Position numbers and translations under genes: made by a program
Notes under the pieces: generated by a model
The model's input: the letters and a program-made list of their open reading frames with translations, nothing else
Databases searched by the model: none
Told to the model about the DNA's origin: nothing
Origin: Streptomyces sp. 840.1
GTDB taxonomy: Bacteria > Actinomycetota > Actinomycetes > Streptomycetales > Streptomycetaceae
Direction: 5' to 3'
Length of the DNA: 64,000 nt
NCBI RefSeq assembly: GCF_003751445.1
Contig: NZ_RJUU01000001.1
Location: 873,001-937,000, forward strand
Shown: positions 1 through 64,000 of the stretch, piece after piece
Position numbering within the stretch: the first letter of the stretch is position 1
Layout: each line of letters opens with the position of its first letter

Positions 1-319
1 AGGCGCGGATGACCTGGCAGATCGCGTCCGACTCACGGATGTTCGCGAGGAACTTGTTGCCCAGGCCCTCCCCTTCGCTCGCGCCGCGCACGATGCCCGC
101 GATGTCGACGAAGTCGACCGTCGCCGGGAGCAGCTTCTGGGAGTTGAAGATCTCCGCGAGCGTCTTCAGGCGCGGGTCGGGGACGCCGACGACGCCGACG
201 TTCGGCTCGATCGTGGCGAACGGGTAGTTGGCCGCCAGCACGTCGTTCTTGGTCAGGGCGTTGAACAGGGTCGACTTGCCGACATTCGGCAGGCCGACGA
301 TTCCGATCGTGAGCGACAC
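1..319 (-). CDS. ychF: Redox-regulated ATPase/GTPase YchF (C-terminus outside window)
   Basis: Obg-family P-loop nucleotide hydrolase; YchF/OLA1 proteins bind ribosomes and prefer ATP. The visible N-terminus, read leftward from a GTG at 319, starts [20 protein letters not shown], with the G1 Walker A (GLPNVGKST) near residues 8-16, the [12 protein letters not shown] switch region and the [21 protein letters not shown]3 segment that marks YchF. The rest of the protein (family length about 360 residues) lies beyond the left edge. Family identity is clear from the motifs; only the start is inferred. Confidence 0.95.
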
Positions 320-536
320 GTTGGCGACTTCCCTAGGGGGTGGGCGGGGGCAGTGAGGTCCGGCCCCGGTGGACCGATTCTCCAGTTTACGGGCGGGGGC
401 GAGCGCCCGGCCACGGGTCCCGCCGGGGGCCGATCCGGTTCCCATTGGGCCGTGTGGCATCGAACTCATCGCCAAGGTCACCCAAAGCGCGTGTCCCGCA
501 CCTGATTCCTGCCGCTCGGCGACCTACGTTGTCCCG

Positions 537-1241
537 GTGGAGCAGCACAGGACACGTCCCCCGCAGCGCAGCCAGACTCAGCAGGCCCCGCTGTCCCCGC
601 TCGGGACCAAGGGAGCCAACGGAACCAAGGGAGCGAAGGGGGCGGCCGGCGAGAGCGCCGCCGTCTACCGGGTGATGAGCACACCCGCGGGCCGGGCCCG
701 CCCGGTGGCGCCTGCCGTGCTCGCCCTGCGGCGGCTGCCGAATCCGCGGCTGACGGGTATCGGCGCCGGGCTCTTCGCGGCGGCCACCATGTTCGTGCTG
801 GCCTGTGCGGACTGGCTGCTGTTCGACGGCTCGGCCGCCGTGTTCGGTGTGCTGTTCCTGCCGGTCAGCGCCCTGACCGCGTTCTGGGTGCGCCCTGCGG
901 ACCTGGTGACCGCGCCGATCAGCGTGCCCATCGCGTTCGCCGTCGGGATCATCCCGATCTCGGGCGGCACGGGCGGCTTCGGCGGGCAGATGATGGCCGT
1001 CGTCACCGCCCTCGCCGTCCACGCCGGCTGGCTGTACGGCGGCACGCTCGTCGCCGGGCTCATCGCGACCGTGCGCAAGGTCCGGCTGATGCGGGCCCGG
1101 CAGCGACGGATGCTGCTGGCCGCGCAGACCGCGCGGGCGGGCGGGCAGCCGCAGTCCCCGCGATCCGGCGGGCAGGCACCCCGGGACGCCGGGCAAGCGC
1201 CCCGGGCCGCCGCACAGGGGCCCCGGCGCCGCCAGCGCTGA
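537..1241 (+). CDS. DUF6542 membrane protein
   Basis: Small actinobacterial integral membrane protein of unknown function, about 234 residues from GTG 537. An upstream in-frame start at 369 would add a low-complexity extension and is less likely. A hydrophilic N-terminus with short GTKGANGTKGAKG repeats is followed by about four hydrophobic segments (roughly residues 75-95, 100-120, 125-145 and 155-175). A basic Gln/Arg/Pro-rich tail ends in RRRQR. It lies divergent from ychF and faces ppgK tail to tail. No catalytic motif is visible. Confidence 0.75.
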   Translation: MEQHRTRPPQRSQTQQAPLSPLGTKGANGTKGAKGAAGESAAVYRVMSTPAGRARPVAPAVLALRRLPNPRLTGIGAGLFAAATMFVLACADWLLFDGSAAVFGVLFLPVSALTAFWVRPADLVTAPISVPIAFAVGIIPISGGTGGFGGQMMAVVTALAVHAGWLYGGTLVAGLIATVRKVRLMRARQRRMLLAAQTARAGGQPQSPRSGGQAPRDAGQAPRAAAQGPRRRQR

Positions 1242-1338
1242 GCCCGCGGCCGGCGAACGGGCGGGACAGGTCGGGACAGGTGCGGAAACCGGCCCGAGCA
1301 GCAGGCGGGACGGGCAGCGGCAGCGGGCCGGGAGCGCC

Positions 1339-2076
1339 TCAGCTGCCCGCTGCCGCCATGGCCGCGCCCACGATGCCGGCGTTGTTCTGCAGTTCGGCCG
1401 GCACCATCTCGGACCGTACGTGCTCGATCAGCGGCAGGAACTTGTCGGCCTTGCGGCTGACACCGCCGCCGATGATGAACAGTTCGGGCGAGAACAGCAT
1501 CTCCACGTGGACCAGGTACTTCTGCACCCGGTGCGCCCAGTGGTGCCAGCTCAGGTCCTCGTCCTCCTTGGCCTTGGTGGAGGCGTGCTTCTCCGCGTCG
1601 TGGCCGTTCAGCTCCAGATGGCCGAGCTCGGTGTTGGGCACGAGCCTGCCGTCGATGAACAGCGCGCTGCCGATGCCCGTACCGAGTGTCAGCACGATGA
1701 CCGTGCCCTTGCGGCCGCGCCCCGCGCCGAAGGTCATCTCCGCGACACCGGCCGCGTCCGCGTCGTTCAGCACGGTGACCGGCAGGCCGAGCTTGTCGCT
1801 CAGCAGCGTGCGGGCGTCCAGGTCGATCCAGCCCTTGTCGACATTGGCGGCGGAGCGGGTGACACCGCTGGTCACCACGCCCGGGAAGGTGATGCCCACC
1901 GGGCCCGTCCAGTCGAAGTGCCCGACCACCTCGGCCACTGCCCCGGCCACGTCATCAGGCGTGGCCGGGTGCGGTGTGAGTACTTTGTGGCGCTCCCGCG
2001 CCAGGTCTCCGCGGTCCAGGTCCACGGGAGCACCCTTGATCCCGGATCCGCCGATGTCCACGCCGAAGATCTCCAT
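1339..2076 (-). CDS. ppgK: Polyphosphate glucokinase (ROK family)
   Basis: Phosphorylates glucose with polyphosphate (and ATP) in the cytoplasm, feeding glycolysis. The protein of about 245 residues has the N-terminal phosphate-binding motif DIGGSGIKGAPVD, the LNDADAAG active-site segment and the second phosphate loop LTLGTGIGSALF. The C-terminus GIVGAAMAA is typical of ROK kinases. ATG 2076 was chosen because it directly precedes EIFGVDIGG; a GTG three codons upstream (2085) is an alternative. No strong Shine-Dalgarno (SD) sequence is visible. It converges on the DUF6542 gene and is read in the same direction as ispH upstream. Confidence 0.93.
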   Translation of the reverse strand: MEIFGVDIGGSGIKGAPVDLDRGDLARERHKVLTPHPATPDDVAGAVAEVVGHFDWTGPVGITFPGVVTSGVTRSAANVDKGWIDLDARTLLSDKLGLPVTVLNDADAAGVAEMTFGAGRGRKGTVIVLTLGTGIGSALFIDGRLVPNTELGHLELNGHDAEKHASTKAKEDEDLSWHHWAHRVQKYLVHVEMLFSPELFIIGGGVSRKADKFLPLIEHVRSEMVPAELQNNAGIVGAAMAAAGS

Positions 2077-2190
2077 GTGATCCACGTTACGGGCAGGCGG
2101 CCCCGCCCACTTCCCGGAGCGGAAACCCGGTACGGAAAGGCAATGCGCAAGGCGGTGCGGAAACCCGGTCCGGAGACCTGGGTCACCGGG

Positions 2191-3171
2191 TCATTCCGCC
2201 GACAGTGCCGCCGCCTCCGCGCGCAGGTCCCGGCGGAGCTCCTTGGGCAGCGAGAAGATGATGGACTCCTCGGCCGCCTTCACGATCTCCACGTCCTCGA
2301 AGCCCCGCTCGGACAGCCAGGCCAGCACACCGTCGACCAGCACCTCGGGCACGGATGCTCCGGAGGTGACGCCGACCGTGGAGACGCCGTCCAGCCAGGC
2401 CTCGTCGATCTCGTCGGCGGAATCGACCAGGTGCGAGTCGCCCGCGCCCGCGCCGAGTGCGACCTCGACCAGGCGGACCGAGTTGGAGGAGTTCTTGGAA
2501 CCGACGACGATCACCAGGTCGGCGTCCGCGCCCATCTGCTTGACCGCGATCTGGCGGTTCTGCGTGGCGTAGCAGATGTCGTCGCTGGGCGGCGAGATCA
2601 GCAGCGGGAACTTCTCCTTCAGCGCGCCGACGGTCTCCATCGTCTCGTCGACCGAGAGCGTGGTCTGGGAGAGCCAGACGACCCGGGACGGGTCGCGCAC
2701 CTCGACGTTCGCGACGTCCTCGGGGCCGTCGACCAGCGTGATGTGGTCGGGGGCCTCGCCGGAGGTGCCGATGACCTCCTCATGGCCCTCGTGGCCGATG
2801 AGGAGGATGTCGAAGTCGTCCTGCGCGAAGCGGACGGCCTCCTTGTGGACCTTGGTGACGAGCGGGCAGGTCGCGTCGATCGTGGCGAGCTTGCGTTCGG
2901 CCGCCTCGTCGTGCACGGTCGGCGCGACGCCGTGGGCGGAGAACATCACGATCGAGCCCTCGGGGACCTCGGCGGTCTCCTCGACGAAGATCGCGCCCTT
3001 CTTCTCCAGCGTCTGCACGACGTATTTGTTGTGGACGATCTCGTGGCGCACGTAGACCGGTGAGCCGTACTGCTCCAGAGCCTTCTCCACGGCGATCACG
3101 GCACGGTCCACGCCCGCGCAGTAGCCACGGGGAGCGGCGAGCAGGACGCGTCGGGGTGTCGTAGCAGTCAT
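2191..3171 (-). CDS. ispH: 4-hydroxy-3-methylbut-2-enyl diphosphate reductase
   Basis: Last enzyme of the MEP pathway; it reduces HMBPP to IPP and DMAPP with a [4Fe-4S] cluster. The three cluster cysteines are visible in [24 protein letters not shown] and [14 protein letters not shown], together with the substrate-binding VRHEIVHN and SSNSVRL motifs. The length of about 326 residues is normal. ATG 3171 is preferred over ATG 3180 because a GGGG-rich SD lies just upstream. The leader contains one arm of a long inverted repeat (3183-3258) that may influence expression. Confidence 0.96.
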
Positions 3172-3182
3172 GCGCCCCATCG

Positions 3183-3258
3183 TAACGGCCTCCCCCGCGG
3201 CAGGGCGCGGAGCCGGAGAGCACCGGGAGCCCGCTCCCCGCAGCGGGGGAGGCCGTTA
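3183..3258. repeat. Perfect 16-bp inverted repeat between divergent ispH and permease genes
   Basis: TAACGGCCTCCCCCGC (3183-3198) recurs as its reverse complement at 3243-3258, separated by 44 bases. In the ispH transcript it would form a long-stem structure about 10 bases upstream of the start codon; it could also terminate antisense read-through. It is not followed by a U-tract. The function is unknown. Confidence 0.6.
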
Positions 3259-3327
3259 GGCCGTACCGAACAGGCGCGGGGCCGACGGGGTCGGGAGACT
3301 GATCATCACGCGAACAACGGAGGACTC

Positions 3328-4761
3328 ATGGCCGGCAGCGACAGCCGCAGCGATTCCGGCAGCGGAACCGATTCCGGTAACGGCACGGGCTCCGGCCACG
3401 ACGCGGTTTCCGGCGAGGTCTCCGGCAGCACCGCAGGCCGGGCGGGGCTGCGGCGGACGCTGGGCTTCCGGGATCTGGTGGTCTACGGGCTGCTGTTCAT
3501 CGCCCCGATGGCCCCGGTCGGCGTCTTCGGCACGCTCGACGCGAAATCGCACGGCGCGGTGGCGCTGGTCTACATCGCGGCGACCGTGGTGATGGCGTTC
3601 ACCGCTTTCAGCTACGCGCAGATGGTGCGGGTCGCTCCCCTGGCGGGTTCGGTGTTCGCGTACGCGCGCAAAGGGCTCGGGGAGGCGCCGGGGTTCATCG
3701 CCGGGTGGATGGCGATGCTGGACTACCTGCTGATCCCGGCGGTCGCCTACCTCTTCTCCGGCATCGCGATGAACTCGCTGGTGCCCGACGTGTCGCGGTG
3801 GGTGTGGACCGCGCTGGCCGTGGTCCTCACGACGCTGCTGAACCTCTGGGGCGTACGGGCGGCGGCCCGGGTCGGCTTCGCGGTGCTCGCCATGGAGATC
3901 GTGGTGCTGCTGGTGTTCCTGGTGTCCGCCGTGGTGGTCCTGGTGCAGGACGGGGCGCAGCGCGGCTGGCTGACGCCGCTCAACGGCGACGCGGGCTTCT
4001 CCGCGACGGCCGTGCTGGGGGCGGTGTCCGTGGCCGTGCTGTCGTACCTGGGCTTCGACGCCATCGCCACGTTCGCGGAGGAGGTGACGGGCGGCTCGGC
4101 CAAGGTGGCGCGGGCGCTGCTGTTCTGCCTGGTGCTGGCGGGGTTCCTGTTCGTGGCACAGGCGTATCTGGCGGCGCTGCTCGAACCGATGACGTCGGCC
4201 GAGCTGGCCGCCGACCCGGCCGCCCAGGGCTCCGCCTTCTACGACACGGTGGACTCCGCGGTCGGCTCCTGGCTGCACGATCTGGTGGCGGTCAGCAAGG
4301 CGATCGGGGCGGCGTTCGCGGCGCTGGCCGGGCAGGCGGCCGCGGGCCGGCTGCTGTTCGCGATGGCCCGGGAGCGCCGGCTGCCCGCGCTGCTGTCCAA
4401 GGTCGATCCGCGCTCGGGGGTGCCCCGGATCGCGATCCTGATCGCGGCGGTCGTGACGCTGGTGGCGGCGGTCTGGGCGGCCCGGCGCGACGACGGCCTG
4501 GACCATCTGGTGTCGGTCGTGGACGTGGGCGCGCTGACCGCGTTCGTGCTGCTGCACGCTTCGGTGGTCGGCTGGTTCGTGGTGCGCCGGATGGAGGGGC
4601 CGCCGAGCTGGTGGCGGCACGTCCTGATCCCGGTGGTGGGTGCCGGCGTGCTGATCGCGGTGATCGTGGAGGCGACGTCGAGCGCGCAGGTGGTGGGGGC
4701 GTGCTGGCTCGTGGTAGGGCTCGCGGTACTCCTGGTGCAGCGCGGACGCCGGTCGGCGTGA
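3328..4761 (+). CDS. APC-family amino acid/amine permease
   Basis: Twelve-helix secondary transporter of the amino acid-polyamine-organocation superfamily, 477 residues. After a Ser/Gly-rich cytoplasmic N-terminus (residues 1-40), the first helix begins with [21 protein letters not shown], the conserved APC opening segment. It is followed by [21 protein letters not shown] and [15 protein letters not shown], the substrate-site helix-6 region. A clear SD (GGAGG) sits 7 bases before ATG 3328. The substrate cannot be read from the sequence. It lies divergent from ispH and upstream of xseA. Confidence 0.88.
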
Positions 4762-4897
4762 GGGACACGGCGTCGGCGTCAGGAGTGCGGCGGGTGGCGC
4801 GCTCGGCGCCCGCAGGTTCGATGCCCGCGGGTTCCTTCTCCCGGGCTCCTTCCGCGGGGCCGGCTGGTTGTCGGTGCAGACGGATACGCTCGCTCGC

Positions 4898-6109
4898 ATG
4901 GCTCTCCAAACATCCGCGGAAGCTCCGCTGCCCGTCGGTGACGTGTCACGGCTCATCGGCGGCTGGATCGACCGGCTCGGCGCCGTCTGGGTCGAGGGAC
5001 AGATCACCCAGCTGTCGCGGCGCCCGGGGGCCGGAGTGGTGTTCCTGACACTGCGCGACCCCTCGCACGACATCTCGGTGAGCGTGACGTGCTTCCGGCA
5101 GGTCTTCGACCGGATCGCCGACGTGGTCACGGAGGGCGCGCGGGTCGTCGTCCTCGCCAAGCCCGAGTGGTACGCCCCCCGCGGGCAGCTCTCACTGCGT
5201 GCCACGGAGATACGGCCGGTCGGCATCGGCGAGCTGCTGGTCCGGCTGGAGCAGCTGAAGAAGTCACTGGCCGGGGAGGGCCTCTTCGCCCTCGACCGCA
5301 AGAAGCCGCTGCCCTTCCTGCCGCAGCTGATCGGTCTCGTCTGCGGCCGGGCCTCGGCGGCCGAGCGCGATGTCCTGGAGAACACCCGGCGCCGGTGGCC
5401 CGCGGTCCGCTTCGAGGTCCGCAACACCGCCGTGCAGGGCGTGCACGCGGTGAACCAGGTGGTCCGGGCCGTGCAGGAGCTGGACGCTCTCCCCGAGGTC
5501 GACGTGATCGTCGTGGCGCGTGGCGGCGGCAGCGTGGAGGACCTGCTGCCGTTCTCGGACGAGCAGCTGATCCGTACGGTCGCGGCCTGCCGCACCCCGG
5601 TGGTCTCGGCCATCGGGCACGAGCCGGACTCCCCGCTGCTCGACCTGGTGGCCGACGTACGGGCCTCCACCCCGACGGACGCCGCGAAGCGGATCGTGCC
5701 CGATGTGAGCGAGGAGCTGGACCGGGTCCAGCAGCTGCGGGACCGGGCGCTGCGGTCGCTGCGGGGACTGCTCGACCGGGAGGAGCGGGGGCTCGCGCAC
5801 GCGCTGGGGCGCCCATCGATGGAGCGCCCGCAGCGGATGGTGGACGAGCGGGCGGCGGAGATCGACGCGCTGATCGGGCGCGGCCGGCGGGTGCTGGGCC
5901 ATCTGCTGGACCGTGCGGACTCGGAGCTCTCCCACACCCGCGCCCGGGTGGTCGCGCTGTCGCCCGCGGCGACGCTGGAGCGCGGCTACGCGGTGCTGCA
6001 GCGGGCGGACGGGCACGTGGTGCGCGATCCCTCGGACGCTGGGGCGGCCGGGGACGCGCTGCGGGCCCGGGTGTCGGGGGGCGAGTTCGTCGTGCGGGTC
6101 GACGGATGA
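4898..6109 (+). CDS. xseA: Exodeoxyribonuclease VII large subunit
   Basis: Catalytic subunit of ExoVII, a processive single-strand exonuclease used in repair. An N-terminal OB-fold (about residues 15-110, [24 protein letters not shown]) precedes the catalytic domain with [22 protein letters not shown] and [15 protein letters not shown], the XseA signature. A helical region and the C-terminal LERGYAVL segment follow. ATG 4898 (MALQTSAE) is preferred to upstream GTG 4868 on family alignment; this gives 403 residues. It is followed 87 bases later by xseB, forming the usual pair. Confidence 0.96.
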
Positions 6110-6196
6110 GCAACACCTTCCGGTCCCTGCGGACAGGGCCCGGAAGGCCGGCCGGGGCCGGAATCGACGGACATGCCGACGCATAGGGTGGATCAC

Positions 6197-6466
6197 ATGA
6201 CGGACGACGGGACGACGGCGGCTGCGGCCACGGGCACGCTCGGATACGAGCAGGCGCGCGACGAGCTGATCGAGGTGGTGCGCCGGCTGGAGGCGGGCGG
6301 GACGAGCCTGGAGGAGTCCCTGGCCCTGTGGGAGCGGGGCGAGGAGCTGGCGAAGGTGTGCCGGCACTGGCTGGAGGGCGCCCGCGCCCGGCTGGACGCC
6401 GCGCTGGCGGGGCCGGCCGGCTCCGGGACCGACGGCGCCGAGGGCCCGGCGGCCGACGCGGGCTGA
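6197..6466 (+). CDS. xseB: Exodeoxyribonuclease VII small subunit
   Basis: Small helical subunit that assembles on XseA. The protein of about 89 residues carries the family core [20 protein letters not shown], followed by [30 protein letters not shown], two antiparallel helices, and then a Gly/Ala-rich tail. ATG 6197 is chosen because it follows an AGGGTGG-type SD; an earlier ATG at 6173 would only add eight residues. It is in the same orientation as xseA and presumably co-transcribed. Confidence 0.92.
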
Positions 6467-6548
6467 GCCGGGCGGTGTACGGCCGGAGGGCGGCCCCTCG
6501 CCGTCACCGTCACCACTGCCGTTGTGGAGTGGATCACTCCCCTCCAGT

Positions 6549-6570
6549 TTTAGTTGAAAGTTAACCTACC
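6549..6570 (+). promoter_or_regulatory. AT-rich operator-like element upstream of the nitroreductase gene
   Basis: A locally AT-rich stretch reads TTTTAGTTGAAAGTTAACCT, with imperfect symmetry GTTGAA/GTTAAC. It lies about 65 bases upstream of ATG 6632 in otherwise GC-rich DNA. This is the kind of site bound by MarR- or HxlR-type regulators. No local regulator gene is adjacent, so the assignment is inference. Confidence 0.35.
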
Positions 6571-6631
6571 TCTCCCGTACGGTGACCGGAGTAGTCCGAC
6601 CCCCGTGTTCGTCCGGAAGGTAATACGCAAG

Positions 6632-7222
6632 ATGTCCCTCGTTCTTGACCCCGCCGCCCAGGACCTCCTCTTCCGTGAGGCCCGCACCGCCAACACCTTC
6701 ACCGACGAGCCGGTGACCGAGGAGCAGGTCCAGGCGATTTACGACCTGGTCAAGTACGGCCCGACCGCGTTCAACCAGTCGCCGCTGCGCGTCGTCCTGG
6801 TCCGCTCGGACGACGCCCGCGCGCGCCTCGTCCAGCACATGGCCGAGGGCAACCAGCCCAAGACCTCGACCGCCCCGCTGGTCGCGATCCTGGCCACCGA
6901 CAACGAGTTCCACGAGGAGCTCCCGGCGCTGCTGCCGCACTTCCCGCAGGCCAAGGACGCGTTCTTCTCCGAGCGCCCGGTCCGCGAGTCCGCCGCCGCG
7001 CTGAACGGCGCGCTGCAGGCCGCCTACTTCATCATCGGCGTCCGCGCCGCCGGCCTGGCCGCCGGCCCGATGACCGGCTACGACGCCGCGGGCATCGAGA
7101 AGGAGTTCCTGGACGGCGACCACAACGTGCTGATGGTCGTCAACATCGGCAAGCCGGGCGACGACGCCTGGTTCCCGCGTCTGCCGCGCCTGGCCTACGA
7201 CGAGGTCATCAAGACCGTCTGA
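6632..7222 (+). CDS. Nitroreductase-family malonic semialdehyde reductase-like flavoprotein
   Basis: FMN-dependent NAD(P)H oxidoreductase of the RutE/HadB subgroup, 196 residues from ATG 6632. Visible features are the N-terminal LLFREARTANTFTDEPVTEEQ, the FMN-binding KYGPTAFNQSPLRVVLVRS motif and the C-terminal GYDAAGIEKEFLDGDHNVLMVVNIGKP segment characteristic of RutE-like enzymes. The physiological substrate (malonic semialdehyde, quinone or nitro compound) cannot be settled. It is a single-gene unit between an AT-rich promoter region and a very strong terminator. Confidence 0.88.
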   Translation: MSLVLDPAAQDLLFREARTANTFTDEPVTEEQVQAIYDLVKYGPTAFNQSPLRVVLVRSDDARARLVQHMAEGNQPKTSTAPLVAILATDNEFHEELPALLPHFPQAKDAFFSERPVRESAAALNGALQAAYFIIGVRAAGLAAGPMTGYDAAGIEKEFLDGDHNVLMVVNIGKPGDDAWFPRLPRLAYDEVIKTV

Positions 7223-7234
7223 GTCCGAGCGCGC

Positions 7235-7290
7235 CGCGACATACGGAAAGGCCCTGGAGCACCTGCTCCAGGGCCTTTCCGTATGTCGCG
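7235..7290. terminator. Bidirectional terminator, 27-bp perfect stem
   Basis: Arms 7235-7261 and 7264-7290 are perfectly complementary, with GGCCCTGGAGCA at the apex. The hairpin separates the nitroreductase gene from the convergent DUF4245 gene. There is no U-tract, as is usual in Streptomyces. Confidence 0.9.
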
Positions 7291-7344
7291 CGCCCCGGCG
7301 CGCCCGTGCGCGCCAGCGGCCCTTCCTGCTGCCGGAAGGCGCCG

Positions 7345-7863
7345 TCAGGACGTCTTGAGCGCCGCCGCCATCTCCGCCAGCCGCTCCGGCGAGGCGGAGC
7401 CGGTGACGACCGTGGTCGCCCCCTTGCCCTCGCGCACGAGGGCGTCGTACTTCGGGCCCTCCCAGTGCTGCCACGTCTCACCGGCGACCTGCTGGGTGCG
7501 GCCGGTGTTCTTCGCGTCCTGGCTGACAGCGGTGATGTACTTCTTCGCCGGCGACGTGGACTGCTCCACCGCGACGTACCCGCCGTCCGGATCGAGGAAG
7601 CCCAGGTGCCAGCTGTTGCCGGCCTCGCGCTCGTAGCTGACGGAGGTCGGCTTCCACTTCTGCGCCAGACCGCTGGGCGCCACCACCGGATACGGAGCCG
7701 CGCGCCGCGCCGTCAGGAGCTCGACCCGGTAGTCGACCGCCTTGACGGGATCGGCCTTGTCGTCGTGCGGGACGAAGATGTAGACGACCCCCGCCACGGC
7801 GGCGATCACCGCCAACGACAGGAACATGTCCCGCACTGTCTGCTTGCCTCGCTTGCTTGCCAC
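7345..7863 (-). CDS. DUF4245 membrane-anchored protein
   Basis: Actinobacterial protein of unknown function, 172 residues. A short basic N-terminus ([14 protein letters not shown]) leads into one membrane segment (about residues 14-30, [17 protein letters not shown]). The extracellular domain contains [21 protein letters not shown] and [18 protein letters not shown], typical of DUF4245. It lies divergent from glpX, the usual actinobacterial arrangement. Confidence 0.85.
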
Positions 7864-7930
7864 GGGTCCATCGTCGCATCAGCCCCGACGGCACCGAACC
7901 GGGGGCGCCCCGCTCATAAGTGACCCGGTC

Positions 7931-7959
7931 TGCTCATTTTATCGACCTGACGATAGAGT
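7931..7959 (+). promoter_or_regulatory. Candidate promoter for glpX
   Basis: TAGAGT at 7954-7959 fits the TANNNT -10 pattern and lies 17 bases after a weak -35-like TGCTCA. It is about 45 bases upstream of the glpX start in the divergent spacer. Predicted by eye only. Confidence 0.35.
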
Positions 7960-8005
7960 CACATCACCCTCATCCGGTCGTCGTCGTACAGAAAGGTGCG
8001 CTCCG

Positions 8006-9037
8006 ATGTCCGAGCATCATCTGCCGTCCCAGCTGGAGGTCTCCCCGGAGGCCCCCGACCGCAACCTCGCCCTGGAGCTCGTCCGGGTCACCGAGGCCGC
8101 CGCCATGGCCGCCGGGCGCTGGGTCGGCCGCGGGGACAAGATCGGCGCCGACGGCGCCGCCGTGAAGGCCATGCGGACCCTCGTCTCCACCGTGTCGATG
8201 AACGGCATCGTCGTCATCGGTGAGGGCGAGAAGGACGAAGCCCCCATGCTGTTCAACGGCGAGCGGGTCGGTGACGGCACCGGCCCCGAGGTCGACATCG
8301 CCGTCGACCCGATCGACGGCACGACCCTGAACGCCAAGGGCATGCCGAACGCGATCGCCGTGCTGGCCGCCGCAGACCGGGGCGCGATGTTCGACCCGTC
8401 CGCGGTCTTCTACATGGACAAGCTGGTCACCGGCCCCGAGGCCGCCGACTTCGTCGACATCAACGCCCCCGTCTCGGTGAACATCCGCCGGGTCGCGAAG
8501 GCGAAGAACTCCACCCCCGAGGACGTCACCGTCGTCATCCTGGACCGCCCGCGCCACGAGGGCATCGTCAAGGAGATCCGGGAGACCGGCGCGCGGATCA
8601 AGTTCATCTCCGACGGAGATGTCGCGGGTTCGATCATGGCCGCCCGCGACGACACCGGCGTCGACCTGCTGATGGGGATCGGCGGCACTCCTGAAGGCAT
8701 CATCTCGGCCTGCGCCATAAAGTGCCTCGGCGGTGTCATCCAGGGCAAGCTCTGGCCGAAGGACGCGGCCGAGCGCCAGCGCGCGCTGGACGCCGGGCAC
8801 GACCTGGACCGGGTGCTGTCCACGGACGACCTGGTCAGCGGCGACAACGTGTTCTTCGTGGCGACCGGCATCACGGACGGCGAACTGATGCGCGGTGTGC
8901 GCTACCGCGCGGAGACGGCCACCACCGAGTCGATCGTGATGCGCTCCAAGTCGGGCACCATCCGGAAGATCGACTCGACCCACCGGCTGTCGAAGCTGCG
9001 GGCCTACAGCGCGATCGACTTCGACCGCGCGAAGTGA
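8006..9037 (+). CDS. glpX: Fructose-1,6-bisphosphatase class II
   Basis: Gluconeogenic phosphatase converting fructose-1,6-bisphosphate to fructose-6-phosphate. The metal-binding motifs of the inositol-phosphatase-like fold are clear: [14 protein letters not shown] and [18 protein letters not shown], with RVGDGTG between. [20 protein letters not shown] is the GlpX signature. From ATG 8006 ([15 protein letters not shown] upstream) the protein has 343 residues, matching actinobacterial GlpX. Confidence 0.96.
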
Positions 9038-9171
9038 CGCAGACACGCCTGACGCGGACACGCGCCGCGTCGACACCTACGACGTAGGCGCGTTCACGAT
9101 CACGTGAGAGGGGCGCCCCCCATGTGCGGTGGGGGCGCCCCTTCCACGTCCAAACGGATGCGGTGCGGCAC

Positions 9172-9543
9172 TCAGCCGGCCGCGGCGATGCGGCCCGCCG
9201 CGCCGGATGCCTTGAGCTCGGCCTCGCGCCGCCGGCGGCGGGCGAGGGCCACGCGGCGTTCGGCAGCCGTGAGGCCGCCCCACACCCCGTACGGCTCGGG
9301 CTGCAGCAGGGCGTGTTCCCGGCATTCGACCATGACCGGACAGCGCGCGCAGACCCGCTTCGCGGACTCCTCGCGGGAGAGCCGGGCAGCGGTCGGCTCC
9401 TTCGACGGGGCGAAGAACAGCCCGGCTTCGTCCCGGCGGCACACCGCCTCCGAATGCCAGGGGCCTGCCTGGTCCTCCCGAGCGGGATTCCGCTGGGAAG
9501 GAACGGCGGCGACCTGCAGGGGCTGATGCGGCAGTTGCAGCAC
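9172..9543 (-). CDS. wblI: WhiB-family iron-sulfur regulator, probably WblI
   Basis: WhiB-like DNA-binding protein with four cluster-ligating cysteines: one at AVCRRDEAG, then KRVCARCPVMVECREHAL. These are followed by the GVWGG turn and a basic C-terminal tail (ALARRRRRE). It has 123 residues. The position between glpX and the DUF1707/class I fumarase genes matches the conserved Streptomyces neighbourhood that carries wblI; the symbol rests on that synteny and is less certain than the family. A perfect inverted repeat (9620-9634) lies upstream. Confidence 0.85.
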   Translation of the reverse strand: MLQLPHQPLQVAAVPSQRNPAREDQAGPWHSEAVCRRDEAGLFFAPSKEPTAARLSREESAKRVCARCPVMVECREHALLQPEPYGVWGGLTAAERRVALARRRRREAELKASGAAGRIAAAG

Positions 9544-9619
9544 GGTCCACTCCTGACGACGGCTTCGCGGGCGAGAAGACGATGCAGCTCTCCCTACCCG
9601 CTGTGCGCGCGCCTATGCA

Positions 9620-9634
9620 CTGAGTGGCACTCAG
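9620..9634. promoter_or_regulatory. Palindrome upstream of the WhiB gene
   Basis: CTGAGT-GGC-ACTCAG is a perfect 6-bp inverted repeat about 77 bases upstream of the WhiB-like start. It is a plausible regulator site; the binding protein is unknown. Confidence 0.35.
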
Positions 9635-9704
9635 GTCCGGTCCGCGAAATTGCGGCCGATCGCGGTTTCGGCTGAAATCAGTTCCTCCCGGGACCGCTTC
9701 CGCG

Positions 9705-10373
9705 TCAGCGCCCGAGGTGTTTGCGCAGCCGGTCCTGGAGATCCGCGATGAACTTGCCGCGCTTGGGCTTTGCCTCGACGCTGCCGAACACCGAATAGCC
9801 GTTGACCACGACCACGGGCGCCTCCGGATCTCCGGATTCCAGCGTGACGACTTCGAAATTCCCGAAGATTCCCGTTCCGCTGCCGCGCAGCGAGATGTTC
9901 TCGGGAACCCGGATCTCGACACTTCCGAAGATGGAGGTCGCGTTGATCACGGTCAGACGCTGTCCGAAAAGCGCCTCGGTCAGATCGATCTCCACACTGC
10001 CGAACAGCGAGAACGCGTTCGTCCGGCCGCCGACCCGCCAGCGCCCCCTGCGGGTGGAACTGCTGAAGACCGCGATCAGGTTGTCGGCCGGGCCCGCGGT
10101 CTCCTCGGGGCCGTGGGCGTACTGCGCGGCGGCGGGCCTGGTGGCCGCGCCGCCCGGCGCGGGCAGATCCCGTACCAGCGGCTCCAGTTCGCCGACGGTC
10201 TTGGCACGGTAGACCGCGTCGACCCGCTCGCCGTGCTCGTCGGCGGTCAGCCGGCCCTCGGCCATGGCTTCCCGCAGGATGTCCGCGATCCGGTCCCGGT
10301 CGGCGTCGGAAGCGCGGATACCGTCGGGTTCCGCCGGCGCGGTGGGCTGCTGGGGGTGCTTTTCGAGGTCCAC
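9705..10373 (-). CDS. DUF1707 / LiaF-like envelope stress domain protein
   Basis: 222 residues. An N-terminal DUF1707 domain (IRASDADRDRIADILREAMAEGRLTADEHGERVDAVYRAKT, about residues 19-58) is joined to a C-terminal beta-repeat region (about 95-210). That region has recurring motifs FSLFGSVEIDL, TSIFGSVEIRV, GIFGNFEVV and YSVFGSVEAKP, the pattern of LiaF/DUF2154-like cell-wall-active antibiotic response domains. There is no signal peptide or membrane segment. Its role is unknown. Confidence 0.85.
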   Translation of the reverse strand: MDLEKHPQQPTAPAEPDGIRASDADRDRIADILREAMAEGRLTADEHGERVDAVYRAKTVGELEPLVRDLPAPGGAATRPAAAQYAHGPEETAGPADNLIAVFSSSTRRGRWRVGGRTNAFSLFGSVEIDLTEALFGQRLTVINATSIFGSVEIRVPENISLRGSGTGIFGNFEVVTLESGDPEAPVVVVNGYSVFGSVEAKPKRGKFIADLQDRLRKHLGR

Positions 10374-10637
10374 CGACCCAGCGTACCCAAACGCGATAGA
10401 TCGCGACTAGGCCCTGTGGGCAAACCGCCGCCGTCGCCCGCAGCGCGGCAGGCGGTAGCGCGGCAGGCGGCGGGCGGCAGTTCGACGACCGGCCCCGGGC
10501 CGGGCGTTGACGGCGTGGCGCGGGGCCGATCCCGGTGAGCCCTACCTCACAGGCTCGCCGCTCCTGCGGGGTCCTACCCTGGTGGGTGCGCTGTCCAAGG
10601 GAGGCCAGCCGCTGTCACCGAGTGAGGAATGGCCGTA

Positions 10638-12305
<1,668 letters not shown>

Positions 12306-12344
12306 CGGACGCGCGGGTGAGGGGCCGCCCGGCCGGGCGGCCCC

Positions 12345-13367
12345 TCACCCGTCGAGCAGGCCCGAGGTCGCGACCAGGTAGCCGAGCTGGGCCCGGCCGG
12401 TACTGCCGAGCTGCTCGGAGACCTTGCGCATGTGCTCCGCCACGCTGCGGCGGCTCATCCCGATCCGGCGCGCTATCGCGGCGTCCGTCTCGCCGTTGAC
12501 CACCGCCCGCAGGATGGCGCGCTGCAGGTCCGACGTGATGACGGGGGTGCGCAGTGGTGCCCGCTCCGGGCGGACCGGCACCGCGCGGGCCCAGGCCTCG
12601 TCGAAGGCGCGGGCCAGGAACCGCACCAGCGACGGGTGCTGGACGCGCAGGGCGTGGTGCGGTTCGTCGGAGAACGGGACGAACGCCAGATCGCGGTCGA
12701 ACACGATCACCCGGTCGACCACCTCGGCGAGGGTCCTGACCTCCGCTCCCGCCTCGGTCACCTGCTCGATGTACGCGAGGGTCGTCCGGTCCGAGCGGAC
12801 GGTGTGCTGGTAGATCGTCCGCTGCCGGACCCCCCGCCCCAGGTTGCCCAGGTCCCGGGTCAGCGCCTCCTGGAGCACGCGTGCCGGGCGGCCGCCGCCC
12901 GGGTGCGCGGTGCGGACCTGTTCCCGGCAGCCGCCCACCGCCGCTTCCAGCGCCCTGCTGATGACGGCCTCCCCGGACAGCCGGGCGAGCGCGGGCTGTT
13001 CGCTGCGGTGCACGTCCGCGTACAGGGCCTCGAAGACGGAGAGCGTGGCGCGGGTGGCACGCAGCGCCCGGCGCCGGTCGAGGAGGGCCTCCTGGAGCGG
13101 GGCGAGCGCGGTGTAGGACGCGGTCTCCGGCGGTACGGGGACCATGAATCCCGGTGAGCCCCGGTCGGCCACCATCAGGTGCAGGTCCCGCAGGCAACCG
13201 GCCACCTCGCCCTGCGGAAGGCATCCCGCCACCAGTGCGCGCCGGTAGGTCGCGAGCGCGCTCTCGCAGGGTCGTTCCGGACCGGCCCCGGCCCCGGTCC
13301 GTGCGCAGCTGTCGGCCGGCGATTCGCGGCAATCGCATACCGGTGGGCTGGATTGATCGTCCTTCAC
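12345..13367 (-). CDS. LuxR-family transcriptional regulator
   Basis: About 340 residues. The large N-terminal part (1-265) has no recognised sensor motif. The C-terminal LuxR/GerE helix-turn-helix (about 275-335) contains RAVVNGETDAAIARRIGMSRRSVAEHMRKVSEQLGS. GTG 13367 (MKDDQSS) is proposed; a TTG at 13394 is an alternative. It is divergently transcribed from an MFS exporter, with a 16-bp near-perfect palindrome in between. It may therefore control the exporter. Confidence 0.82.
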   Translation of the reverse strand: MKDDQSSPPVCDCRESPADSCARTGAGAGPERPCESALATYRRALVAGCLPQGEVAGCLRDLHLMVADRGSPGFMVPVPPETASYTALAPLQEALLDRRRALRATRATLSVFEALYADVHRSEQPALARLSGEAVISRALEAAVGGCREQVRTAHPGGGRPARVLQEALTRDLGNLGRGVRQRTIYQHTVRSDRTTLAYIEQVTEAGAEVRTLAEVVDRVIVFDRDLAFVPFSDEPHHALRVQHPSLVRFLARAFDEAWARAVPVRPERAPLRTPVITSDLQRAILRAVVNGETDAAIARRIGMSRRSVAEHMRKVSEQLGSTGRAQLGYLVATSGLLDG

Positions 13368-13381
13368 AAGTATGCAGATTA

Positions 13382-13397
13382 CCTTTGTGCACAAGGG
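13382..13397. promoter_or_regulatory. Palindromic operator candidate between LuxR and MFS genes
   Basis: CCTTTGTGCACAAGGG is symmetric except for one base pair (core TTGTGCACAA is perfect). It sits in the gap of about 70 bp between the divergent starts. The likely ligand is the adjacent LuxR protein; this is inference. Confidence 0.5.
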
Positions 13398-13437
13398 ATG
13401 ACGGCGGGCAGTTCGACGGTTCGGCGACTATGAACGG

Positions 13438-14772
13438 GTGACGCCCGGCCCCGACAACACCCTCAGCCGGCCGGACGCCGAATCGGCCGACTCGCGCTAC
13501 GGAGTACGGCGATATCGATTCCTCGTGACCGGCTACGCCATCTCTTCGTACGGCACCTTCCTGAATATGGTGGCGCTCAATCTGTTCGTCTATGAGACGA
13601 CCGGACGGGCTCTCGCCATGGGGCTGTTCATGGCGGTGCGACTCGCGTCCGGATTCGCCGCCGGGCTGACGGCCGGGGGGCTGCTCGCCCGATTCCCGGC
13701 GAAGAGCGTGATGCTCTGGACGAATATCGCGCAGGCGTCGGTGATGCTGCTGCTGGTTCTCGCGCCGGACGGGCTGCGGACCGCCGCGCTGATCGCGGTA
13801 TCCGTGGTGGTGGGCTCCTGCGGGACGCTCTTCATGGTGTCCCTGCGCAGTTCCATTCCCGAGATGGTCGGCGAGGACCGCCGCTCGTGGGCCAACTCCC
13901 TCTCGATCACCGGTCGTTCGCTGGCCATGGTGGCCGGTTTCGCCTCTGCGGGCGTCGTCGTCTCGCTCGTCGGGTACACCGCCGCCTTCGTGGTGGACAC
14001 GGCCACCTTCGCGGTCTGCGCGGTGACGGTGGCCCTGCTCCCCATCCCGGGCGGCGGCAAGCGGCGCGCCGGGGACGGGAGTACGGACCGGAGCGGGAAG
14101 GAGCCGGACGCGGCAGCCGGCGGGAATCCGGTGGACGCCGCGCCGGCCCGTCGGCGCGGGCCCGTCGCGCTCGCCGCGCTGGCCGCCGCGCCCGGTCTGG
14201 CGCTGATGGTGGCGCTGCGAGGGGTGGACGCGCTGGGCTCGTCCTCGCACAACGCGGCGCTTCCGGTCTACTCCAGCGAGCTCGACGACTCGCGCCCCGC
14301 CGTGTTCGTCAGCGCCTTCTGGTGCCTGTGGGCGCTCGGCAACATCGTGGTGCAGCAGCTGATCCAGCGTTACGCGCGCCGCACCGGCCAGTCGGTGGGG
14401 GCGCTGGGCTTCGGCTGGGGCACCTGTCTCATGTCGGCGGCGTTCATCCTGGCGTTCGCGGGGTTCCCGCCGGCGGCCACGGCCGCGATCGCGCTGGTCG
14501 CCGGGGCCGCCGACGGGCTCACGGAGGTCTCGTACACCTCTCATCTGCAGACCCTGCCGGCCGGGCTGCGCGCCCATGCCTTCGGGCTCTCCGCCACGGT
14601 GGAGAACCTCGGCTTCGGCGCCGGGATGATCCTGGTGGCGGCCGCGCTCGACCACTACACCCCGCTGACGGTCGTGGGCTGGTCCCACGGTGCCGCGCTC
14701 GTGGTCGCCGCGGTGTTCCTGATCCGGGTGACGGGCCTGCGCAGGTCCCCGCCGGCAGCGTCGCCGCCGTGA
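13438..14772 (+). CDS. MFS transporter
   Basis: Major facilitator with twelve predicted helices, 444 residues from GTG 13438. The first helix YRFLVTGYAISSYGTFLNMVAL and the cytoplasmic loop after helix 2 (GLLARFPAKSVMLWTN) resemble the MFS-3/enterobactin-exporter-like group. A long Gly/Pro-rich central loop lies at about residues 205-240. It is divergent from the LuxR regulator, suggesting a regulated export function; the substrate is unknown. A hairpin follows at 14769-14804. Confidence 0.85.
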   Translation: MTPGPDNTLSRPDAESADSRYGVRRYRFLVTGYAISSYGTFLNMVALNLFVYETTGRALAMGLFMAVRLASGFAAGLTAGGLLARFPAKSVMLWTNIAQASVMLLLVLAPDGLRTAALIAVSVVVGSCGTLFMVSLRSSIPEMVGEDRRSWANSLSITGRSLAMVAGFASAGVVVSLVGYTAAFVVDTATFAVCAVTVALLPIPGGGKRRAGDGSTDRSGKEPDAAAGGNPVDAAPARRRGPVALAALAAAPGLALMVALRGVDALGSSSHNAALPVYSSELDDSRPAVFVSAFWCLWALGNIVVQQLIQRYARRTGQSVGALGFGWGTCLMSAAFILAFAGFPPAATAAIALVAGAADGLTEVSYTSHLQTLPAGLRAHAFGLSATVENLGFGAGMILVAAALDHYTPLTVVGWSHGAALVVAAVFLIRVTGLRRSPPAASPP

Positions 14773-14804
14773 CCGGGCCCCGGGCCGGGTCGCGTGCCGG
14801 TCAC
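14769..14804 (+). terminator. Hairpin terminator after the MFS gene
   Basis: GTGACCGG (14769-14776) pairs with CCGGTCAC (14797-14804) and overlaps the stop codon. A second perfect 9-bp hairpin, CGCGGGGGC/GCCCCCGCG, follows at 14839-14865. Confidence 0.6.
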
Positions 14805-15223
14805 GGGGCGGTCCGCGTACGACTGAATTCAGCCAATTACGCGGGGGCCTGCGCCACGCCCCCGCGACGCCTCCCGCGCGCGGGCGACAGCGCGGGTACG
14901 GCTGTCGGCCGCCCGCCGCTCACCGTTCCGGTGCCGTCCGGGCCGTCCCGCCCGGCCCTGCGGCCGCGTCTGCCGGCCGAGGGCAACGGCGCCGCACCGC
15001 CGCATTCGCGCAGCGGGCCGCCGACCGGGCTTGCGGGGCCGGCGGCAGATGCGGTGAGTTGTCCGCGTCGCAGGAGAATCCGCCCCGCCCGGCCCCACCT
15101 CGCGTCGCCTCCCCGACCCGGGTACCCCGGCCCGGACGCCCAGGCCCGTGCCACCGACCCCGTACACCCCGCCCCGCACCACCGCACTCCTTCACCGTCC
15201 CACACCGGAAAGGCGGAGACCGC
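14773..15223. other. Non-coding spacer upstream of the aminopeptidase gene
   Basis: Apart from the two hairpins near its left end, this 450-bp stretch shows no gene with normal codon usage. It is unusually C-rich on the plus strand near 15080-15200. It presumably holds the aminopeptidase promoter, but no clear -10/-35 pair was found. Confidence 0.5.
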
Positions 15224-16525
15224 ATGACGCCGGTCCACCACCGCAGCCACGTCGATGACCTGCTCTCCTTCATCAGGGCCAGCCCTTCCCCGTACCACGC
15301 CGTCGCGAGCGCCGCCCAGCGGCTGGAGAAGGCCGGCTTCCGTGAACTGCGGGGCACGGACGACTGGACGGGCACCACGGGCGGCAGCTTCGTCGTCCGG
15401 GGCGGCGCACTGATCGCCTGGTACGCCCCCGAGGGCACCCCCGCCCACACGCCCTTCCGGATCATCGGCACCCACACCGACTCACCGAACCTGCGGATCA
15501 AGCCCACCCCGGACACCGGCTCCGCGGGCTGGCGGCAGATCGCGGTGGAGATCTACGGCGGAGTGCCGCTCAACACCTGGCTCGACCGGGACCTGGGCAT
15601 CTCGGGCCGGCTCGCGCTCCGGGGCCCCGGCGGCACGACCGACTCCCGGCTCGTCCAGATCGACGAACCGCTCCTGCGCGTACCGCAGCTGGCCATCCAC
15701 CTGGACCGGACCGTCAATGAGGGCCTGTCCCTGGACCGGCAGCGCCACATCGCCCCGGTCTGGTCGCTCGGCGCCGCCGAGGAGGGGGCCCTGCTGCGCC
15801 GGGTCGCGGCGGCCGCGGAGGCCGATCCGGAGGAGGTGCTGGGGTGGGACCTGATGCTCCACGACATCCAGCCGCCCGGATACCTGGGCGCGGAGCGGGA
15901 GTTCGTGGTCTCCTCCCGGCTGGACAACCTGGTGTCGGTGCACGCCGGGGTCACGGCGCTGGCCGCGACGGCGACGGCCGCCCAGGAGCCGGCGTACATC
16001 CCGGTCCTGGCGGCCTTCGACCACGAGGAGGTCGGCAGCGGTTCCGACACGGGAGCGCAGAGCCCGCTGCTGGAGCGCGTCCTGAGCCGCTCGGTGACCG
16101 CGCGCGGCGGCAGCCCGGAGGACTGGTCGCGGGCGCTGGCCGGTGCCTTCTGTCTCTCGGCCGACATGGCGCACGCGGTGCACCCCAACTACGCGGAGCG
16201 GCACGACCCGGACCACCGCCCGCTGCCCAACAGCGGCCCCACGGTCAAGGTCAACGTCAACCAGCGCTACGCCACCGACTCGACCGGCATCGCGGTGTTC
16301 GCGTCGGCCTGCGAGCGGGCGGGCGCCCCGTGGCAGCCGTTCGTCTCGAACAACGCGATGCCGTGCGGTACGTCGATCGGCCCGCTCACCGCGGCCCGGC
16401 TGGGTGTCCCGACCGTGGACGTGGGAGTGCCCGGCCTTTCGATGCACTCGGCGCGTGAGCTGTGCGGGGCGGACGACCCGGGTCACCTGGCGGCGATCCT
16501 GGGCGCGTTCGTGACGTCCGGCTGA
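15224..16525 (+). CDS. M18-family aspartyl aminopeptidase
   Basis: Cytosolic dizinc metallopeptidase (ApeB/DAP family) removing N-terminal acidic residues, 433 residues. Zinc-ligand motifs are visible: IIGTHTDSPNLRIKP (first His/Asp), AFDHEEVGSGSDTGA (catalytic Glu pair), SADMAHAVHPNY (Asp) and the C-terminal DVGVPGLSMHSARE (His). ATG 15224 follows a GGAAAGGCGGAG SD region; an upstream in-frame extension is not family-like. A strong hairpin terminator follows. Confidence 0.94.
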   Translation: MTPVHHRSHVDDLLSFIRASPSPYHAVASAAQRLEKAGFRELRGTDDWTGTTGGSFVVRGGALIAWYAPEGTPAHTPFRIIGTHTDSPNLRIKPTPDTGSAGWRQIAVEIYGGVPLNTWLDRDLGISGRLALRGPGGTTDSRLVQIDEPLLRVPQLAIHLDRTVNEGLSLDRQRHIAPVWSLGAAEEGALLRRVAAAAEADPEEVLGWDLMLHDIQPPGYLGAEREFVVSSRLDNLVSVHAGVTALAATATAAQEPAYIPVLAAFDHEEVGSGSDTGAQSPLLERVLSRSVTARGGSPEDWSRALAGAFCLSADMAHAVHPNYAERHDPDHRPLPNSGPTVKVNVNQRYATDSTGIAVFASACERAGAPWQPFVSNNAMPCGTSIGPLTAARLGVPTVDVGVPGLSMHSARELCGADDPGHLAAILGAFVTSG

Positions 16526-16530
16526 CCCGG

Positions 16531-16572
16531 GGGCTGCGGGGAGGAGTGCGGTACCGCCCCTCCCCGCAGCCC
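16531..16572. terminator. Bidirectional hairpin terminator between convergent genes
   Basis: GGGCTGCGGGGAGG (16531-16544) pairs with its complement at 16559-16572. It once lay directly downstream of both the aminopeptidase and the SGNH hydrolase genes; the MITE at 16587 now separates it from the latter. Confidence 0.8.
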
Positions 16573-16586
16573 GGAGAACGGGCCCG

Positions 16587-16752
16587 CTAGGGTCTTTCGT
16601 TTGGATCAGGCCGGATCAGGGAGCGGTGTCCGGTGCGTGCGGCTGCAAGGCGGAGGAGGGAGTAAATGCGGAGCATTGGCGACCGACGACAACGCCGCAG
16701 ATGTGCGTGCCGGACACCGCGAGCCCGGCATGATCCAAACGAGAGGCCCTAG
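16587..16752 (+). mobile_element. MITE-like element, copy A (158 bp plus CTAG target duplications)
   Basis: A non-coding element bounded by CTAG at 16587-16590 and 16749-16752. The ends are terminal inverted repeats: GGTCTTTCGTTTGGATCA on the left and, inverted, GGCCTCTCGTTTGGATCA on the right (16 of 18 match). The interior has further self-complementary segments (CGGTGTCCGG/CCGGACACCG and AATGC-GGA-GCATT), so the whole element can fold as a long hairpin. CTAG duplication and GG-starting repeats resemble the YTAR-targeting IS5 group, so mobilisation by such a transposase is inferred. The reverse complement of copy B (42819-42984) is the same length and differs at only two positions. Confidence 0.85.
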
Positions 16753-18275
16753 GCGAAGCGCTGGCTCGCGCCTCCGTCGCAGGGCTGGAGCCTCAGCGGG
16801 TCGTGGGCGCCCGCCAGGGTCGCGCACAGGCCCGTGGCGGCGGCCGGGCGCAGGGTGCCCGACTGCCGCTCGAAGCGCTGGTTGGCCGCGCCGGAGCAGT
16901 TGTAGAGGATGAGGGCGGCGCCCGCCCTGTAGTCGGCGCCCGGTACGTCCACGCAGCGGTCGTGGCTCAGTTCCGTACGGACGGTCTTGGTGCTGGCGTC
17001 GTACCACCAGTCCTGGTTGCGGCCGCCGTGGCACTCCCAGCCCGTCACGCCGGTGTTGTTGCGGGTGACCGAGGCGGGGGCGTCCAGGCAGGTGCCGGTG
17101 GCGCCGTTCTTCAGCGGCTTGAAGACGTCGTCCCAGGCGGCCGCCTGCAGCACGGGCTTTCCGGTGCTCGCCGGGTCGGCGCAGCTCGCCTCGCGCAGGC
17201 CCGAGTTGTAGATCTGGGTCAGGCAGGAGGCGAAGGCGCCGTGGCCGGCCGCGTTCGGGTGGAAGGACTGCCGCAGGGAGTTGGAGTCCGGCGGGAAGTG
17301 CGAGAGGTCGATGAAGAGGCCGCGGGCCCAGGTGGACTCGCTGCACACCTCGTGGCCGTGGAAGAGCCGGGAGTTGTCCAGGTAGACGGCGCCGGTGTCG
17401 GCGGCGGCCTTGCGCATGCCGCGCTCGAAGGCGGGGACGGCGGTGTTGCGGCCCCAGGCGGCGTCGGAGTCGTATCCGGCGCAGCCGCCGGGAAGCTTGC
17501 CGGGGAAGTTCGGGTTGTCGTAGAAGTCGGGGCCGATCGGGCTCGGGTAGCCCATGACGACGAGCTTGTAGTCGCTGTTGGCGTATCCGGCGTCCGACAT
17601 GACGGTGCGCAGGTCGCCGACGGTCTTCTCGACCTTGGGGACGAGTCCATCGACGCGGGCCTGCCAGCCGCCCGCGTACTTGGGCTCGCAGGTGCCCTGG
17701 AGGAGGACCCAGCGCTCGACGCAGTCCGTCATGACCGGACCGAACTGGAGGTCGTCATTGGCACCCGCCACCAGCACGATCATCTTGATGCGGGTGTTGC
17801 GCGCCTTGATGGCGAGGTTGTCGCTCTGCACCAGCTCGTCGGCGTACTGCTTCGAACCGCCGATGACGATGTTCCCGGTGTACGCGCCGGAGCAGGAGAC
17901 GTTGTACGTGACGTCGGCCGGGATGCCGGTGCGGTGGATGGCGGAGTCGGGCGAGCGGTGGCACCAGTTGTCGGGGCCGTTGGTGCCCGCCTCGTACGTG
18001 CCGACGCCCTCGCCCGAGATCTCGCTGTCGCCGAGCGAGATCAGCCCGGTCTTGCGGTCGGCGAGCGGGCGCTCGGCGGGGTCGCCGTACAGCTGGGTGG
18101 CCTCGGCGGCGCGGACGGCCTCCAGTCCGGGCGGCAGTGCGGTGGATGAGGTAGTGCTGGTACCGGACTGTGCCGCGGCCGCCGGTCCGGCGGCCGCGGT
18201 CATCCCGCCCAGTGCGGCCGCCGTGGCGGCGACGGCCGCGACGGTACAACGGAGTCTGAACCTTGTGCGCCTCAT
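16749..18275 (-). CDS. Secreted SGNH/GDSL hydrolase with C-terminal ricin-B lectin domain
   Basis: 508 residues. A Sec-type signal peptide (about residues 1-36, MRRTRFRLRCTVAAVAATAA then GPAAAAQS) precedes an SGNH esterase domain with SLGDSEISGEG (block I serine), SCSGAYTGNI, VLVAGANDDLQFG (Asn block) and SFHPNAAGHGAFA (catalytic His). The C-terminal part (about 385-508) is a ricin-type beta-trefoil, with repeats TGTCLDAPAS, HDRCVDVPGAD and TGLCATLAG and ending in QRFA. It probably acts on extracellular esters with carbohydrate binding. The TAG stop is part of the CTAG at the MITE boundary, so the insertion lies exactly at the stop without visible truncation. Confidence 0.9.
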   Translation of the reverse strand: MRRTRFRLRCTVAAVAATAAALGGMTAAAGPAAAAQSGTSTTSSTALPPGLEAVRAAEATQLYGDPAERPLADRKTGLISLGDSEISGEGVGTYEAGTNGPDNWCHRSPDSAIHRTGIPADVTYNVSCSGAYTGNIVIGGSKQYADELVQSDNLAIKARNTRIKMIVLVAGANDDLQFGPVMTDCVERWVLLQGTCEPKYAGGWQARVDGLVPKVEKTVGDLRTVMSDAGYANSDYKLVVMGYPSPIGPDFYDNPNFPGKLPGGCAGYDSDAAWGRNTAVPAFERGMRKAAADTGAVYLDNSRLFHGHEVCSESTWARGLFIDLSHFPPDSNSLRQSFHPNAAGHGAFASCLTQIYNSGLREASCADPASTGKPVLQAAAWDDVFKPLKNGATGTCLDAPASVTRNNTGVTGWECHGGRNQDWWYDASTKTVRTELSHDRCVDVPGADYRAGAALILYNCSGAANQRFERQSGTLRPAAATGLCATLAGAHDPLRLQPCDGGASQRFA

Positions 18276-18366
18276 TGCGCCTCCCGAGATTGTTGTTACC
18301 CCCGGTATTTACTGGTCGGTAGCCGACTTGGGAATACATAGAACAAGACAAGTGCTCATCTTTTTC

Positions 18367-18548
18367 AGGACCGCCCGGGAAGTGGTGGGCGGAAGAAGGA
18401 GCGAGGCTGGGTGCGTGCAGCTGCAGGGCGGAGGATTGAGGCAACGCAATGGGGTCTCCCCTGCTCGAGCGAAGCCGAGAGCTCGGGGAAGTTGTTGATT
18501 GACGACAACGCTGCAGATGACGCCGCCCACCACTTCCCGGGCGGCCCT
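18367..18548 (+). mobile_element. MITE-like element, copy C (divergent), in the fumC leader
   Basis: A 26-bp terminal inverted repeat (CCGCCCGGGAAGTGGTGGGC core; 18367-18392 and 18523-18548, one mismatch) encloses a core homologous to copies A and B. The left block is GTGCGTGC-GCTGCA-GGCGGAGGA (2 mismatches in 24) and the right block GACGACAACGC-GCAGATG (1 in 18). Compared with copy A it has different terminal repeats and an extra hairpin of about 40 bp (18453-18488, CCCCTGCTCGAGCGAAGC region). It ends 3 bases before the fumC Shine-Dalgarno. Confidence 0.75.
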
Positions 18549-18562
18549 ATGGAGGTTGAACG

Positions 18563-19978
18563 ATGACGGACGAGGGAACGACCGCAGCCGGTACCGAGGA
18601 CTACCGCGTCGAGCACGACTCGATGGGCGAGGTGAGGGTGCCCGCCGACGCGAAGTGGCGGGCCCAGACGCAGCGGGCGGTGGAGAACTTCCCGATCTCC
18701 GGGCAGCGCCTGGAGCGGGCCCACATCGAGGCCCTCGCCCGCATCAAGGGCGCGGCCGCCAAGGTGAACGCCGAGCTGGAGGTGCTCGACCCGGAGATCG
18801 CGCGGGCCATCCAGGACGCCGCGGCCGAGGTCGCCGGGGGCGGCTGGGACGCGCACTTCCCGATCGACGTCTTCCAGACCGGCTCCGGCACCTCGTCGAA
18901 CATGAACACCAACGAGGTGCTGGCCACCCTCGCCACCGAGCGCCTGGGCCGCGAGGTCCACCCCAACGACCACGTCAACGCCTCGCAGTCCTCCAACGAC
19001 GTCTTTCCGTCCTCCATCCACATCGCCGCCACGGGCGCGGTGACGGGCGGGCTGATCCCCGCTCTGGACCATCTCGCGGCAGCCCTGGAGCGCAAGTCCG
19101 TCGAGTTCGCGGCGGTCGTGAAGTCGGGCCGCACCCATCTGATGGACGCGACCCCGGTGACCCTGGGCCAGGAGTTCGGCGGGTACGCCGCGCAGATCCG
19201 CTACGGCATCGAGCGGCTGTACGCCTCGCTCCCCCGCCTCGCGGAACTGCCGCTGGGCGGCACGGCCGTCGGCACCGGCATCAACACCCCGCCCGGCTTC
19301 TCGGCCGCCGTGATCGCGGAGGTCGCCCGGGTCACCGGACTGCCGCTCACCGAGGCCCGCGACCACTTCGAGGCGCAGGGCGCGCGGGACGGCCTGGTGG
19401 AGGCCTCCGGCCAGCTCCGTACGATCGCGGTCTCCCTCACCAAGATCTCCAACGACCTGCGCTGGATGGCCTCGGGGCCGCGCACCGGACTGGCCGAGAT
19501 CAGCCTCCCCGACCTGCAGCCGGGCTCGTCGATCATGCCGGGGAAGGTCAACCCGGTCATCCCCGAGGCCGTGCTGATGGTCGCCGCCCAGGTGACGGGG
19601 AACGACGCGACGGTCGCCGCCGCCGGGGCCGCGGGCAACTTCGAGCTGAACGTGATGCTCCCGGTCATCGCGAAGAACCTGCTGGAGTCCGTACGCCTGC
19701 TCACCAACGTCTCCCGGCTGCTCGCCGACCGCACGGTCGACGGGATCACCGCGAACGTGGAGCGGGCCAGGGAGTACGCGGAGTCCTCGCCGTCCGTGGT
19801 CACCCCGCTGAACAAGTACATCGGCTACGAGGAGGCGGCGAAGGTCGCCAAGAAGTCCCTGGCCGAGCGGAGGACCATCCGCGAGGTGGTGCTGGACTCC
19901 GGTTACGTCGAGCGCGGGGACCTCACCGTGGAGCAGCTGGACGAGGCGCTGGACGTGCTGCGGATGACCCGCCCGTGA
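18563..19978 (+). CDS. fumC: Fumarate hydratase, class II
   Basis: Iron-independent, oxygen-stable fumarase of the aspartase/fumarase superfamily, 471 residues. Conserved motifs are [54 protein letters not shown] and the signature [16 protein letters not shown]. The SD GGAGG (18551-18555) lies 7 bases before ATG 18563 and immediately follows MITE copy C. The native promoter must therefore be inside or upstream of that element. Confidence 0.96.
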
Positions 19979-20022
19979 CGCGCGTCGCTGCGGTGGGGCG
20001 GCTCGCTCACTAAGATCCCTCC

Positions 20023-20742
20023 ATGACAGGTACCGGAGGGACCGAGCGCTGGGCGCCGGGTGATCAGATCCTGTGGCGCTACCGCGGCAACGGACCGGTG
20101 CGGCACGGCCCCGGGCCCGGCGGCGCGCGGAACCCGGTGCACATCTGCCGCCCCGTCACCGTCGTCCAGGACACCGAAGATCTGCTGGCCGTCTGGGTGG
20201 CGCCCGGCACCGAGTGCGTCAAGCCGGTCCTCGCGGACGGCACCGAGGTGCACGCGGAGCCGCTCGCCACCCGGTACACCTCGCCGCGCACCACCGCCCG
20301 TTCGCCCTGGCTGGGCAACGGGGTGCTGAAGCTGGCCCGGCCCGGCGAGCCCTGGTCGGTCTGGCTGTTCTGGGAGCGCGGCTGGGAGTTCCGCAGCTGG
20401 TACGTGAACCTGGAGGAGCCGCGTACCCGCTGGGCCGGCGGCATCGACTCCGAGGACCACTTCCTGGACATCTCGGTCTACCCGGACCGCAGCTGGCTCT
20501 GGCGCGACGAGGACGAGTTCGCCCAGGCCCAGCGGGTCGGCCTGATGACCCCCGCGACCGCTCGGCGGGTCCGGGAGGCGGGGCGCGCGGCGGTCGGGGT
20601 GATCCGCGACTGGGGGGCGCCGTTCCGGGACGGCTGGGAGGACTGGCGGCCCGATCCGCAGTGGCGGGTGCCCACGCTTCCGGACGACTGGGACCGGCTT
20701 CCGGATGACTGGGACCGTACCCCCTCCGCCATGCCGTCGTGA
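20023..20742 (+). CDS. DUF402 domain protein
   Basis: 239 residues. A DUF402 core lies at about residues 85-205: WSVWLFWERGWEFRSWYVNLEEP, then DHFLDISVYPDRSWLWRDEDEF, the acidic metal-binding pattern of FomD/Ntdp-like nucleoside di/triphosphate phosphatases. The N-terminal half is a beta-rich segment. The precise substrate is unknown. It is transcribed in the same direction as fumC and starts 44 bases after its stop. Confidence 0.82.
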   Translation: MTGTGGTERWAPGDQILWRYRGNGPVRHGPGPGGARNPVHICRPVTVVQDTEDLLAVWVAPGTECVKPVLADGTEVHAEPLATRYTSPRTTARSPWLGNGVLKLARPGEPWSVWLFWERGWEFRSWYVNLEEPRTRWAGGIDSEDHFLDISVYPDRSWLWRDEDEFAQAQRVGLMTPATARRVREAGRAAVGVIRDWGAPFRDGWEDWRPDPQWRVPTLPDDWDRLPDDWDRTPSAMPS

Positions 20743-21127
20743 GACCCTTGACGCACCCCAGGGGGACAGACCCTGGATCGTCCCGAGGAGGGCCGGTCCG
20801 CCCGACCCTGCGGGCGCCGCACACGAGCTGACCGTAAATCATCGAGTCATCGCACTGGTTGCACGCTTCATGACCGCATCAGTCGTATGAGTCGCACGAG
20901 TTGCCCGCATCGCATGAGCCACTACGAGGGGGTGGAGACGTGCTCACTGTTCGCCGCCCCACCGCCGAAAACGTTGTCACCGTCCCCGTTCACGGACGTC
21001 CGGTTTCGGCCCGGTGTTCCGGGGCATGCGGTGTCAGCCGTTGTTATTGCCGCTCATGCCGGGGCACAGTAGCGCCCCACAAGGTGATTGCCTCATACAA
21101 CCGGCCCGGACGGACGGAACCCCAAGC
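20743..21127 (+). other. Leader region of the SpoIIE-type gene with a possible short Cys-rich ORF
   Basis: A spacer of 385 bp with lower GC than its neighbours. An ORF of 63 codons from GTG 20940 (GAGGGGGTGG SD-like sequence before it) ends at 21131, overlapping the next GTG by 4 bp. Its product contains CSGACGVSRCYCRSC. Third-position GC (about 63% by hand count) is too low for an ordinary Streptomyces gene, so it is more likely a leader peptide or chance ORF. Nothing else is recognised here. Confidence 0.3.
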
Positions 21128-23044
21128 GTGACGGAGCACCCCACCTCCCACGAAGGCCGGCAGCCTCTCGCCGCCCGGCCGCAGGAACGCGCCCGGCCGC
21201 GGCAGCGGGATGCCGCGTCGGCGGCCGCCGCTGCCGCCACGGCGATCCCGGGCCCGGCCAAGGGCCCCGGTCCCGGCACTGCCGGAACAGGCCCGGCGGC
21301 AGGACCGGACCCCCAGGCGGCTGCCCGTCGCGAGGGCGACCGGCTGCGCTTCGTGGGTGCCGCGACCCGCCGGATCGCCCGCGGGATAGATCTGGACGAG
21401 ATCGTCCTCGGCCTGTGCCGGGCCAGCGTGCCGACGTTCTCCGACGCCATACTCGTCTACCTCCGCGACCCGCTGCCGGTCGGCGACGAGCGCCCCGTCA
21501 ACCCGTTCGTGCTGCGGCTGCGCCGCTCCGACCGGCTGCGGCTGAGCGACGAACTCGCCGACGGACTGACGGAGAGCGAGCGGCTCCGGCCGGCCGCCAT
21601 CGATCCGCAGACCGATCTGACGCCCGCCGCCGAACTGTGCGAGGTCCGCCCCGGCGGTGCGCTGGCCGAGGTGCTGCGCGGAGTGCGGCCGGTGTTCGGT
21701 GACTCCGCCGCGGCCCGCGCCGCCCTGCCCGAGCTGCTCGGCGCCGGCCGGACCGTACCGTCCGGGCACCGCGCGATCCTGGCCCCGCTGCGCGGCCGGC
21801 GCCGGGTGATCGGCGCGGCGGTCTTCCTGCGCGGCACCGAACGCCCGCCGTTCGAGGCCAACGACCTGCTGGTCGCGGCCCAGCTGGCCACGCACACCGC
21901 GCTCGGCATCGACAAGGCCGTGCTGTACGGGCGCGAGGCCTACATCGCGGACGAGCTCCAGCGCACCATGCTGCCCGACTCGCTGCCGCAGCCCACCGGG
22001 GTCCGGCTCGCCTCCCGCTACCTGCCGGCCGCCGAGACGGCCCGGGTCGGCGGCGACTGGTACGACGCGATCCCGCTGCCCGGCAGCCGGGTCGCCCTGG
22101 TCGTCGGCGACGTCATGGGCCACTCCATGACCTCAGCCGCGATCATGGGCCAGCTGCGCACCACGGCGCAGACCCTGGCCGGGCTCGACCTGCCCCCGCA
22201 GGAGGTCCTGCACCACCTCGACGAGCAGGCCCAGCGGCTCGGCAGCGACCGCATGGCGACCTGCCTGTACGCGGTGTACGACCCCGTCGCCCACCGCATC
22301 ACCATCGCCAACGCCGGTCACCCGCCGCCCGTGCTGCTCCACCTCGGCGGCCGCGCCGAGGTGCTGCGGGTACCGCCCGGGGCGCCGATCGGTGTCGGCG
22401 GCGTGGACTTCGAGGCCGTCGAGCTGGACGCCCCCGCGGGCGCCACCCTGCTCCTCTACACCGACGGCCTGGTGGAGTCCCGGCTGCGGGACGTGTGGAC
22501 CGGCATCGAGCAGCTGCGCGAGCGGCTCGCCACCACCGCCCGGCTGACTGGGCCCGACCACTCGCCGCCGCTGGAGGCCCTCTGCGACGACGTGCTGGAC
22601 ATGCTCGGCCCCGGCGACCGGGACGACGACATCGCCCTGCTGGCCGCCCGCTTCGACGGGATCGCGCCGAGCGACGTCGCGTACTGGTTCCTGGAGCCGG
22701 AGGACTCGGCCCCGGGCCGGGCCCGCAGGCTGGCCCGCCGCGCCCTGAGCCGCTGGGGTCTGGAGGACCTGTCGGACTCGGTGGAGCTGCTGGTCAGCGA
22801 GGTGGTGACCAACGCCGTGCGGTACGCGGAGCGGCCGGTGACGCTGCGGCTGCTGCGGACCGACATCCTGCGCTGCGAGGTCGGTGACGACTCCCCGCAG
22901 CTGCCGCGCCAGCGCCGCGCCCGGGACATGGACGAGGGCGGTCGCGGACTCTTCCTGGTGAACCGGCTGGCCCGGCGGTGGGGCGCGACGCGCCTGTCGA
23001 CGGGCAAGGTCGTCTGGTTCGAGATGCCCACCCGGGGACAGTAG
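21128..23044 (+). CDS. GAF-SpoIIE phosphatase with C-terminal HATPase domain
   Basis: 638 residues from GTG 21128. After an Ala/Arg/Pro-rich N-terminus it has a GAF-like sensor (about residues 65-270) and a PP2C/SpoIIE phosphatase (about 275-500; AETARVGGDWYDAIPL, VALVVGDVMGHSMTSA, LYTDGLVESR, DRDDDIALLAARF). The C-terminal anti-sigma-factor-like HATPase_c (about 525-638) shows LLVSEVVTNAVRYA and GRGLFLVNRLARRWG. Such proteins dephosphorylate anti-anti-sigma factors and can also phosphorylate or sequester partners. There is no membrane segment. It is convergent with the PBP gene across a strong terminator. Confidence 0.92.
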   Translation: MTEHPTSHEGRQPLAARPQERARPRQRDAASAAAAAATAIPGPAKGPGPGTAGTGPAAGPDPQAAARREGDRLRFVGAATRRIARGIDLDEIVLGLCRASVPTFSDAILVYLRDPLPVGDERPVNPFVLRLRRSDRLRLSDELADGLTESERLRPAAIDPQTDLTPAAELCEVRPGGALAEVLRGVRPVFGDSAAARAALPELLGAGRTVPSGHRAILAPLRGRRRVIGAAVFLRGTERPPFEANDLLVAAQLATHTALGIDKAVLYGREAYIADELQRTMLPDSLPQPTGVRLASRYLPAAETARVGGDWYDAIPLPGSRVALVVGDVMGHSMTSAAIMGQLRTTAQTLAGLDLPPQEVLHHLDEQAQRLGSDRMATCLYAVYDPVAHRITIANAGHPPPVLLHLGGRAEVLRVPPGAPIGVGGVDFEAVELDAPAGATLLLYTDGLVESRLRDVWTGIEQLRERLATTARLTGPDHSPPLEALCDDVLDMLGPGDRDDDIALLAARFDGIAPSDVAYWFLEPEDSAPGRARRLARRALSRWGLEDLSDSVELLVSEVVTNAVRYAERPVTLRLLRTDILRCEVGDDSPQLPRQRRARDMDEGGRGLFLVNRLARRWGATRLSTGKVVWFEMPTRGQ

Positions 23045-23141
23045 CCAAGAGCGGCAGGCGGGCCCGGCAGCCGGGCGCGGGTGACCGGGCAAACGTCCGG
23101 CGTCGAACATTTCCGGCCATCTCCTGGCCCGGACCGGCGCT

Positions 23142-23209
23142 ACCGGAACAGCGGAAGGGGCGGTGTACGAGGAGTCTTCCTCGTACACCGCCCCTTCCGG
23201 CGTTCCGGT
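23142..23209. terminator. Bidirectional terminator, about 32-bp stem
   Basis: Arms 23142-23173 and 23178-23209 match with two internal mismatches; the core GGGGCGGTGTACGAGGA is perfect, with a 4-base loop. It separates the convergent SpoIIE-like and PBP genes. Confidence 0.9.
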
Positions 23210-23224
23210 AGCCGGATCAGCGCG

Positions 23225-25528
23225 TCACTGTGTCAGGCCGTTGTCACCGTTCGGCCGGTCGCCCCCGGGATCCACCGGCAGTTCGGCCGAGTCGCTGGGG
23301 TCGGGGTCGGGCGGCGGCTCGGTGGTCGGGTCGCCCGACGGGTCGCCCGACGGGGAGGACGGCGGCGGCACGGACGGCGGGGGCACGCTCTCCTTCGACG
23401 GATCCGAGGACGGGGGCGCGCTGGTCGTCGGGTCGTCCGAGGGCGAGGCCTTCTTGGAGGGCGTGATGGACGGGCTCGGTGAGGTGGTCGGGCTCGGCGG
23501 GGTGACCGCGGCGCCCATGTCCGTGTCGAGGTCGAACTCGCCCGGGTCGCCCATCGCCTGGGCGGTGAAGCTCGCCCAGATGTCGGCGGGGAAGCCACCG
23601 CCGTTGACCCGGCCGCCGCCGCCGGCACCCTTCAGGGGCACCTGGGCGCCCTTGCCGATCTTCTTGGCGTCGTCGTCGGTGCGGGCGTAGGCGGCCTCGC
23701 CGAAGAGGCCCACCGAGGTGACCAGTCGGGGGGTGTAGCCGGTGAACCAGGCGGACTTGTTGTCGTCCGAGGTGCCGGTCTTGCCCGCGATCTGCTGGTC
23801 GGCGAGCCCCTCTGCGTTGCGTACCGCCTCGTGGGCCGTACCGTCGTCGACCACGCCGGTCAGCACGGAGGTCACGGAGTCCGCGGCCTGGCGCTTGATC
23901 ACCTGGCCACCGATCGCCTCGGGCAGCTCGATCGGCTGCTCGCCCTGCTTCTGGGCCGACTTCACGATCTGCGGAGTGACCTTCTTGCCGTGGTTGTCGA
24001 GGGTCGCGTAGACCCCGGCCATCTCCATCGGGCTCGCGCCCATGGAACCGAGGGTCTGCGCCGGCACGGCCTGGAGTCCCTCGACGTCCATGCCGAGTTT
24101 GCCGGCGGTCTGCATCACGCGGTCCATGCCGACGTCCACGCCCATCTGCGCGAAGACGGAGTTGATGGACTTGTTCATCGCGGTCTGCACGGTGACCTGG
24201 CCGTAGTCCGCGTCGTCCTCGTTCTCCGGCGCGAACGCGACGTCGCTGCCCTTGACCGGGCGCTTGCTGGTGCCGTCGTAGCGGGTGTCGGCGGTGATCT
24301 GCTGGTGGTCCTGGGTCTGCGACTCCTGGTCGAGCGCCGCCGCGAGGATGACCGGCTTGAAGGTGGAGGCGGGCTGGTAGTCGCGCCGGGTGGCGTTGGA
24401 GATGTAGTGCTCGGTCAGTCCGCGGCCGCCGTACATGGCGAGCACCCGGCCGGTCTTCGGGTCGACGGAGACCGCACCGGCCTGGACGTCCTGGTCGAGC
24501 TTGCGCCCCTTGGTGTCCAGCTTGTCGGTCAGCTTGGCCTTGACCGACTTCTCCAGCTCCTGCTGCTTCTTCTTGTCGATGTTGACGGTGATCGTCCAGC
24601 CGCCGGCGTCGAACTGCGCGTCGGTGATGTGCTCCTGCTTCTGCACCGCCGCGCGCGCCGCGGCCACGATGTAGCCCTTCTGGCCGGAGAGCCCCTCGGA
24701 CTGCTTGGGGGCCTGCGGGGCCTTGAACTTCAGCCCCTGGCGCTCGCCCGCGTCCAGCCAGTGCTCGTCGACCATGTTGTCGAGCACGTAGTTCCAGCGC
24801 TCCTTGACGAGCGCCTTGCCGTGGTCGGTGGCGACGGCCCAGTCGTACTGGCTGGGGGCCTGGAGCAGGGCGGCGAGGTAGGCGCCCTCGGTGACGTCCA
24901 GGTCCTTGGCGTCCTTGCCGTAGTACGCCTGCGCCGCGGCCTGGATCCCGTAGGCGCCCCGGCCGTAGTAGCTGGTGTTGATGTACCCGGCGAGGATCTC
25001 GCTCTTGGACCGTTTCTGGTCGACCTTCAGCGAGATGACCAGCTCTTTGAGCTTGCGGGTGACCGTCTGGTCGGCGTCGAGGTAGTAGTTCTTGACGTAC
25101 TGCTGGGTGATGGTCGAGCCACCCTGCTTGCCCTTGCCGGAAACGGTGTTGATCAGGCCTCGGGCGGTACCTTTGAAGTCGACGCCCTGGTCGTGGTAGA
25201 AGGACTTGTTCTCGGCGGCCACGAAGGTCCGCTGGACGTCCTTGGGCACCTCGGCCAGGCTCACGATCTCCCGGTTGACCTCGCCCGTCCGGGCCAGCAG
25301 TTTGCCGTCGGAGTACTTGTAGACGTTGGCCTGGAGCTTGGCCTGTGCGTTGCCCTCCGGCACCTGCACGACCATGTAGAGCACGGCGAACGCGCCCATG
25401 ACCAGCAGACAGAGCCCGAAGGCCGCGCCCAGTAGTTTTCGCCAGGTGAAGAGTCTGCGTATGCCGCCCCTCTTCACGGCCCGCCGCGACCCGCGCCGCT
25501 GGGCTCGTCGCGCATCCGCTCGACCCAT
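23225..25528 (-). CDS. Bifunctional penicillin-binding protein (class A PBP)
   Basis: Peptidoglycan glycosyltransferase/transpeptidase, 767 residues from ATG 25528. A basic cytoplasmic N-terminus and one membrane anchor (about residues 32-52) precede the GT51 domain (TFVAAENKSFYHDQGVDFKG, QGGSTITQQYVKNYYL, KSEILAGYINTSYYGRG). The transpeptidase domain has the active-site motif STFK (about residue 400), the SxN-type motif (MNKSINS) and KTGTSDDNKSAW. The C-terminus (about residues 675-767) is a disordered Pro/Ser/Asp tail. The GT51 catalytic Glu and the STFK and KTGT motifs are all intact. Confidence 0.95.
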   Translation of the reverse strand: MGRADARRAQRRGSRRAVKRGGIRRLFTWRKLLGAAFGLCLLVMGAFAVLYMVVQVPEGNAQAKLQANVYKYSDGKLLARTGEVNREIVSLAEVPKDVQRTFVAAENKSFYHDQGVDFKGTARGLINTVSGKGKQGGSTITQQYVKNYYLDADQTVTRKLKELVISLKVDQKRSKSEILAGYINTSYYGRGAYGIQAAAQAYYGKDAKDLDVTEGAYLAALLQAPSQYDWAVATDHGKALVKERWNYVLDNMVDEHWLDAGERQGLKFKAPQAPKQSEGLSGQKGYIVAAARAAVQKQEHITDAQFDAGGWTITVNIDKKKQQELEKSVKAKLTDKLDTKGRKLDQDVQAGAVSVDPKTGRVLAMYGGRGLTEHYISNATRRDYQPASTFKPVILAAALDQESQTQDHQQITADTRYDGTSKRPVKGSDVAFAPENEDDADYGQVTVQTAMNKSINSVFAQMGVDVGMDRVMQTAGKLGMDVEGLQAVPAQTLGSMGASPMEMAGVYATLDNHGKKVTPQIVKSAQKQGEQPIELPEAIGGQVIKRQAADSVTSVLTGVVDDGTAHEAVRNAEGLADQQIAGKTGTSDDNKSAWFTGYTPRLVTSVGLFGEAAYARTDDDAKKIGKGAQVPLKGAGGGGRVNGGGFPADIWASFTAQAMGDPGEFDLDTDMGAAVTPPSPTTSPSPSITPSKKASPSDDPTTSAPPSSDPSKESVPPPSVPPPSSPSGDPSGDPTTEPPPDPDPSDSAELPVDPGGDRPNGDNGLTQ

Positions 25529-25683
25529 TGCTGTGTTGCTCCCGTTTCTCTGCTCGACCGGATCAGCTCGGACCTGCCAGCTAACACCCCTGACAGGGAC
25601 AGAAGCCCAGCGATCCGCCCTTTTCCGGACGTGACAATCAGCACCCGCTTTCAAGGGAACCGACTCACGAGAGGTGCGCAGGG

Positions 25684-25730
25684 TTGTCACATGAGTTAAT
25701 GTGAAATCACATTGCTAGCGCCGAGCTAGC
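25684..25730 (+). promoter_or_regulatory. Triple TCACAT half-site operator/promoter of the SPFH operon
   Basis: Three half-sites alternate: TCACAT (25687-25692), ATGTGA (25699-25704) and TCACAT (25707-25712). The last two form the perfect palindrome AATGTGAAATCACATT. TTGTCA at 25684-25689 could serve as -35, with the 17-base-spaced TCACAT in the -10 position. GCTAGC direct repeats follow at 25714-25730. It lies 20-65 bases upstream of the SPFH start. The binding protein is unknown. Confidence 0.5.
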
Positions 25731-25750
25731 CCGCACAAACGGGGGATTCC

Positions 25751-26722
25751 ATGACTGATCCGCACGTCCCGGCCACACCCGCCACGCCGACGCCGGACCT
25801 CACGCCGGACGCGCCGCAAATGCCGGAACCGCAGGTCCGGGAGACGACGGCACACAGCATCCCGGGCGGCATCGGCCTGCTGCTCACCGTGGTCGGGGTG
25901 ATCGTCGGCGTCGGTCTCGCCATCGTCGGCGGCGTCATCGGGTCCAACGGGAACAACGGCGTCGGCATCCCGCTCTGCATCCTCGGAGTGCTGCTCGCCA
26001 TCGCCTCGTTCTTCTGCATGGGCGGTGTGAAGATGGTCGCACCGGGCGAGGCCCGGGTCATCCAGCTCTTCGGCCGCTACGTGGGCACGATTCGCGCCGA
26101 CGGCCTGCGCTGGATCAACCCGCTGACCTCCAGCCGCAAGATCTCCACCCGGGTCCGCAACCACGAGACCGCGGTCCTCAAGGTCAACGACGCCTACGGC
26201 AACCCGATCGAGCTGGCCGCGATCGTCGTCTGGAAGGTCGACGACACCGCGCAGGCGCTCTTCGAGGTCGACGACTTCCTGGAGTTCGTCGCCACCCAGA
26301 CCGAGGCGGCCGTCCGGCACATCGCGATCGAGTACCCGTACGACGCCCACGACGAGGGCGGCCTCTCGCTGCGGGGCAACGCCGAGGAGATCACCGAGAA
26401 GCTGGCCGTGGAGCTGACCGCACGGGTCCAGGCCGCGGGCGTCCGGATCATCGAGTCGCGATTCAGCCACCTCGCGTACGCCCCCGAGATCGCCTCCGCG
26501 ATGCTCCAGCGCCAGCAGGCGGGCGCCGTCGTCGCGGCCCGGCAGCAGATCGTGGAGGGTGCCGTCGGCATGGTCGAGATGGCGCTCACCCGGATCGCGG
26601 AGCAGGACATCGTCGAGCTCGACCCGGAGCGGAAGGCGGCCATGGTGAGCAACCTGATGGTGGTGCTGTGCGGTGACCGCGCGGTGCAGCCGGTCCTCAA
26701 CACGGGCACGCTCTACCAGTGA
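25751..26722 (+). CDS. SPFH (stomatin/prohibitin/flotillin/HflK) domain membrane protein
   Basis: 323 residues. A Pro/Thr-rich cytoplasmic N-terminus (1-35) and two hydrophobic segments (about 40-65 and 70-92) precede the SPFH/band-7 domain (about 95-290; [30 protein letters not shown], then VKVDD-type beta strands and a long Ala/Glu-rich helix). These proteins scaffold membrane microdomains or protease complexes. The gene overlaps the next by GTGA, indicating translational coupling to a ribbon-helix-helix protein. Confidence 0.9.
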
Positions 26723-26961
26723 CCGAGGAAACACCGCGGCGCAGGCCGCAGCAGCCGCAGCAGCGCAAGCAGATGCTGCTGCGGCTCGACCCGGCGGTAC
26801 ACGACGCGCTCGCGCGCTGGGCGTCGGACGAGCTGCGCAGCGCGAACGCGCAGATCGAGTTCCTGCTGCGGCGGGCCCTCGCGGAGGCGGGACGGCTGCC
26901 GGGCGGGGCGGCGCCGATCCCGCGCCGGGGGCGGCCACCGAAGTCCCCCGGACCGCAGTGA
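26719..26961 (+). CDS. Small ribbon-helix-helix (Arc-like) protein
   Basis: 80 residues from GTG 26719, overlapping the SPFH stop by 4 bp. The core KQMLLRLDPAVHDALARWASDELRSANAQIEFLLRRALAEAG has the MetJ/Arc beta-helix-helix pattern. It is flanked by a Gln/Arg/Pro-rich N-terminus and a basic RRGRPPKSPGPQ tail. It may regulate the SPFH operon through the upstream repeats; no toxin partner is present. Family assignment is by pattern only. Confidence 0.72.
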   Translation: MTEETPRRRPQQPQQRKQMLLRLDPAVHDALARWASDELRSANAQIEFLLRRALAEAGRLPGGAAPIPRRGRPPKSPGPQ

Positions 26962-27070
26962 CGACAGACCCCCGGGGGCCCGGACATCCAGGCCCCCGAG
27001 GCCGTCGGCCCCCCTCTTCACCGGCCCGGATCCGTGTCCCGCACGGGCTCCGGCGGTGACGGAAGAGCCG

Positions 27071-27103
27071 GTATACATGGCAGGTATACACACCGTGTAC
27101 AGT
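27071..27103 (+). promoter_or_regulatory. PadR operator and leaderless promoter
   Basis: GTATAC occurs at 27071-27076 and 27084-27089, and the perfect repeat TACAC-ACC-GTGTA spans 27087-27099. TACAGT at 27098-27103 fits a -10 hexamer ending 7 bases before ATG 27111. No Shine-Dalgarno is present. Together these suggest a leaderless, autoregulated padR transcript. Confidence 0.55.
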
Positions 27104-27110
27104 GCTGCAC

Positions 27111-27635
27111 ATGTCTATCGGCCACACCCTGCTCGGGCTCCTGGAGTCCGGCCCCCGCCACGGTTACGACCTGAAGCGGACGTTCGACGAGAAGTTCGGT
27201 CACGACCGCCCGCTGCACTACGGACAGGTCTACTCGACCATGTCCCGGCTCCTCAAGAACGGCCTCGTCGAGGTCGACGGAGTCGAGACCGGCGGCGGCC
27301 CCGAGCGCAAGCGCTACGCCATCACGGACGCCGGCATCACCGATGTCGCCACCTGGCTGGCGCAGCCCGAGAAGCCGGAGCCCTACCTCCAGTCGACCCT
27401 GTACACCAAGGTCGTGCTGGCCATGCTCACCGGCCGCAGCGCCGCCGACGTGCTGGACGCCCAGCGCTCCGAGCACCTGCGCCTGATGCGCATCCTCACC
27501 GACCGCAAGCGCCGCGGCGACCTCGCCGACCAGCTGATCTGCGACCACGCCCTGTTCCACCTCGAAGCGGACCTGCGCTGGCTGGAACTGACCGCCGCAC
27601 GCCTCGACAAGCTCGCCGAGGTGGTGGCCCCGTGA
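27111..27635 (+). CDS. PadR-family transcriptional regulator
   Basis: 174 residues. The N-terminal winged helix (about 1-85) has the PadR signature GLLESGPRHGYDLKRTFDEKFG, HYGQVYSTMSRLLKNGLVEVD and RKRYAITDAGI. The C-terminal Vir-like helical dimer domain follows. ATG 27111 (MSIGH) is chosen over an upstream in-frame GTG because a -10 hexamer ends 7 bases before it. It overlaps the ABC ATPase gene by GTGA, so it probably represses its own exporter operon. Confidence 0.93.
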   Translation: MSIGHTLLGLLESGPRHGYDLKRTFDEKFGHDRPLHYGQVYSTMSRLLKNGLVEVDGVETGGGPERKRYAITDAGITDVATWLAQPEKPEPYLQSTLYTKVVLAMLTGRSAADVLDAQRSEHLRLMRILTDRKRRGDLADQLICDHALFHLEADLRWLELTAARLDKLAEVVAP

Positions 27636-28318
27636 CCCCCGCCGGCTCCCTGCTCAGCGCGCACGACCTGCACAAGACCTACGGGTCGACCCCGGCGCTC
27701 GACGGCGCCTCCTTCTCCGTCCACCCCGGCGAGGTCGTCGCCGTGATGGGCCCCTCCGGCTCCGGCAAGTCCACCCTGCTGCACTGCCTCGCCGGAATCA
27801 TCACGCCCGACTCCGGCACCATCACCTACGCCGGCCGGGAGCTGTCCGCGATGTCCGACGCGGAGCGCAGCGCCCTGCGCCGCAGCGAGTTCGGCTTCGT
27901 GTTCCAGTTCGGCCAGCTCGTCCCCGAACTGACCTGCGTGGAGAACGTGGCCCTGCCGCTGCGGCTGAGCGGCGTCCGCCGCAAGACCGCCGAGCGCACC
28001 GCCCTGGAATGGATGGAGCGCCTGGAGGTCGACGACCTCGGCGCCAAGCGTCCCGGTGAGGTGTCCGGCGGCCAGGGCCAGCGCGTCGCCGTGGCCCGTG
28101 CGCTGGCCGCGTCCCCGAAGGTGATCTTCGCGGACGAGCCGACCGGCGCCCTGGACTCCCTCAACGGCGAACGCGTCATGCAGTTGCTCACCGAGGCGGC
28201 CCGGTCCGCCGGTGTCGCCGTGGTCCTGGTGACCCATGAGGCCCGCGTCGCCGCCTACTCCGACCGCGACGTCACCGTGCGCGACGGCCGGGCCCGCGAC
28301 ATGGAGCACGCCGTATGA
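27632..28318 (+). CDS. ABC transporter ATP-binding protein (LolD/MacB type)
   Basis: 228 residues. Walker A GPSGSGKSTLL (about residues 42-52), a Q-loop region, the ABC signature SGGQGQRVAVARAL, Walker B VIFADEPTGALD and the switch histidine VLVTHEAR are all intact. GTG 27632 overlaps the PadR stop and ATGA overlaps the permease start, giving a tightly coupled three-gene operon. It likely energises the FtsX-type permease that follows. Confidence 0.94.
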   Translation: MTPAGSLLSAHDLHKTYGSTPALDGASFSVHPGEVVAVMGPSGSGKSTLLHCLAGIITPDSGTITYAGRELSAMSDAERSALRRSEFGFVFQFGQLVPELTCVENVALPLRLSGVRRKTAERTALEWMERLEVDDLGAKRPGEVSGGQGQRVAVARALAASPKVIFADEPTGALDSLNGERVMQLLTEAARSAGVAVVLVTHEARVAAYSDRDVTVRDGRARDMEHAV

Positions 28319-30714
28319 CGCTGCTCGACCGGAAGGAGACCCCGGCCGCCCCTGCGGAGCGGTCCGGGTCCCCCCTCTCCCGCACCCCCGCCCTGCTGCG
28401 CGAGCTCGGGTTCGGCATCCGCTTCGCCGTCGCCGGCGGGCGCGAGGGCTGGACCCGCACCCTGCTCACCGCGGTCGGCGTCGGCCTCGGCGTGGCGCTC
28501 CTGCTCGTCGCCTCCTCCGTTCCGCACCTGCTCGACCAGCGTTCCGCCCGGGACCAGGCCCGCAGCGAGACCAAGATCTCGGAGTCCCCCGACGCCTCGG
28601 CGCCGAAGTCGGACAGCACGATCGTGGTGATCAACGCCGGGACCGAGTACCACACCCGGACCATCGACGGCTTCCTCATGCGCGCGGACGGCAGCAGCCC
28701 GGTCGTCCCGCCGGGCATCGGTGAACTCCCCGCCCCCGGCGAGATGGTGGTCTCCCCCGCCCTCGCGGACCTCCTCGCCGCGCCGCAGAACGCGCTGCTC
28801 AAGGAGCGGCTCCCCTACCGGGTGACCGGCACGATCGGCGACGCCGGTCTGGTCTCCCCCGGGGAGCTGCGGTTCTACGCCGGCAGCGACACCCTCACCA
28901 CCGCCGCGGGCGGCCACCGGCTGGCCGGATACGGCGATCCGGGGCCGGGCAAACCGCTGCAGCCGCTGCTGGTCCTGCTCGTCGCGATGGTCTGCGTGGT
29001 GCTGCTGGTGCCGGTGGGGATCTTCATCGCCACCGCCGTGCGCTTCGGCGGCGACCGCCGCGACCGGCGGCTGGCCGCCTTGCGCCTGGTCGGCGCCGAC
29101 ATCCGGATGACACACCGGATCGCGGCGGGCGAGGCCCTCTTCGGCGCCGTGTGCGGCCTGGCCGTCGGGGCCGTGCTGTTCCTGGTGGGGCGCCGGTTCG
29201 TCGGGGCCGTCGAGGTGTGGGACGTCAGCGCGTTCCCCTCCGATCTGGCCCCCGGCCCCTGGCTGATCCTGCTGATCGCCCTCGCGGTGCCGCTCACCGC
29301 GGTCCTGGTCACCCTGACCGCCATGCGTTCCGTGGTCATCGAACCGCTCGGGGTCGTCCGCCACAGCCGGGGCCGCAAACGCCGCCTGTGGTGGCGGCTG
29401 CTGCTGCCGGTCGCCGGGCTCGCGGTGTTCGGGATCACCGGCAAGGTCGACCTGTACGACGGTGCCAACACCTACGCGGTCGCCGTCGGCGCCGTGCTGG
29501 TCCTGGTGGGGCTCGCCCTGCTCCTGCCGTGGCTGGTCGAGGCCGGCGTGAAGCGGCTGCGCGGCGGGCCGGTGCCCTGGCAACTGGCCACCCGCAGGCT
29601 CCAGCTGAGCAGCGGGGCCGCGTCCCGCGCGGTCAGCGGCGTGACCGTCGCGGTGGCGGGTGCGGTGGCCCTGCAGATGCTGTTCGCCGCGATGAACGAC
29701 GACTTCAACAGGGTGACCGGGCAGGACCCGAGCCGCGCCCAGTTCTACGCCTCGTCCGAGCGGGTCACCGGCGATGCGGCCCTGCGCACCATCAAGGAGT
29801 TCCGCGCCACCAAGGGCGTGAAGAAGGTGATCGGCACGGTCGAGGCGTACGCCACCAAGCCGGGGACGTACAAGGAGGACGAGATGCAGCCCACCACCTC
29901 CTTCAGCATCGGCGACTGCGCGACCCTGCGCGAGCTGGCCCGGATCGGCTCCTGCCGGGACGGCGACACCTTCGTCGTCCACCCGGCCGACAAGGAGATG
30001 GCCGGCTGGGTGGACGAGACCGCCCGCAAGGGCAAGGTGCTCGAATTCGACTCCTACGGCCGGGGCAAGCCGCTGCACTGGACGCTGCCCGCCGACTCCC
30101 GGACCGTGAAGAGCCGCACCGACCCGTTCGGTGAGGACCACTGGGGCATCATGGCCACCCCCGGAGCGATCGACGCGGGCACCCTGCCGGGCGCGACCAC
30201 CGTCTCGCAGATCCGGATCGACAAGAGCGTCCCCGAGGTCGCCGAGTACGTGCGCAACACGGCCGCCCGGATCGACCCGGGCATGCGCCTGGTCACCCTG
30301 AACTCGGTCGAACGCGACCGGCGTTACCAGAGCGTCCAGACCGGTCTCCAGGTGGGCGCGACCGCCGTCCTGATGCTGATCGCGGCGTCCATGCTGGTCT
30401 CCCAGCTGGAACAGCTGCGTGAACGCAAGCGGCTGCTGTCGGTGCTGGTGGCCTTCGGTACCCGCCGGGTCACCCTCGGCTGGTCGGTGCTGTGGCAGAC
30501 GGCGATCCCGGTGGTCATCGGGCTGCTGATCGCGGTGGCCGGCGGCCTCGCGCTCGGCGCCACGCTGACCTGGCAGATCGACAAGCAGGTCTCCGACTGG
30601 TGGCTGTTCCTGCCGATGGCGGGAGCGGGCGCGGCGCTCATCCTCGTGGTGACCCTGCTCTCGATGCCGCTGCTGTGGCGCATGATGCGCCCCGACGGAC
30701 TGCGCAGCGAGTAG
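28315..30714 (+). CDS. ABC transporter permease (FtsX/MacB-like, duplicated)
   Basis: 799 residues with about ten predicted helices. Two FtsX-type permease modules each carry three C-terminal helices (first about residues 220-345, second about 675-790; RRDRRLAALRLVGADIRM and RERKRLLSVLVAFGTRRVTL before the respective helix pairs). A long extracellular domain (about 465-670) lies between them. Partners of this type export or sense antibiotics, peptides or lipids. It is last in the PadR-regulated operon. Confidence 0.9.
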   Translation: MTLLDRKETPAAPAERSGSPLSRTPALLRELGFGIRFAVAGGREGWTRTLLTAVGVGLGVALLLVASSVPHLLDQRSARDQARSETKISESPDASAPKSDSTIVVINAGTEYHTRTIDGFLMRADGSSPVVPPGIGELPAPGEMVVSPALADLLAAPQNALLKERLPYRVTGTIGDAGLVSPGELRFYAGSDTLTTAAGGHRLAGYGDPGPGKPLQPLLVLLVAMVCVVLLVPVGIFIATAVRFGGDRRDRRLAALRLVGADIRMTHRIAAGEALFGAVCGLAVGAVLFLVGRRFVGAVEVWDVSAFPSDLAPGPWLILLIALAVPLTAVLVTLTAMRSVVIEPLGVVRHSRGRKRRLWWRLLLPVAGLAVFGITGKVDLYDGANTYAVAVGAVLVLVGLALLLPWLVEAGVKRLRGGPVPWQLATRRLQLSSGAASRAVSGVTVAVAGAVALQMLFAAMNDDFNRVTGQDPSRAQFYASSERVTGDAALRTIKEFRATKGVKKVIGTVEAYATKPGTYKEDEMQPTTSFSIGDCATLRELARIGSCRDGDTFVVHPADKEMAGWVDETARKGKVLEFDSYGRGKPLHWTLPADSRTVKSRTDPFGEDHWGIMATPGAIDAGTLPGATTVSQIRIDKSVPEVAEYVRNTAARIDPGMRLVTLNSVERDRRYQSVQTGLQVGATAVLMLIAASMLVSQLEQLRERKRLLSVLVAFGTRRVTLGWSVLWQTAIPVVIGLLIAVAGGLALGATLTWQIDKQVSDWWLFLPMAGAGAALILVVTLLSMPLLWRMMRPDGLRSE

Positions 30715-30741
30715 CTCCCCGACGGCCGGCCGGACCCGCGA

Positions 30742-31707
30742 TCAGGTCCGGCCGGCCGTCGCCACGCGTACCGGCAGCGCCGCCATCGCCCCGCGCAGCG
30801 CCGCCGCGAACTCCTCGAACTCCTCGTGCCTGGCCGCCCCGGCCCGCATGCCGAGCGCCACCCGCCGGGCGGGGGCCGGGTCCGCGAAGTACCCGGTGGT
30901 GAGGGCCTCGTTGCGGGCGGTCTCGACCGTCACCGCGGTGCGCGGCAGCAGCGTCACCCCGAGCCCGCCGGCCACGAGCTGTACCAGGGTGGAGAGCCCG
31001 GCGGCAGTCGTGGTGACGGGGGCGCCCTCGGTGCGGCCCGCCTCCCGGCAGATGTCGAGCGCCTGGTCGCGCAGGCAGTGCCCCTCGTCGAGCAGCAGCA
31101 GCGGCAGCTCCCTGAGCGCCTCGCGCGGGATGTCGGCCCGTCCGCCGAGCCAGTGGGTGCGCTCCATCACCAGGACGAAGTCCTCCTCGAAGAGCGGGAG
31201 CTCGCTCACCCCGGGCACCCCGAGCGGCACCGCGAGCAGCAGCAGGTCGAGCCGCCCCGCCGCGAGCCCCTCCAGCAGCGAGGACGTCTGCTCCTCGTGC
31301 ACCTGGAGGTCGAGGTCGGGGTAGCGGTCGTGGACCAGCCGCAGCACGGTCGGCAGCAGGTACGGGGCGACGGTCGGGATCACGCCGAGCCTGAGCACCC
31401 CGGTGAAGGGCGCGCGCACGGCCTCGGCCTCCTCCATCAGCTCACCGACGGCCTCCAGCACGGCGCGGGCCCGCACCGCGAGCCGCTCCCCGGCGGGCGA
31501 GAGCAGTACCTTGCGCGTCGTACGCTCGATGAGCTGGACACCCAGTGCCTCCTCCAGCGCGGACACGGCTCCCGAGAGCGCCGGCTGACTCATCCCGATT
31601 GCTGCCGCGGCGTCCCGGAAGTGCAGATGTTCCGCCACCGCAGTGAAGGCGCGGAGCTGCGAGAGGCTGGGCTGTTTGGGCCGGTTGCCCTGGTTCATCT
31701 GCGCCAC
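30742..31707 (-). CDS. oxyR: LysR-family hydrogen peroxide regulator OxyR
   Basis: 321 residues from GTG 31707 (GGAGG lies 9 bases upstream; an ATG three codons later is the alternative). An N-terminal winged helix-turn-helix (FTAVAEHLHFRDAAAAIGMSQPALSGAVSALEEALG) is joined to a LysR effector domain. The redox pair of OxyR is present as DEGHCLRDQALDICREAG. It is divergent from ahpC-ahpD, the expected peroxide-induced targets. Confidence 0.94.
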   Translation of the reverse strand: MAQMNQGNRPKQPSLSQLRAFTAVAEHLHFRDAAAAIGMSQPALSGAVSALEEALGVQLIERTTRKVLLSPAGERLAVRARAVLEAVGELMEEAEAVRAPFTGVLRLGVIPTVAPYLLPTVLRLVHDRYPDLDLQVHEEQTSSLLEGLAAGRLDLLLLAVPLGVPGVSELPLFEEDFVLVMERTHWLGGRADIPREALRELPLLLLDEGHCLRDQALDICREAGRTEGAPVTTTAAGLSTLVQLVAGGLGVTLLPRTAVTVETARNEALTTGYFADPAPARRVALGMRAGAARHEEFEEFAAALRGAMAALPVRVATAGRT

Positions 31708-31725
31708 TGATAGGCACCTCCGATC

Positions 31726-31755
31726 ATCACGACCGAGTGTAGCTATTTCCGTGAT
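31726..31755. promoter_or_regulatory. OxyR binding-site candidate in the oxyR-ahpC spacer
   Basis: ATCACG (31726-31731) and CGTGAT (31750-31755) form an interrupted dyad centred in the 132-bp divergent spacer, with AT-rich GTAGCTATTTC between. The size and position suit a LysR-type tetramer site. Not a proven consensus match. Confidence 0.4.
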
Positions 31756-31839
31756 CAATGCACTCTGTGCCATGGTGAGGACCGTCCAACCCTCAGGAAC
31801 ACCCCCAAAAAGGGTCTTCCTATGCTGCAAGGAGAGCGC

Positions 31840-32394
31840 GTGCTCACTGTCGGTGACAAGTTCCCCGAGTTCGACCTGACCGCTTGTGTTTCGCTGGAGA
31901 GCGGCAAGGAGTTCGAGCAGATCAACCACAAGACCTACGAGGGTCAGTGGAAGATCGTCTTCGCGTGGCCGAAGGACTTCACGTTCGTCTGCCCCACCGA
32001 GATCGCCGCGTTCGGCAAGCTGAACGAGGAGTTCGCCGACCGCGACGCGCAGGTCCTCGGCTTCTCCGGTGACTCCGAGTTCGTGCACCACGCCTGGCGC
32101 AAGGACCACCCGGACCTGACCGACCTGCCCTTCCCGATGCTGGCCGACTCCAAGCACGAGCTGATGCGGGACCTCGGCATCGAGGGCGAGGACGGCTTCG
32201 CGCAGCGCGCCGTCTTCATCGTCGACCAGAACAACGAGATCCAGTTCACGATGGTGACCGCCGGTTCCGTGGGCCGTAACCCCAAGGAGGTCCTGCGGGT
32301 CCTCGACGCCCTGCAGACCGACGAGCTGTGCCCCTGCAACTGGACCAAGGGCGAGAACACCCTCGACCCGGTCGCGCTCCTCTCGGGCGAGTGA
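31840..32394 (+). CDS. ahpC: Alkyl hydroperoxide reductase C (typical 2-Cys peroxiredoxin)
   Basis: 184 residues from GTG 31840 (AAGGAGA SD, 7 bases). The peroxidatic cysteine lies in FTFVCPTE and the resolving cysteine in DELCPCNW, near the C-terminus. GSVGRNPKEVLRVLDALQ is family-typical. It reduces peroxides and is recharged by AhpD in actinobacteria. ahpD follows 12 bases later. Confidence 0.96.
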   Translation: MLTVGDKFPEFDLTACVSLESGKEFEQINHKTYEGQWKIVFAWPKDFTFVCPTEIAAFGKLNEEFADRDAQVLGFSGDSEFVHHAWRKDHPDLTDLPFPMLADSKHELMRDLGIEGEDGFAQRAVFIVDQNNEIQFTMVTAGSVGRNPKEVLRVLDALQTDELCPCNWTKGENTLDPVALLSGE

Positions 32395-32406
32395 GCTGAT
32401 ACCGAC

Positions 32407-32940
32407 ATGGCACTCGACGAACTGAAGGCCGCCGTTCCGGACTTCGCCAAGGACCTGAAGCTGAACCTCGGTTCGGTCATCGGGAACAGCGACCTGCCGC
32501 AGCAGCAGCTCTGGGGCACCGTCCTCGCCTGCGCGATCGCCTCGCGCTCGCCGAAGGTGCTGCGCGAGCTGGAGCCGGAGGCGAAGGCCAACCTCTCCGC
32601 GGAGGCGTACACCGCCGCGAAGTCGGCCGCCGCCGTCATGGCGATGAACAACGTCTTCTACCGGACCCGGCACCTGCTGTCGGACCCGGAGTACGGGACG
32701 CTCCGTGCCGGCCTGCGGATGAACGTGATCGGCAATCCGGGCGTGGAGAAGGTCGACTTCGAGCTGTGGTCGCTCGCCGTCTCCGCGATCAACGGCTGCG
32801 GCCAGTGCCTGGACTCCCACGAGCAGGTGCTGCGCAAGGCCGGCGTCGACCGTGAGACCATTCAGGAAGCCGTCAAGATCGCCTCGGTGCTCCAGGCGGT
32901 CGGCGTGACGCTCGAGGCCGAAGCGGTCCTCGCGGAGTAA
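32407..32940 (+). CDS. ahpD: Alkyl hydroperoxide reductase AhpD
   Basis: 177 residues, all-helical carboxymuconolactone decarboxylase-like fold. The active-site CxxC with proton-relay residues is intact ([19 protein letters not shown], about residue 130). It transfers electrons from the lipoamide system to AhpC. It forms an operon with ahpC and is followed by a strong terminator. Confidence 0.96.
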
Positions 32941-32954
32941 CACCGGCGGTACCC

Positions 32955-33008
32955 ACGTACGAGAAGGGCCCCGAGGACGACCGACCGTCCCCGGGGCCCT
33001 TCTTACGT
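32955..33008 (+). terminator. Terminator after ahpCD
   Basis: AGAAGGGGCCCCG-like arms (AGAAGGGCCCCG at 32962-32973 and its complement at 32992-33003), with outer ACGT pairing, form a stem of 12 bp or more between ahpD and the convergent transporter gene. Confidence 0.85.
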
Positions 33009-33038
33009 GTCCGCCCGTGCGGACTCCCGCCCGCCCGC

Positions 33039-34457
33039 TCAGGGTTCCTTCGGCGCGTCCGCCACCGGCTGCTCCTCGTCGTCGCTGCCGTCGTCGACCG
33101 GCTCCGGCGGCGATCCGGGCGCCGGGGTCGGCGCCGTGTCCAGGGCCGTCGAGCCGTGCGGCGGCGGCGAGTGGCGCCGGGAATCCTCCTGGCCGTACGC
33201 CCGCAGATAGCCGACCACCGTATTCGTCACCGCCACCAGCGGCACCGCGACGACCGCACCGCCGATGCCCGCGATCATGCCGCCCGCGGCGACCGAGAGG
33301 ACCACGGCCAGCGGGTGCACGCGCACCGCGCGGCCCAGGATGAACGGCTGCAGGATGTGGCCCTCGATCTGCTGCACCGCCAGGACCACCACCAGCACCA
33401 TCAGCGCCGTGAACACGCCCTCGGTGACGAGCGCGACCACCACGGCCAGCGCCCCGGAGACCACCGCGCCGACGAGCGGGATGAAGGCGAAGAGGAAGAT
33501 GAAGACAGCCAGCGGAACGGCCATCGGCACATTGAGGAAGTAGATCCCGAGGCCGATGAAGATCGCGTCGATCAGCGCGACGATGACCGTGCCCCGTACG
33601 TAGGCGGTCAGCGTGCGCCAGGCGCGCGGACCCGCTCCGGCGACACCCGGCCGCGCCTGCGCGGGGACGAGCTTGAGCACCCAGTGCCAGATGCGCTTGC
33701 CGTCGTACAGCAGGAAGAGCGTGGAGAACATCGCCAGCAGCATCCCGGTCAGGAGCTCCACCATCACGGTGACGCCCTGGAGTCCGGCCGAGGTGATCGC
33801 CTCGGTGTTGGTGCCGACGGTGTCGCTGAGGTTCTTCGCGACGTCGTTGATCTGCTTGTCGGTGACGTGGAACGGGCTGTCGAGCAGCCAGTTCTTGAGG
33901 TCCTGGATACCGTCCTGGATCTTGTCGGACAGGGTGTCGAGGTTGTCCATCACCTGCCACACCACGAACCAGCCGACCAGGCCCATGATGATGAAGCCCA
34001 GGACCGCCGTGACGGCGGTCGCCAGCCCGTGCGGCAGCCCGTACCGCCTCAGCCGGGCGACCGTCGGCTGGAGCATCGCGGTGACGAGCAGCGCGGCGAC
34101 GAAGGCCAGCACCACCAGTTGCACCGCGCTGATGACCCGCATGAGCACCCACAGGGTGCCCGCGAGCACGAGCAGCCGCCAGCCGGCCTCGGCGGCGACC
34201 CGCATCCCCCAGGGGATGGCCGCGACCGGATCGGGGCGCGCGGCGACCGCGGGGGCGTAGTCGGGCGGCGGCGGCACATGGTCGGCGGCGCCCTTCTCGG
34301 CCCCGCTCCCCGGCGGTACGCCGGCCGTCGCGGACGAGCCCTCGCGCGCCGCCTTCTCGTCCTCGTCATCGGCCTCGACGCGACGTTCCTCCAGGCGCTC
34401 ACCCATCTTGGTGAGTTCGGCCCCCAGCTGTCCCAGCCATCCCGGCAGTTTCGACAT
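33039..34457 (-). CDS. AI-2E family (TqsA/PerM-like) membrane transporter
   Basis: 472 residues from ATG 34457 (GAGGGAA region upstream). A hydrophilic Glu/Asp-rich N-terminus of about 95 residues is followed by about eight helices. Family motifs include VLGFIIMGLVGWFVVWQV, FLFAFIPLVGAVVSGALAVVVAL, QIEGHILQPFILGRAVRVHPL and GIGGAVVAVPLVAV. The substrate is not deducible: members export AI-2 or act in Na+/H+ transport. It is convergent with ahpD and separated from the upstream SLT gene by a terminator. Confidence 0.88.
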   Translation of the reverse strand: MSKLPGWLGQLGAELTKMGERLEERRVEADDEDEKAAREGSSATAGVPPGSGAEKGAADHVPPPPDYAPAVAARPDPVAAIPWGMRVAAEAGWRLLVLAGTLWVLMRVISAVQLVVLAFVAALLVTAMLQPTVARLRRYGLPHGLATAVTAVLGFIIMGLVGWFVVWQVMDNLDTLSDKIQDGIQDLKNWLLDSPFHVTDKQINDVAKNLSDTVGTNTEAITSAGLQGVTVMVELLTGMLLAMFSTLFLLYDGKRIWHWVLKLVPAQARPGVAGAGPRAWRTLTAYVRGTVIVALIDAIFIGLGIYFLNVPMAVPLAVFIFLFAFIPLVGAVVSGALAVVVALVTEGVFTALMVLVVVLAVQQIEGHILQPFILGRAVRVHPLAVVLSVAAGGMIAGIGGAVVAVPLVAVTNTVVGYLRAYGQEDSRRHSPPPHGSTALDTAPTPAPGSPPEPVDDGSDDEEQPVADAPKEP

Positions 34458-34527
34458 AACGTTCCCTCTACCCCCGTCCACTCTCCCCACCGCTCCCCCC
34501 GGGAACGGTCCCGCACGACCGTACATG

Positions 34528-34566
34528 CGCGAAGCCCCCCACCGTAGGACGGTGGGGGGCTTCGCG
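34528..34566. terminator. Perfect 18-bp hairpin terminator
   Basis: CGCGAAGCCCCCCACCGT (34528-34545) pairs exactly with 34549-34566 across a 3-base loop. It lies downstream of the SLT transglycosylase gene (minus strand). Confidence 0.9.
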
Positions 34567-34619
34567 TGGTTGAGAACCGAACCTCAGGAAACCTCAGGGG
34601 TTCAGTGCCTCGGGGCGCT

Positions 34620-35336
34620 CTAGTACCAGTGGTTGGCCTGCCAGAACGACCAGGCCGCGCACGGGCTGCCGTAGCGGCCGCTGTTCATGTAGCTGAGGCC
34701 CCACTTGATCTGCGTGGCCGGGTTGGTCTGCCAGTCGGCACCGGCCGAGGACATCTTCGAGCCGGGCAGCGCCTGGACGAGACCGTAGGCACCGGAGGAC
34801 GGGTTGCTCGCCCGGTAGTTCCAGCTCGACTCGACGTTCACGATGTTGCTGAAGCACTGGAACTGGTCGGCCGGCACGATCTGCCGGGCCATCGCCTGGA
34901 CCTCGGCAACGGAGTACGAGCCCTGGACGGCGAAGGAGGAGGCGCTGCGGACCTCGGAACGGCTGGCGCGTTCGGCAGCGTCCTTCTTGTCCTGCTCGGC
35001 CTTGCGCTCCTTCACCAGCCGGTCCTCGGCCGCCTGCTTCTTCGTCTTGGCGTCCTTGGCGGCCTGGAGGCGGGCCGATTCCTCCGCGGACTTCTTCGCC
35101 GTCGCGTCGGCTGCGGACGCCTGGGCGTCGGCCTGCTGCGTCAGGGAAGCGGTCTGCACCTGGGCCTGCTGGCCCGCGGGGATGTCTGCGAGCAGCGTGG
35201 TGTCGGCTGCGGTGGCCTCGAAGTTGTTGTCGTCGACAGCAGGGGTACTGCCCGCTGCAACTCCCACGACGGCGCCTACGGTGGTTACCGCTGTGGCAGA
35301 TGCCACGGCGAACCCCCGGACCGAGATCCGGCTCAC
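34620..35336 (-). CDS. Secreted SLT-domain transglycosylase
   Basis: 238 residues from GTG 35336 (GGAAGGA SD 6 bases upstream; an ATG at 35354 has no SD). The signal-peptide-like N-terminus reads ISVRGFAVASATAVTTVGAV. It is followed by an Ala/Lys/Glu/Gln-rich coiled coil (about residues 65-135) and a C-terminal lytic-transglycosylase-like domain with FSNIVNVESSWNYRASNPSS, GAYGLVQALPGSKM and INPATQ-like QTNPATQIKWGLSYM. It ends with AAWSFWQANHWY. It probably remodels peptidoglycan during growth or germination. Its long leader (35337-35669) is structured and may be regulatory. Confidence 0.9.
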   Translation of the reverse strand: MSRISVRGFAVASATAVTTVGAVVGVAAGSTPAVDDNNFEATAADTTLLADIPAGQQAQVQTASLTQQADAQASAADATAKKSAEESARLQAAKDAKTKKQAAEDRLVKERKAEQDKKDAAERASRSEVRSASSFAVQGSYSVAEVQAMARQIVPADQFQCFSNIVNVESSWNYRASNPSSGAYGLVQALPGSKMSSAGADWQTNPATQIKWGLSYMNSGRYGSPCAAWSFWQANHWY

Positions 35337-35726
35337 ACGGTGTCCTTCCAGCATCGCCCGCTTAGGTGACCTCGCGGGCGCAATCGTGCCCCTGACACTG
35401 GCCTCCCTACTGCTTGGGTCACGGGAGGCACGGGCCCGGTGGGCGACTCCCCGGAGGAAGCGCCGCGTGGTACTCGCGGGCGGCATACGGACGGCGATTG
35501 TTGAGTTGTCTGGTGCGTTGCACCTCTGGTGGTGCGGGTGTGCCGTATGCGGGGCCTGACGGAAGCAAGACTCTGCCGGAACGGGACACCACGAAGCAAT
35601 TCTCTGTTGCGTGTGAAAGCTCACACCCCGTTTGGAGCACGTGAATTACGGAAATGGCACCGCAACACAGTGCCGCCCGGCTAAGCTCCTTCGCTCGCCG
35701 GGCGGCACCAACTGTCCTATCCCGTG
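35337..35726 (-). promoter_or_regulatory. Long structured 5' leader of the SLT gene; PhoH terminator at its far end
   Basis: Read on the minus strand, the leader contains a hairpin CCTCCC/GGGAGG (about 35405-35430) nested within GTGCC/GGCAC pairing. A second hairpin GCCCGC/GCGGGC lies just before the SD (about 35353-35376). Streptomyces cell-wall hydrolase genes of this class often carry a cyclic-di-AMP (ydaO/yuaA) riboswitch in this position. The conserved AGCTAACC-type 3' motif was not found, so the assignment is open. 35670-35708 is a PhoH terminator. Confidence 0.3.
35670..35708 (-). terminator. Terminator after the PhoH-like gene
   Basis: GTGCCGCCCGG (35670-35680) pairs perfectly with CCGGGCGGCAC (35698-35708), just downstream of the PhoH-family stop on the minus strand. 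Confidence 0.8.
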
Positions 35727-37046
35727 TCAGATCTGGCCTTCCTCCAGCATTTCGGTCACCAGTGCGGCGATGGGCGAGCGCTCGGACCGGGTGAGCGTGG
35801 TGTGGGCGAAGAGCGGATGACCCTTCAGCTTCTCGACCACGGCGACCACTCCGTCGTACCGGCCGACCCGGAGGTTGTCCCGCTGGGCCACGTCATGCGT
35901 GAGCACCACCCGCGAATTCGCCCCGATCCGGGACAACACGGTCAGCAGGACGTTCCGTTCGAGGGACTGGGCCTCGTCGACGATCACGAAGGCGTCGTGG
36001 AGGGACCGGCCGCGGATGTGGGTGAGCGGCAGCACCTCCAGCATCCCGCGCCCCAGGACCTCCTCGATGACCTCGCGCCCGGCGACCGCCGAGAGCGTGT
36101 CGAAGACCGCCTGGGCCCAGGGGCCCATCTTCTCGGCCTCGGAACCGGGCAGGTAGCCGAGATCCTGCCCGCCGACCGCGTACAGCGGACGGAAGACCAT
36201 CACCTTCTTGTGCTGCCCCCGCTCCAGCACGGCCTCCAGACCGGCGCAGAGCGCCAGTGCGGACTTGCCGGTGCCGGCCCGGCCGCCCAGCGAGACGATG
36301 CCGACGTCCTGGTCGAGCAGCAGATCCAGCGCGATGCGCTGCTCGGCGCTGCGGCCGTGGATACCGAAGGCCTCCCGGTCGCCCCGGACGAGCCGGACGT
36401 TGCCCTCCGGCGTCACCCGCCCGAGCGCCTTGCCGCGCTCGGACTGGAGGACCAGCCCGGTGTGCACCGGCAGATCGGCGGCCTCGGGGACGTACAGCGT
36501 CTCCTCGGAGAAGAGGAGGTCCACCTGCTCGGCGGAGAGGGACAGCTCGCCCATCCCCGTCCAGCCGGCGTCGGTGATGGCGAGCTCGGCGCGGTACTCC
36601 TCGGCGAGGAGACCGACCGACGACGCCTTGATACGGAGCGGCAGGTCCTTGGAGACGACCGTGACGTCGTACCCCTCGGCCTGCAGATTGCGCGCTACCG
36701 CGAGAATCCGTGAGTCGTTGTCCCCCAACCGGTAGCCGGCGGGAAGTACGCCGGGATCGGAATGGTTGAGTTCGACGCGCAGCGTCCCGCCCAGATCCCC
36801 GAGGGGGATCGGGGCATCCAGCCGGCCGTACCGGACCCGGAAGTCGTCCAGCAGGCGCAGGGCCTGCCGGGCGAAGTACCCGAGCTCCGGATGGTGCCGT
36901 TTGGCCTCCAGTTCCGTGACCACGACGATCGGGAGCACTACTTCGTGCTCGTCGAACCGGGACATGGCGTTCGGATCGGCCAGCAGGACGCTGGTGTCGA
37001 GAACATAGGTGCGCCTGTCGGGCATGCGGCGCTTTGTGCTGGTCAC
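35727..37046 (-). CDS. PIN-PhoH family protein (PhoH2-like RNA helicase/RNase)
   Basis: About 439 residues from GTG 37046. An N-terminal PIN nuclease domain ([45 protein letters not shown] with acidic residues) is fused to a C-terminal PhoH ATPase. The ATPase has Walker [15 protein letters not shown] and Walker [15 protein letters not shown], then [18 protein letters not shown]. PhoH2-type enzymes unwind and cut RNA; this copy stands alone without an adjacent antitoxin. The gene upstream on the same strand is uppS-like. Confidence 0.92.
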
Positions 37047-37394
37047 CACGGAAGGACGTACCCCCTCGGACGAGGTTGGGGTGCGACGGCGTCGCGGAGC
37101 ATCCCAAAGGGAGAGGACGGACCGGGCTTCGGCCACCTTGCGCGGGCCGAGCGCCGGCCCTCGACGTCAGCCGCACTGTATGTACGGTCCTTCGTGTGCA
37201 AAGGGCCTCCCGGGCGAGCGGACTCCATGCCGCTCACTTGGTGACGACATCCGCCTGGTTCCTGACCGGACGTCGACCTGTCAGGGGTATGCCCTCGAAC
37301 GCGCGAAGCCATGCAGCCCGAGCCGCTCAAGACCGTCCGTCCTCGTGGACGTCACCGGTGCGCAGGGGGCGCCGAGCTGGGCGGAAATGCGGTG

Positions 37395-38156
37395 TCAGCC
37401 CCCGTAGCGGCGGTGCCGGGCCGCGTAGTCGCGCAGGGCCCGCAGGAAGTCGACGCGGCGGAACGCCGGCCAGAAAACCTCGCAGAAGTAGTACTCCGAA
37501 TGGGCGCTCTGCCAGAGCATGAAGCCCGACAGACGCTGTTCGCCACTGGTCCGGATCACCAGGTCCGGATCGGGCTGGCCCCGGGTGTAGAGGTGCTCGG
37601 AGATCAGGTCGGTGGAGACGATCTCGGCCAGGTCCTCGAAGGAGGTGCCCTTGGCGGAGTGGTCGAGCAGCAGCGAGCGCACCGCGTCCGCGATCTCCTG
37701 GCGGCCCCCGTAGCCGACGGCGACGTTGACCAGTATTCCGTCGACCCCGATCGTGGCCTGTTCGGCCTCCTTGAGGACCGTCTGGGTGTGCGCGGGCAGC
37801 AGGTCGAGCGTGCCGACGTGGTGGACCCGCCAGCGGCCGTCGGCGACGAGGTCGCGCACGGTGTTCTCGATGATGCCGAGGAGCGGGATCAGCTCGGACT
37901 CGGGCCGGTCGAAGTTGTCGGTGGAGAGCATCCAGAGGGTGACCACCTCGACGTCGGTCTCACTGCACCAGCCGAGGAGCTCCTTGATCTTGTCCGCGCC
38001 CGCCTGGTGGCCCTCCGCGGCCGTGCCGCCCGAGGCCTTCGCCCAGCGCCGGTTCCCGTCGAGGATGACCCCGATGTGCTTGGGCACCTGGGCGTGATCG
38101 AGGCGGGCCTCCACCCGGCGGGCGTAGAGCCCGTACACCAGGTCGCGCAAGTTCAC
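37395..38156 (-). CDS. uppS: Isoprenyl (undecaprenyl/decaprenyl) diphosphate synthase, cis-type
   Basis: Cis-prenyltransferase making the lipid carrier for cell-wall synthesis, 253 residues from GTG 38156 (GAGGTGG SD). The IPP-binding KHIGVILDGNRRWAKASGG with catalytic Asp, TLWMLSTDNFDRPE and the C-terminal RTSGEQRLSGFMLWQSAHSEYYF with EVFWPAFRRVDFLRAL are all present. A second Streptomyces paralogue usually exists elsewhere, so the exact chain length is not certain. Confidence 0.92.
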   Translation of the reverse strand: MNLRDLVYGLYARRVEARLDHAQVPKHIGVILDGNRRWAKASGGTAAEGHQAGADKIKELLGWCSETDVEVVTLWMLSTDNFDRPESELIPLLGIIENTVRDLVADGRWRVHHVGTLDLLPAHTQTVLKEAEQATIGVDGILVNVAVGYGGRQEIADAVRSLLLDHSAKGTSFEDLAEIVSTDLISEHLYTRGQPDPDLVIRTSGEQRLSGFMLWQSAHSEYYFCEVFWPAFRRVDFLRALRDYAARHRRYGG

Positions 38157-38346
38157 TGAGTCCACCTCTCGGTTCCGTGCGGGCCCGCCCGCCGCCTCGC
38201 CCGGGGCTGTCCCCCTGGGGATCGTCGCACCGGTAGGGGGCCGATCGCCCCGCCGTGCCGTGGCAGTCCCGAAGCCGCCACATTACTGCGCAGGCGCCGC
38301 ACCGGCCCAACCCGGCCTGTCACAAGTCCGTGATAAAGAGGGAAAC

Positions 38347-39387
38347 GTGACTGATTCCTCTTCCTATTACCTGGCCGCCGGCACGCGCTACGACTCCATG
38401 GAGTACCGGCGCACCGGCCGCAGCGGTCTCAAGCTCCCGGCCGTCTCGCTCGGCCTCTGGCACAACTTCGGCGACGACCGCGCGCTCGACTCGCAGCGCG
38501 CCATCCTGCGCCGCGCCTTCGACCTCGGGGTGACCCACTTCGACCTGGCCAACAACTACGGCCCGCCGCCCGGCTCCGCCGAGCTGAACTTCGGGAAGCT
38601 CTTCCGGCAGGACTTCGCCCCGTACCGCGACGAGCTGGTGATCTCCACCAAGGCCGGGTACGACATGCACCCCGGCCCCTACGGCGAGTGGGGCTCGCGC
38701 AAGTACCTGCTGTCCTCGCTCGACGCCTCGCTGAAGCGGATGGGCCTCGACTACGTCGACATCTTCTACTCGCACCGCTTCGACCCGGACACCCCGCTGG
38801 AGGAGACGATGGGGGCCCTGGCCTCCGCCGTGCAGCAGGGCAAGGCGCTGTACGTAGGGGTGTCCTCGTACAACTCCGAGCAGACCGCCGAGGCGGCGCG
38901 GCTGCTCAAGGAGATGGGCGTACCGGCCCTGATCCACCAGCCGTCCTACTCGATGATCAACCGCTGGACCGAGGAGGACGGTCTGCTGGACACGCTGGAG
39001 GCGGCCGGCATGGGCTGCATCTCCTTCGTGCCGCTCGCCCAGGGGCTGCTGACCAACAAGTACCTGAAGGGCATCCCGGAGGGTTCGCGCGCCACCCAGG
39101 GCAAGTCCCTCAACCCGGACCTGCTCTCGGACGAGGTGGTGCGCCGGCTCAACGGCCTGAACGACATCGCGCGCGGGCGCGGTCAGTCGCTGGCCCAGCT
39201 GGCCCTCAACTGGGTGCTGCGCGACAGCCGTATGACGTCGGCTCTGATCGGCGCGTCGAGCGTGCGGCAGCTGGAGGAGAACGTCGCGGCGCTGGCCGGT
39301 CCGGCTCTGACCGCGGCGGAGCTGAAGGAGATCGACACCTTCGCGGTGGACACCGCCGGGACCAACATCTGGGCCGGACGGGCCTGA
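38347..39387 (+). CDS. Aldo-keto reductase, YghZ/L-glyceraldehyde-3-phosphate reductase type
   Basis: NADPH-dependent AKR14-like enzyme, 346 residues from GTG 38347 (AGAGGGA SD). The catalytic tetrad contexts are visible: THFDLANNYGPPPGSAE (Asp, Tyr), ELVISTKAGYDM (Lys) and DIFYSHRFDPDTPLEE (His). The cofactor loop is SALIGASSVRQLEEN. Length and motifs match YghZ. Its role may be methylglyoxal or glyceraldehyde phosphate detoxification. It is divergent from uppS. Confidence 0.9.
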   Translation: MTDSSSYYLAAGTRYDSMEYRRTGRSGLKLPAVSLGLWHNFGDDRALDSQRAILRRAFDLGVTHFDLANNYGPPPGSAELNFGKLFRQDFAPYRDELVISTKAGYDMHPGPYGEWGSRKYLLSSLDASLKRMGLDYVDIFYSHRFDPDTPLEETMGALASAVQQGKALYVGVSSYNSEQTAEAARLLKEMGVPALIHQPSYSMINRWTEEDGLLDTLEAAGMGCISFVPLAQGLLTNKYLKGIPEGSRATQGKSLNPDLLSDEVVRRLNGLNDIARGRGQSLAQLALNWVLRDSRMTSALIGASSVRQLEENVAALAGPALTAAELKEIDTFAVDTAGTNIWAGRA

Positions 39388-39773
39388 CAGGCCGGGCGGT
39401 CCTGCGGTCCGGCAGGGGGCCGGCGGGGAGGCGGGCCCGCGTCGCGTCAGCGGGCACCGCGGCCCCGTTTGCGCCGGGGCACAAAAAAACGGGCCGGTCC
39501 GTGGGGGGGGGTTACGGACCGGCCCGAGGGGGGGTTTCCACCATAACCCTTCGTAAGTGCTGCTGCGTGCATCGCCGCCAAATAATTACTCTCCGAATGT
39601 GCGGGGCTCCGTTGTGAGCACGGAATACGGGCCTCCGGCCCCCTCGGACCTGCACGGACGGCCCGGGGCGCCGCCTTGACGCCCGAATCGCCCACGAGAC
39701 ATGCACAGGACGTGCACATTCCGGCTGCGGGCGGCCGCCCGCCCCTGTTCGCGGCCCCGGCCGCAGCCGGTCG
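39388..39773. other. Intergenic region with small-RNA candidate
   Basis: Outside the RNA and its terminator (39483-39590), no gene or further structure was recognised. Local base composition drops near 39575-39600, consistent with a promoter. Confidence 0.5.
39483..39575 (-). ncRNA. Candidate small RNA resembling the actinobacterial 6C RNA
   Basis: On the minus strand an AT-rich box (39581-39588, TAATTA) is followed by about 90 nt. A C7 run comes after GGTGGAAA, then a perfect 13-bp hairpin (39490-39502 with 39514-39526) whose loop is a run of C, then seven T (39483-39489). C-run loops in hairpins and a genuine U-tract are the published hallmarks of 6C RNA in actinobacteria. A U-tract terminator is exceptional in this genome. 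A short ORF overlaps the RNA (ATG 39571) but its reading runs through the terminator. The 5' end is inferred. Confidence 0.55.
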
Positions 39774-40232
39774 TCAGGTCGTGGAGGCCGCGCCCCGGTG
39801 GCCCCGGGTGAACCTGATTCCCACGGTGTCCCCGCCGATGACCACGAAGCGGCCGCCCTCGCAGCGGATGACGGCCTCGTGGACCTCACCCCGGTCGTCC
39901 CGGCGCTCCTCGGTGCTCAGCACCGTCCAGCCGCCGTCGGGCGGCTGCGGCAGATTCGCCATCGTGGCGAACTCCCACTGGGCGGCCGGCACACACCAGT
40001 CGGGGAGGTGCGGCCAGGTGCCGGAGCCGACGTGCAGGGTGCCGTCCGAGGCGCAGGTCAGAAGCACCGACTGGCTGTCGGACAGCAGGAATTCGACGGC
40101 CTCGGGCTCCCCCATCCGGCCCTCGGGCCGATAGAACACGCCGAGGACGCCGACGATCCGGGCGCCTCTGAGCCATTCGGCGTTCCCCTGCCGAGGGCCG
40201 CTCGTGGCTTCCTCGTCGCTGCCGACCCTCAT
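39774..40232 (-). CDS. Hypothetical protein
   Basis: 152 residues from ATG 40232 (MRVGSDEE). Soluble, no signal peptide. Visible segments are EAVEFLLSDSQSVLLTCASDGTLHVGSG and HEAVIRCEGGRFVVIGGDTVGIRFT, a probable beta-rich fold. It may be co-directional with, but is separated from, the methyltransferase upstream. Function unknown. Codon use is normal for Streptomyces. Confidence 0.7.
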   Translation of the reverse strand: MRVGSDEEATSGPRQGNAEWLRGARIVGVLGVFYRPEGRMGEPEAVEFLLSDSQSVLLTCASDGTLHVGSGTWPHLPDWCVPAAQWEFATMANLPQPPDGGWTVLSTEERRDDRGEVHEAVIRCEGGRFVVIGGDTVGIRFTRGHRGAASTT

Positions 40233-40294
40233 GGCGTGGCTCCTTCCCCGTGCGCTCAGCGACCAGAGTGCCATCCTTCGGGCGCGGGAAGGGG

Positions 40295-41137
40295 CTACGC
40301 GGGTGAGACCGGCCGTCCGGGTTTGCGGGCCTCGATCAGAAAGCGGGTGGTGTGGGCGACGAACGGGCCCTCGTTCTCGATCAGCCGGTGCAGTGAGGCG
40401 AGTTGCGGCCGGTACCGCTCGACGGTGAAGCCCGGCACCATCCAGATCACCTTGCGCAGGAAGTAGACGACGGCGCCGATGTCGAAGAACTCGGTGCGCA
40501 GCCGCTCGAACCGCAGGTCGACGACTTCGAGACCGGCCGCCCCGGCGGCGGCGCGGGCCTGCTCCGGATCGCGGCTGCCCCGCACCTGCGGCGGCTGCGG
40601 GCCGAGGAAGTACTCGACGAGTTCGAAGACACTTGCGGGGCCGACCTGTTGGGAGAAGTACGTGCCGCCGGGCGTCAGGACCCGGGCGATCTCGTCCCAC
40701 CAGGTGGTCACCGGATGCCGGCTGACGACGAGGTCGAAGGCCGCGTCGCCGAAGGGCAGCGGCGGCTCGTCCTCGTCCGCGACGACGGCCGCGCCGAGCG
40801 GGTGCAGCAGGGCGGTGGCGCGGGCGATGTTCGGCGGCCAGGACTCGGTGGCGACGGTCAGCGGCGGCAGCTTCGGCGCGGCGGCGAGGACCTCACCGCC
40901 GCCGGTCTGGATGTCGAGCGCCGCGCCCGCCCGGCCCAGCCGCTCCCCCATGGCACGGGCGTAGCCCCAGGAGGGCCGCTGCTCGGTGGCGCGGCCGTCG
41001 AGCCAGGAGAAGTCCCAGCCCGCGACGGAGACGGTGTCCGCCTCGGTGACCAGTGCGTCGAACCGGGCGCTCCGGGCCGCCTCCTGTGCCGACTGTGCGG
41101 CCTGGGCCGCGCTGGTGTCTTCGGGTGTTCCGGGCAT
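40295..41137 (-). CDS. Class I SAM-dependent methyltransferase
   Basis: 280 residues. The Rossmann-type motif I is diverged (AALDIQTGGGEVLAAAP, about residues 73-89), followed by an acidic DEDEPPLPFGDAAFDLVVSRH (motifs II-III) and IARVLTPGGTYFSQQVG (post-motif). The C-terminal half is typical of small-molecule methyltransferases. The substrate is unknown. Confidence 0.82.
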   Translation of the reverse strand: MPGTPEDTSAAQAAQSAQEAARSARFDALVTEADTVSVAGWDFSWLDGRATEQRPSWGYARAMGERLGRAGAALDIQTGGGEVLAAAPKLPPLTVATESWPPNIARATALLHPLGAAVVADEDEPPLPFGDAAFDLVVSRHPVTTWWDEIARVLTPGGTYFSQQVGPASVFELVEYFLGPQPPQVRGSRDPEQARAAAGAAGLEVVDLRFERLRTEFFDIGAVVYFLRKVIWMVPGFTVERYRPQLASLHRLIENEGPFVAHTTRFLIEARKPGRPVSPA

Positions 41138-41224
41138 ACGGAGATCGTCTCAGCCGGACCCCGCCGCACGCGACCGTAATAGCGGCGGCGGCGCGGGCGC
41201 GGCGTCGCCGGGGCGCGGCGGCCC

Positions 41225-42154
41225 TCAGGCGGCCAGGCCGCCGAGGAGGATGCCGAGCAGCGCCCCGGCGATCATGAACGGGCCGAACGGGATGCCCGTC
41301 GCGCGCCCGGCGCGGCGCATGATCATCAGCGCCAGGCCGTACACCGCGCCGAACAGGAACCCGGCGAAGCCGCCCGCGAACACGACGGCCCAGCCGTACC
41401 AGCCGAGTACCACGCCCAGTGAGAGCGCGAGTTTGACGTCTCCGAAGCCCATTCCGTTCGGGTTGACGAGGAAGAGCAGGAGGTAGAAGGCGCCGAGGCC
41501 GGCACCGCCGAGCAGCGCGGACAGCCAGGAGCCGCCGTGTTCCGGCAGCAGGGCGGCGATGCCCAGGAGAACGGCGGCCGCCCCGGCGGCAGGCAGCGTC
41601 AGCCGGTCCGGCAGCCGGTGGACGCGGTGGTCGACGGCCGCGAGGAGCACGGCGACGGGGACGAGCAGCAGCCACACGGCGAGCTCGGGGCGGAACCCGG
41701 TGGTCGCGGCGACCGCGGCGCAGCCGAGGGCGGAGATGACGGGCAGGAGGAGGGCGGGCGCGTACCGAGGTCCGCCCCGGCGCGGCGGCGTGGGGCGGGG
41801 GGCCTCCGGGCCGGGGGACGCGCCCGGGTGGGTGTCCGGGGGCGGGTGCGGGCCGGGGGACGGGTGGGTGTCTGGGTGCGGGTGCGGGTGCGGGCCGGGG
41901 CGCGGGTGGGTGTCTGGGTGCGGGTGCAGGCCGCGGGGCGTCTGTGTGGACACTGCCGGATCCGCTGTTGCACAGGCCGTGCAGCGCGTGGAGCCGAGCC
42001 AGCCGCGGGCCGGGCCGGTGAGCGCGTGGCCGGCCGGGCAGGCGTCGCGCCACGCGTCCTCGGGTTCGACGGAGAACCGGTAGGCGGCGCGCGGGACCAG
42101 CAGTCCGGCCGAGGCGCCCCAGAGGGCGGCGACCGCTATCAGCGTGGCGTACAC
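41225..42154 (-). CDS. A24-family prepilin peptidase with expanded His/Pro/Thr insert
   Basis: Aspartic protease (PilD/TadV/FlpK type) processing pilins, 309 residues. A first helix (1-20) precedes a cytoplasmic Cys-containing loop (CPAGH ... STRCTAC). A low-complexity insert of about 45 residues (about 72-120) follows, built from repeats such as PHPHPDTHPRPGP. Six or more helices then carry the catalytic aspartates in AAVDHRVHRLPDRLT and MGFGDVKLALS. The insert is encoded by tandem repeats at 41818-41935. No pilin gene is adjacent. Confidence 0.88.
   Translation of the reverse strand: MYATLIAVAALWGASAGLLVPRAAYRFSVEPEDAWRDACPAGHALTGPARGWLGSTRCTACATADPAVSTQTPRGLHPHPDTHPRPGPHPHPHPDTHPSPGPHPPPDTHPGASPGPEAPRPTPPRRGGPRYAPALLLPVISALGCAAVAATTGFRPELAVWLLLVPVAVLLAAVDHRVHRLPDRLTLPAAGAAAVLLGIAALLPEHGGSWLSALLGGAGLGAFYLLLFLVNPNGMGFGDVKLALSLGVVLGWYGWAVVFAGGFAGFLFGAVYGLALMIMRRAGRATGIPFGPFMIAGALLGILLGGLAA
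41818..41935. repeat. Tandem GC-rich repeat inside the prepilin peptidase gene
   Basis: Units related to CGGGTGGGTGTCTGGGTGCG and GGGTGCGGGCCGGGG recur about three times. They keep the reading frame and encode Pro/His/Thr repeats in the cytoplasmic loop. Confidence 0.75.
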
Positions 42155-42237
42155 CTCACCGAGCCTAAGGGCTCTCCGGGTGCCCGCAGGGCTCTGTTCC
42201 GGCCCGGCGGGCGCGAGTTGGGGCTACCGTCGTGGAC

Positions 42238-42630
42238 ATGGCCCAATGGCGCAACGGCAGTGGAACGCTCACGTTCATGGACTCGGAGAGGGCGCGGGAG
42301 ACGGACATTCCGCTGCGGATCGCGGCCTCGTACCGGCATCGGAGCCGTGGGCTGCTCGGGCAGGACGGCATCGACGGGGCGCTGCTGATCACGCCGTGCG
42401 GGAGTGTGCACTCCTTCCGTATGCGGTTCACGATCGATGTGGCCTATCTGGACCGGAAGTTGAAGGTGGTGGCGGTCCGCACGATGAAGCCGGGACGGCT
42501 CGGGCTCCCCCGCCTCCGCGCCCGGCACGTGATCGAGGCGGAGGCCGGTGCGATGGCCGGGTGGGGCCTGCGGCCGGGTGTGCGGGTGGCGATCTCGCAG
42601 GGCGACGGCTCCCCCGGTGACGGCGCGTGA
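42238..42630 (+). CDS. DUF192 domain protein
   Basis: 130 residues. The DUF192/COG1430 core reads HRSRGLLGQDGIDGALLITPCGSVHSFRMRFTIDVAYLDRKLKVVAV, followed by RARHVIEAEAGAMAGWGLRPGVRVAI. In this family the conserved C..SVHSF(W/R)M segment is invariant; the function is unknown. ATG 42238 is used; a second ATG two codons upstream is possible. It is divergent from the prepilin peptidase gene. Confidence 0.85.
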   Translation: MAQWRNGSGTLTFMDSERARETDIPLRIAASYRHRSRGLLGQDGIDGALLITPCGSVHSFRMRFTIDVAYLDRKLKVVAVRTMKPGRLGLPRLRARHVIEAEAGAMAGWGLRPGVRVAISQGDGSPGDGA

Positions 42631-42695
42631 GCGTGCCGGGCAGGTGATGGCGCTGACGCCCGCCGCCTCATCGGCGGGGGCGCCGACCGCCCGGT

Positions 42696-42818
42696 TCAGC
42701 GAACCCGGTCGTAGACCACGGCCGTCTCCCCCAGCTCACCGGTCTCCTGGTGGCTGGGCTTCCACTTCGAAGCCGGCAGGCCGTCGTCGAACAGGCCCCG
42801 GGCGACCTCGGAGGTCAC
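42696..42818 (-). pseudogene. C-terminal remnant of an unknown gene, abutting MITE copy B
   Basis: The minus-strand frame ending at 42696 encodes 40 residues with coding-like codon use: ARGLFDDGLPASKWKPSHQE then ETAVVYDRVR. It is preceded directly by the CTAG at the MITE boundary (a TAG in this frame), and no matching upstream frame exists on the other side. The 5' part of the gene is therefore missing, not merely interrupted. The parent family was not recognised. Confidence 0.5.
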
Positions 42819-42984
42819 CTAGGGCCTCTCGTTTGGATCATGCCGGGCTCACGGTGTCCGGCACGCACATCTGCGGCGTTGTCGTCGGTCGCCAATGCTC
42901 CGCATTGACTCCCTCCTCCGCCTTGCAGCCGCACGCACCGGACACCGCTCCCTGATCCGGCCTGATCCAAACGAAAGACCCTAG
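42819..42984 (-). mobile_element. MITE-like element, copy B (inverted relative to copy A)
   Basis: Bounded by CTAG at 42819-42822 and 42981-42984, with the same 158-bp interior and terminal inverted repeats as copy A (16587-16752) in the opposite orientation. The reverse complement differs from copy A at only two positions (one near the central AATGC hairpin, one in the right arm), indicating recent transposition or gene conversion. It lies between the PIG-V-like gene and a gene remnant. Confidence 0.88.
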
Positions 42985-43067
42985 GGCACGAACATCCCGA
43001 AATCGCTCGGCCCACAAGGGATACGAGTCGTGGCGTACGGAGTACCGCTCAGTGCCGGCCACCCGCC

Positions 43068-44276
43068 TCACGGCGGGCCGGAGCCGAGCAGCGTCCATGC
43101 CCCGTACGCCGCCGAGGCCGAGGCGAGTAGCGCCAGGACCGTCGCCGTACGGGCGGCGGAGCGCAGCCGCAGCAGCGCGACGGCGGGCGGCAGGAGGAGG
43201 GGGAACGCGGGCATCATCAGCCGGGGCCGGGAGCCGAAGTAGCCGGAGCCGATCAGCGAGATGACGACGACGGCGATGCCGTACACGAGTACGGGTAGCG
43301 GCTGGCGCTGCCGCACGCACAGGTACACCAGCCAGCCGAGACCGGCCAGCGCCACGCACAGCCCGAGCGCCCCCGGCAGCGGAAGGCCGAGGATGAACCC
43401 GGCGAGGGCCGCGCCGCCGTCGATGCTGTTGCCCCACTGGGCCTGGACGTCGAAGTAGGCGAACGGGCTGCCTTCGCGCACGGCCACGAACACCACGTAC
43501 CCGAGCCAGCCCAGCGGCGCGAGGGCCACCCCGGCGAGCATCCGGCCGTTGCGGCGGACGATGCCGTCGGTGGCACCGGCCCGGTACTCGCGTACGAGCG
43601 TGACGGCTGCGGTGATCGCCAGGGCGGCGATGAGCGCGGCGGCGGACGGGCGGGTGAGACCGGCCAGTACGGACAGCGCGCCGGCCACGATCCACCGCCG
43701 GGTCAGCGCCGCGTACAGCGACCAGGCGGCGAGCGCGGTGAACAGGGTCTCGGTGTACGCCATGGACTGGACGAACGCCGTCGGGTACACCCCCCACAGC
43801 GCGGCCAGCACCACCCCCGTCCGGCGTCCGTGGACCCGTGCGCCGACGGCGAAGATCCCCCAGGCCGCGAGGAGACCCGCCACCCACGCGACCAGCAGTC
43901 CGGCGCCCGCGACGCCGAGCGGGGTCACCTCCGCGATGCCGCGCTCCAGCGCGGGCAGCAGCGGGAAGAAGGCCAGGTCGGAGTGGATACCGCCGTCGGG
44001 CAGGGTGACGGTGTAGACGTACCCGTGCTCCGCGACCCGCTGGTACCAGACGGAGTCCCAGCGCTCGGCGAGCAGGTGGAAGGCGTCCTTCCCCGCTAGG
44101 GACGCGGCCGCCCAGAAGACGACGAGCCCGACGATCCGCACGGCCGCGTAGGCGCCGAGCGCCGGGGCCGCCGAGGCGAGCGCGGCCGAGGCGCGGGCCC
44201 GGACCCGCCTGTGCTCCTGGGAGGGCTGCGGATGCGGCCGGGAGCGGGTGGCCTGCGGGGAGGGTTCTGCGGACAT
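43068..44276 (-). CDS. PIG-V-like polytopic mannosyltransferase
   Basis: 402 residues with about nine to ten helices from ATG 44276. The first luminal loop carries AERWDSVWYQRVAEHGY, the WDxxWY motif of PIG-V/GT76-like mannosyltransferases, followed by DLAFFPLLPALERG. Later features are YTETLFTALAAWSLYAAL, AGLTRPSAAAL and YFGSRPRLMMPAFPLL. Such enzymes use polyprenyl-phosphate sugars in actinobacterial glycolipid or protein glycosylation. MITE copy B lies about 80 bp past the stop. Confidence 0.82.
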   Translation of the reverse strand: MSAEPSPQATRSRPHPQPSQEHRRVRARASAALASAAPALGAYAAVRIVGLVVFWAAASLAGKDAFHLLAERWDSVWYQRVAEHGYVYTVTLPDGGIHSDLAFFPLLPALERGIAEVTPLGVAGAGLLVAWVAGLLAAWGIFAVGARVHGRRTGVVLAALWGVYPTAFVQSMAYTETLFTALAAWSLYAALTRRWIVAGALSVLAGLTRPSAAALIAALAITAAVTLVREYRAGATDGIVRRNGRMLAGVALAPLGWLGYVVFVAVREGSPFAYFDVQAQWGNSIDGGAALAGFILGLPLPGALGLCVALAGLGWLVYLCVRQRQPLPVLVYGIAVVVISLIGSGYFGSRPRLMMPAFPLLLPPAVALLRLRSAARTATVLALLASASAAYGAWTLLGSGPP

Positions 44277-44370
44277 ACGGCCGATTATCGCCGTTCCGGG
44301 GTTCCCACCCGTGGCCGCCCCGGTCCGGGCCCCCGCGTCCGGCAGGCCCGGCCCACCCGGCGGGCCCGGC

Positions 44371-44841
44371 TCACCCGGCGGGGCGGATCCGCGTGAGTCC
44401 CGCCGCCAGGGCGGGGCCGAGCTCCTGGGTGAGGCCATGCCCCGGGCTGCCGGGAAAGGGCAGGTACCCCAGGAAGGAGGTCACCACGACCTCGTCGATC
44501 CCCGCGATCCCGCGCGTGAACTGCTCCTCCAGGAATCCCAGGGTGCGACGCCACTCCGGGGCGCCGGCCGCTCCGTCCCCGTCCCCGTCCCCGTCCCCGT
44601 CCCCATCTCCGTCCGCGTCTCGGTCTCCGTCTGCTTCTGTGTACGCGTGCGCGTGCGCTTCCGCGCCCAGGTAGGACCGTACGGTCTGCCGGGTGACGTC
44701 CCAGAAGAAGACGTGCGGCAGCACGGTGTCCTCGTTGAAGACGTGCGCCTCGTACAGAGCCCGGAACCCGGGGACCCGCTCCACCAAATCGGTCACCAGC
44801 CGCACGTCCGCGGCCCCGCGCCCTCCCGGTGTCTCAGTCAC
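44371..44841 (-). CDS. Uncharacterised protein with Asp-Gly repeat (operon gene 3)
   Basis: 156 residues from GTG 44841, overlapping the upstream gene by 8 bp. The N-terminal part reads DLVERVPGFRALYEAHVFNE, VLPHVFFWDVTRQTVRSYLG; a run of Asp-Gly dipeptides occupies about residues 68-90. The C-terminus (RTLGFLEEQFTRGIAGIDEVVVTSFLGYLP) resembles small cytosolic proteins of unknown role in actinobacteria. The repeat is encoded by a GTCCCC microsatellite (44575-44640). Confidence 0.68.
   Translation of the reverse strand: MTETPGGRGAADVRLVTDLVERVPGFRALYEAHVFNEDTVLPHVFFWDVTRQTVRSYLGAEAHAHAYTEADGDRDADGDGDGDGDGDGDGAAGAPEWRRTLGFLEEQFTRGIAGIDEVVVTSFLGYLPFPGSPGHGLTQELGPALAAGLTRIRPAG
44575..44640. repeat. 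GTCCCC hexanucleotide microsatellite
   Basis: Five perfect GTCCCC units (44575-44604) followed by about six degenerate units. On the coding (minus) strand it encodes Asp-Gly repeats without changing frame, so unit-number changes would vary protein length. Confidence 0.9.
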
Positions 44842-45280
44842 CCGGGCTCCTTCCGTAGAAGGGCCTGACGGTTCCGGCCAGCTTCCGCTGCACCGAGCGC
44901 AGCATCCGGATGGTCGGCTCGTCCGCGAGTCCGGTGGTCGTCGGCCATTCCACGCCGGTGCCCGCGAGATCGCTGACGAAGACGATCTCCGTGGCCAGCA
45001 GTACCCGCGCCCAGTCGGCCGGGGCGAGCGGGCGGTCGGCGCCGAGCGCGTCGCGCAGCAGATGGGCCCGGTCGACGAGGTCCTGGGCATCCGCGAACCC
45101 CATGCCGACGGCGAGCCGGTCGCCGCACCGGGCCGGGCCGCCCCATTCGAGGAGTGCCCGGCGCAGCAGCCGGGTCTCGTCCTCCGTGAGCAGCTCGCTC
45201 GCCGCCGCTCCCCGCTCCCCCGGCATCGAGACGGCCGGGACGGCCCCTCCCGGATGCCGGTCTGCCTCGCGCCCGGTCAC
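44834..45280 (-). CDS. Uncharacterised protein (operon gene 2)
   Basis: 148 residues from GTG 45280, overlapping the previous stop by GTGA. All-helical appearance: SELLTEDETRLLRRALLEWGGPARCGDRLAVGMGFADAQDLVDRAHLLRDAL, then RPLAPADWARVLLATEIVFVSDL and a C-terminal TIRMLRSVQRKL. No catalytic motif is recognised. Coupled both upstream and downstream, it likely acts together with its neighbours. Confidence 0.7.
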   Translation of the reverse strand: MTGREADRHPGGAVPAVSMPGERGAAASELLTEDETRLLRRALLEWGGPARCGDRLAVGMGFADAQDLVDRAHLLRDALGADRPLAPADWARVLLATEIVFVSDLAGTGVEWPTTTGLADEPTIRMLRSVQRKLAGTVRPFYGRSPGD

Positions 45281-45870
45281 CTGCTGGGGACCTCACTGCC
45301 GTAGACGACCCAGGGCGCCTGCTCGAAGGAGCCCACCCCGAACAGCTGCGGTTGCATGGAGGCGACCTCGGAGCGCACGGCCAGGGTGTCCGGCCAGCAG
45401 TCGAAGTACACCGACCCCTTCACGATGAACCCCCGCCAGTCCGTCGCCGCCGACGCGCCCTCGCGGTCGAGCACGAAGCCGATGCAGAGCACCGAGGCCC
45501 TGCCTATCGCCTCCCGTATCGCGCGCACGGCCGCTTCCCGTTCCTCGGGTCCCAGCGCGCCGAGGGCGAACTGCAGCGCGACCGTGCCGTCGTCCGTCCG
45601 CCGGACCCGGGTCGGGATCTCGGCTCCGCTGCTCACCCAGAGCAGGAAGTCGACCTGGTCCAGCCGTTGCAGTCCGGCCAGCAGCACCAGCTGATCCCTG
45701 GTCACCCATGACTGGGTGCCCGGTGGTTCGGCTCCCGGGCTGACGAGCGTGATGCGCCGCGTGGCCGGGTGTGCGGGACTTACGCCGGCCGCCTCCAGGT
45801 CCCCGAGCAGCGATTCCGCGTCGGGGCGGCTCCAGCCCACGTGATACGAGTAGAAGAATCCGTCACTCAT
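45277..45870 (-). CDS. Uncharacterised protein (operon gene 1)
   Basis: 197 residues from ATG 45870 (MSDGFFYSYHVGWSRPDAES). No signal peptide; mixed alpha/beta. It contains RITLVSPGAEPPGTQSWVTRDQ and a hydrophobic QVDFLLWVSSG strand, then FIVKGSVYFDCWPDTLAV. Family not recognised. It heads a three-gene minus-strand operon with overlapping stops and starts (45870 to 44371). Confidence 0.68.
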   Translation of the reverse strand: MSDGFFYSYHVGWSRPDAESLLGDLEAAGVSPAHPATRRITLVSPGAEPPGTQSWVTRDQLVLLAGLQRLDQVDFLLWVSSGAEIPTRVRRTDDGTVALQFALGALGPEEREAAVRAIREAIGRASVLCIGFVLDREGASAATDWRGFIVKGSVYFDCWPDTLAVRSEVASMQPQLFGVGSFEQAPWVVYGSEVPSR

Positions 45871-46065
45871 GACACCGCACCCCATTTTAAGTGTGGCCAC
45901 CCGCCCACCCGGACAGGCCGGTTGGCGGTCGACCGCCCTACAGGTCAGGTAGAGCGTGAAGATCCCTGCGCACCGGAGCATGCCCGATCGGCCGCCTGGC
46001 GGCGGCAGTTGCGGACGGCTCGCGGTCGGTCGCTCACGAGCCTAGCCAGCCCGGCCGCCGGGTGC

Positions 46066-46412
46066 ATGGGTCCGGGGCCCCACGGCTACTCGCGGATCAG
46101 CGCCGCGCCGGGGCCGGAGCGGACGGCCGCGTGGCTCGTCGGCGCCCTCGAAGTGGACGAACTCGCTCTCGGCCCGCGTGCCCGCGGGGCCGGTCTCGCG
46201 GCGGCGCTCCTGGACTCCGTCACCGCACCTGCGGTGGACGGTCGTTGCCGGCTGATCACCTCGGCGCGCGCCGGACCGGCGTTGCGCCTCTACCCCGGCT
46301 GGGCCGGCAGCCGGCGTTCGTTCCACCGGAGGACTCCGAACCCGTGGCCGTCCTCGGGCTTCGATATGTGGTGGACAGGCCGTCGGTGAGCCATCAGGGT
46401 GTACCGCGATGA
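46066..46412 (+). pseudogene. Truncated and frameshifted GNAT acetyltransferase
   Basis: The frame from ATG 46066 encodes GALEVDELALGPRARGAGLAAALLDSV (GNAT acetyl-CoA loop, R-x-x-G-x-G/A type) up to ALRLY at about 46293. A one-base shift there continues the family sequence in another frame: RLGRQPAFVPPEDSEPVAVLG, ending at 46412. The N-terminal half of the fold is missing. The restored stop overlaps the DinB start by ATGA, suggesting the two were once coupled. Confidence 0.72.
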
Positions 46413-46912
46413 CACGCACCGATTCGCCTCCCGCCTGGGACGAGCGCACACAGCTGACCACTTTCCTCGACTACACCCGAGCGACCGCACTGGCCAAGTG
46501 CGAGGGTCTCGCGCAGGAGGATGCCCGTAAGGCACCGCTGCCGGGTTCGCCCCTGATGACGCTCGCGGGCGTGGTCAACCATCTCCGCTGGGTCGAGTAC
46601 TACTGGTTCGAGGTCGTGTTCCTCGGCGGGGAGGACGAGGGCCCGTGGACCGACGAGGACCCCGACCGCGAGATGCGCATCGCCGTGGACATGCCGCTCG
46701 CCGACGTGCTGACGGACTACGAGAAGCAGTGCGTCCGCTACCGGGAGCTCGTCGCCGCCCACGACCTGGACACCCCGGCCAAGCGTCCGCACAGCGACGG
46801 CCGCCACCCCGATCTGCGCTGGATCCTGCTGCACCTCGTCGAGGAGACTGCCCGGCACAACGGCCACCTCGACATCATCCGGGAGATCGTCGACGGCAGC
46901 ACAGGCTCCTGA
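46409..46912 (+). CDS. DinB/DUF664-family protein
   Basis: 167 residues, four-helix DinB-like fold with putative metal-binding histidines: MTLAGVVNHLRWVEYYWFEVV, and the C-terminal WILLHLVEETARHNGHLDIIREI (H-x3-E/H pattern). Members include mycothiol-dependent enzymes. The start overlaps the last codons of a decayed GNAT gene. Confidence 0.9.
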   Translation: MTRTDSPPAWDERTQLTTFLDYTRATALAKCEGLAQEDARKAPLPGSPLMTLAGVVNHLRWVEYYWFEVVFLGGEDEGPWTDEDPDREMRIAVDMPLADVLTDYEKQCVRYRELVAAHDLDTPAKRPHSDGRHPDLRWILLHLVEETARHNGHLDIIREIVDGSTGS

Positions 46913-46985
46913 GAGCCCTCCCGCAGGCGAGTGGCTCCGGGTTGTCCGGGCTGGGCGGGGTCGCAGTCGACGCCAGGTGACTCGC

Positions 46986-47417
46986 TCAGGGAGTCCGCGC
47001 GTCGTGCTCCTCACGGCTGGCGAGGACTTCGTCCATATGGGACTGCGCCCAGCTCCTCAGCCCGCGGGTCAGGTGGTGGAGCGAGAGGCCCAGGTCGGTC
47101 AGGGCGTAGGTGACCGTGACGGGGACCGTGGGGGTCGCGGTGCGTAGGAGCAGGCCGTCGCGTTCGAGCGACCGCAGGGTCTGGGTCAGCATCTTCTGGC
47201 TGACACCGGCCAGCAGCCGGGAGAGCTCGGAGTAGCGCATCGGCTTCGGAACGTTCGACGCGCCGGCCTGCGCCGGTGCGTCACCGCCCAGCGCGCACAG
47301 GATCAGGACGACCCATTTGTTCGAGATCCGGTCGAGGAGCAGGCGGCTGGGGCACACCGCGAGGAAGGCGTTGTAGTCCGCCTTGACCTGCGCTTCCTTG
47401 TCGGCCTTCGTCGTCAC
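46986..47417 (-). CDS. HxlR-family winged-helix regulator
   Basis: 143 residues from GTG 47417. HxlR features include CPSRLLLDRISNKWVVLILCAL, MRYSELSRLLAGVSQKMLTQTLRSLERDGLLLR and VTVTYALTDLGLSL. A cysteine at CPSRLLL near the DNA-binding domain could confer redox or electrophile sensing. It is divergent from an aldo-keto reductase gene with a palindrome between them. Confidence 0.92.
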   Translation of the reverse strand: MTTKADKEAQVKADYNAFLAVCPSRLLLDRISNKWVVLILCALGGDAPAQAGASNVPKPMRYSELSRLLAGVSQKMLTQTLRSLERDGLLLRTATPTVPVTVTYALTDLGLSLHHLTRGLRSWAQSHMDEVLASREEHDARTP

Positions 47418-47444
47418 TGGTCTCGCCTCTCACTCTTTGGGTTC

Positions 47445-47467
47445 GTTACGCACTTCAGAGTGCCTAC
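47445..47467. promoter_or_regulatory. HxlR operator candidate
   Basis: GCACT-TCAG-AGTGC (47450-47463), extended by flanking TTAC/CTAC, is a near-symmetric site about 30 bases from the HxlR start, in the 135-bp spacer shared with the aldo-keto reductase gene. Confidence 0.5.
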
Positions 47468-47552
47468 TTCCCAGGAGGAAGCAGGTCTCCAATCATGGTG
47501 CAAGGGGCGATGGAGATACCACCCCCGACGAGAAGCAGCGAAAGGCACCACG

Positions 47553-48425
47553 ATGGACACGTCCTCCACCTCTCTTCCCGGCGGCACCTGGACGCTGGGT
47601 GACTCGGCCGTCACCAGGTTCGGGTACGGCGCGATGCAACTGGCCGGTCCGTGGGTCATGGGGCCGCCCGCCGACCACGACGGCGCCCTCGCCGTCCTGC
47701 GCGAGGCCGCCGGCCTGGGGATCACCCACCTCGACACCAGCGACGCCTACGGACCCCGCATCACGAACGAGCTGATCCGCGAAGCGCTGCACCCGTACCC
47801 GGAGTCGCTGTTCATCGCCACCAAGGTGGGCGCGACCCGGGACGCCTCGGGCGGGTGGCCCACGGCCCGGCGCCCCGAAGACCTGCGCAAGCAGGTCCAC
47901 GAGAATCTCGAATCCCTCGGCGTCGAGGCCCTCGACCTGGTCAACATGCGCATGGGCGACGCCCAGGGCCCGCAGCCCGGCTCGATCACCGAACCGTTCG
48001 AGACGCTCGCCGGCCTCCAGCAAGAGGGGCTGATCCGCCACCTCGGCGTCAGCAACGTCACTGCGGAACAGGTCGCCGACGCACGCGCCGTAGCCCCGGT
48101 CGTGTGCGTGCAGAACATGTACAACCTCGCCCACCGCCACGACGACGGCCTCGTCGACCAGCTCGCCGCCGACGGCATCGCCTACGTGCCGTTCTTCCCG
48201 CTGGGAGGGTTCACGCCGCTGCAGTCCGAGGCCCTCTCACGGATCGCGGGCCGGCTGGGGGCGGCGCCGATGCCGGTCGCGCTGGCCTGGCTGCTGCAGC
48301 GCTCACCGAACATCCTGCTCATCCCGGGAACCTCCTCCACGGCTCACCTGCGCGAGAACATCGCGGGCGCCGGGCTCTCCCTCTCCGGCGAGGATGTGGC
48401 GGAGCTGGACACCATCGGCCGCTGA
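47553..48425 (+). CDS. Aldo-keto reductase
   Basis: 290 residues from ATG 47553 (GAAAGGC upstream). The catalytic tetrad is visible: THLDTSDAYGPRITNE (Asp, Tyr), LFIATKVGA (Lys) and LDLVNMRMGD. The usual catalytic His is replaced here (NMRMG), which may alter activity. The cofactor segment is ILLIPGTSSTAHLRENI. It is likely controlled by the divergent HxlR gene. Confidence 0.86.
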   Translation: MDTSSTSLPGGTWTLGDSAVTRFGYGAMQLAGPWVMGPPADHDGALAVLREAAGLGITHLDTSDAYGPRITNELIREALHPYPESLFIATKVGATRDASGGWPTARRPEDLRKQVHENLESLGVEALDLVNMRMGDAQGPQPGSITEPFETLAGLQQEGLIRHLGVSNVTAEQVADARAVAPVVCVQNMYNLAHRHDDGLVDQLAADGIAYVPFFPLGGFTPLQSEALSRIAGRLGAAPMPVALAWLLQRSPNILLIPGTSSTAHLRENIAGAGLSLSGEDVAELDTIGR

Positions 48426-48467
48426 GCGTCTGCCGGCGCGGGGCCGGACTGCGGTTCGCGAGCGGGC

Positions 48468-49553
48468 CTAGGTAGCACTGGGCGTGGACGCACCGGGCGG
48501 GGAACCACCAGTCGGGGAGCCACCGGGCGCGGCGTCCGTCCCGAAGGCGTCCCCGGTCTCGTCACTCCGGCCACTCCCGTCGGGGCCCTCGTGACCGTCA
48601 CTCCCGTCGTGACCCTCGTGACCGTCGCGGTTGTCGTCGCCGTCGGTCCGGGGCCCGGTGCCTCCGTGCCGTACCCGGCCCAGCTCCACGTTGAACTGGG
48701 CGCCGGTCAGCAGGGCCAGGTTGGTGAACCACACCCAGATCAGGAACACCACCAGTCCCGCCAGCGACCCGTACAACCGGCTGTAGGAGCCGATGTACGT
48801 CGCGTACAGCGCGAATCCGGCCGAGGCCGCCAGCCACAGGAGGGCCGCCAGCATTCCTCCCGGCAGTGCGCGGCGCGAGCCGCGCGCCGATGCGGGACCG
48901 GTCCGGAAGAGGACCGTGATCAGGCAGGCGACCAGGCAGAGCAGCACGGGCCACTTCAGCACCTCCCACACCGCGTCCCCCAGATGAGCCAGGCCGATCC
49001 GGTGCCCGAGCCAACGGGCCAGCGGGCCGGAGAGCACGAGGGCGAACGCGCTGGCCATCAGGAGCAGCAGCAGCCCGATCGCCGTCGCCACGATGATGTG
49101 GGCCTTGCGCAGGGCGGGCCGGGTGTCCCGGACCCCGTGCATCGCGTGCAGCGCCCGCCGGAACACCGCCAGATAGCTGGAGGCGGACCAGACCGCGCTG
49201 AGGGTCCCGGTCGCGACCAGCAGCCATACCGCCGTCCGCTGCTCCGTGGCCGCCACGAGGGGCTGGCGCAGCGCTGCGCCGGACTCCGCCGGCGCGAAGG
49301 CCGTGATGTCCGCGATCAGCGCGTCGGTGGCCCGGGGATTGGCCAGCCCGATGACGGACACCGTGACCAGGAGCGCCGGGAGCAGCGCGAGGATGGCGTA
49401 ATACGTCAGGGCCGCCGCCCAGTCCGAAAGGTCGTCGTTCCACAGGGAGACGGGCGTGCGCCGCAGCGCGACGGACCAGCGCCGCGCGGGCCCGGGATGC
49501 CCGGCGGCCCGGGACGGCGCCCCGGTGGCGGTGTCGCTGATCTTGCTGAACAC
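48468..49553 (-). CDS. YihY/BrkB-family membrane protein
   Basis: 361 residues. The family core has about six helices (about residues 40-275), with WAAALTYYAILALLPALLV near the start and GSYSRLYGSLAGLVVFLIWVWFTNLALLTGAQFNVELGRVRHG at the end of the domain. The C-terminal 80 residues are low-complexity Gly/Asp/His repeats (HEGHDGSDGHEGPDGSG). The function is unclear (formerly called RNase BN in error). Confidence 0.88.
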   Translation of the reverse strand: MFSKISDTATGAPSRAAGHPGPARRWSVALRRTPVSLWNDDLSDWAAALTYYAILALLPALLVTVSVIGLANPRATDALIADITAFAPAESGAALRQPLVAATEQRTAVWLLVATGTLSAVWSASSYLAVFRRALHAMHGVRDTRPALRKAHIIVATAIGLLLLLMASAFALVLSGPLARWLGHRIGLAHLGDAVWEVLKWPVLLCLVACLITVLFRTGPASARGSRRALPGGMLAALLWLAASAGFALYATYIGSYSRLYGSLAGLVVFLIWVWFTNLALLTGAQFNVELGRVRHGGTGPRTDGDDNRDGHEGHDGSDGHEGPDGSGRSDETGDAFGTDAAPGGSPTGGSPPGASTPSAT

Positions 49554-49749
49554 GGATGAGTCTCCGGAAACGTAGGAGGCGTACGGAGCTTAGGAGGGTG
49601 GGCAGGCACAGCCGGGGCGCCTCCCGCCGCGCGGACGCGGGGGGACGCGGGAGACGCCCTGTGCTGCCTATCCTCTTCTGCTCCGGTTTACCGCCGATAC
49701 TCCGGTGGCCCCGCTCGCTCCCTCTCGCTCCCGCTCACTCCCGTTCGGC

Positions 49750-50277
49750 TCAGCGGTGGCCGAGGCCGCGCCTGTCGCTCTCCTCCGCGACCCAGCGCGC
49801 GAGGGCGGTCAGGGTCGTCTCGGCACTGTCCGCCATGTGCGCGAGCAGCGCGTCCAGCTCCGCGCGGGTGGTGCCCAGCACGGGGTCCAGCCGCAGCAGC
49901 TGCCAGGACTGTTCCGCGACGGTGCCGGTTCCGAGCGGGCGGAAGGTCCAGCGCCACCGGACGACCTCCTCGACGACGAAGGAGAACGTGTCGCCGGGCT
50001 CGGCCTCCAGCACCTGTGAGCGGCTGGTCCACTCGCGGTCGCCGCGCCGGTTGCGTCCGCCGAACCGGGCTCCGGGGTACGGGCCGCAGCCGGCGTCGTA
50101 GCGCACCTCGCTCGCGCTCGGGCTCCAGGTGCCGATCATCCGCACGTCGCTCACGAGGTCGTAGGCGCGCGAGGGCGTGGTGGCGATCCATGCCTTCCTG
50201 GTGAAGCGGTAGTCCTCCGGGCCGGGTTGTCCGAGTTCGGTGGGGTGTGCGGTGCGGTCGGGAACGGTGGTGCTCAT
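49750..50277 (-). CDS. SRPBCC (START-like) family protein
   Basis: 175 residues. Polyketide-cyclase/dehydrase-like fold: ATTPSRAYDLVSDVRMIGTWSP, CGPYPGARFGGRNRRGDREW and VVRWRWTFRPLGTGTVAEQSW. It likely binds a hydrophobic ligand; no enzymatic residues are assignable. It is followed downstream by the BrkB gene and preceded by a beta-propeller gene on the same strand. Confidence 0.82.
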   Translation of the reverse strand: MSTTVPDRTAHPTELGQPGPEDYRFTRKAWIATTPSRAYDLVSDVRMIGTWSPSASEVRYDAGCGPYPGARFGGRNRRGDREWTSRSQVLEAEPGDTFSFVVEEVVRWRWTFRPLGTGTVAEQSWQLLRLDPVLGTTRAELDALLAHMADSAETTLTALARWVAEESDRRGLGHR

Positions 50278-50331
50278 GGCGCCTCCCTGGGCAGGGGCCC
50301 GGCGGTCGCCGGGCCCCGTCGCGGCGGTCCG

Positions 50332-51321
50332 TCAGTGGTGGTCGTGGATACGGGCGGTGAGCAGGTTGGGGTCCTGGCCGGTGAGGTACGCGGCCGAGGT
50401 CACGTACGCGGTGTCGCCGCGCACGGCAACGGCCGTGGGGTTCTGCAGCCCGTCCCGGGCGCTGAGGACGATGGTGTGGGTGCCGTCGGGCTCGATCAAA
50501 GCGACCTCGTCGGTCTGGTTGAGGGCGGCGAGGATCCGGTCGCCGCGTCCGGTGAAGGTGAAGTCGTCGATTCCGGGCAGCTGCTCGGCCACGACCCGGG
50601 CGGGCCCCGCCGTGCCGTTCCTTCGCACCGGGTACCGCAGGACGGTGCCGCGGTCCAGGTTGGACACCCAGACCGCGCCGTTGTGCACCTTCAGCCCGTT
50701 GGCGCCGAGGAAGTTGTCCGGGGCCAGCTCGGCACCGTCGGCCCAGACCGTCGCACGGCCGCCGGCCACCGGTACGCGCCAGATGACGCCCCGGACCGAG
50801 TCGGTGACGTAGAGACGGCCGGAGTCCAGCGCCAGCCCGTTGGGCAGGCCGTCGGCCGGCAGTGCGGCGATGCGTTCCGGGTGGCCGCCGGGGGTGAGCC
50901 GCCAGACGCCGGTGAGGTCGTCGGTGCCCGTGGCGTACAGGAAGTACAGCGTGCCGTGCGCGTCCCTGACCAGGCCCGTGACCAGTGAGAAGCCGAGCGC
51001 CGGGGTGTGCACGCCGTCATCGGCCGGTACGGGCAGGGTCGCCAGCACCCGCACCCTGCCGTCGCGGGTCACCTGGGTGATCCGGCCCGCCTTGGAGAGG
51101 GACAGATCGAGGTCGCCGTCGGGCTCCGCGACGATGTTCTCCGGCATCTGCCCGGCGTCCAGGTCGAAGTGCTCGGTGATCCGGGCGTGCGACAGGGGCG
51201 CGGTGGAGGCCGTCGCCGAGCCTGCCCAGCCGACGGTGAGGGTGACCGTCGCGATGGCGACGGCCAGTGCGTTGCGTGCGGACTTCGTGGACTTCGCTGA
51301 CTTCGCTGACTTCGCTGACAC
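50332..51321 (-). CDS. Secreted SMP-30/gluconolactonase-like beta-propeller (ScyD/ScyE type)
   Basis: 329 residues from GTG 51321 (AAGGA SD). A lysine-rich n-region with SAK repeats leads into a signal peptide (ALAVAIATVTLTVGWAGSATAS, cleavage near residue 35). The mature part is a six-bladed propeller: LPADGLPNGLALDSGRLYVTD, GANGLKVHNGAVWVSNLDRG and DDFTFTGRGDRILAALN. It probably binds or hydrolyses an extracellular ligand. Tandem repeats lie both in its leader and in the n-region. Confidence 0.82.
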   Translation of the reverse strand: MSAKSAKSAKSTKSARNALAVAIATVTLTVGWAGSATASTAPLSHARITEHFDLDAGQMPENIVAEPDGDLDLSLSKAGRITQVTRDGRVRVLATLPVPADDGVHTPALGFSLVTGLVRDAHGTLYFLYATGTDDLTGVWRLTPGGHPERIAALPADGLPNGLALDSGRLYVTDSVRGVIWRVPVAGGRATVWADGAELAPDNFLGANGLKVHNGAVWVSNLDRGTVLRYPVRRNGTAGPARVVAEQLPGIDDFTFTGRGDRILAALNQTDEVALIEPDGTHTIVLSARDGLQNPTAVAVRGDTAYVTSAAYLTGQDPNLLTARIHDHH

Positions 51322-51400
51322 GTTGATTCCTTGCGTGGTGGGGTGTGGACGAGCGGGATGGGGTGTTGACGAGCGGGATGGGGTGGACGAGCGGGATGCG
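51282..51400. repeat. Two tandem-repeat tracts at the start of the propeller gene
   Basis: 51282-51321 repeats GACTTCGCT-like 9-mers encoding Ser-Ala-Lys units. 51348-51400 repeats GACGAGCGGGATGGGGTG-like units three times (20, 18 and 15 bp) in the leader. Confidence 0.8.
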
Positions 51401-51545
51401 TACGGGGCCCGGTCCTGTCGTCCGTCGGCCGGGCCGGCTCGTGGCCCCACTGTGTGTCCGGGCCGCGGTGGGCAACCAGCCCCGGCTCTGCCTATCCCTG
51501 GCAGGGGCAGGCTGCGCGGGGTCCTGACCCCGGATACTCGGAGCC

Positions 51546-52472
51546 ATGGACGCTCACGGACAGCTCGGCGCCTTCCTCCAGGCGCGGCGGGCGCAGTTGC
51601 AGCCTCAGGACGTCGGCCTGCCGACCTACGGGGACCGCCGCCGGGTGCCGGGACTGCGGCGTGAGGAGCTGGCCCTGCTGGCGGGTGTCAGCGCCTCCTA
51701 CTACACCCGCCTCGAACAGGGGGCCTCCTGCCACGCCTCCGTCGAGGTGCTGGACGCGATCGCCCGCGCCCTGCGTCTGGAGGAGACCGAACGGCTGCAC
51801 CTGCGCGACCTGGCCACCGCCTGCCGGCACCGGGTCACGGCCCGGCGCCCCCCGGCCGAGCGACCGGCCCAGGCCGTGCGCGACCTGGTGCGGTCCCTGG
51901 GCGAGGTGCCCGTCGTGGTGACCGGGCGGCGCAGCGACGTACTGGCCTGGAACGCCGCGGGGCACGCGCTGCTGGCCGGGCATGTGGACCCGGCCGGTCC
52001 CGAACGCCCGGCGGACCGGCCGAACATGGCGCGCCTGGTCTTCCTGGACGCCCACATCCGTGAGCTGTACGTCGACTGGACGGCGAAGGCCCGAGCCGTG
52101 GTCGGCAATCTGCGACTGGTCGCCGGGCGGCACCCGCAGGACGCCCGGCTGACCGCGCTCATCGGCGAACTCACCACACAGAGTTCCGAGTTCGCGGGCA
52201 TGTGGGCCGATCACCGGGTGCGGGCCTGCGACAGTGCCGAGTACGAGCTGCGGCATCCGCTCGTCGGCTCCCTGACGGTCACCCAGCAGACACTGACGGC
52301 GCCGTCCGAACCCGAGCAGTCCCTGGTCATGGTGACCACCGCCGCCGGATCGGCCTCCGAGGCCGCGCTGAAACTCCTCGTGCAGGCCACGACGGCCGGG
52401 GCGGGGACCGGGGGGCCGGCCTCGCGCCCGTCGGACTTCAGCGCCCCCGGTAGTGGTCAGCGACGGCGGTGA
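51546..52472 (+). CDS. MmyB-type XRE transcriptional regulator
   Basis: 308 residues. An N-terminal HTH (LRREELALLAGVSASYYTRLEQGASCHASVEVLDAIARAL, about 35-75) is joined to an MmyB-like PAS ligand domain (about 105-285; DVLAWNAAGHALLAG, ARLVFLDAHIRELYVDW, ELRHPLVGSLTV). Such proteins bind fatty-acid-like or antibiotic ligands and usually regulate a divergent dehydrogenase or transporter gene. Here the divergent gene is the beta-propeller. The 3' end overlaps the next gene by 35 bp, tail to tail. Confidence 0.88.
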   Translation: MDAHGQLGAFLQARRAQLQPQDVGLPTYGDRRRVPGLRREELALLAGVSASYYTRLEQGASCHASVEVLDAIARALRLEETERLHLRDLATACRHRVTARRPPAERPAQAVRDLVRSLGEVPVVVTGRRSDVLAWNAAGHALLAGHVDPAGPERPADRPNMARLVFLDAHIRELYVDWTAKARAVVGNLRLVAGRHPQDARLTALIGELTTQSSEFAGMWADHRVRACDSAEYELRHPLVGSLTVTQQTLTAPSEPEQSLVMVTTAAGSASEAALKLLVQATTAGAGTGGPASRPSDFSAPGSGQRRR

Positions 52473-53460
52473 ACGCGGCCTTCGGCTCCCACGGCAGCCC
52501 CGGCCCGCCCGCGTCGAGGCGGTCCTCGTACACCTTGACGATGCCGTAGCCGGCCAGGTCCAGATCGTCACGGGGGTCGCCGTCGGGGCGGTGCACGTGG
52601 TCGTACTGCGCGAAGGTAAACACGAAGGCGCTGTCGACGCCCCCGGCCCCGAAGACCTCCAGCAGTTCACGCAGGTACGCGGCCTGCCCGGCCTCGTCGC
52701 GGGCGTACTCACCCTTCAGCCGGACGGGGCGGGCGTCCTCCCCGTACTCGACGATCTCCAGCCCCTCCGCACCCCGGTCCCCCGCGCCCCGGTATCCGGC
52801 CGAACCGAACTCGGTGATCGCGACCGGCTTCCCCTGCGCCACGAGGTCCCGGACGCCGTCGGCGAACCGGCCGGCTGTCGCGGCGGACCGGTAGAGGTCC
52901 AGGGAGACGATGTCGAAGGGCGCCCAGTCGACGCGTTCGAGCGGCACGGCGGCGTAGGTGACCCTGCCGCCGAAGCGCTCGCGGACGAGCGCCGCGGCCC
53001 GGCCGAGGAACTCGTTGACCCGAGTGCTCAGCTCCCCGAGGTGCTCACGCAGGAAGTCGGGCCTGCGCAGCGCGGCGACCCGCTCGCCGAGGCTCTCACC
53101 GGGCAGGAACCCCTCGTTCATCAGGCTCAGTTCGGCACCGCAGACGAACACCACCTCCGCTCCCCGCAGCCGGAGCCGTTCCGCCCGCTCGGCGCAGTCG
53201 GCGAAGAGCGACAGCATCTCGCCGGCGGCCAGTTCGAGCGGATACGGGGAGAACCAGACCTCCAGGCCGAGGTCTGCGGCGTACGCCGCCGCGAGCTCCA
53301 CCCGGTCCGGATCACCGCCCATGACCCGGACCGCGTTGCAGTGCAGTTCGTCCCGAATGACGCGCAGCTCGCGCTCGACCGTCACCGGGTCGAAGGACGC
53401 CCGGGACGTCACTCCGTTCCTGACGAAGCCGGTGTCGTAACTGATCCCTCTGGCCCGCAT
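52438..53460 (-). CDS. Glycosidase-like TIM-barrel protein, uncharacterised
   Basis: 340 residues from ATG 53460. Barrel-like pattern with GISYDTGF near the N-terminus, RDELHCNAVRVMGGDPD, FVCGAELSLMNEGF, FDIVSLDLYRS and GKPVAITEFGSAGYRGAGD (an E at a beta-strand end, as in GH-A nucleophiles). No signal peptide. Similar proteins are sometimes annotated as abortive-infection-like. The substrate is unknown. Confidence 0.7.
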   Translation of the reverse strand: MRARGISYDTGFVRNGVTSRASFDPVTVERELRVIRDELHCNAVRVMGGDPDRVELAAAYAADLGLEVWFSPYPLELAAGEMLSLFADCAERAERLRLRGAEVVFVCGAELSLMNEGFLPGESLGERVAALRRPDFLREHLGELSTRVNEFLGRAAALVRERFGGRVTYAAVPLERVDWAPFDIVSLDLYRSAATAGRFADGVRDLVAQGKPVAITEFGSAGYRGAGDRGAEGLEIVEYGEDARPVRLKGEYARDEAGQAAYLRELLEVFGAGGVDSAFVFTFAQYDHVHRPDGDPRDDLDLAGYGIVKVYEDRLDAGGPGLPWEPKAAFTAVADHYRGR

Positions 53461-53492
53461 GCGTCGCTCCCCCGTCACTCTTCCTGACACTT

Positions 53493-53565
53493 ACGGTACC
53501 GAACGTACCCTATTTGCGGCTGCGCTGGAACGGCAAGCAAAATGGGAGGGTACGAGCGGTACCGT
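53493..53565. promoter_or_regulatory. Duplicated TetR operator (two inverted copies)
   Basis: ACGGTACCGAACGTACCCT (53493-53511) is repeated in inverted orientation at 53547-53565 with 2 of 19 bases different. Each copy contains GGTAC-N5-GTACC symmetry. Both lie in the spacer between the glycosidase-like gene and the TetR gene. Confidence 0.7.
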
Positions 53566-53579
53566 CAGCGGGAGGCGCG

Positions 53580-54203
53580 ATGGCAGAGGACGCGGCGGGG
53601 CAGCCGGTCGCCGGGCAGACCCGGCGACGCGGAGCCGTCCTGGAGGAGGCGATCCTGCGTGCCGCGGCGGCCGAGCTGACCGAATCGGGATACGCCGCCC
53701 TGACCATGGACCGGGTCGCCGCCCGTGCGGGCACCAACAAGAACGCCATCTACCGCCGCTGGCCGAACCGGCTCGCCCTCGGCATCGCCGCCTACCGGCA
53801 GTTGTCCACGACGATCCAACCGCCCGACACCGGCTCACTGCGCGGCGACGTCCTGGAGCTGCTGCGCCGGGCCAACCGCAACTGGAGCTCGCCGTTCGGC
53901 ACGATCCTGCGCGAGCTGATCTCCGCGGCGGGCGGCGCGTCCGAACTCCTGGCGCAGCTCCAGGACCAGTCCGGCGATTCCGCGGCCGCCCCCTGGCTGA
54001 CGGTCCTGGGCCGCGCGGTGGCCCGGGGCGAGGCCTCCCCGGAGGCGCTGCACCCCAGGGTCGCCACCGTGGCCATGGTGCTGCTGCGCAACGAGTTCGT
54101 CGTACGCGGGGTCCCGGCCGCACCGGACGACGTCCTCGTCGAAATCGTCGACGAGGTGTACCTGCCGCTGGTGCGGCGACGGGACCCGGCGACGCCGGAC
54201 TGA
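53580..54203 (+). CDS. TetR/AcrR-family regulator
   Basis: 207 residues from ATG 53580. The N-terminal HTH reads LTMDRVAARAGTNKNAIYRRWPNRLAL. The C-terminal ligand domain is of the TetR_C_11 type (RRANRNWSSPFGTILRELISAA). It follows two perfect-symmetry operator copies and probably represses itself and the divergent gene. Confidence 0.92.
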   Translation: MAEDAAGQPVAGQTRRRGAVLEEAILRAAAAELTESGYAALTMDRVAARAGTNKNAIYRRWPNRLALGIAAYRQLSTTIQPPDTGSLRGDVLELLRRANRNWSSPFGTILRELISAAGGASELLAQLQDQSGDSAAAPWLTVLGRAVARGEASPEALHPRVATVAMVLLRNEFVVRGVPAAPDDVLVEIVDEVYLPLVRRRDPATPD

Positions 54204-54272
54204 CCCGAGGCCTCGGGTCACGGCACCTCACATCAGCCCGCGTCAGCCCGCGTCAGCTCCCGCCTCCTCCCG

Positions 54273-55187
54273 TCAGCTCGCGTTCGCGGGAGGGACCGGC
54301 GGCCAGGGCACGTCGGCCAGGAGGGGGACGATCGTCTCCTCCTCGTAGTCGAGGTGGGCGTTCAGCTCCGCCGACATCCGCGCCAACTCGGCTCGGAAGC
54401 TGTCCGGTTCGGCGATCGCGATACCGGCGAGCAGCTCCACCAGCGCCGCCTGGATCCGGGCCACGGTGCGGTGTTCCGCGTCGAGCCGGGCGAAGGTGTC
54501 ACCCAGGTCGGGGTGGTACCGCGCGATCCCGGGAAACAGGTGCCCGTCCTCGCTGGTGTGGTGGAACTCAAGGGCCTGGCAGAACGCCAGGCAGCGCTGC
54601 CTGATCTGCAGCCCGAGGCCCGGCGCCGGCGGCCGGCCCGGCCCCTGGTGGGTCGCACGCTCGGCGAAGTGGGCGTCCGCCTCGGCCGCCACCTGCCGCA
54701 ACTGGCCGCGAAGCCAGGTGTGGACCTCCATGACCTTGTCGGCCAGGGTGCGGACCTCGCCGGGCCGCCACCCGTCGGGGTCGGCGCGCTCCAGCACGAC
54801 GACGGGCAGCACCCGGTCGGTCCGGGCCTGGTAGTCGCCGTACCCGGGGGCGGACTCCACGGCGTGCGCGAACAGTTCGTCGCGCCGGTCACCCTCGGCG
54901 GGGACCGCGAGGGCCTGGAAGGTGCTGGTGCCGATCTCCACCCGGACCACCGGGTGGGCGAGCAGGTTGTGGTACCAGGCGGGGTGGCTCGGCGCGCCGA
55001 GATTGGAGCCGACGAGCAGGATCAGCTCGCCGTGGCGGACGTAGCCGAGCGGGGTGGTCCGCTCGGCCCCCGACCTGGCGCCGGTGGTCGTCAACAGGAG
55101 GAGGTCGCCGCCCGCGAAGGGGCCGCCGACCTTTCCCCCGTTGGCGCGGAACTCCTCGATGATCGTTTCGTTGAAGGACGTGGGCAT
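54273..55187 (-). CDS. F420-dependent nitroreductase-like/hemerythrin fusion
   Basis: 304 residues. The N-terminal half (about 1-130) matches the deazaflavin-dependent nitroreductase/DUF385 fold: LLLTTTGARSGAERTTPLGYVRHG, LGAPSHPAWYHNLLAHPVVRVEIG. The C-terminal half (about 145-295) is a hemerythrin HHE domain with metal-ligand motifs EVHTWLRGQL, ALEFHHTSEDGHLFPG, DAEHRTV and HLDYEEETIVP. It probably couples F420H2-dependent reduction to a diiron oxygen or peroxide sensor; this is inference. Confidence 0.85.
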   Translation of the reverse strand: MPTSFNETIIEEFRANGGKVGGPFAGGDLLLLTTTGARSGAERTTPLGYVRHGELILLVGSNLGAPSHPAWYHNLLAHPVVRVEIGTSTFQALAVPAEGDRRDELFAHAVESAPGYGDYQARTDRVLPVVVLERADPDGWRPGEVRTLADKVMEVHTWLRGQLRQVAAEADAHFAERATHQGPGRPPAPGLGLQIRQRCLAFCQALEFHHTSEDGHLFPGIARYHPDLGDTFARLDAEHRTVARIQAALVELLAGIAIAEPDSFRAELARMSAELNAHLDYEEETIVPLLADVPWPPVPPANAS

Positions 55188-55834
55188 ACGGATGCGTGTC
55201 TCCGGAGCTTCGGTGATGTCCGCAGTGGCTGCGGGTCATGGTGTGTGGTGACGTGCCCAGGACGAAGCGACCGCGCAGCCTCCCGAACGGGGCGCGCGGG
55301 TGCGCCGGGCGGAACGGGAGGGTTGAGTGTGCGCGGCTTCGCCGCGTCAGCCGCAGGGCGCGGAGTGAGAACTCATGACGGACCCCTGGGTGAAGGGTGC
55401 TCGCCCGATCACCGGCCGGCCCACTGCTCTTTGGCCGGCGTCACGCGACACCGCCTCCATTACACGTATCCGCCCGCCGCGTGTCAACGCGGCCCTCTGC
55501 CGTCGAGCGGCTTCACCCGACGCCGAAGCTCACGCACCGCCCGGCACGGGAGGGCGTGCCTGGCGACGGTTCAGCGGCCGGCTCCTCGTACGGGGACCAG
55601 TTGCCCGCCTCGTCGTCCCCTTCCTCGAACCATCCACTTCATGCGGGCCCTCGCAGTGGGGCCACGGCCCGTCGGCGCCGCGGGGCGGGGGCGCAGCCGG
55701 GCCGCCGTGCGTGCCGGCGGAACCAGCGCGGGGAAGACCGCGGCACCATCGGTCGGCCGTGGCGGAGCGACAGGCGTGACATCCATGGCATCGATCCTGC
55801 CAACCCCCCTGAAAGCCGCCGGGCGCGTACCGCC
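55188..55834. other. Long spacer without recognisable genes
   Basis: About 650 bp between divergent or tail positions with several open frames, none with Streptomyces codon periodicity or family motifs. A small hairpin CGCGGC-TTC-GCCGCG occurs near 55331-55345. The right part may be decayed coding sequence. Confidence 0.45.
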
Positions 55835-56344
55835 TCAGCGAGGCAGCACCACCCAGGACTTGTTGCCGAGCCGCTCCCGCTGCGGAGCCTCGCACGTCCC
55901 CCACTCGCCTCCCCAGTCGTCCACGACGGCGGCCAGCATCCAGAGCGCACGCCGCCGCCGCACCTCGCAGAGCGCGGCCGTGTCCGGTTCGGCATGGTGC
56001 GGGTGCTGGTCCCAGACGAGGAGGCGGACCGCGTCGTCGCGCCGGCGCAGCGACACGTACAGCTCCCGGCCCGGAGTCATCCGCGCGCTCACCGCGAGGA
56101 GTTCGGACACGGCGTGCGTCGCTGGCCAGACGTACGGGGCGAGCCCATGAGCCTCCAGGGCCGCGCCGACGGCCGTCCGGCCGATGACCGCGCTGCGGGG
56201 GCTGCCGGGCAGCGTGAGGCTGAGGCTCAGCGCGAGCCCGGCCCCGTCACGCCCGGCGCGACTCCTCGGGCGCAGGTAGGGCCCCGGGCCCTGGTCCGCT
56301 GGGGCGAGGGCCGGACAGAGTGCGGCGAGTGGGGATGAGTACAC
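55835..56344 (-). CDS. Anti-sigma-like HATPase (AbaA/WhiJ-type partner)
   Basis: 169 residues from GTG 56344 (AAAAGGGGAG SD). Divergent HATPase_c fold: ATHAVSELLAVSARM (N-box position, but the usual catalytic Asn region is altered), LRRRDDAVRLLVWDQHP, LAAVVDDWGGEWG and a C-terminal NKSWVVLPR. Members sit beside XRE-DUF5753 and DUF397 genes and lack a sigma factor. ATP binding may be lost. It is divergent from the XRE gene at 56652. Confidence 0.7.
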   Translation of the reverse strand: MYSSPLAALCPALAPADQGPGPYLRPRSRAGRDGAGLALSLSLTLPGSPRSAVIGRTAVGAALEAHGLAPYVWPATHAVSELLAVSARMTPGRELYVSLRRRDDAVRLLVWDQHPHHAEPDTAALCEVRRRRALWMLAAVVDDWGGEWGTCEAPQRERLGNKSWVVLPR

Positions 56345-56651
56345 GTTTGACTCCCCTTTTACGGGTGCGAGTTGGTGGCGTCTCTCTTCCTCATGGGTGC
56401 GCACGAATGGCTTGCGCCTTACGGACGAACAGTGGCCTGTCTCCCTGGCGCGGCCCCGCCCTTCCCAGGGAAGGAGGTAGCGGGCAGGCCCGCGCGATGC
56501 ACTTCCGGCTCGTCGCTGCGTAAGCGGTGCGTTACCGAATGTAGCGCGCCAGGGGCCATATTGGCCACCAAGGTCGGAAAAAATGCCCCTCGCACACTCA
56601 AGCCGTCATCTACACGGCAGACTTCAGCGAGATGGCCACGGAAGGACTGAC
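56345..56651. promoter_or_regulatory. Divergent spacer with palindrome
   Basis: About 300 bp between the HATPase and XRE genes. GGCCA-TAT-TGGCC (56554-56566) is a perfect symmetric site about 85 bases upstream of the XRE start and could be its operator. Confidence 0.35.
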
Positions 56652-57503
56652 ATGTCATCGCGAACCTCACCGACCGAGCGTCAGAGGCGCTTGGGGCGCG
56701 AACTCCGCAAGATGCGCCTGGCAGCCGAAGTCTCCGCCGAGACAGCCGCCGGTCTCCTCGGGGTCGACCGGTCCAGACTCTCCAACATCGAGCAAGGCAT
56801 CCGAGCCATCAGTGAGGACCGCGTACTCGCCCTGGCCCACGCATGCGCCTGCCAGGACCAGGCGTACGTCGAGGCGCTGGCCGCCATGACGAGGCGCGCG
56901 AGGAGAGGCTGGTGGGAGCGGTATCGCGACTCGCTCCCCGACGGCCTGCTCGACATCGCGGAGCTGGAGGCCCACGCGCTCCGCATGCGGAGCGCGCACT
57001 CCGTCCACATCCCCGGAATCCTCCAGACCAGCGATCACGCATTGGCCGTCTTCCGAGTGGTCGTCCCAGCCCTCCCGGAACACGAAGTCGCGCTGCGGCT
57101 CGCGCACCGCGTGGAACGACAGCAGGTTCTGGAGGGCACAACGCCGCCCGAGTACACGGGTGTCATACACGAGGCGGCGTTGCGCATGCAGTTCGGTGGC
57201 CGCAAGGTCGCCCGTGTCCAGCTCGATCACCTGCTCACCGCATCAGAGAGCCGCCACATCACCCTGCGGGTCATCCCCTTCGAGGCGGGCGCGTTCCCGG
57301 GTGCCGGTCAGACGGTCAACTACGCGGAAGGGCCGACGCCTCGGCTGGACACCGTGCAGGTGGACAGCACCCACGGCCCCGAATTCCTGGATGGGGAAGA
57401 ACAGTTGGCGAAGTATCGTTCCCATCTCGACTGGATGGAGCGGATCGCTCTGCCGCCCCAGAAGTCACGGGACTTCATCCATGGCATCGCACGCCACCTA
57501 TGA
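56652..57503 (+). CDS. XRE-family regulator with DUF5753 domain
   Basis: 283 residues from ATG 56652. HTH_31 type N-terminus (LGRELRKMRLAAEVSAETAAGLLGVDRSRLSNIEQGIRAIS) followed by DUF5753 (about 95-280; VHIPGILQTSDHALAVFRVV, EAALRMQFGGRKV, LRVIPFEAGAFPGAGQTVNYAEG). This is the WhiJ-like architecture, which in Streptomyces controls development together with DUF397 partners. A DUF397 gene follows 10 bases later. Confidence 0.92.
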   Translation: MSSRTSPTERQRRLGRELRKMRLAAEVSAETAAGLLGVDRSRLSNIEQGIRAISEDRVLALAHACACQDQAYVEALAAMTRRARRGWWERYRDSLPDGLLDIAELEAHALRMRSAHSVHIPGILQTSDHALAVFRVVVPALPEHEVALRLAHRVERQQVLEGTTPPEYTGVIHEAALRMQFGGRKVARVQLDHLLTASESRHITLRVIPFEAGAFPGAGQTVNYAEGPTPRLDTVQVDSTHGPEFLDGEEQLAKYRSHLDWMERIALPPQKSRDFIHGIARHL

Positions 57504-57513
57504 GGGAGCCACC

Positions 57514-57705
57514 ATGCGGGACGTCACGTGGGAAGAACCGTTCTGCGGCGAGGGCGCCAGCTGCTTCAGGCTCGGCACCGACCAGGAGGGCAACGGCTAC
57601 ATCGCCGTCCTCGGCTCGGAGGAGCACTTCCTCACTGACAGCCGCGAGGCACTCCAGCAGCTGATCCGCGACATCAAGGCCGGCAAGGCGGACCACTTGC
57701 TGTGA
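57514..57705 (+). CDS. DUF397 protein
   Basis: 63 residues from ATG 57514. DUF397 core: EGASCFRLGTDQEGNGYIAVLGSEEHFLTDSREALQQLIRDIKAGKADHLL. In known pairs this small protein binds or antagonises the neighbouring XRE-DUF5753 regulator. Ten bases separate the two genes. Confidence 0.88.
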   Translation: MRDVTWEEPFCGEGASCFRLGTDQEGNGYIAVLGSEEHFLTDSREALQQLIRDIKAGKADHLL

Positions 57706-57717
57706 CAGCGGGTCTCG

Positions 57718-58089
57718 TCACTCGCTCTTCGACGACAGGGGCGCCCACGTGTACCGGACGCGTACGCCCCGGTCCTGGAGCCAGGCGGTCTCGCGGCGGC
57801 GGAGTTCGGGCGCGGACTCCGGCGCGATGGCGCTGGGCCAGCGGACGAGTACCGCGGTGACATGGCCGGTTCGCACCAGCTGTCTCACTCGCCGCCATCC
57901 CCGGCGCTGGGCCGGGTCGGGCTCGCCGTAGGTGTCGGTGACGACCTCGGCGATGGTCAGCCCGCGCTCCTGGGCGAACGCGTGGCCCTCTCTCCGTGCA
58001 CGCTGCGTGGCCGCCCCGGGCGCGCGGGGGGCCCTGTCCGCGCACACGTACAGGACGACGGGAGAGGCGGTTTCAGCGTGGGGGGTCAT
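57718..58089 (-). CDS. Small resolvase-like protein
   Basis: 123 residues from ATG 58089. N-terminal serine-recombinase fold: VVLYVCADRAPRAPGAATQRARREGHAFAQERGLTIAEVVTD, then VRQLVRTGHVTAVLVRWPSAIAPE. The catalytic serine of SR motif I is replaced (VCADRA), and there is no DNA-binding domain. It is therefore probably a regulator or relic, not an active recombinase. Convergent with the DUF397 gene. Confidence 0.68.
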   Translation of the reverse strand: MTPHAETASPVVLYVCADRAPRAPGAATQRARREGHAFAQERGLTIAEVVTDTYGEPDPAQRRGWRRVRQLVRTGHVTAVLVRWPSAIAPESAPELRRRETAWLQDRGVRVRYTWAPLSSKSE

Positions 58090-58294
58090 GGGTGCCTTCT
58101 GTAGATGCATCGAGGAACGGGGATTCCTCGCCGCGCGAAGGAGGCGTAGCGGGGCCGTACGGTTTCGACCGGGGTTTTCGCCGTTGAGCGGGGGGACCGG
58201 TCCGGTGCACGGCAGGCGGGGCCTGTCCGCGCCGCGTTCGGGGTGTCGCCGCCGGGGCGGGCGCCGTACTCGGCGCCGGGCCGCACCCATGGCG

Positions 58295-58759
58295 TCAGGA
58301 GTGGGCCGCCAACTCGACCCAGACGACCTTGCCTTCCGCATGCGCCGAGCGTGCGGAGCCCCAGCGGTCCGCGAGTTGGGACACGAGGAGCAGGCCTCGC
58401 CCGTTCTCCTCGTCCGGGCCGGCGAGATGCTCGGGCGCACGGACCGGGGTGCGGCCCTCGTCGTGGAGTTCGATACGCAGGCGCCGCTCGTCGTCGGTCA
58501 GCGTGAGGCCGCACAGGACCCGGCCGCTGCCGGTGTGCAGCACGGCGTTCGTGGTCAGCTCGGAGACCAGCAGCACCGCGTCGCAGCACGTGTCGCCCGG
58601 TACCTTCCAGGCGCGGAGCCGGTCTCGCACGGTGTCGCGGGCGGCTCTCGCGCTGGTGCGCAGGGCGGGCAGGCCGAACCAGTACTCCCGACAGGGCTCG
58701 GTCGCGGCTAAGGCGGACGTCGCGGGCGGGGCCGGGGCGGGGGACGTGTGCAGAGTCAC
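58295..58759 (-). CDS. Anti-sigma-factor-like ATP-binding protein
   Basis: 154 residues. RsbW/HATPase_c fold with N-box LLVSELTTNAVLHTGSG, DEGRTPVRAP and the G-box DEENGRGLLLVSQLADRWG, then GKVVWVELA. All ATP-binding motifs appear intact, unlike the paralogue at 55835. No cognate sigma or anti-anti-sigma gene is near; it belongs to the second WhiJ/AbaA-like set. Confidence 0.86.
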   Translation of the reverse strand: MTLHTSPAPAPPATSALAATEPCREYWFGLPALRTSARAARDTVRDRLRAWKVPGDTCCDAVLLVSELTTNAVLHTGSGRVLCGLTLTDDERRLRIELHDEGRTPVRAPEHLAGPDEENGRGLLLVSQLADRWGSARSAHAEGKVVWVELAAHS

Positions 58760-59074
58760 GGATGTCGCCTTCCAGTGCCTTCCGGGGGGCAGGCGCGGTG
58801 TGGGGGTGCGGGCTGCGGCCCGATGAGAAAGAGGCGCGTGCCGAGGCAGGCCCCCTGCGGTGAGGTGCCGACGACGGCATCGGCATCACGCGTCCTGTCC
58901 GGACCGGATGCCTCGTCAGAGCTGCGACTTGACCACTCACATGTCAACTATCGCGTGCTAGGACTCACGCTGCAACCGACTCCCTGATAATTTCAGCAGT
59001 GCCGGTATCACCCTGGCGTCGTCTTCAAGCCACTGTAAGAATGGTGTTGTTGATGAACTCTCAGGAGGTTGGGC
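58760..59074. promoter_or_regulatory. Divergent spacer of the second XRE/HATPase set
   Basis: About 315 bp. TTGAC-N9-GTCAA (58929-58947) is a symmetric site in an AT-richer part, and TTGACA on the minus strand within it could be a -35 for the HATPase gene. AGGAGG at 59062-59067 is the XRE ribosome binding site. Confidence 0.4.
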
Positions 59075-59941
59075 GTGAGCGAAGCCCGTTCCGGCACCAC
59101 CGCGCCGACGGTCCTGCGCATGATCCTCGGGCGTCGGCTCCAGGACATGCGGCTCGCAGTCGGTGCGTCGCTGGAGGACGCGGCGAAGGCTCTGCGCGTG
59201 ACACCCCTGACGATCCGGCGGCTCGAGAAGGCCGAGGTCGCCCTGAAACCGCTGTACGTCGAGAAACTTCTGGAGACCTTCGGGGCGGACCGCCAGGAGA
59301 TAGACGAGTTCGTCGACCTGGCCGAGCAGGCCAACGAGCCCGGCTGGTGGCACTCCTACCGCGACGCCGTGCCGAGCTGGTTCACCGCCTATGTCAGCCT
59401 GGAGACCGGCGCCCAGACCCTTCGCACCTATGAACCCCAGTACGTCACGGGCCTTCTGCAGACTCACGACTACGCCCGCGCCGTACTGCGCGGAGGGTTG
59501 CCGAACGGCAGCGACGAGGAGCTCACGCGCCGCGTGGAGCTGCGGCTGCGCCGCCAGAGCCTGCTGGAGCGCGAGGACGCCCCCACGTTGTGGGTGGTCA
59601 TGGAGGAAGCCGTCCTGCACCGGTCGGTGGGTGGCCCCGACGTGATGCGGGAGCAGATCGAGCGGCTCCTCGACGTGTCCGAACTCCCGCATGTCAGCCT
59701 CGACATCGTCTCGTTCGACGCAGGTGCGCACGTCGGGGCGTGCGCCCCGTTCACGTACTTCCGGTTCGCGGAGCCCGAGCTGCCGGACATCGTCTACAGC
59801 GAAATCCTGTCCGCCTCCGTCTACCTGGACCAGCGGGTGGACGTCGTCGCCCATCTTGAGGCGCATTCCCGTATGGCGCTGCTGACGTCGTCCGAGGACA
59901 GCAGAGCGCTCTTGAACCGCATGCGCAAGGAGTACTCGTGA
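59075..59941 (+). CDS. XRE-family regulator with DUF5753 domain (second set)
   Basis: 288 residues from GTG 59075 (AGGAGG SD 7 bases before). HTH region LGRRLQDMRLAVGASLEDAAKALRVTPLTIRRLEKAEVALK, then DUF5753 (RTYEPQYVTGLLQTHDYARAVL, MEEAVLHRSVGGPDVMREQI, GACAPFTYFRFAEPELPDIVY). Stop and next start overlap by GTGA, so translation is coupled to the DUF397 gene. Confidence 0.92.
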   Translation: MSEARSGTTAPTVLRMILGRRLQDMRLAVGASLEDAAKALRVTPLTIRRLEKAEVALKPLYVEKLLETFGADRQEIDEFVDLAEQANEPGWWHSYRDAVPSWFTAYVSLETGAQTLRTYEPQYVTGLLQTHDYARAVLRGGLPNGSDEELTRRVELRLRRQSLLEREDAPTLWVVMEEAVLHRSVGGPDVMREQIERLLDVSELPHVSLDIVSFDAGAHVGACAPFTYFRFAEPELPDIVYSEILSASVYLDQRVDVVAHLEAHSRMALLTSSEDSRALLNRMRKEYS

Positions 59942-60189
59942 CGATCACCGACAAGTGTGTCTACAACGGAATGTCGGCCCGCGATCTCGGGGAACAGGGC
60001 TGGGAGCGCCCCTGGAGCGGGCCGAACGGCGGCCAGTGCGTCGAAACGAAGAAGCTCGCCGACGGCCGGGTGGCCGTACGGCAGTCGACCGACCCGGCCG
60101 GGCCGGCGCTGATCTACGCACCGGAGGAGATCGCCGCGTTCGTGCGCGGGGTCAAAGAGGGCATGGCCGATCACTTGGCCGCCGGGTGA
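59938..60189 (+). CDS. DUF397 protein (second set)
   Basis: 83 residues from GTG 59938, overlapping the XRE gene by 4 bp. It contains MSARDLGEQGWERPWSGPNGGQCVETKKLADGRVAVRQSTDPAGPALIYAPEEIAAFVRGVKEGMADHLA, the DUF397 pattern with an extra N-terminal segment relative to the copy at 57514. Confidence 0.88.
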   Translation: MTITDKCVYNGMSARDLGEQGWERPWSGPNGGQCVETKKLADGRVAVRQSTDPAGPALIYAPEEIAAFVRGVKEGMADHLAAG

Positions 60190-60271
60190 ACCGGCGGCGG
60201 ACAGCGGGAACGCCGACACCGGTCCCGTTCCAGGCCTGCGGGCTGACAGACACACGGACGAAGGGGAGCAC

Positions 60272-61087
60272 ATGAGCACCAGGCAGGCCGGCCGGGACCT
60301 CGACACGAGCAGGCCGCACTCGGCCCGGATGTACGACTACTTCCTGGGTGGCAAGGACCACTTCGAGATAGACAAGGAGGCGGCCCTGGTCGCCGCCGAG
60401 GCCCACCCCGGCCTCTTCGTGACCGCCCGCGAGAACCGGGCGTTCATGCACCGGGCCACCCGGGCCCTGGCGCAGGAGCACGGCATCCGCCAGTGGCTCG
60501 ACATCGGCACCGGCATCCCGACCGAGCCCAACCTGCACCAGGTCGCCCAGTCCGTGGTCCCCGAGGCCCGTGTCGTCTACGCGGACAACGACCCCCTCGT
60601 CCTCAAGTACGCCGAACGCCTCATGCGCAGCACGACGCAGGGACGCACGACCTACATCGAGGCCAACGTCAAGGACCCCGACGCGTTGCTGGACGCCGTG
60701 CGCGCCTCGGAGGTCCTGGACTTCGAGAAGCCGATCGCCCTCTCCCTGAACGCGCTCATGCACTTCATCACCGCGCCGAACGACCCGTACGACATCGTCC
60801 GCCGGCTCCTCGACGCACTGCCGGTCGGCAGCGCCCTCGCGATGAACCACTGCACGCCGGACTTCGACCCCGTCGTCTGGAACGCGGTCGCGGAGGTCTA
60901 CACCAGCTCGGGGACTCCGGTGGAGTTCCGTTCGCACAAGGACATCAGCCGCTTCTTCGACGGCCTCGACGTGATAGCCCCCGGCCTGTGCTGCTGCCAC
61001 CGCTGGCGCCCCGCCGGACCCACCGACGGCACGGAGCCCGCAGACGCCCAGATCGGCCTGCTGGCGGGCGTGGGCATAAAGCGCTGA
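60272..61087 (+). CDS. DUF574-family SAM-dependent methyltransferase
   Basis: 271 residues. Family PF04672 (common in Streptomyces): RPHSARMYDYFLGGKDHFEIDKEAA, ENRAFMHRATRALAQEHGIRQWLDIGTGIPTEPNLHQVAQ (motif I GTG) and VVYADNDPLVLKYAERL. The substrate is unknown. These genes often sit beside XRE-DUF5753/DUF397 clusters, as here. Confidence 0.9.
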   Translation: MSTRQAGRDLDTSRPHSARMYDYFLGGKDHFEIDKEAALVAAEAHPGLFVTARENRAFMHRATRALAQEHGIRQWLDIGTGIPTEPNLHQVAQSVVPEARVVYADNDPLVLKYAERLMRSTTQGRTTYIEANVKDPDALLDAVRASEVLDFEKPIALSLNALMHFITAPNDPYDIVRRLLDALPVGSALAMNHCTPDFDPVVWNAVAEVYTSSGTPVEFRSHKDISRFFDGLDVIAPGLCCCHRWRPAGPTDGTEPADAQIGLLAGVGIKR

Positions 61088-61187
61088 GGGGTGGGGGCCT
61101 TGCTCGCCAACCTCTCCCGCGGAAGGCTCACTTAGCGCCCCGGGCCCTGCTGCGGGAGAGGTGGGGGCGCATGCGAGCGTGGTGACC

Positions 61188-62288
61188 ATGACCACCGACA
61201 ACACACCAGCGGATGAGCGAGTCACCCGGGCATGGAGCCGGATCGTGGAGTGGCTGGCCGAATACACCCCGCCGTCGTACGCGGCCCTCAGGCCCGGCGC
61301 CTCCGACACCGACATCGCGGCCCTGGCAGAAGCCCTCGGCGTGAGCGTTCCGGACGAGCTGGAGGCGCTGTGGCGGCTGTCCGCCGGCGAGGACGGCGTA
61401 GCGGGTTCGGGGCTCATGCTGGGCGACTGGGCCCTGATGCCGCTGGACGTCGTGATCACGGTCCACCGAATGCAGATGGAGATGCAGGAGGGGCACGGCG
61501 AGGACGAGGGCGCCCTGGTGCTGTGGAAGCCGTCCTGGATACCGTTCTGCTCGTTTAGCCCCAACGACACCGTCTACGGCCTCTACCTCAACGGTGAGAC
61601 CGGGGAAGTCTGCAAGTGGACCAGATACGGGGAGCGCGAGCGGGAGTACGAGTCGCTGCCCGCCTACCTGGAACTCATGGCGGTCAGTCTGGAAGCCCCC
61701 CTGGCGACGGCCGGCCCGGAGAAGCCCGGCATGAACGGCGGCGCCCTCATGTGGGGACCGCCTTCCGACGAGGTGCGCGGGGAGCAGTGGCAGCACCACC
61801 TGGGTCAGGCCCCGCCGCGCCATCCCGCGAAGACTCCCGGCGCGATCCGGGAAGCCCTGCCCGTCGATGAGCGTGCGGAGTTCGATGCGCGGCGCGACGC
61901 GCTCGACCTGGGCGACCCCGAGTCCGTCACCGCCTTCCGGGACCACTGGTGGGAGCGCGCCGTGCAGGCCCAGGAGGAGCTGGAGGACGCCGTGGCGAAC
62001 GCGCTGGGCGGGAACGTCATGGCCGCCCCCGGCCGCCTGCTGGCGCCGGAGTACGAGGCCACGCTGCCGCCCGCTGTCCGCCACCGTCCGCCGTCCCTCC
62101 ACGACGTCCGGTCCGCCCTGCGCCACGAGAGCATCCGCGCGCGTTTCGACCGGGACCATATGGCCGCGATCCCGCCGCACTATCCGGCGCTGCTGCTGCG
62201 GTGGTGGGACCTCGCCCGCCTGCTGGCCGACCCTCGCGGAGAGCGGGCCGTACGCGCTGTCCTCCATGGCCGCCGCGTCTCCGGTTGA
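61188..62288 (+). CDS. SMI1/KNR4 domain protein
   Basis: About 366 residues. An N-terminal SMI1/KNR4 fold (about 20-175; AALAEALGVSVPDELEALWRLSAGEDG, GDWALMPLDVV, WIPFCSFSPNDTVYGLYLNGETGEV) is followed by an uncharacterised C-terminal region with ADERAEFDARRDALDLGDPE-like helices. In bacteria SMI1/KNR4 domains often serve as immunity proteins to toxins, but no toxin gene is adjacent. ATG 61188 is chosen; an upstream start at 61161 exists. Confidence 0.8.
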   Translation: MTTDNTPADERVTRAWSRIVEWLAEYTPPSYAALRPGASDTDIAALAEALGVSVPDELEALWRLSAGEDGVAGSGLMLGDWALMPLDVVITVHRMQMEMQEGHGEDEGALVLWKPSWIPFCSFSPNDTVYGLYLNGETGEVCKWTRYGEREREYESLPAYLELMAVSLEAPLATAGPEKPGMNGGALMWGPPSDEVRGEQWQHHLGQAPPRHPAKTPGAIREALPVDERAEFDARRDALDLGDPESVTAFRDHWWERAVQAQEELEDAVANALGGNVMAAPGRLLAPEYEATLPPAVRHRPPSLHDVRSALRHESIRARFDRDHMAAIPPHYPALLLRWWDLARLLADPRGERAVRAVLHGRRVSG

Positions 62289-62410
62289 CCATGGCGGCGG
62301 TCACCGCTGCTGACGGGGCCGCTTGGGCACCTCGGAGGAGACGGCCAAGCGGCCCCGTGACCGTGGCTCTGTAGGCCCTCGGTCGTGCGGTCGGGCGGTC
62401 GTGCGACGGG

Positions 62411-63070
62411 TCAGGAGGAGCCGCCGCGCGGGAAGGAGACCTCGACGCGGCGGTTCTTCTTCCGGCCCTCTTCCGTGCTGTTGTCGGCGATCGGGTACTG
62501 CTCGCCGTAGCCGCGGATCTCGAAGGTGATGTCGGGCCCGAGTTGCTTCGACAGGACTCCGTTCACAGCGTCGGCACGCTGCTTGGACAGAACATCTCCG
62601 TGAGCGGAGGATCCGAGGTCGTCCGTGAAGCCGAACACGCGCACCTTGGTGGCATTCTGCTTCTCGATCTCGGCGCTGATGGCAGCAATACGAGAGTTGG
62701 CCTCGGAGCTCAGCTTGGCGCTGTCCTTACCGAAGAGCACCTCCGCCTGAAGGGCGAACTTCACACTCGCGTTCGAATCCTCGCGACGCTCCTGGCCCCC
62801 TTCATCCTCGACCACCTGAATGATGTCGAGGACTCTGGCCGGAGCCAGCGTGCTGCCCTCCGGCATCTTGAGGTCGGGATCGTTCCCGTCCACCGCGACC
62901 GGTGGCGTCTCCGAGGCTTCCGTCCCCGGGGGCACGCTCGGGCCGTCATCCGCCTGGGCCGTCGGCGCGCCGAAGACCGACACACAAGACAGCAAGAAGG
63001 CAGTGACAATGGCTGTTCCCGCAATCTGCCTCGGCTGACGCGATGATGTGTGGGTCATGTCAGACATCAT
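62411..63070 (-). CDS. Secreted OmpA-family peptidoglycan-associated protein
   Basis: 219 residues from ATG 63070, overlapping the lipoprotein stop by ATGA. A signal peptide (TAIVTAFLLSCVSVFGAPTAQA) precedes an acidic linker and a C-terminal OmpA domain (about 100-215; FALQAEVLFGKDSAKLSSEANSRIAAISAEI, VRVFGFTDDLGSSAHGDVLSKQRADAV, IRGYGEQYPIADNSTEEGRKKNRRVEVSF). It binds peptidoglycan meso-diaminopimelate. Unusual but known in Gram-positives, often near Tad pilus genes. Confidence 0.9.
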   Translation of the reverse strand: MMSDMTHTSSRQPRQIAGTAIVTAFLLSCVSVFGAPTAQADDGPSVPPGTEASETPPVAVDGNDPDLKMPEGSTLAPARVLDIIQVVEDEGGQERREDSNASVKFALQAEVLFGKDSAKLSSEANSRIAAISAEIEKQNATKVRVFGFTDDLGSSAHGDVLSKQRADAVNGVLSKQLGPDITFEIRGYGEQYPIADNSTEEGRKKNRRVEVSFPRGGSS

Positions 63071-63681
63071 CCAGAGATCTTCAGTGACGTGGTCGCAAAC
63101 GTCGGCAGGGTGAAGTCAACCTCGGTCGTCGTGCTCGGTGGCGCCGGGAACTGCATGAACACCGGAGTGGACTTGCCGGGCTGGACCGCCGACATGTCCG
63201 AGGTGCACAGGCACCGGCCGTCCGTGTCACGAAGGATGTAGTAGCGCTTCTTACCAGTCTTGTCCACCAGCGTCGCACCGGCGACGGAGTTGAGATTACT
63301 GTTCACGATGTTGCTTTCGGTGCCGACCCAAGCTGAAGGGTTCACAGGCGTGTCGCCCTTGTTCGTCAGCTCACCCTGCACGGTGACGAACCCGCCCGAG
63401 TCGCGTTTCACCTGATTGATGACCAGCAACATACCCTTGTCGCCCCTGGCTTGAGCCAGATTGGCGTTCGGGTCCACTGGGTCCCCGGCGGCGGTGTCTT
63501 GCTGCGCGCCCTTGTCGCCGTCGGTGCCCCTTTCCGCAGACTTCGAAGGTGCAGACGCTCCGACGTCCTTCGCTCCCCCACCGTCGTCCCCACCGCAACC
63601 AGTGACGACGAAGGCCAAGGCAGCCGCCATCGAGGCGGCCGCCACTGCCCTTTGGGACTTCGTGGTGCGCCGAATGCTCAT
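63067..63681 (-). CDS. Secreted lipoprotein
   Basis: 204 residues from ATG 63681 (MSIRRTTK). Lipoprotein signal with lipobox VVTGCGG (cysteine near residue 29). The mature part is Asp/Gly/Lys-rich, then beta-rich: GFVTVQGELTNKGDTPVNPSAWVGTE, KRYYILRDTDGRCLC and VFMQFPAPPSTTTEVDFTLP. Reminiscent of extracellular lipoproteins in Tad loci. Coupled to the OmpA gene. Confidence 0.82.
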   Translation of the reverse strand: MSIRRTTKSQRAVAAASMAAALAFVVTGCGGDDGGGAKDVGASAPSKSAERGTDGDKGAQQDTAAGDPVDPNANLAQARGDKGMLLVINQVKRDSGGFVTVQGELTNKGDTPVNPSAWVGTESNIVNSNLNSVAGATLVDKTGKKRYYILRDTDGRCLCTSDMSAVQPGKSTPVFMQFPAPPSTTTEVDFTLPTFATTSLKISG

Positions 63682-63720
63682 GGGCTCAGAATCCTCTACT
63701 CGTCTGCTCATTGTTCGCTG

Positions 63721-64000
63721 TCAGTTGTCGGTCAGGTGCACGGCAAAGATCAACTTGCCGAGTTCAGGGACAGGGTCCTTATCGGTCAGGTCGATCGTGA
63801 CGTCCTGACCCCCGTCACAACGGAACTCAAACGGCCCGAGCGTGCCGTCCGCATCGCCTTTGCCCTTGTCGCCGTCGTCCTCGTCCCTGCTCTCGCTCTG
63901 CCCGGGGTCAGGCGCTTGAGGAACGGACTTCAAGGTGCACCGGAACTCGACCACCGCTGTGGCCGATGCCGTGGCATGAGCGTTCTTGGTCGAAGGGATC
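63721..64000 (-). CDS. C-terminus of a secreted/pilus-assembly-like protein (5' part outside window)
   Basis: The readable 90-odd residues contain STKNAHATASATAVVEFRCT, an Asp/Lys-rich linker (QSESRDEDDGDKGKGDADG) and VTIDLTDKDPVPELGKLIFAVHLTDN. The Ala-Thr-Ala pattern recalls TadE/TadG-like minor pilins. With the following lipoprotein and OmpA genes the set resembles the end of a Tad pilus locus; this is inference. Confidence 0.45.
   Translation of the reverse strand, partial: IPSTKNAHATASATAVVEFRCTLKSVPQAPDPGQSESRDEDDGDKGKGDADGTLGPFEFRCDGGQDVTIDLTDKDPVPELGKLIFAVHLTDN

Follow-up and report, generated by a model that had tools for sequence, protein, structure and literature searches.

Two inverted 166-bp palindromes in the 64,000-nucleotide stretch of Streptomyces DNA analysed here (the window) are recently transposed copies of a non-autonomous, MITE-like element, and the centre of this element, 81 nt long, is a structured module with invariant internal loops, tandem G.A pairs and strong covariation. 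By its features the element is a MITE, and its novelty lies in a conserved core not bound to a single transposase: the core occurs in Actinomycetota and in Bacillota, within palindromic elements that have unrelated arms and are often present in many copies. On balance we favour the explanation that the element is mobilized by an IS5-type transposase and that its core is folded on one strand only, likely as an RNA that aids persistence of the element.

Two inverted copies and their family in the genome

Copies A and B (Table 1) are the sole long near-identical repeat pair found in the window (170 nt, 98%), the remaining repeat pairs having 71-77% identity over 41-51 nt. Copy A aligns without gaps to the reverse complement of copy B over 166 bp, with two differences at alignment columns 98 and 154, and CTAG occurs at all four ends (16587-16590, 16749-16752, 42819-42822 and 42981-42984). 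This confirms what a preliminary description of this DNA had noticed, namely two copies of 166 bp in opposite orientation, each flanked by CTAG. The terminal inverted repeats that it reported are indeed present, although imperfect, with 21 of 24 inverted matches over 24 bp, and the single long hairpin that it expected of each copy agrees with the predicted fold of copy A, which amounts to -101.3 kcal/mol on the + strand (shuffled mean -60.1, z -11.1) and to -73.4 kcal/mol on the - strand (z -5.0). At 166 bp, with terminal inverted repeats, copy A is too short to contain a transposase. A 27-aa ORF with an SD-like sequence that ends at the terminal TAG was considered and rejected, its ATG and frame not being kept, as judged by eye, in other variants.

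Table 1. Coordinates in the window of copies A and B, their parts and a third hairpin with the same core.
Feature	Position	Strand	Remarks
Copy A, non-autonomous palindromic element, CTAG to CTAG	16587..16752	+	166 bp
Left terminal inverted repeat of A, GGTCTTTCGTTTGGATCAGGCCGG	16591..16614	+	first 21 nt from TA match the IS5-family end of L150 at 20/21
Conserved structured core of A	16632..16712	+	model R1, 88.2 bits
Right terminal inverted repeat of A	16725..16748	+	19/21 to the end of L150
Right CTAG of A	16749..16752	.	read on the - strand, TAG stop of the GDSL-lipase gene
Third, older core-bearing hairpin	18371..18544	+	perfect 22-bp arms CCGCCCGGGAAGTGGTGGGCGG at 18371-18392 and 18523-18544
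Copy B, intergenic by codon-usage gene calls	42819..42984	-	166 bp, orientation opposite to A
Conserved structured core of B	42859..42939	-	model R1, 93.7 bits

The near identity of the pair stands, but the pair is not an isolated one. The 8.84-Mb host genome harbors nine copies at 97-100% identity, of which A and B are two, and one diverged copy of 203 bp. Also, ten short derivatives consisting of ends only were found in this genome (seven of 67 bp and one each of 68, 84 and 59 bp), eight of which have one common junction, at different loci, where the left end is joined to the right arm. That pieces made up of ends alone share a junction at several loci indicates that the ends suffice for spread and, given that these core-less derivatives are dispersed too, that transposition does not require the core in cis. 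The exact end TAGGGNCTNTCGTTTGGATCA was found in 54 of 199 genomes of the genus and matches were obtained in 41 plasmid records, all of Streptomyces, while the phage records yielded none.

At least six relatives have DNA spanning site A, and copy A is absent from all six that were fetched among the relatives listed. In the window, the right CTAG of copy A ends a GDSL-lipase gene with a ricin-type lectin domain (16749-18275, - strand); in the six relatives the GDSL-lipase/lectin gene ends exactly at the position of A, with its stop codon in the same place. The recent mobility proposed earlier, for which empty sites in relatives had been suggested as a check, is thus borne out by the nine copies of 97-100% identity and by site A, empty in six of the six relatives examined. 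For site B no empty site was seen among the relatives listed and for site L002 none that was informative, while at site L005 one diverged relative (77%) is without the element. In L005 itself a 166-bp copy stands directly after a MITE-like end (ACCTTCAAAACACGCC-CTAG) at 1475-1500, an arrangement that is perhaps a nested insertion and as such might permit exchange of ends.

Being two inverted copies that are 98% complementary over 170 nt, A and B had also been seen as a possible substrate for inversion of the intervening 26 kb. However, the two flanks of A adjoin each other in each of the six relatives examined, so that no A/B inversion separates this genome from them, and 166 bp is short for homologous recombination. 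We give this idea next to no credit.

Target site and stop codons

CTAG sites are uncommon in this genome and frequently overlap TAG stop codons; insertion at such a site would therefore rebuild the stop and leave the target gene intact. By approximate counts, genes having been called with our own codon-usage script, the boundary CTAG is used as a TAG stop in 10 of 16 scorable insertions, compared to 12 of 62 CTAG sites in a 464-kb genome sample that includes the four CTAG sites of A and B (Fisher p 0.0014); without the window in the background the figures are 10/16 and 9/49 (p 0.0015). Four of the 20 elements of this genome (L008, L022, L025 and L026), whose left 4-mer as cut is not CTAG, were dropped from the comparison, and with them the count is 12/20.

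The preliminary description regarded the CTAG flanks as the target duplication. The flanks are certainly there: CTAG/CTAG boundaries were found in 22 of 54 elements in one set and in 33 of 50 TA-bounded core-bearing elements in another, which fits duplication of either TA or CTAG, the two being indistinguishable at such boundaries because the element could start with G and end with C. The other boundaries are mostly asymmetric (CTAG/CTAA, TTAG/CTAG, ATAG/CTAG and many CTAG/CTGG or CTAG/CCAG), and the same non-CTAG YTAR four-mer on both sides, as expected under a 4-bp duplication, occurs in 0 of the 50 TA-bounded core-bearing elements. One identical non-CTAG pair, GTAC/GTAC in L011, lies inside the arms and is not an element boundary; L008 has CTGG at both boundaries. 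At L019 the occupied site reads CTAG...CTAA and the empty site in a relative (G182) reads CTAA. Part of this asymmetry is due to mutation of one CTAG after insertion. Judging from the non-CTAG boundaries and from the empty site of L019, the target duplication is more likely a 2-bp TA than CTAG. In another relative (G171) palindromic inserts occupy the L019 site, among them L215, itself core-bearing with other ends, and in the same genome a MITE-like left end, a putative insertion, begins at the CTAG stop of the L009 gene.

The transposase partner of copies A and B

The ends of copy A match those of L150, an 897-bp IS5-family IS of a related genome that is broken in frame, with NF033580 in two pieces (Table 1). 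On this likeness the ends of A and B would be of IS5 type and an IS5-type transposase is the most likely mover, which would most likely have cut and pasted the element into CTAG sites, duplicating TA. The IS5-type partner that had been suggested therefore has its matching ends in a broken element of a related genome, whereas the own genome gave no IS with such ends. Nor was an intact one found in the own genome, the IS loci of related genomes and the plasmid records examined. Plasmid records matched by short end queries had no transposase-labelled gene among the 60 of 84 and 44 of 44 listed, several of which are unannotated. Two IS5-family elements (NF033580) of the own genome are bounded by CTAG and have ends that are related to, but different from, those of A and B. 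L125 and L126 (C3 of the own genome), which are IS5-family with CTAG ends and about 1.5 and 1.3 kb between ends, each carry extra sequence besides the transposase reading frames. IS630 was rejected as a partner of A and B: PF13358 is not found in the own genome, and 30 PF13358 loci of 11 relatives are without matching ends.

A conserved, covarying core

Further Streptomyces elements have only the middle in common with A and B, inside different arms. An alignment (A2) of 41 cores, picked from 72 after removal of near copies, doubtful hits and variants whose apical stem is different, has 84 columns and the consensus GC-AA-GGCG-GAG-GA-NN-GA-G-(apical stem)-C-GA-NN-GA-C-GACAA-CGC-N-GC. Standard pairs fill 92.1% of the pair cells in these 41 cores, compared to 70.9% when shuffled. 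The covariation score is 0.576, as against 0.192 in shuffled alignments (0 of 500 shuffles) and at most 0.163 in slid controls, over which the structure is favoured by having been drawn on the same sequences, and changes on both sides were observed in 21 of 28 core pairs. Covariation beyond that of shuffled and slid controls is what is expected of a structured RNA. Of the 41 cores, 36 to 41 retain each of the four tandem G.A positions, and one tandem G.A pair changes jointly, from GA/GA to GC/AA, in 4 of 41. The 2-bp helix between the G.A pairs is GG/CC (21), AG/CT (2) or AA/TT (2), the rest of its variants pairing partly or not at all (e.g. GG/GT, AT/TT and TT/TT); 12 of 41 are unpaired at one of the two positions, which counts against the favoured explanation. 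In L076, L183, L239, L263, L286 and other Streptomyces elements, the tandem-G.A helix is replaced by a longer continuous stem, with AAGGCGGAG...CGACAACGC kept.

The core resembles the structured RNAs of Rfam 15 in its covarying helices, invariant internal loops and tandem G.A pairs, but no family of that release matches it at or above its gathering score. At E up to 10, copy A retrieved microRNA-type long-hairpin models and SorX, all below their gathering scores, and L301 retrieved nothing. The internal stems had been taken at first sight as a sign of more than passive spread, a suspicion that the covarying, conserved core supports.

Distribution of the core and its end types

A pattern for the shared middle of A and B, run over GTDB contigs, recovered at least 120 stretches, many of which are chance hits in coding DNA and which do not constitute a census. 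Clear relatives among the matches listed come from Kitasatospora, Nocardioides, Gordonia, Frankia, Pseudonocardia, Frigoribacterium, Lachnospiraceae, Clostridiaceae and Peptococcaceae, with one weaker match (36.2 bits), also among those listed, from Azonexus. Model R1 (E <=1e-4) detected the core in 20 of 296 genomes of the phylum; for Lachnospiraceae, the family of G215, the figure is 16 of 120. In 20 genomes chosen for holding a core, the number of cores per genome ranges from 1 (Azonexus) to 110 (Frankia).

TA-bounded ends that match at 13/16 or better were found in 50 of 96 core-bearing elements, where TA alone is no proof, since the arms are palindromic throughout and some other dinucleotides score as well or better. 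The length from TA to TA is 163-166 bp in elements of Streptomyces, Kitasatospora, Actinacidiphila, Gordonia, Lachnospiraceae and Clostridiaceae, and 138 to 225 bp in other core-bearing elements. Within Streptomyces, the core occurs both with IS5-type and with IS630-type ends: L277 ends like the IS5 elements of the own genome (18/19) and L239 like the PF13358 (IS630-type) locus L108 (27/28). The Lachnospiraceae elements have their first bases, TAGTGTRCTG, in common with an IS630-family IS of a Blautia genome, a weaker match. None of the seven IS loci tested (L108, L115, L116, L125, L126, L150 and L373) has a core inside. In one genome two cores lie head to head, about 116 bp apart (G536:C77:86292-86488), and this arrangement has a second place in the same genome, in C14.

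The window itself contains a third, older core-bearing hairpin (Table 1), with its core at 18410-18528 (model R1, 45.6 bits, E 5e-11). Its arms are unrelated to those of A and B and lack CTAG, its apical stem has extra sequence, and a fumarase-C gene at 18563 follows directly downstream. Three loci of the own genome (L011, L012 and L013, at C1:415189, 2272352 and 3386432) resemble it in kind, having the same core and arms that differ between loci and pair near perfectly, which could reflect selection or quasi-palindrome repair. One more stretch of the window (7722-7773, - strand) gives a weak match to model R1 (21 bits, E 0.0012) and is possibly a degenerate core or a chance match.

Strand asymmetry of the core and inner arms

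Mismatches in the arms are not distributed evenly between the strands. Within 27 nt of the core, on the strand reading GGCGGAG, 72 non-redundant elements have 219 G.T and 23 A.C mismatches, counts that include a few chance entries, four of the 72 (L295, L326, L332 and L340) failing model R1. In the outer arms, farther from the core, the figures are 131 and 86, and the aligned helices of A2 have 151 G.U and 11 A.C cells. By group, G.T and A.C in the inner arms stand at 14:7 for the nine Firmicutes, at 40:2 for 16 other taxa, among them the four elements that fail model R1, and at 165:14 for the 47 Streptomycetaceae. The excess is partly due to shared ancestry, relatedness inflating the counts. 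Since a symmetric DNA element gives no cause for an excess of G.T, the asymmetry points to selection on one folded strand, which appears to act on the core and the inner arms. Inferred from these sequences, the folded strand is most likely an RNA hairpin.

Around 76 high-GC loci, neighboring genes are convergent in 22 cases, both sense in 11, both antisense in 19 and divergent in 7, with 5 elements inside a predicted gene and 12 in other arrangements. The orientation of the elements to their neighbors, 11 sense against 19 antisense, gives a p of 0.20. As elements occur in both orientations, read-through from host genes does not always make the same strand and does not by itself explain the bias.

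The next choice after an RNA hairpin, and its main rival, is a hairpin of single-stranded DNA, with an enzyme of host or phage recognising the core on one strand after extrusion, as in attC or REP; the asymmetry would then reflect the DNA form. G.T is better tolerated than A.C in DNA hairpins too, and both the lack of orientation bias to host genes and the recurrence of 163-166 bp between TAs in Streptomyces, Kitasatospora, Gordonia and Lachnospiraceae (although others measure 138 to 225 bp) are consistent with such a form. We nevertheless hold it to be unlikely, given that the ends match DDE-type ISs of two families and that end-only derivatives spread too; also, we know of no enzyme linked to the core.

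More unlikely still is that A and B are an ordinary IS5-type MITE, with a centre that is functionless filler of a deleted element, shared through common ancestry or lateral transfer. Palindromic MITEs abound in bacteria, the IS5 ends match and core-less derivatives exist, all of which would be in line with this. It is at odds, however, with the invariant loops of the core and its compensatory changes across phyla while the surrounding arms are unrelated, and with the presence of IS5-type and IS630-type ends on the same core within Streptomyces; quasi-palindrome repair could yield the symmetry of the arms, but not a wobble bias on one strand or invariant unpaired bases.

Convergent neighbors exceed divergent ones (22 versus 7 among 76 loci) and the predicted fold is very stable, as would befit a domesticated cis-acting signal at the 3' end of host genes, either a bidirectional terminator or an mRNA stabiliser. 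The emptiness of site A in six relatives, the multi-copy and patchy occurrence across genomes and the 5 of 76 elements inside predicted genes make this role very improbable.

Relation to known elements and significance

Several known families of small repeats share part of these properties. IS5/IS630-type MITEs such as RUP, Correia and Nezha are likewise short and non-coding, have terminal inverted repeats that match DDE elements and a TA or CTAG type of target, and are multi-copy with near-identical recent copies. The MITEs known to us are tied to one parent IS, and the A/B family differs from them in having one structured centre with ends of different IS families in different phyla. REP/REPIN sequences with RAYT transposases are also palindromic hairpins of conserved structure at gene ends, but the A/B family is unlike them in its TA-bounded long inverted repeats that match IS5 and IS630 ends. 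Mycobacterial MIRUs, compared here by description, are small elements at stop codons with target duplication as well; their target differs from that of the A/B family, and to our knowledge no such core has been described for them.

In IS1272, palindromes are involved in transposition as they are in the A/B family; according to the part of the published account considered here, this is a stem-loop-replacing transposition in which the target stem-loop is replaced without target duplication (PMC5678879). The A/B family is unlike IS1272 so described, as the empty site of A is an uninterrupted gene end and TA is present on both sides of the element. Literature searches by sequence strings and by topic, with most subscription journals outside their coverage, found nothing on the element or its core.

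The middle of the element does not have the look of leftover transposase DNA. It is rather a folded module of 81 nt, conserved among Actinomycetota and Bacillota or exchanged between them, that is carried within IS5-type, IS630-type and other ends. We think it most likely that the module helps the element to persist, possibly by forming an RNA, stable or bound by protein, through which insertions at the ends of genes do no harm or which aids the element. We see an even chance that it represents an undescribed mobile structured hairpin, probably an RNA, that has spread through both phyla by swapping terminal repeats, so that CTAG-targeting transposases of IS5 type, IS630 type and others carry one and the same core. 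In that case the hairpin would be selfish or a helper, and modular with regard to its transposase.

The preference for CTAG suggests a form of harmlessness in GC-rich genomes, in which the element rebuilds a stop codon at its landing site. The usual view of MITEs is that they are deletion remnants of a single IS, and a covarying core that lasts across phyla while the ends change suggests that it is the interior that is selected. It can now be tested whether functional structures, of RNA or DNA, are encoded by small mobile elements, and by what route such a passenger changes its transposase.
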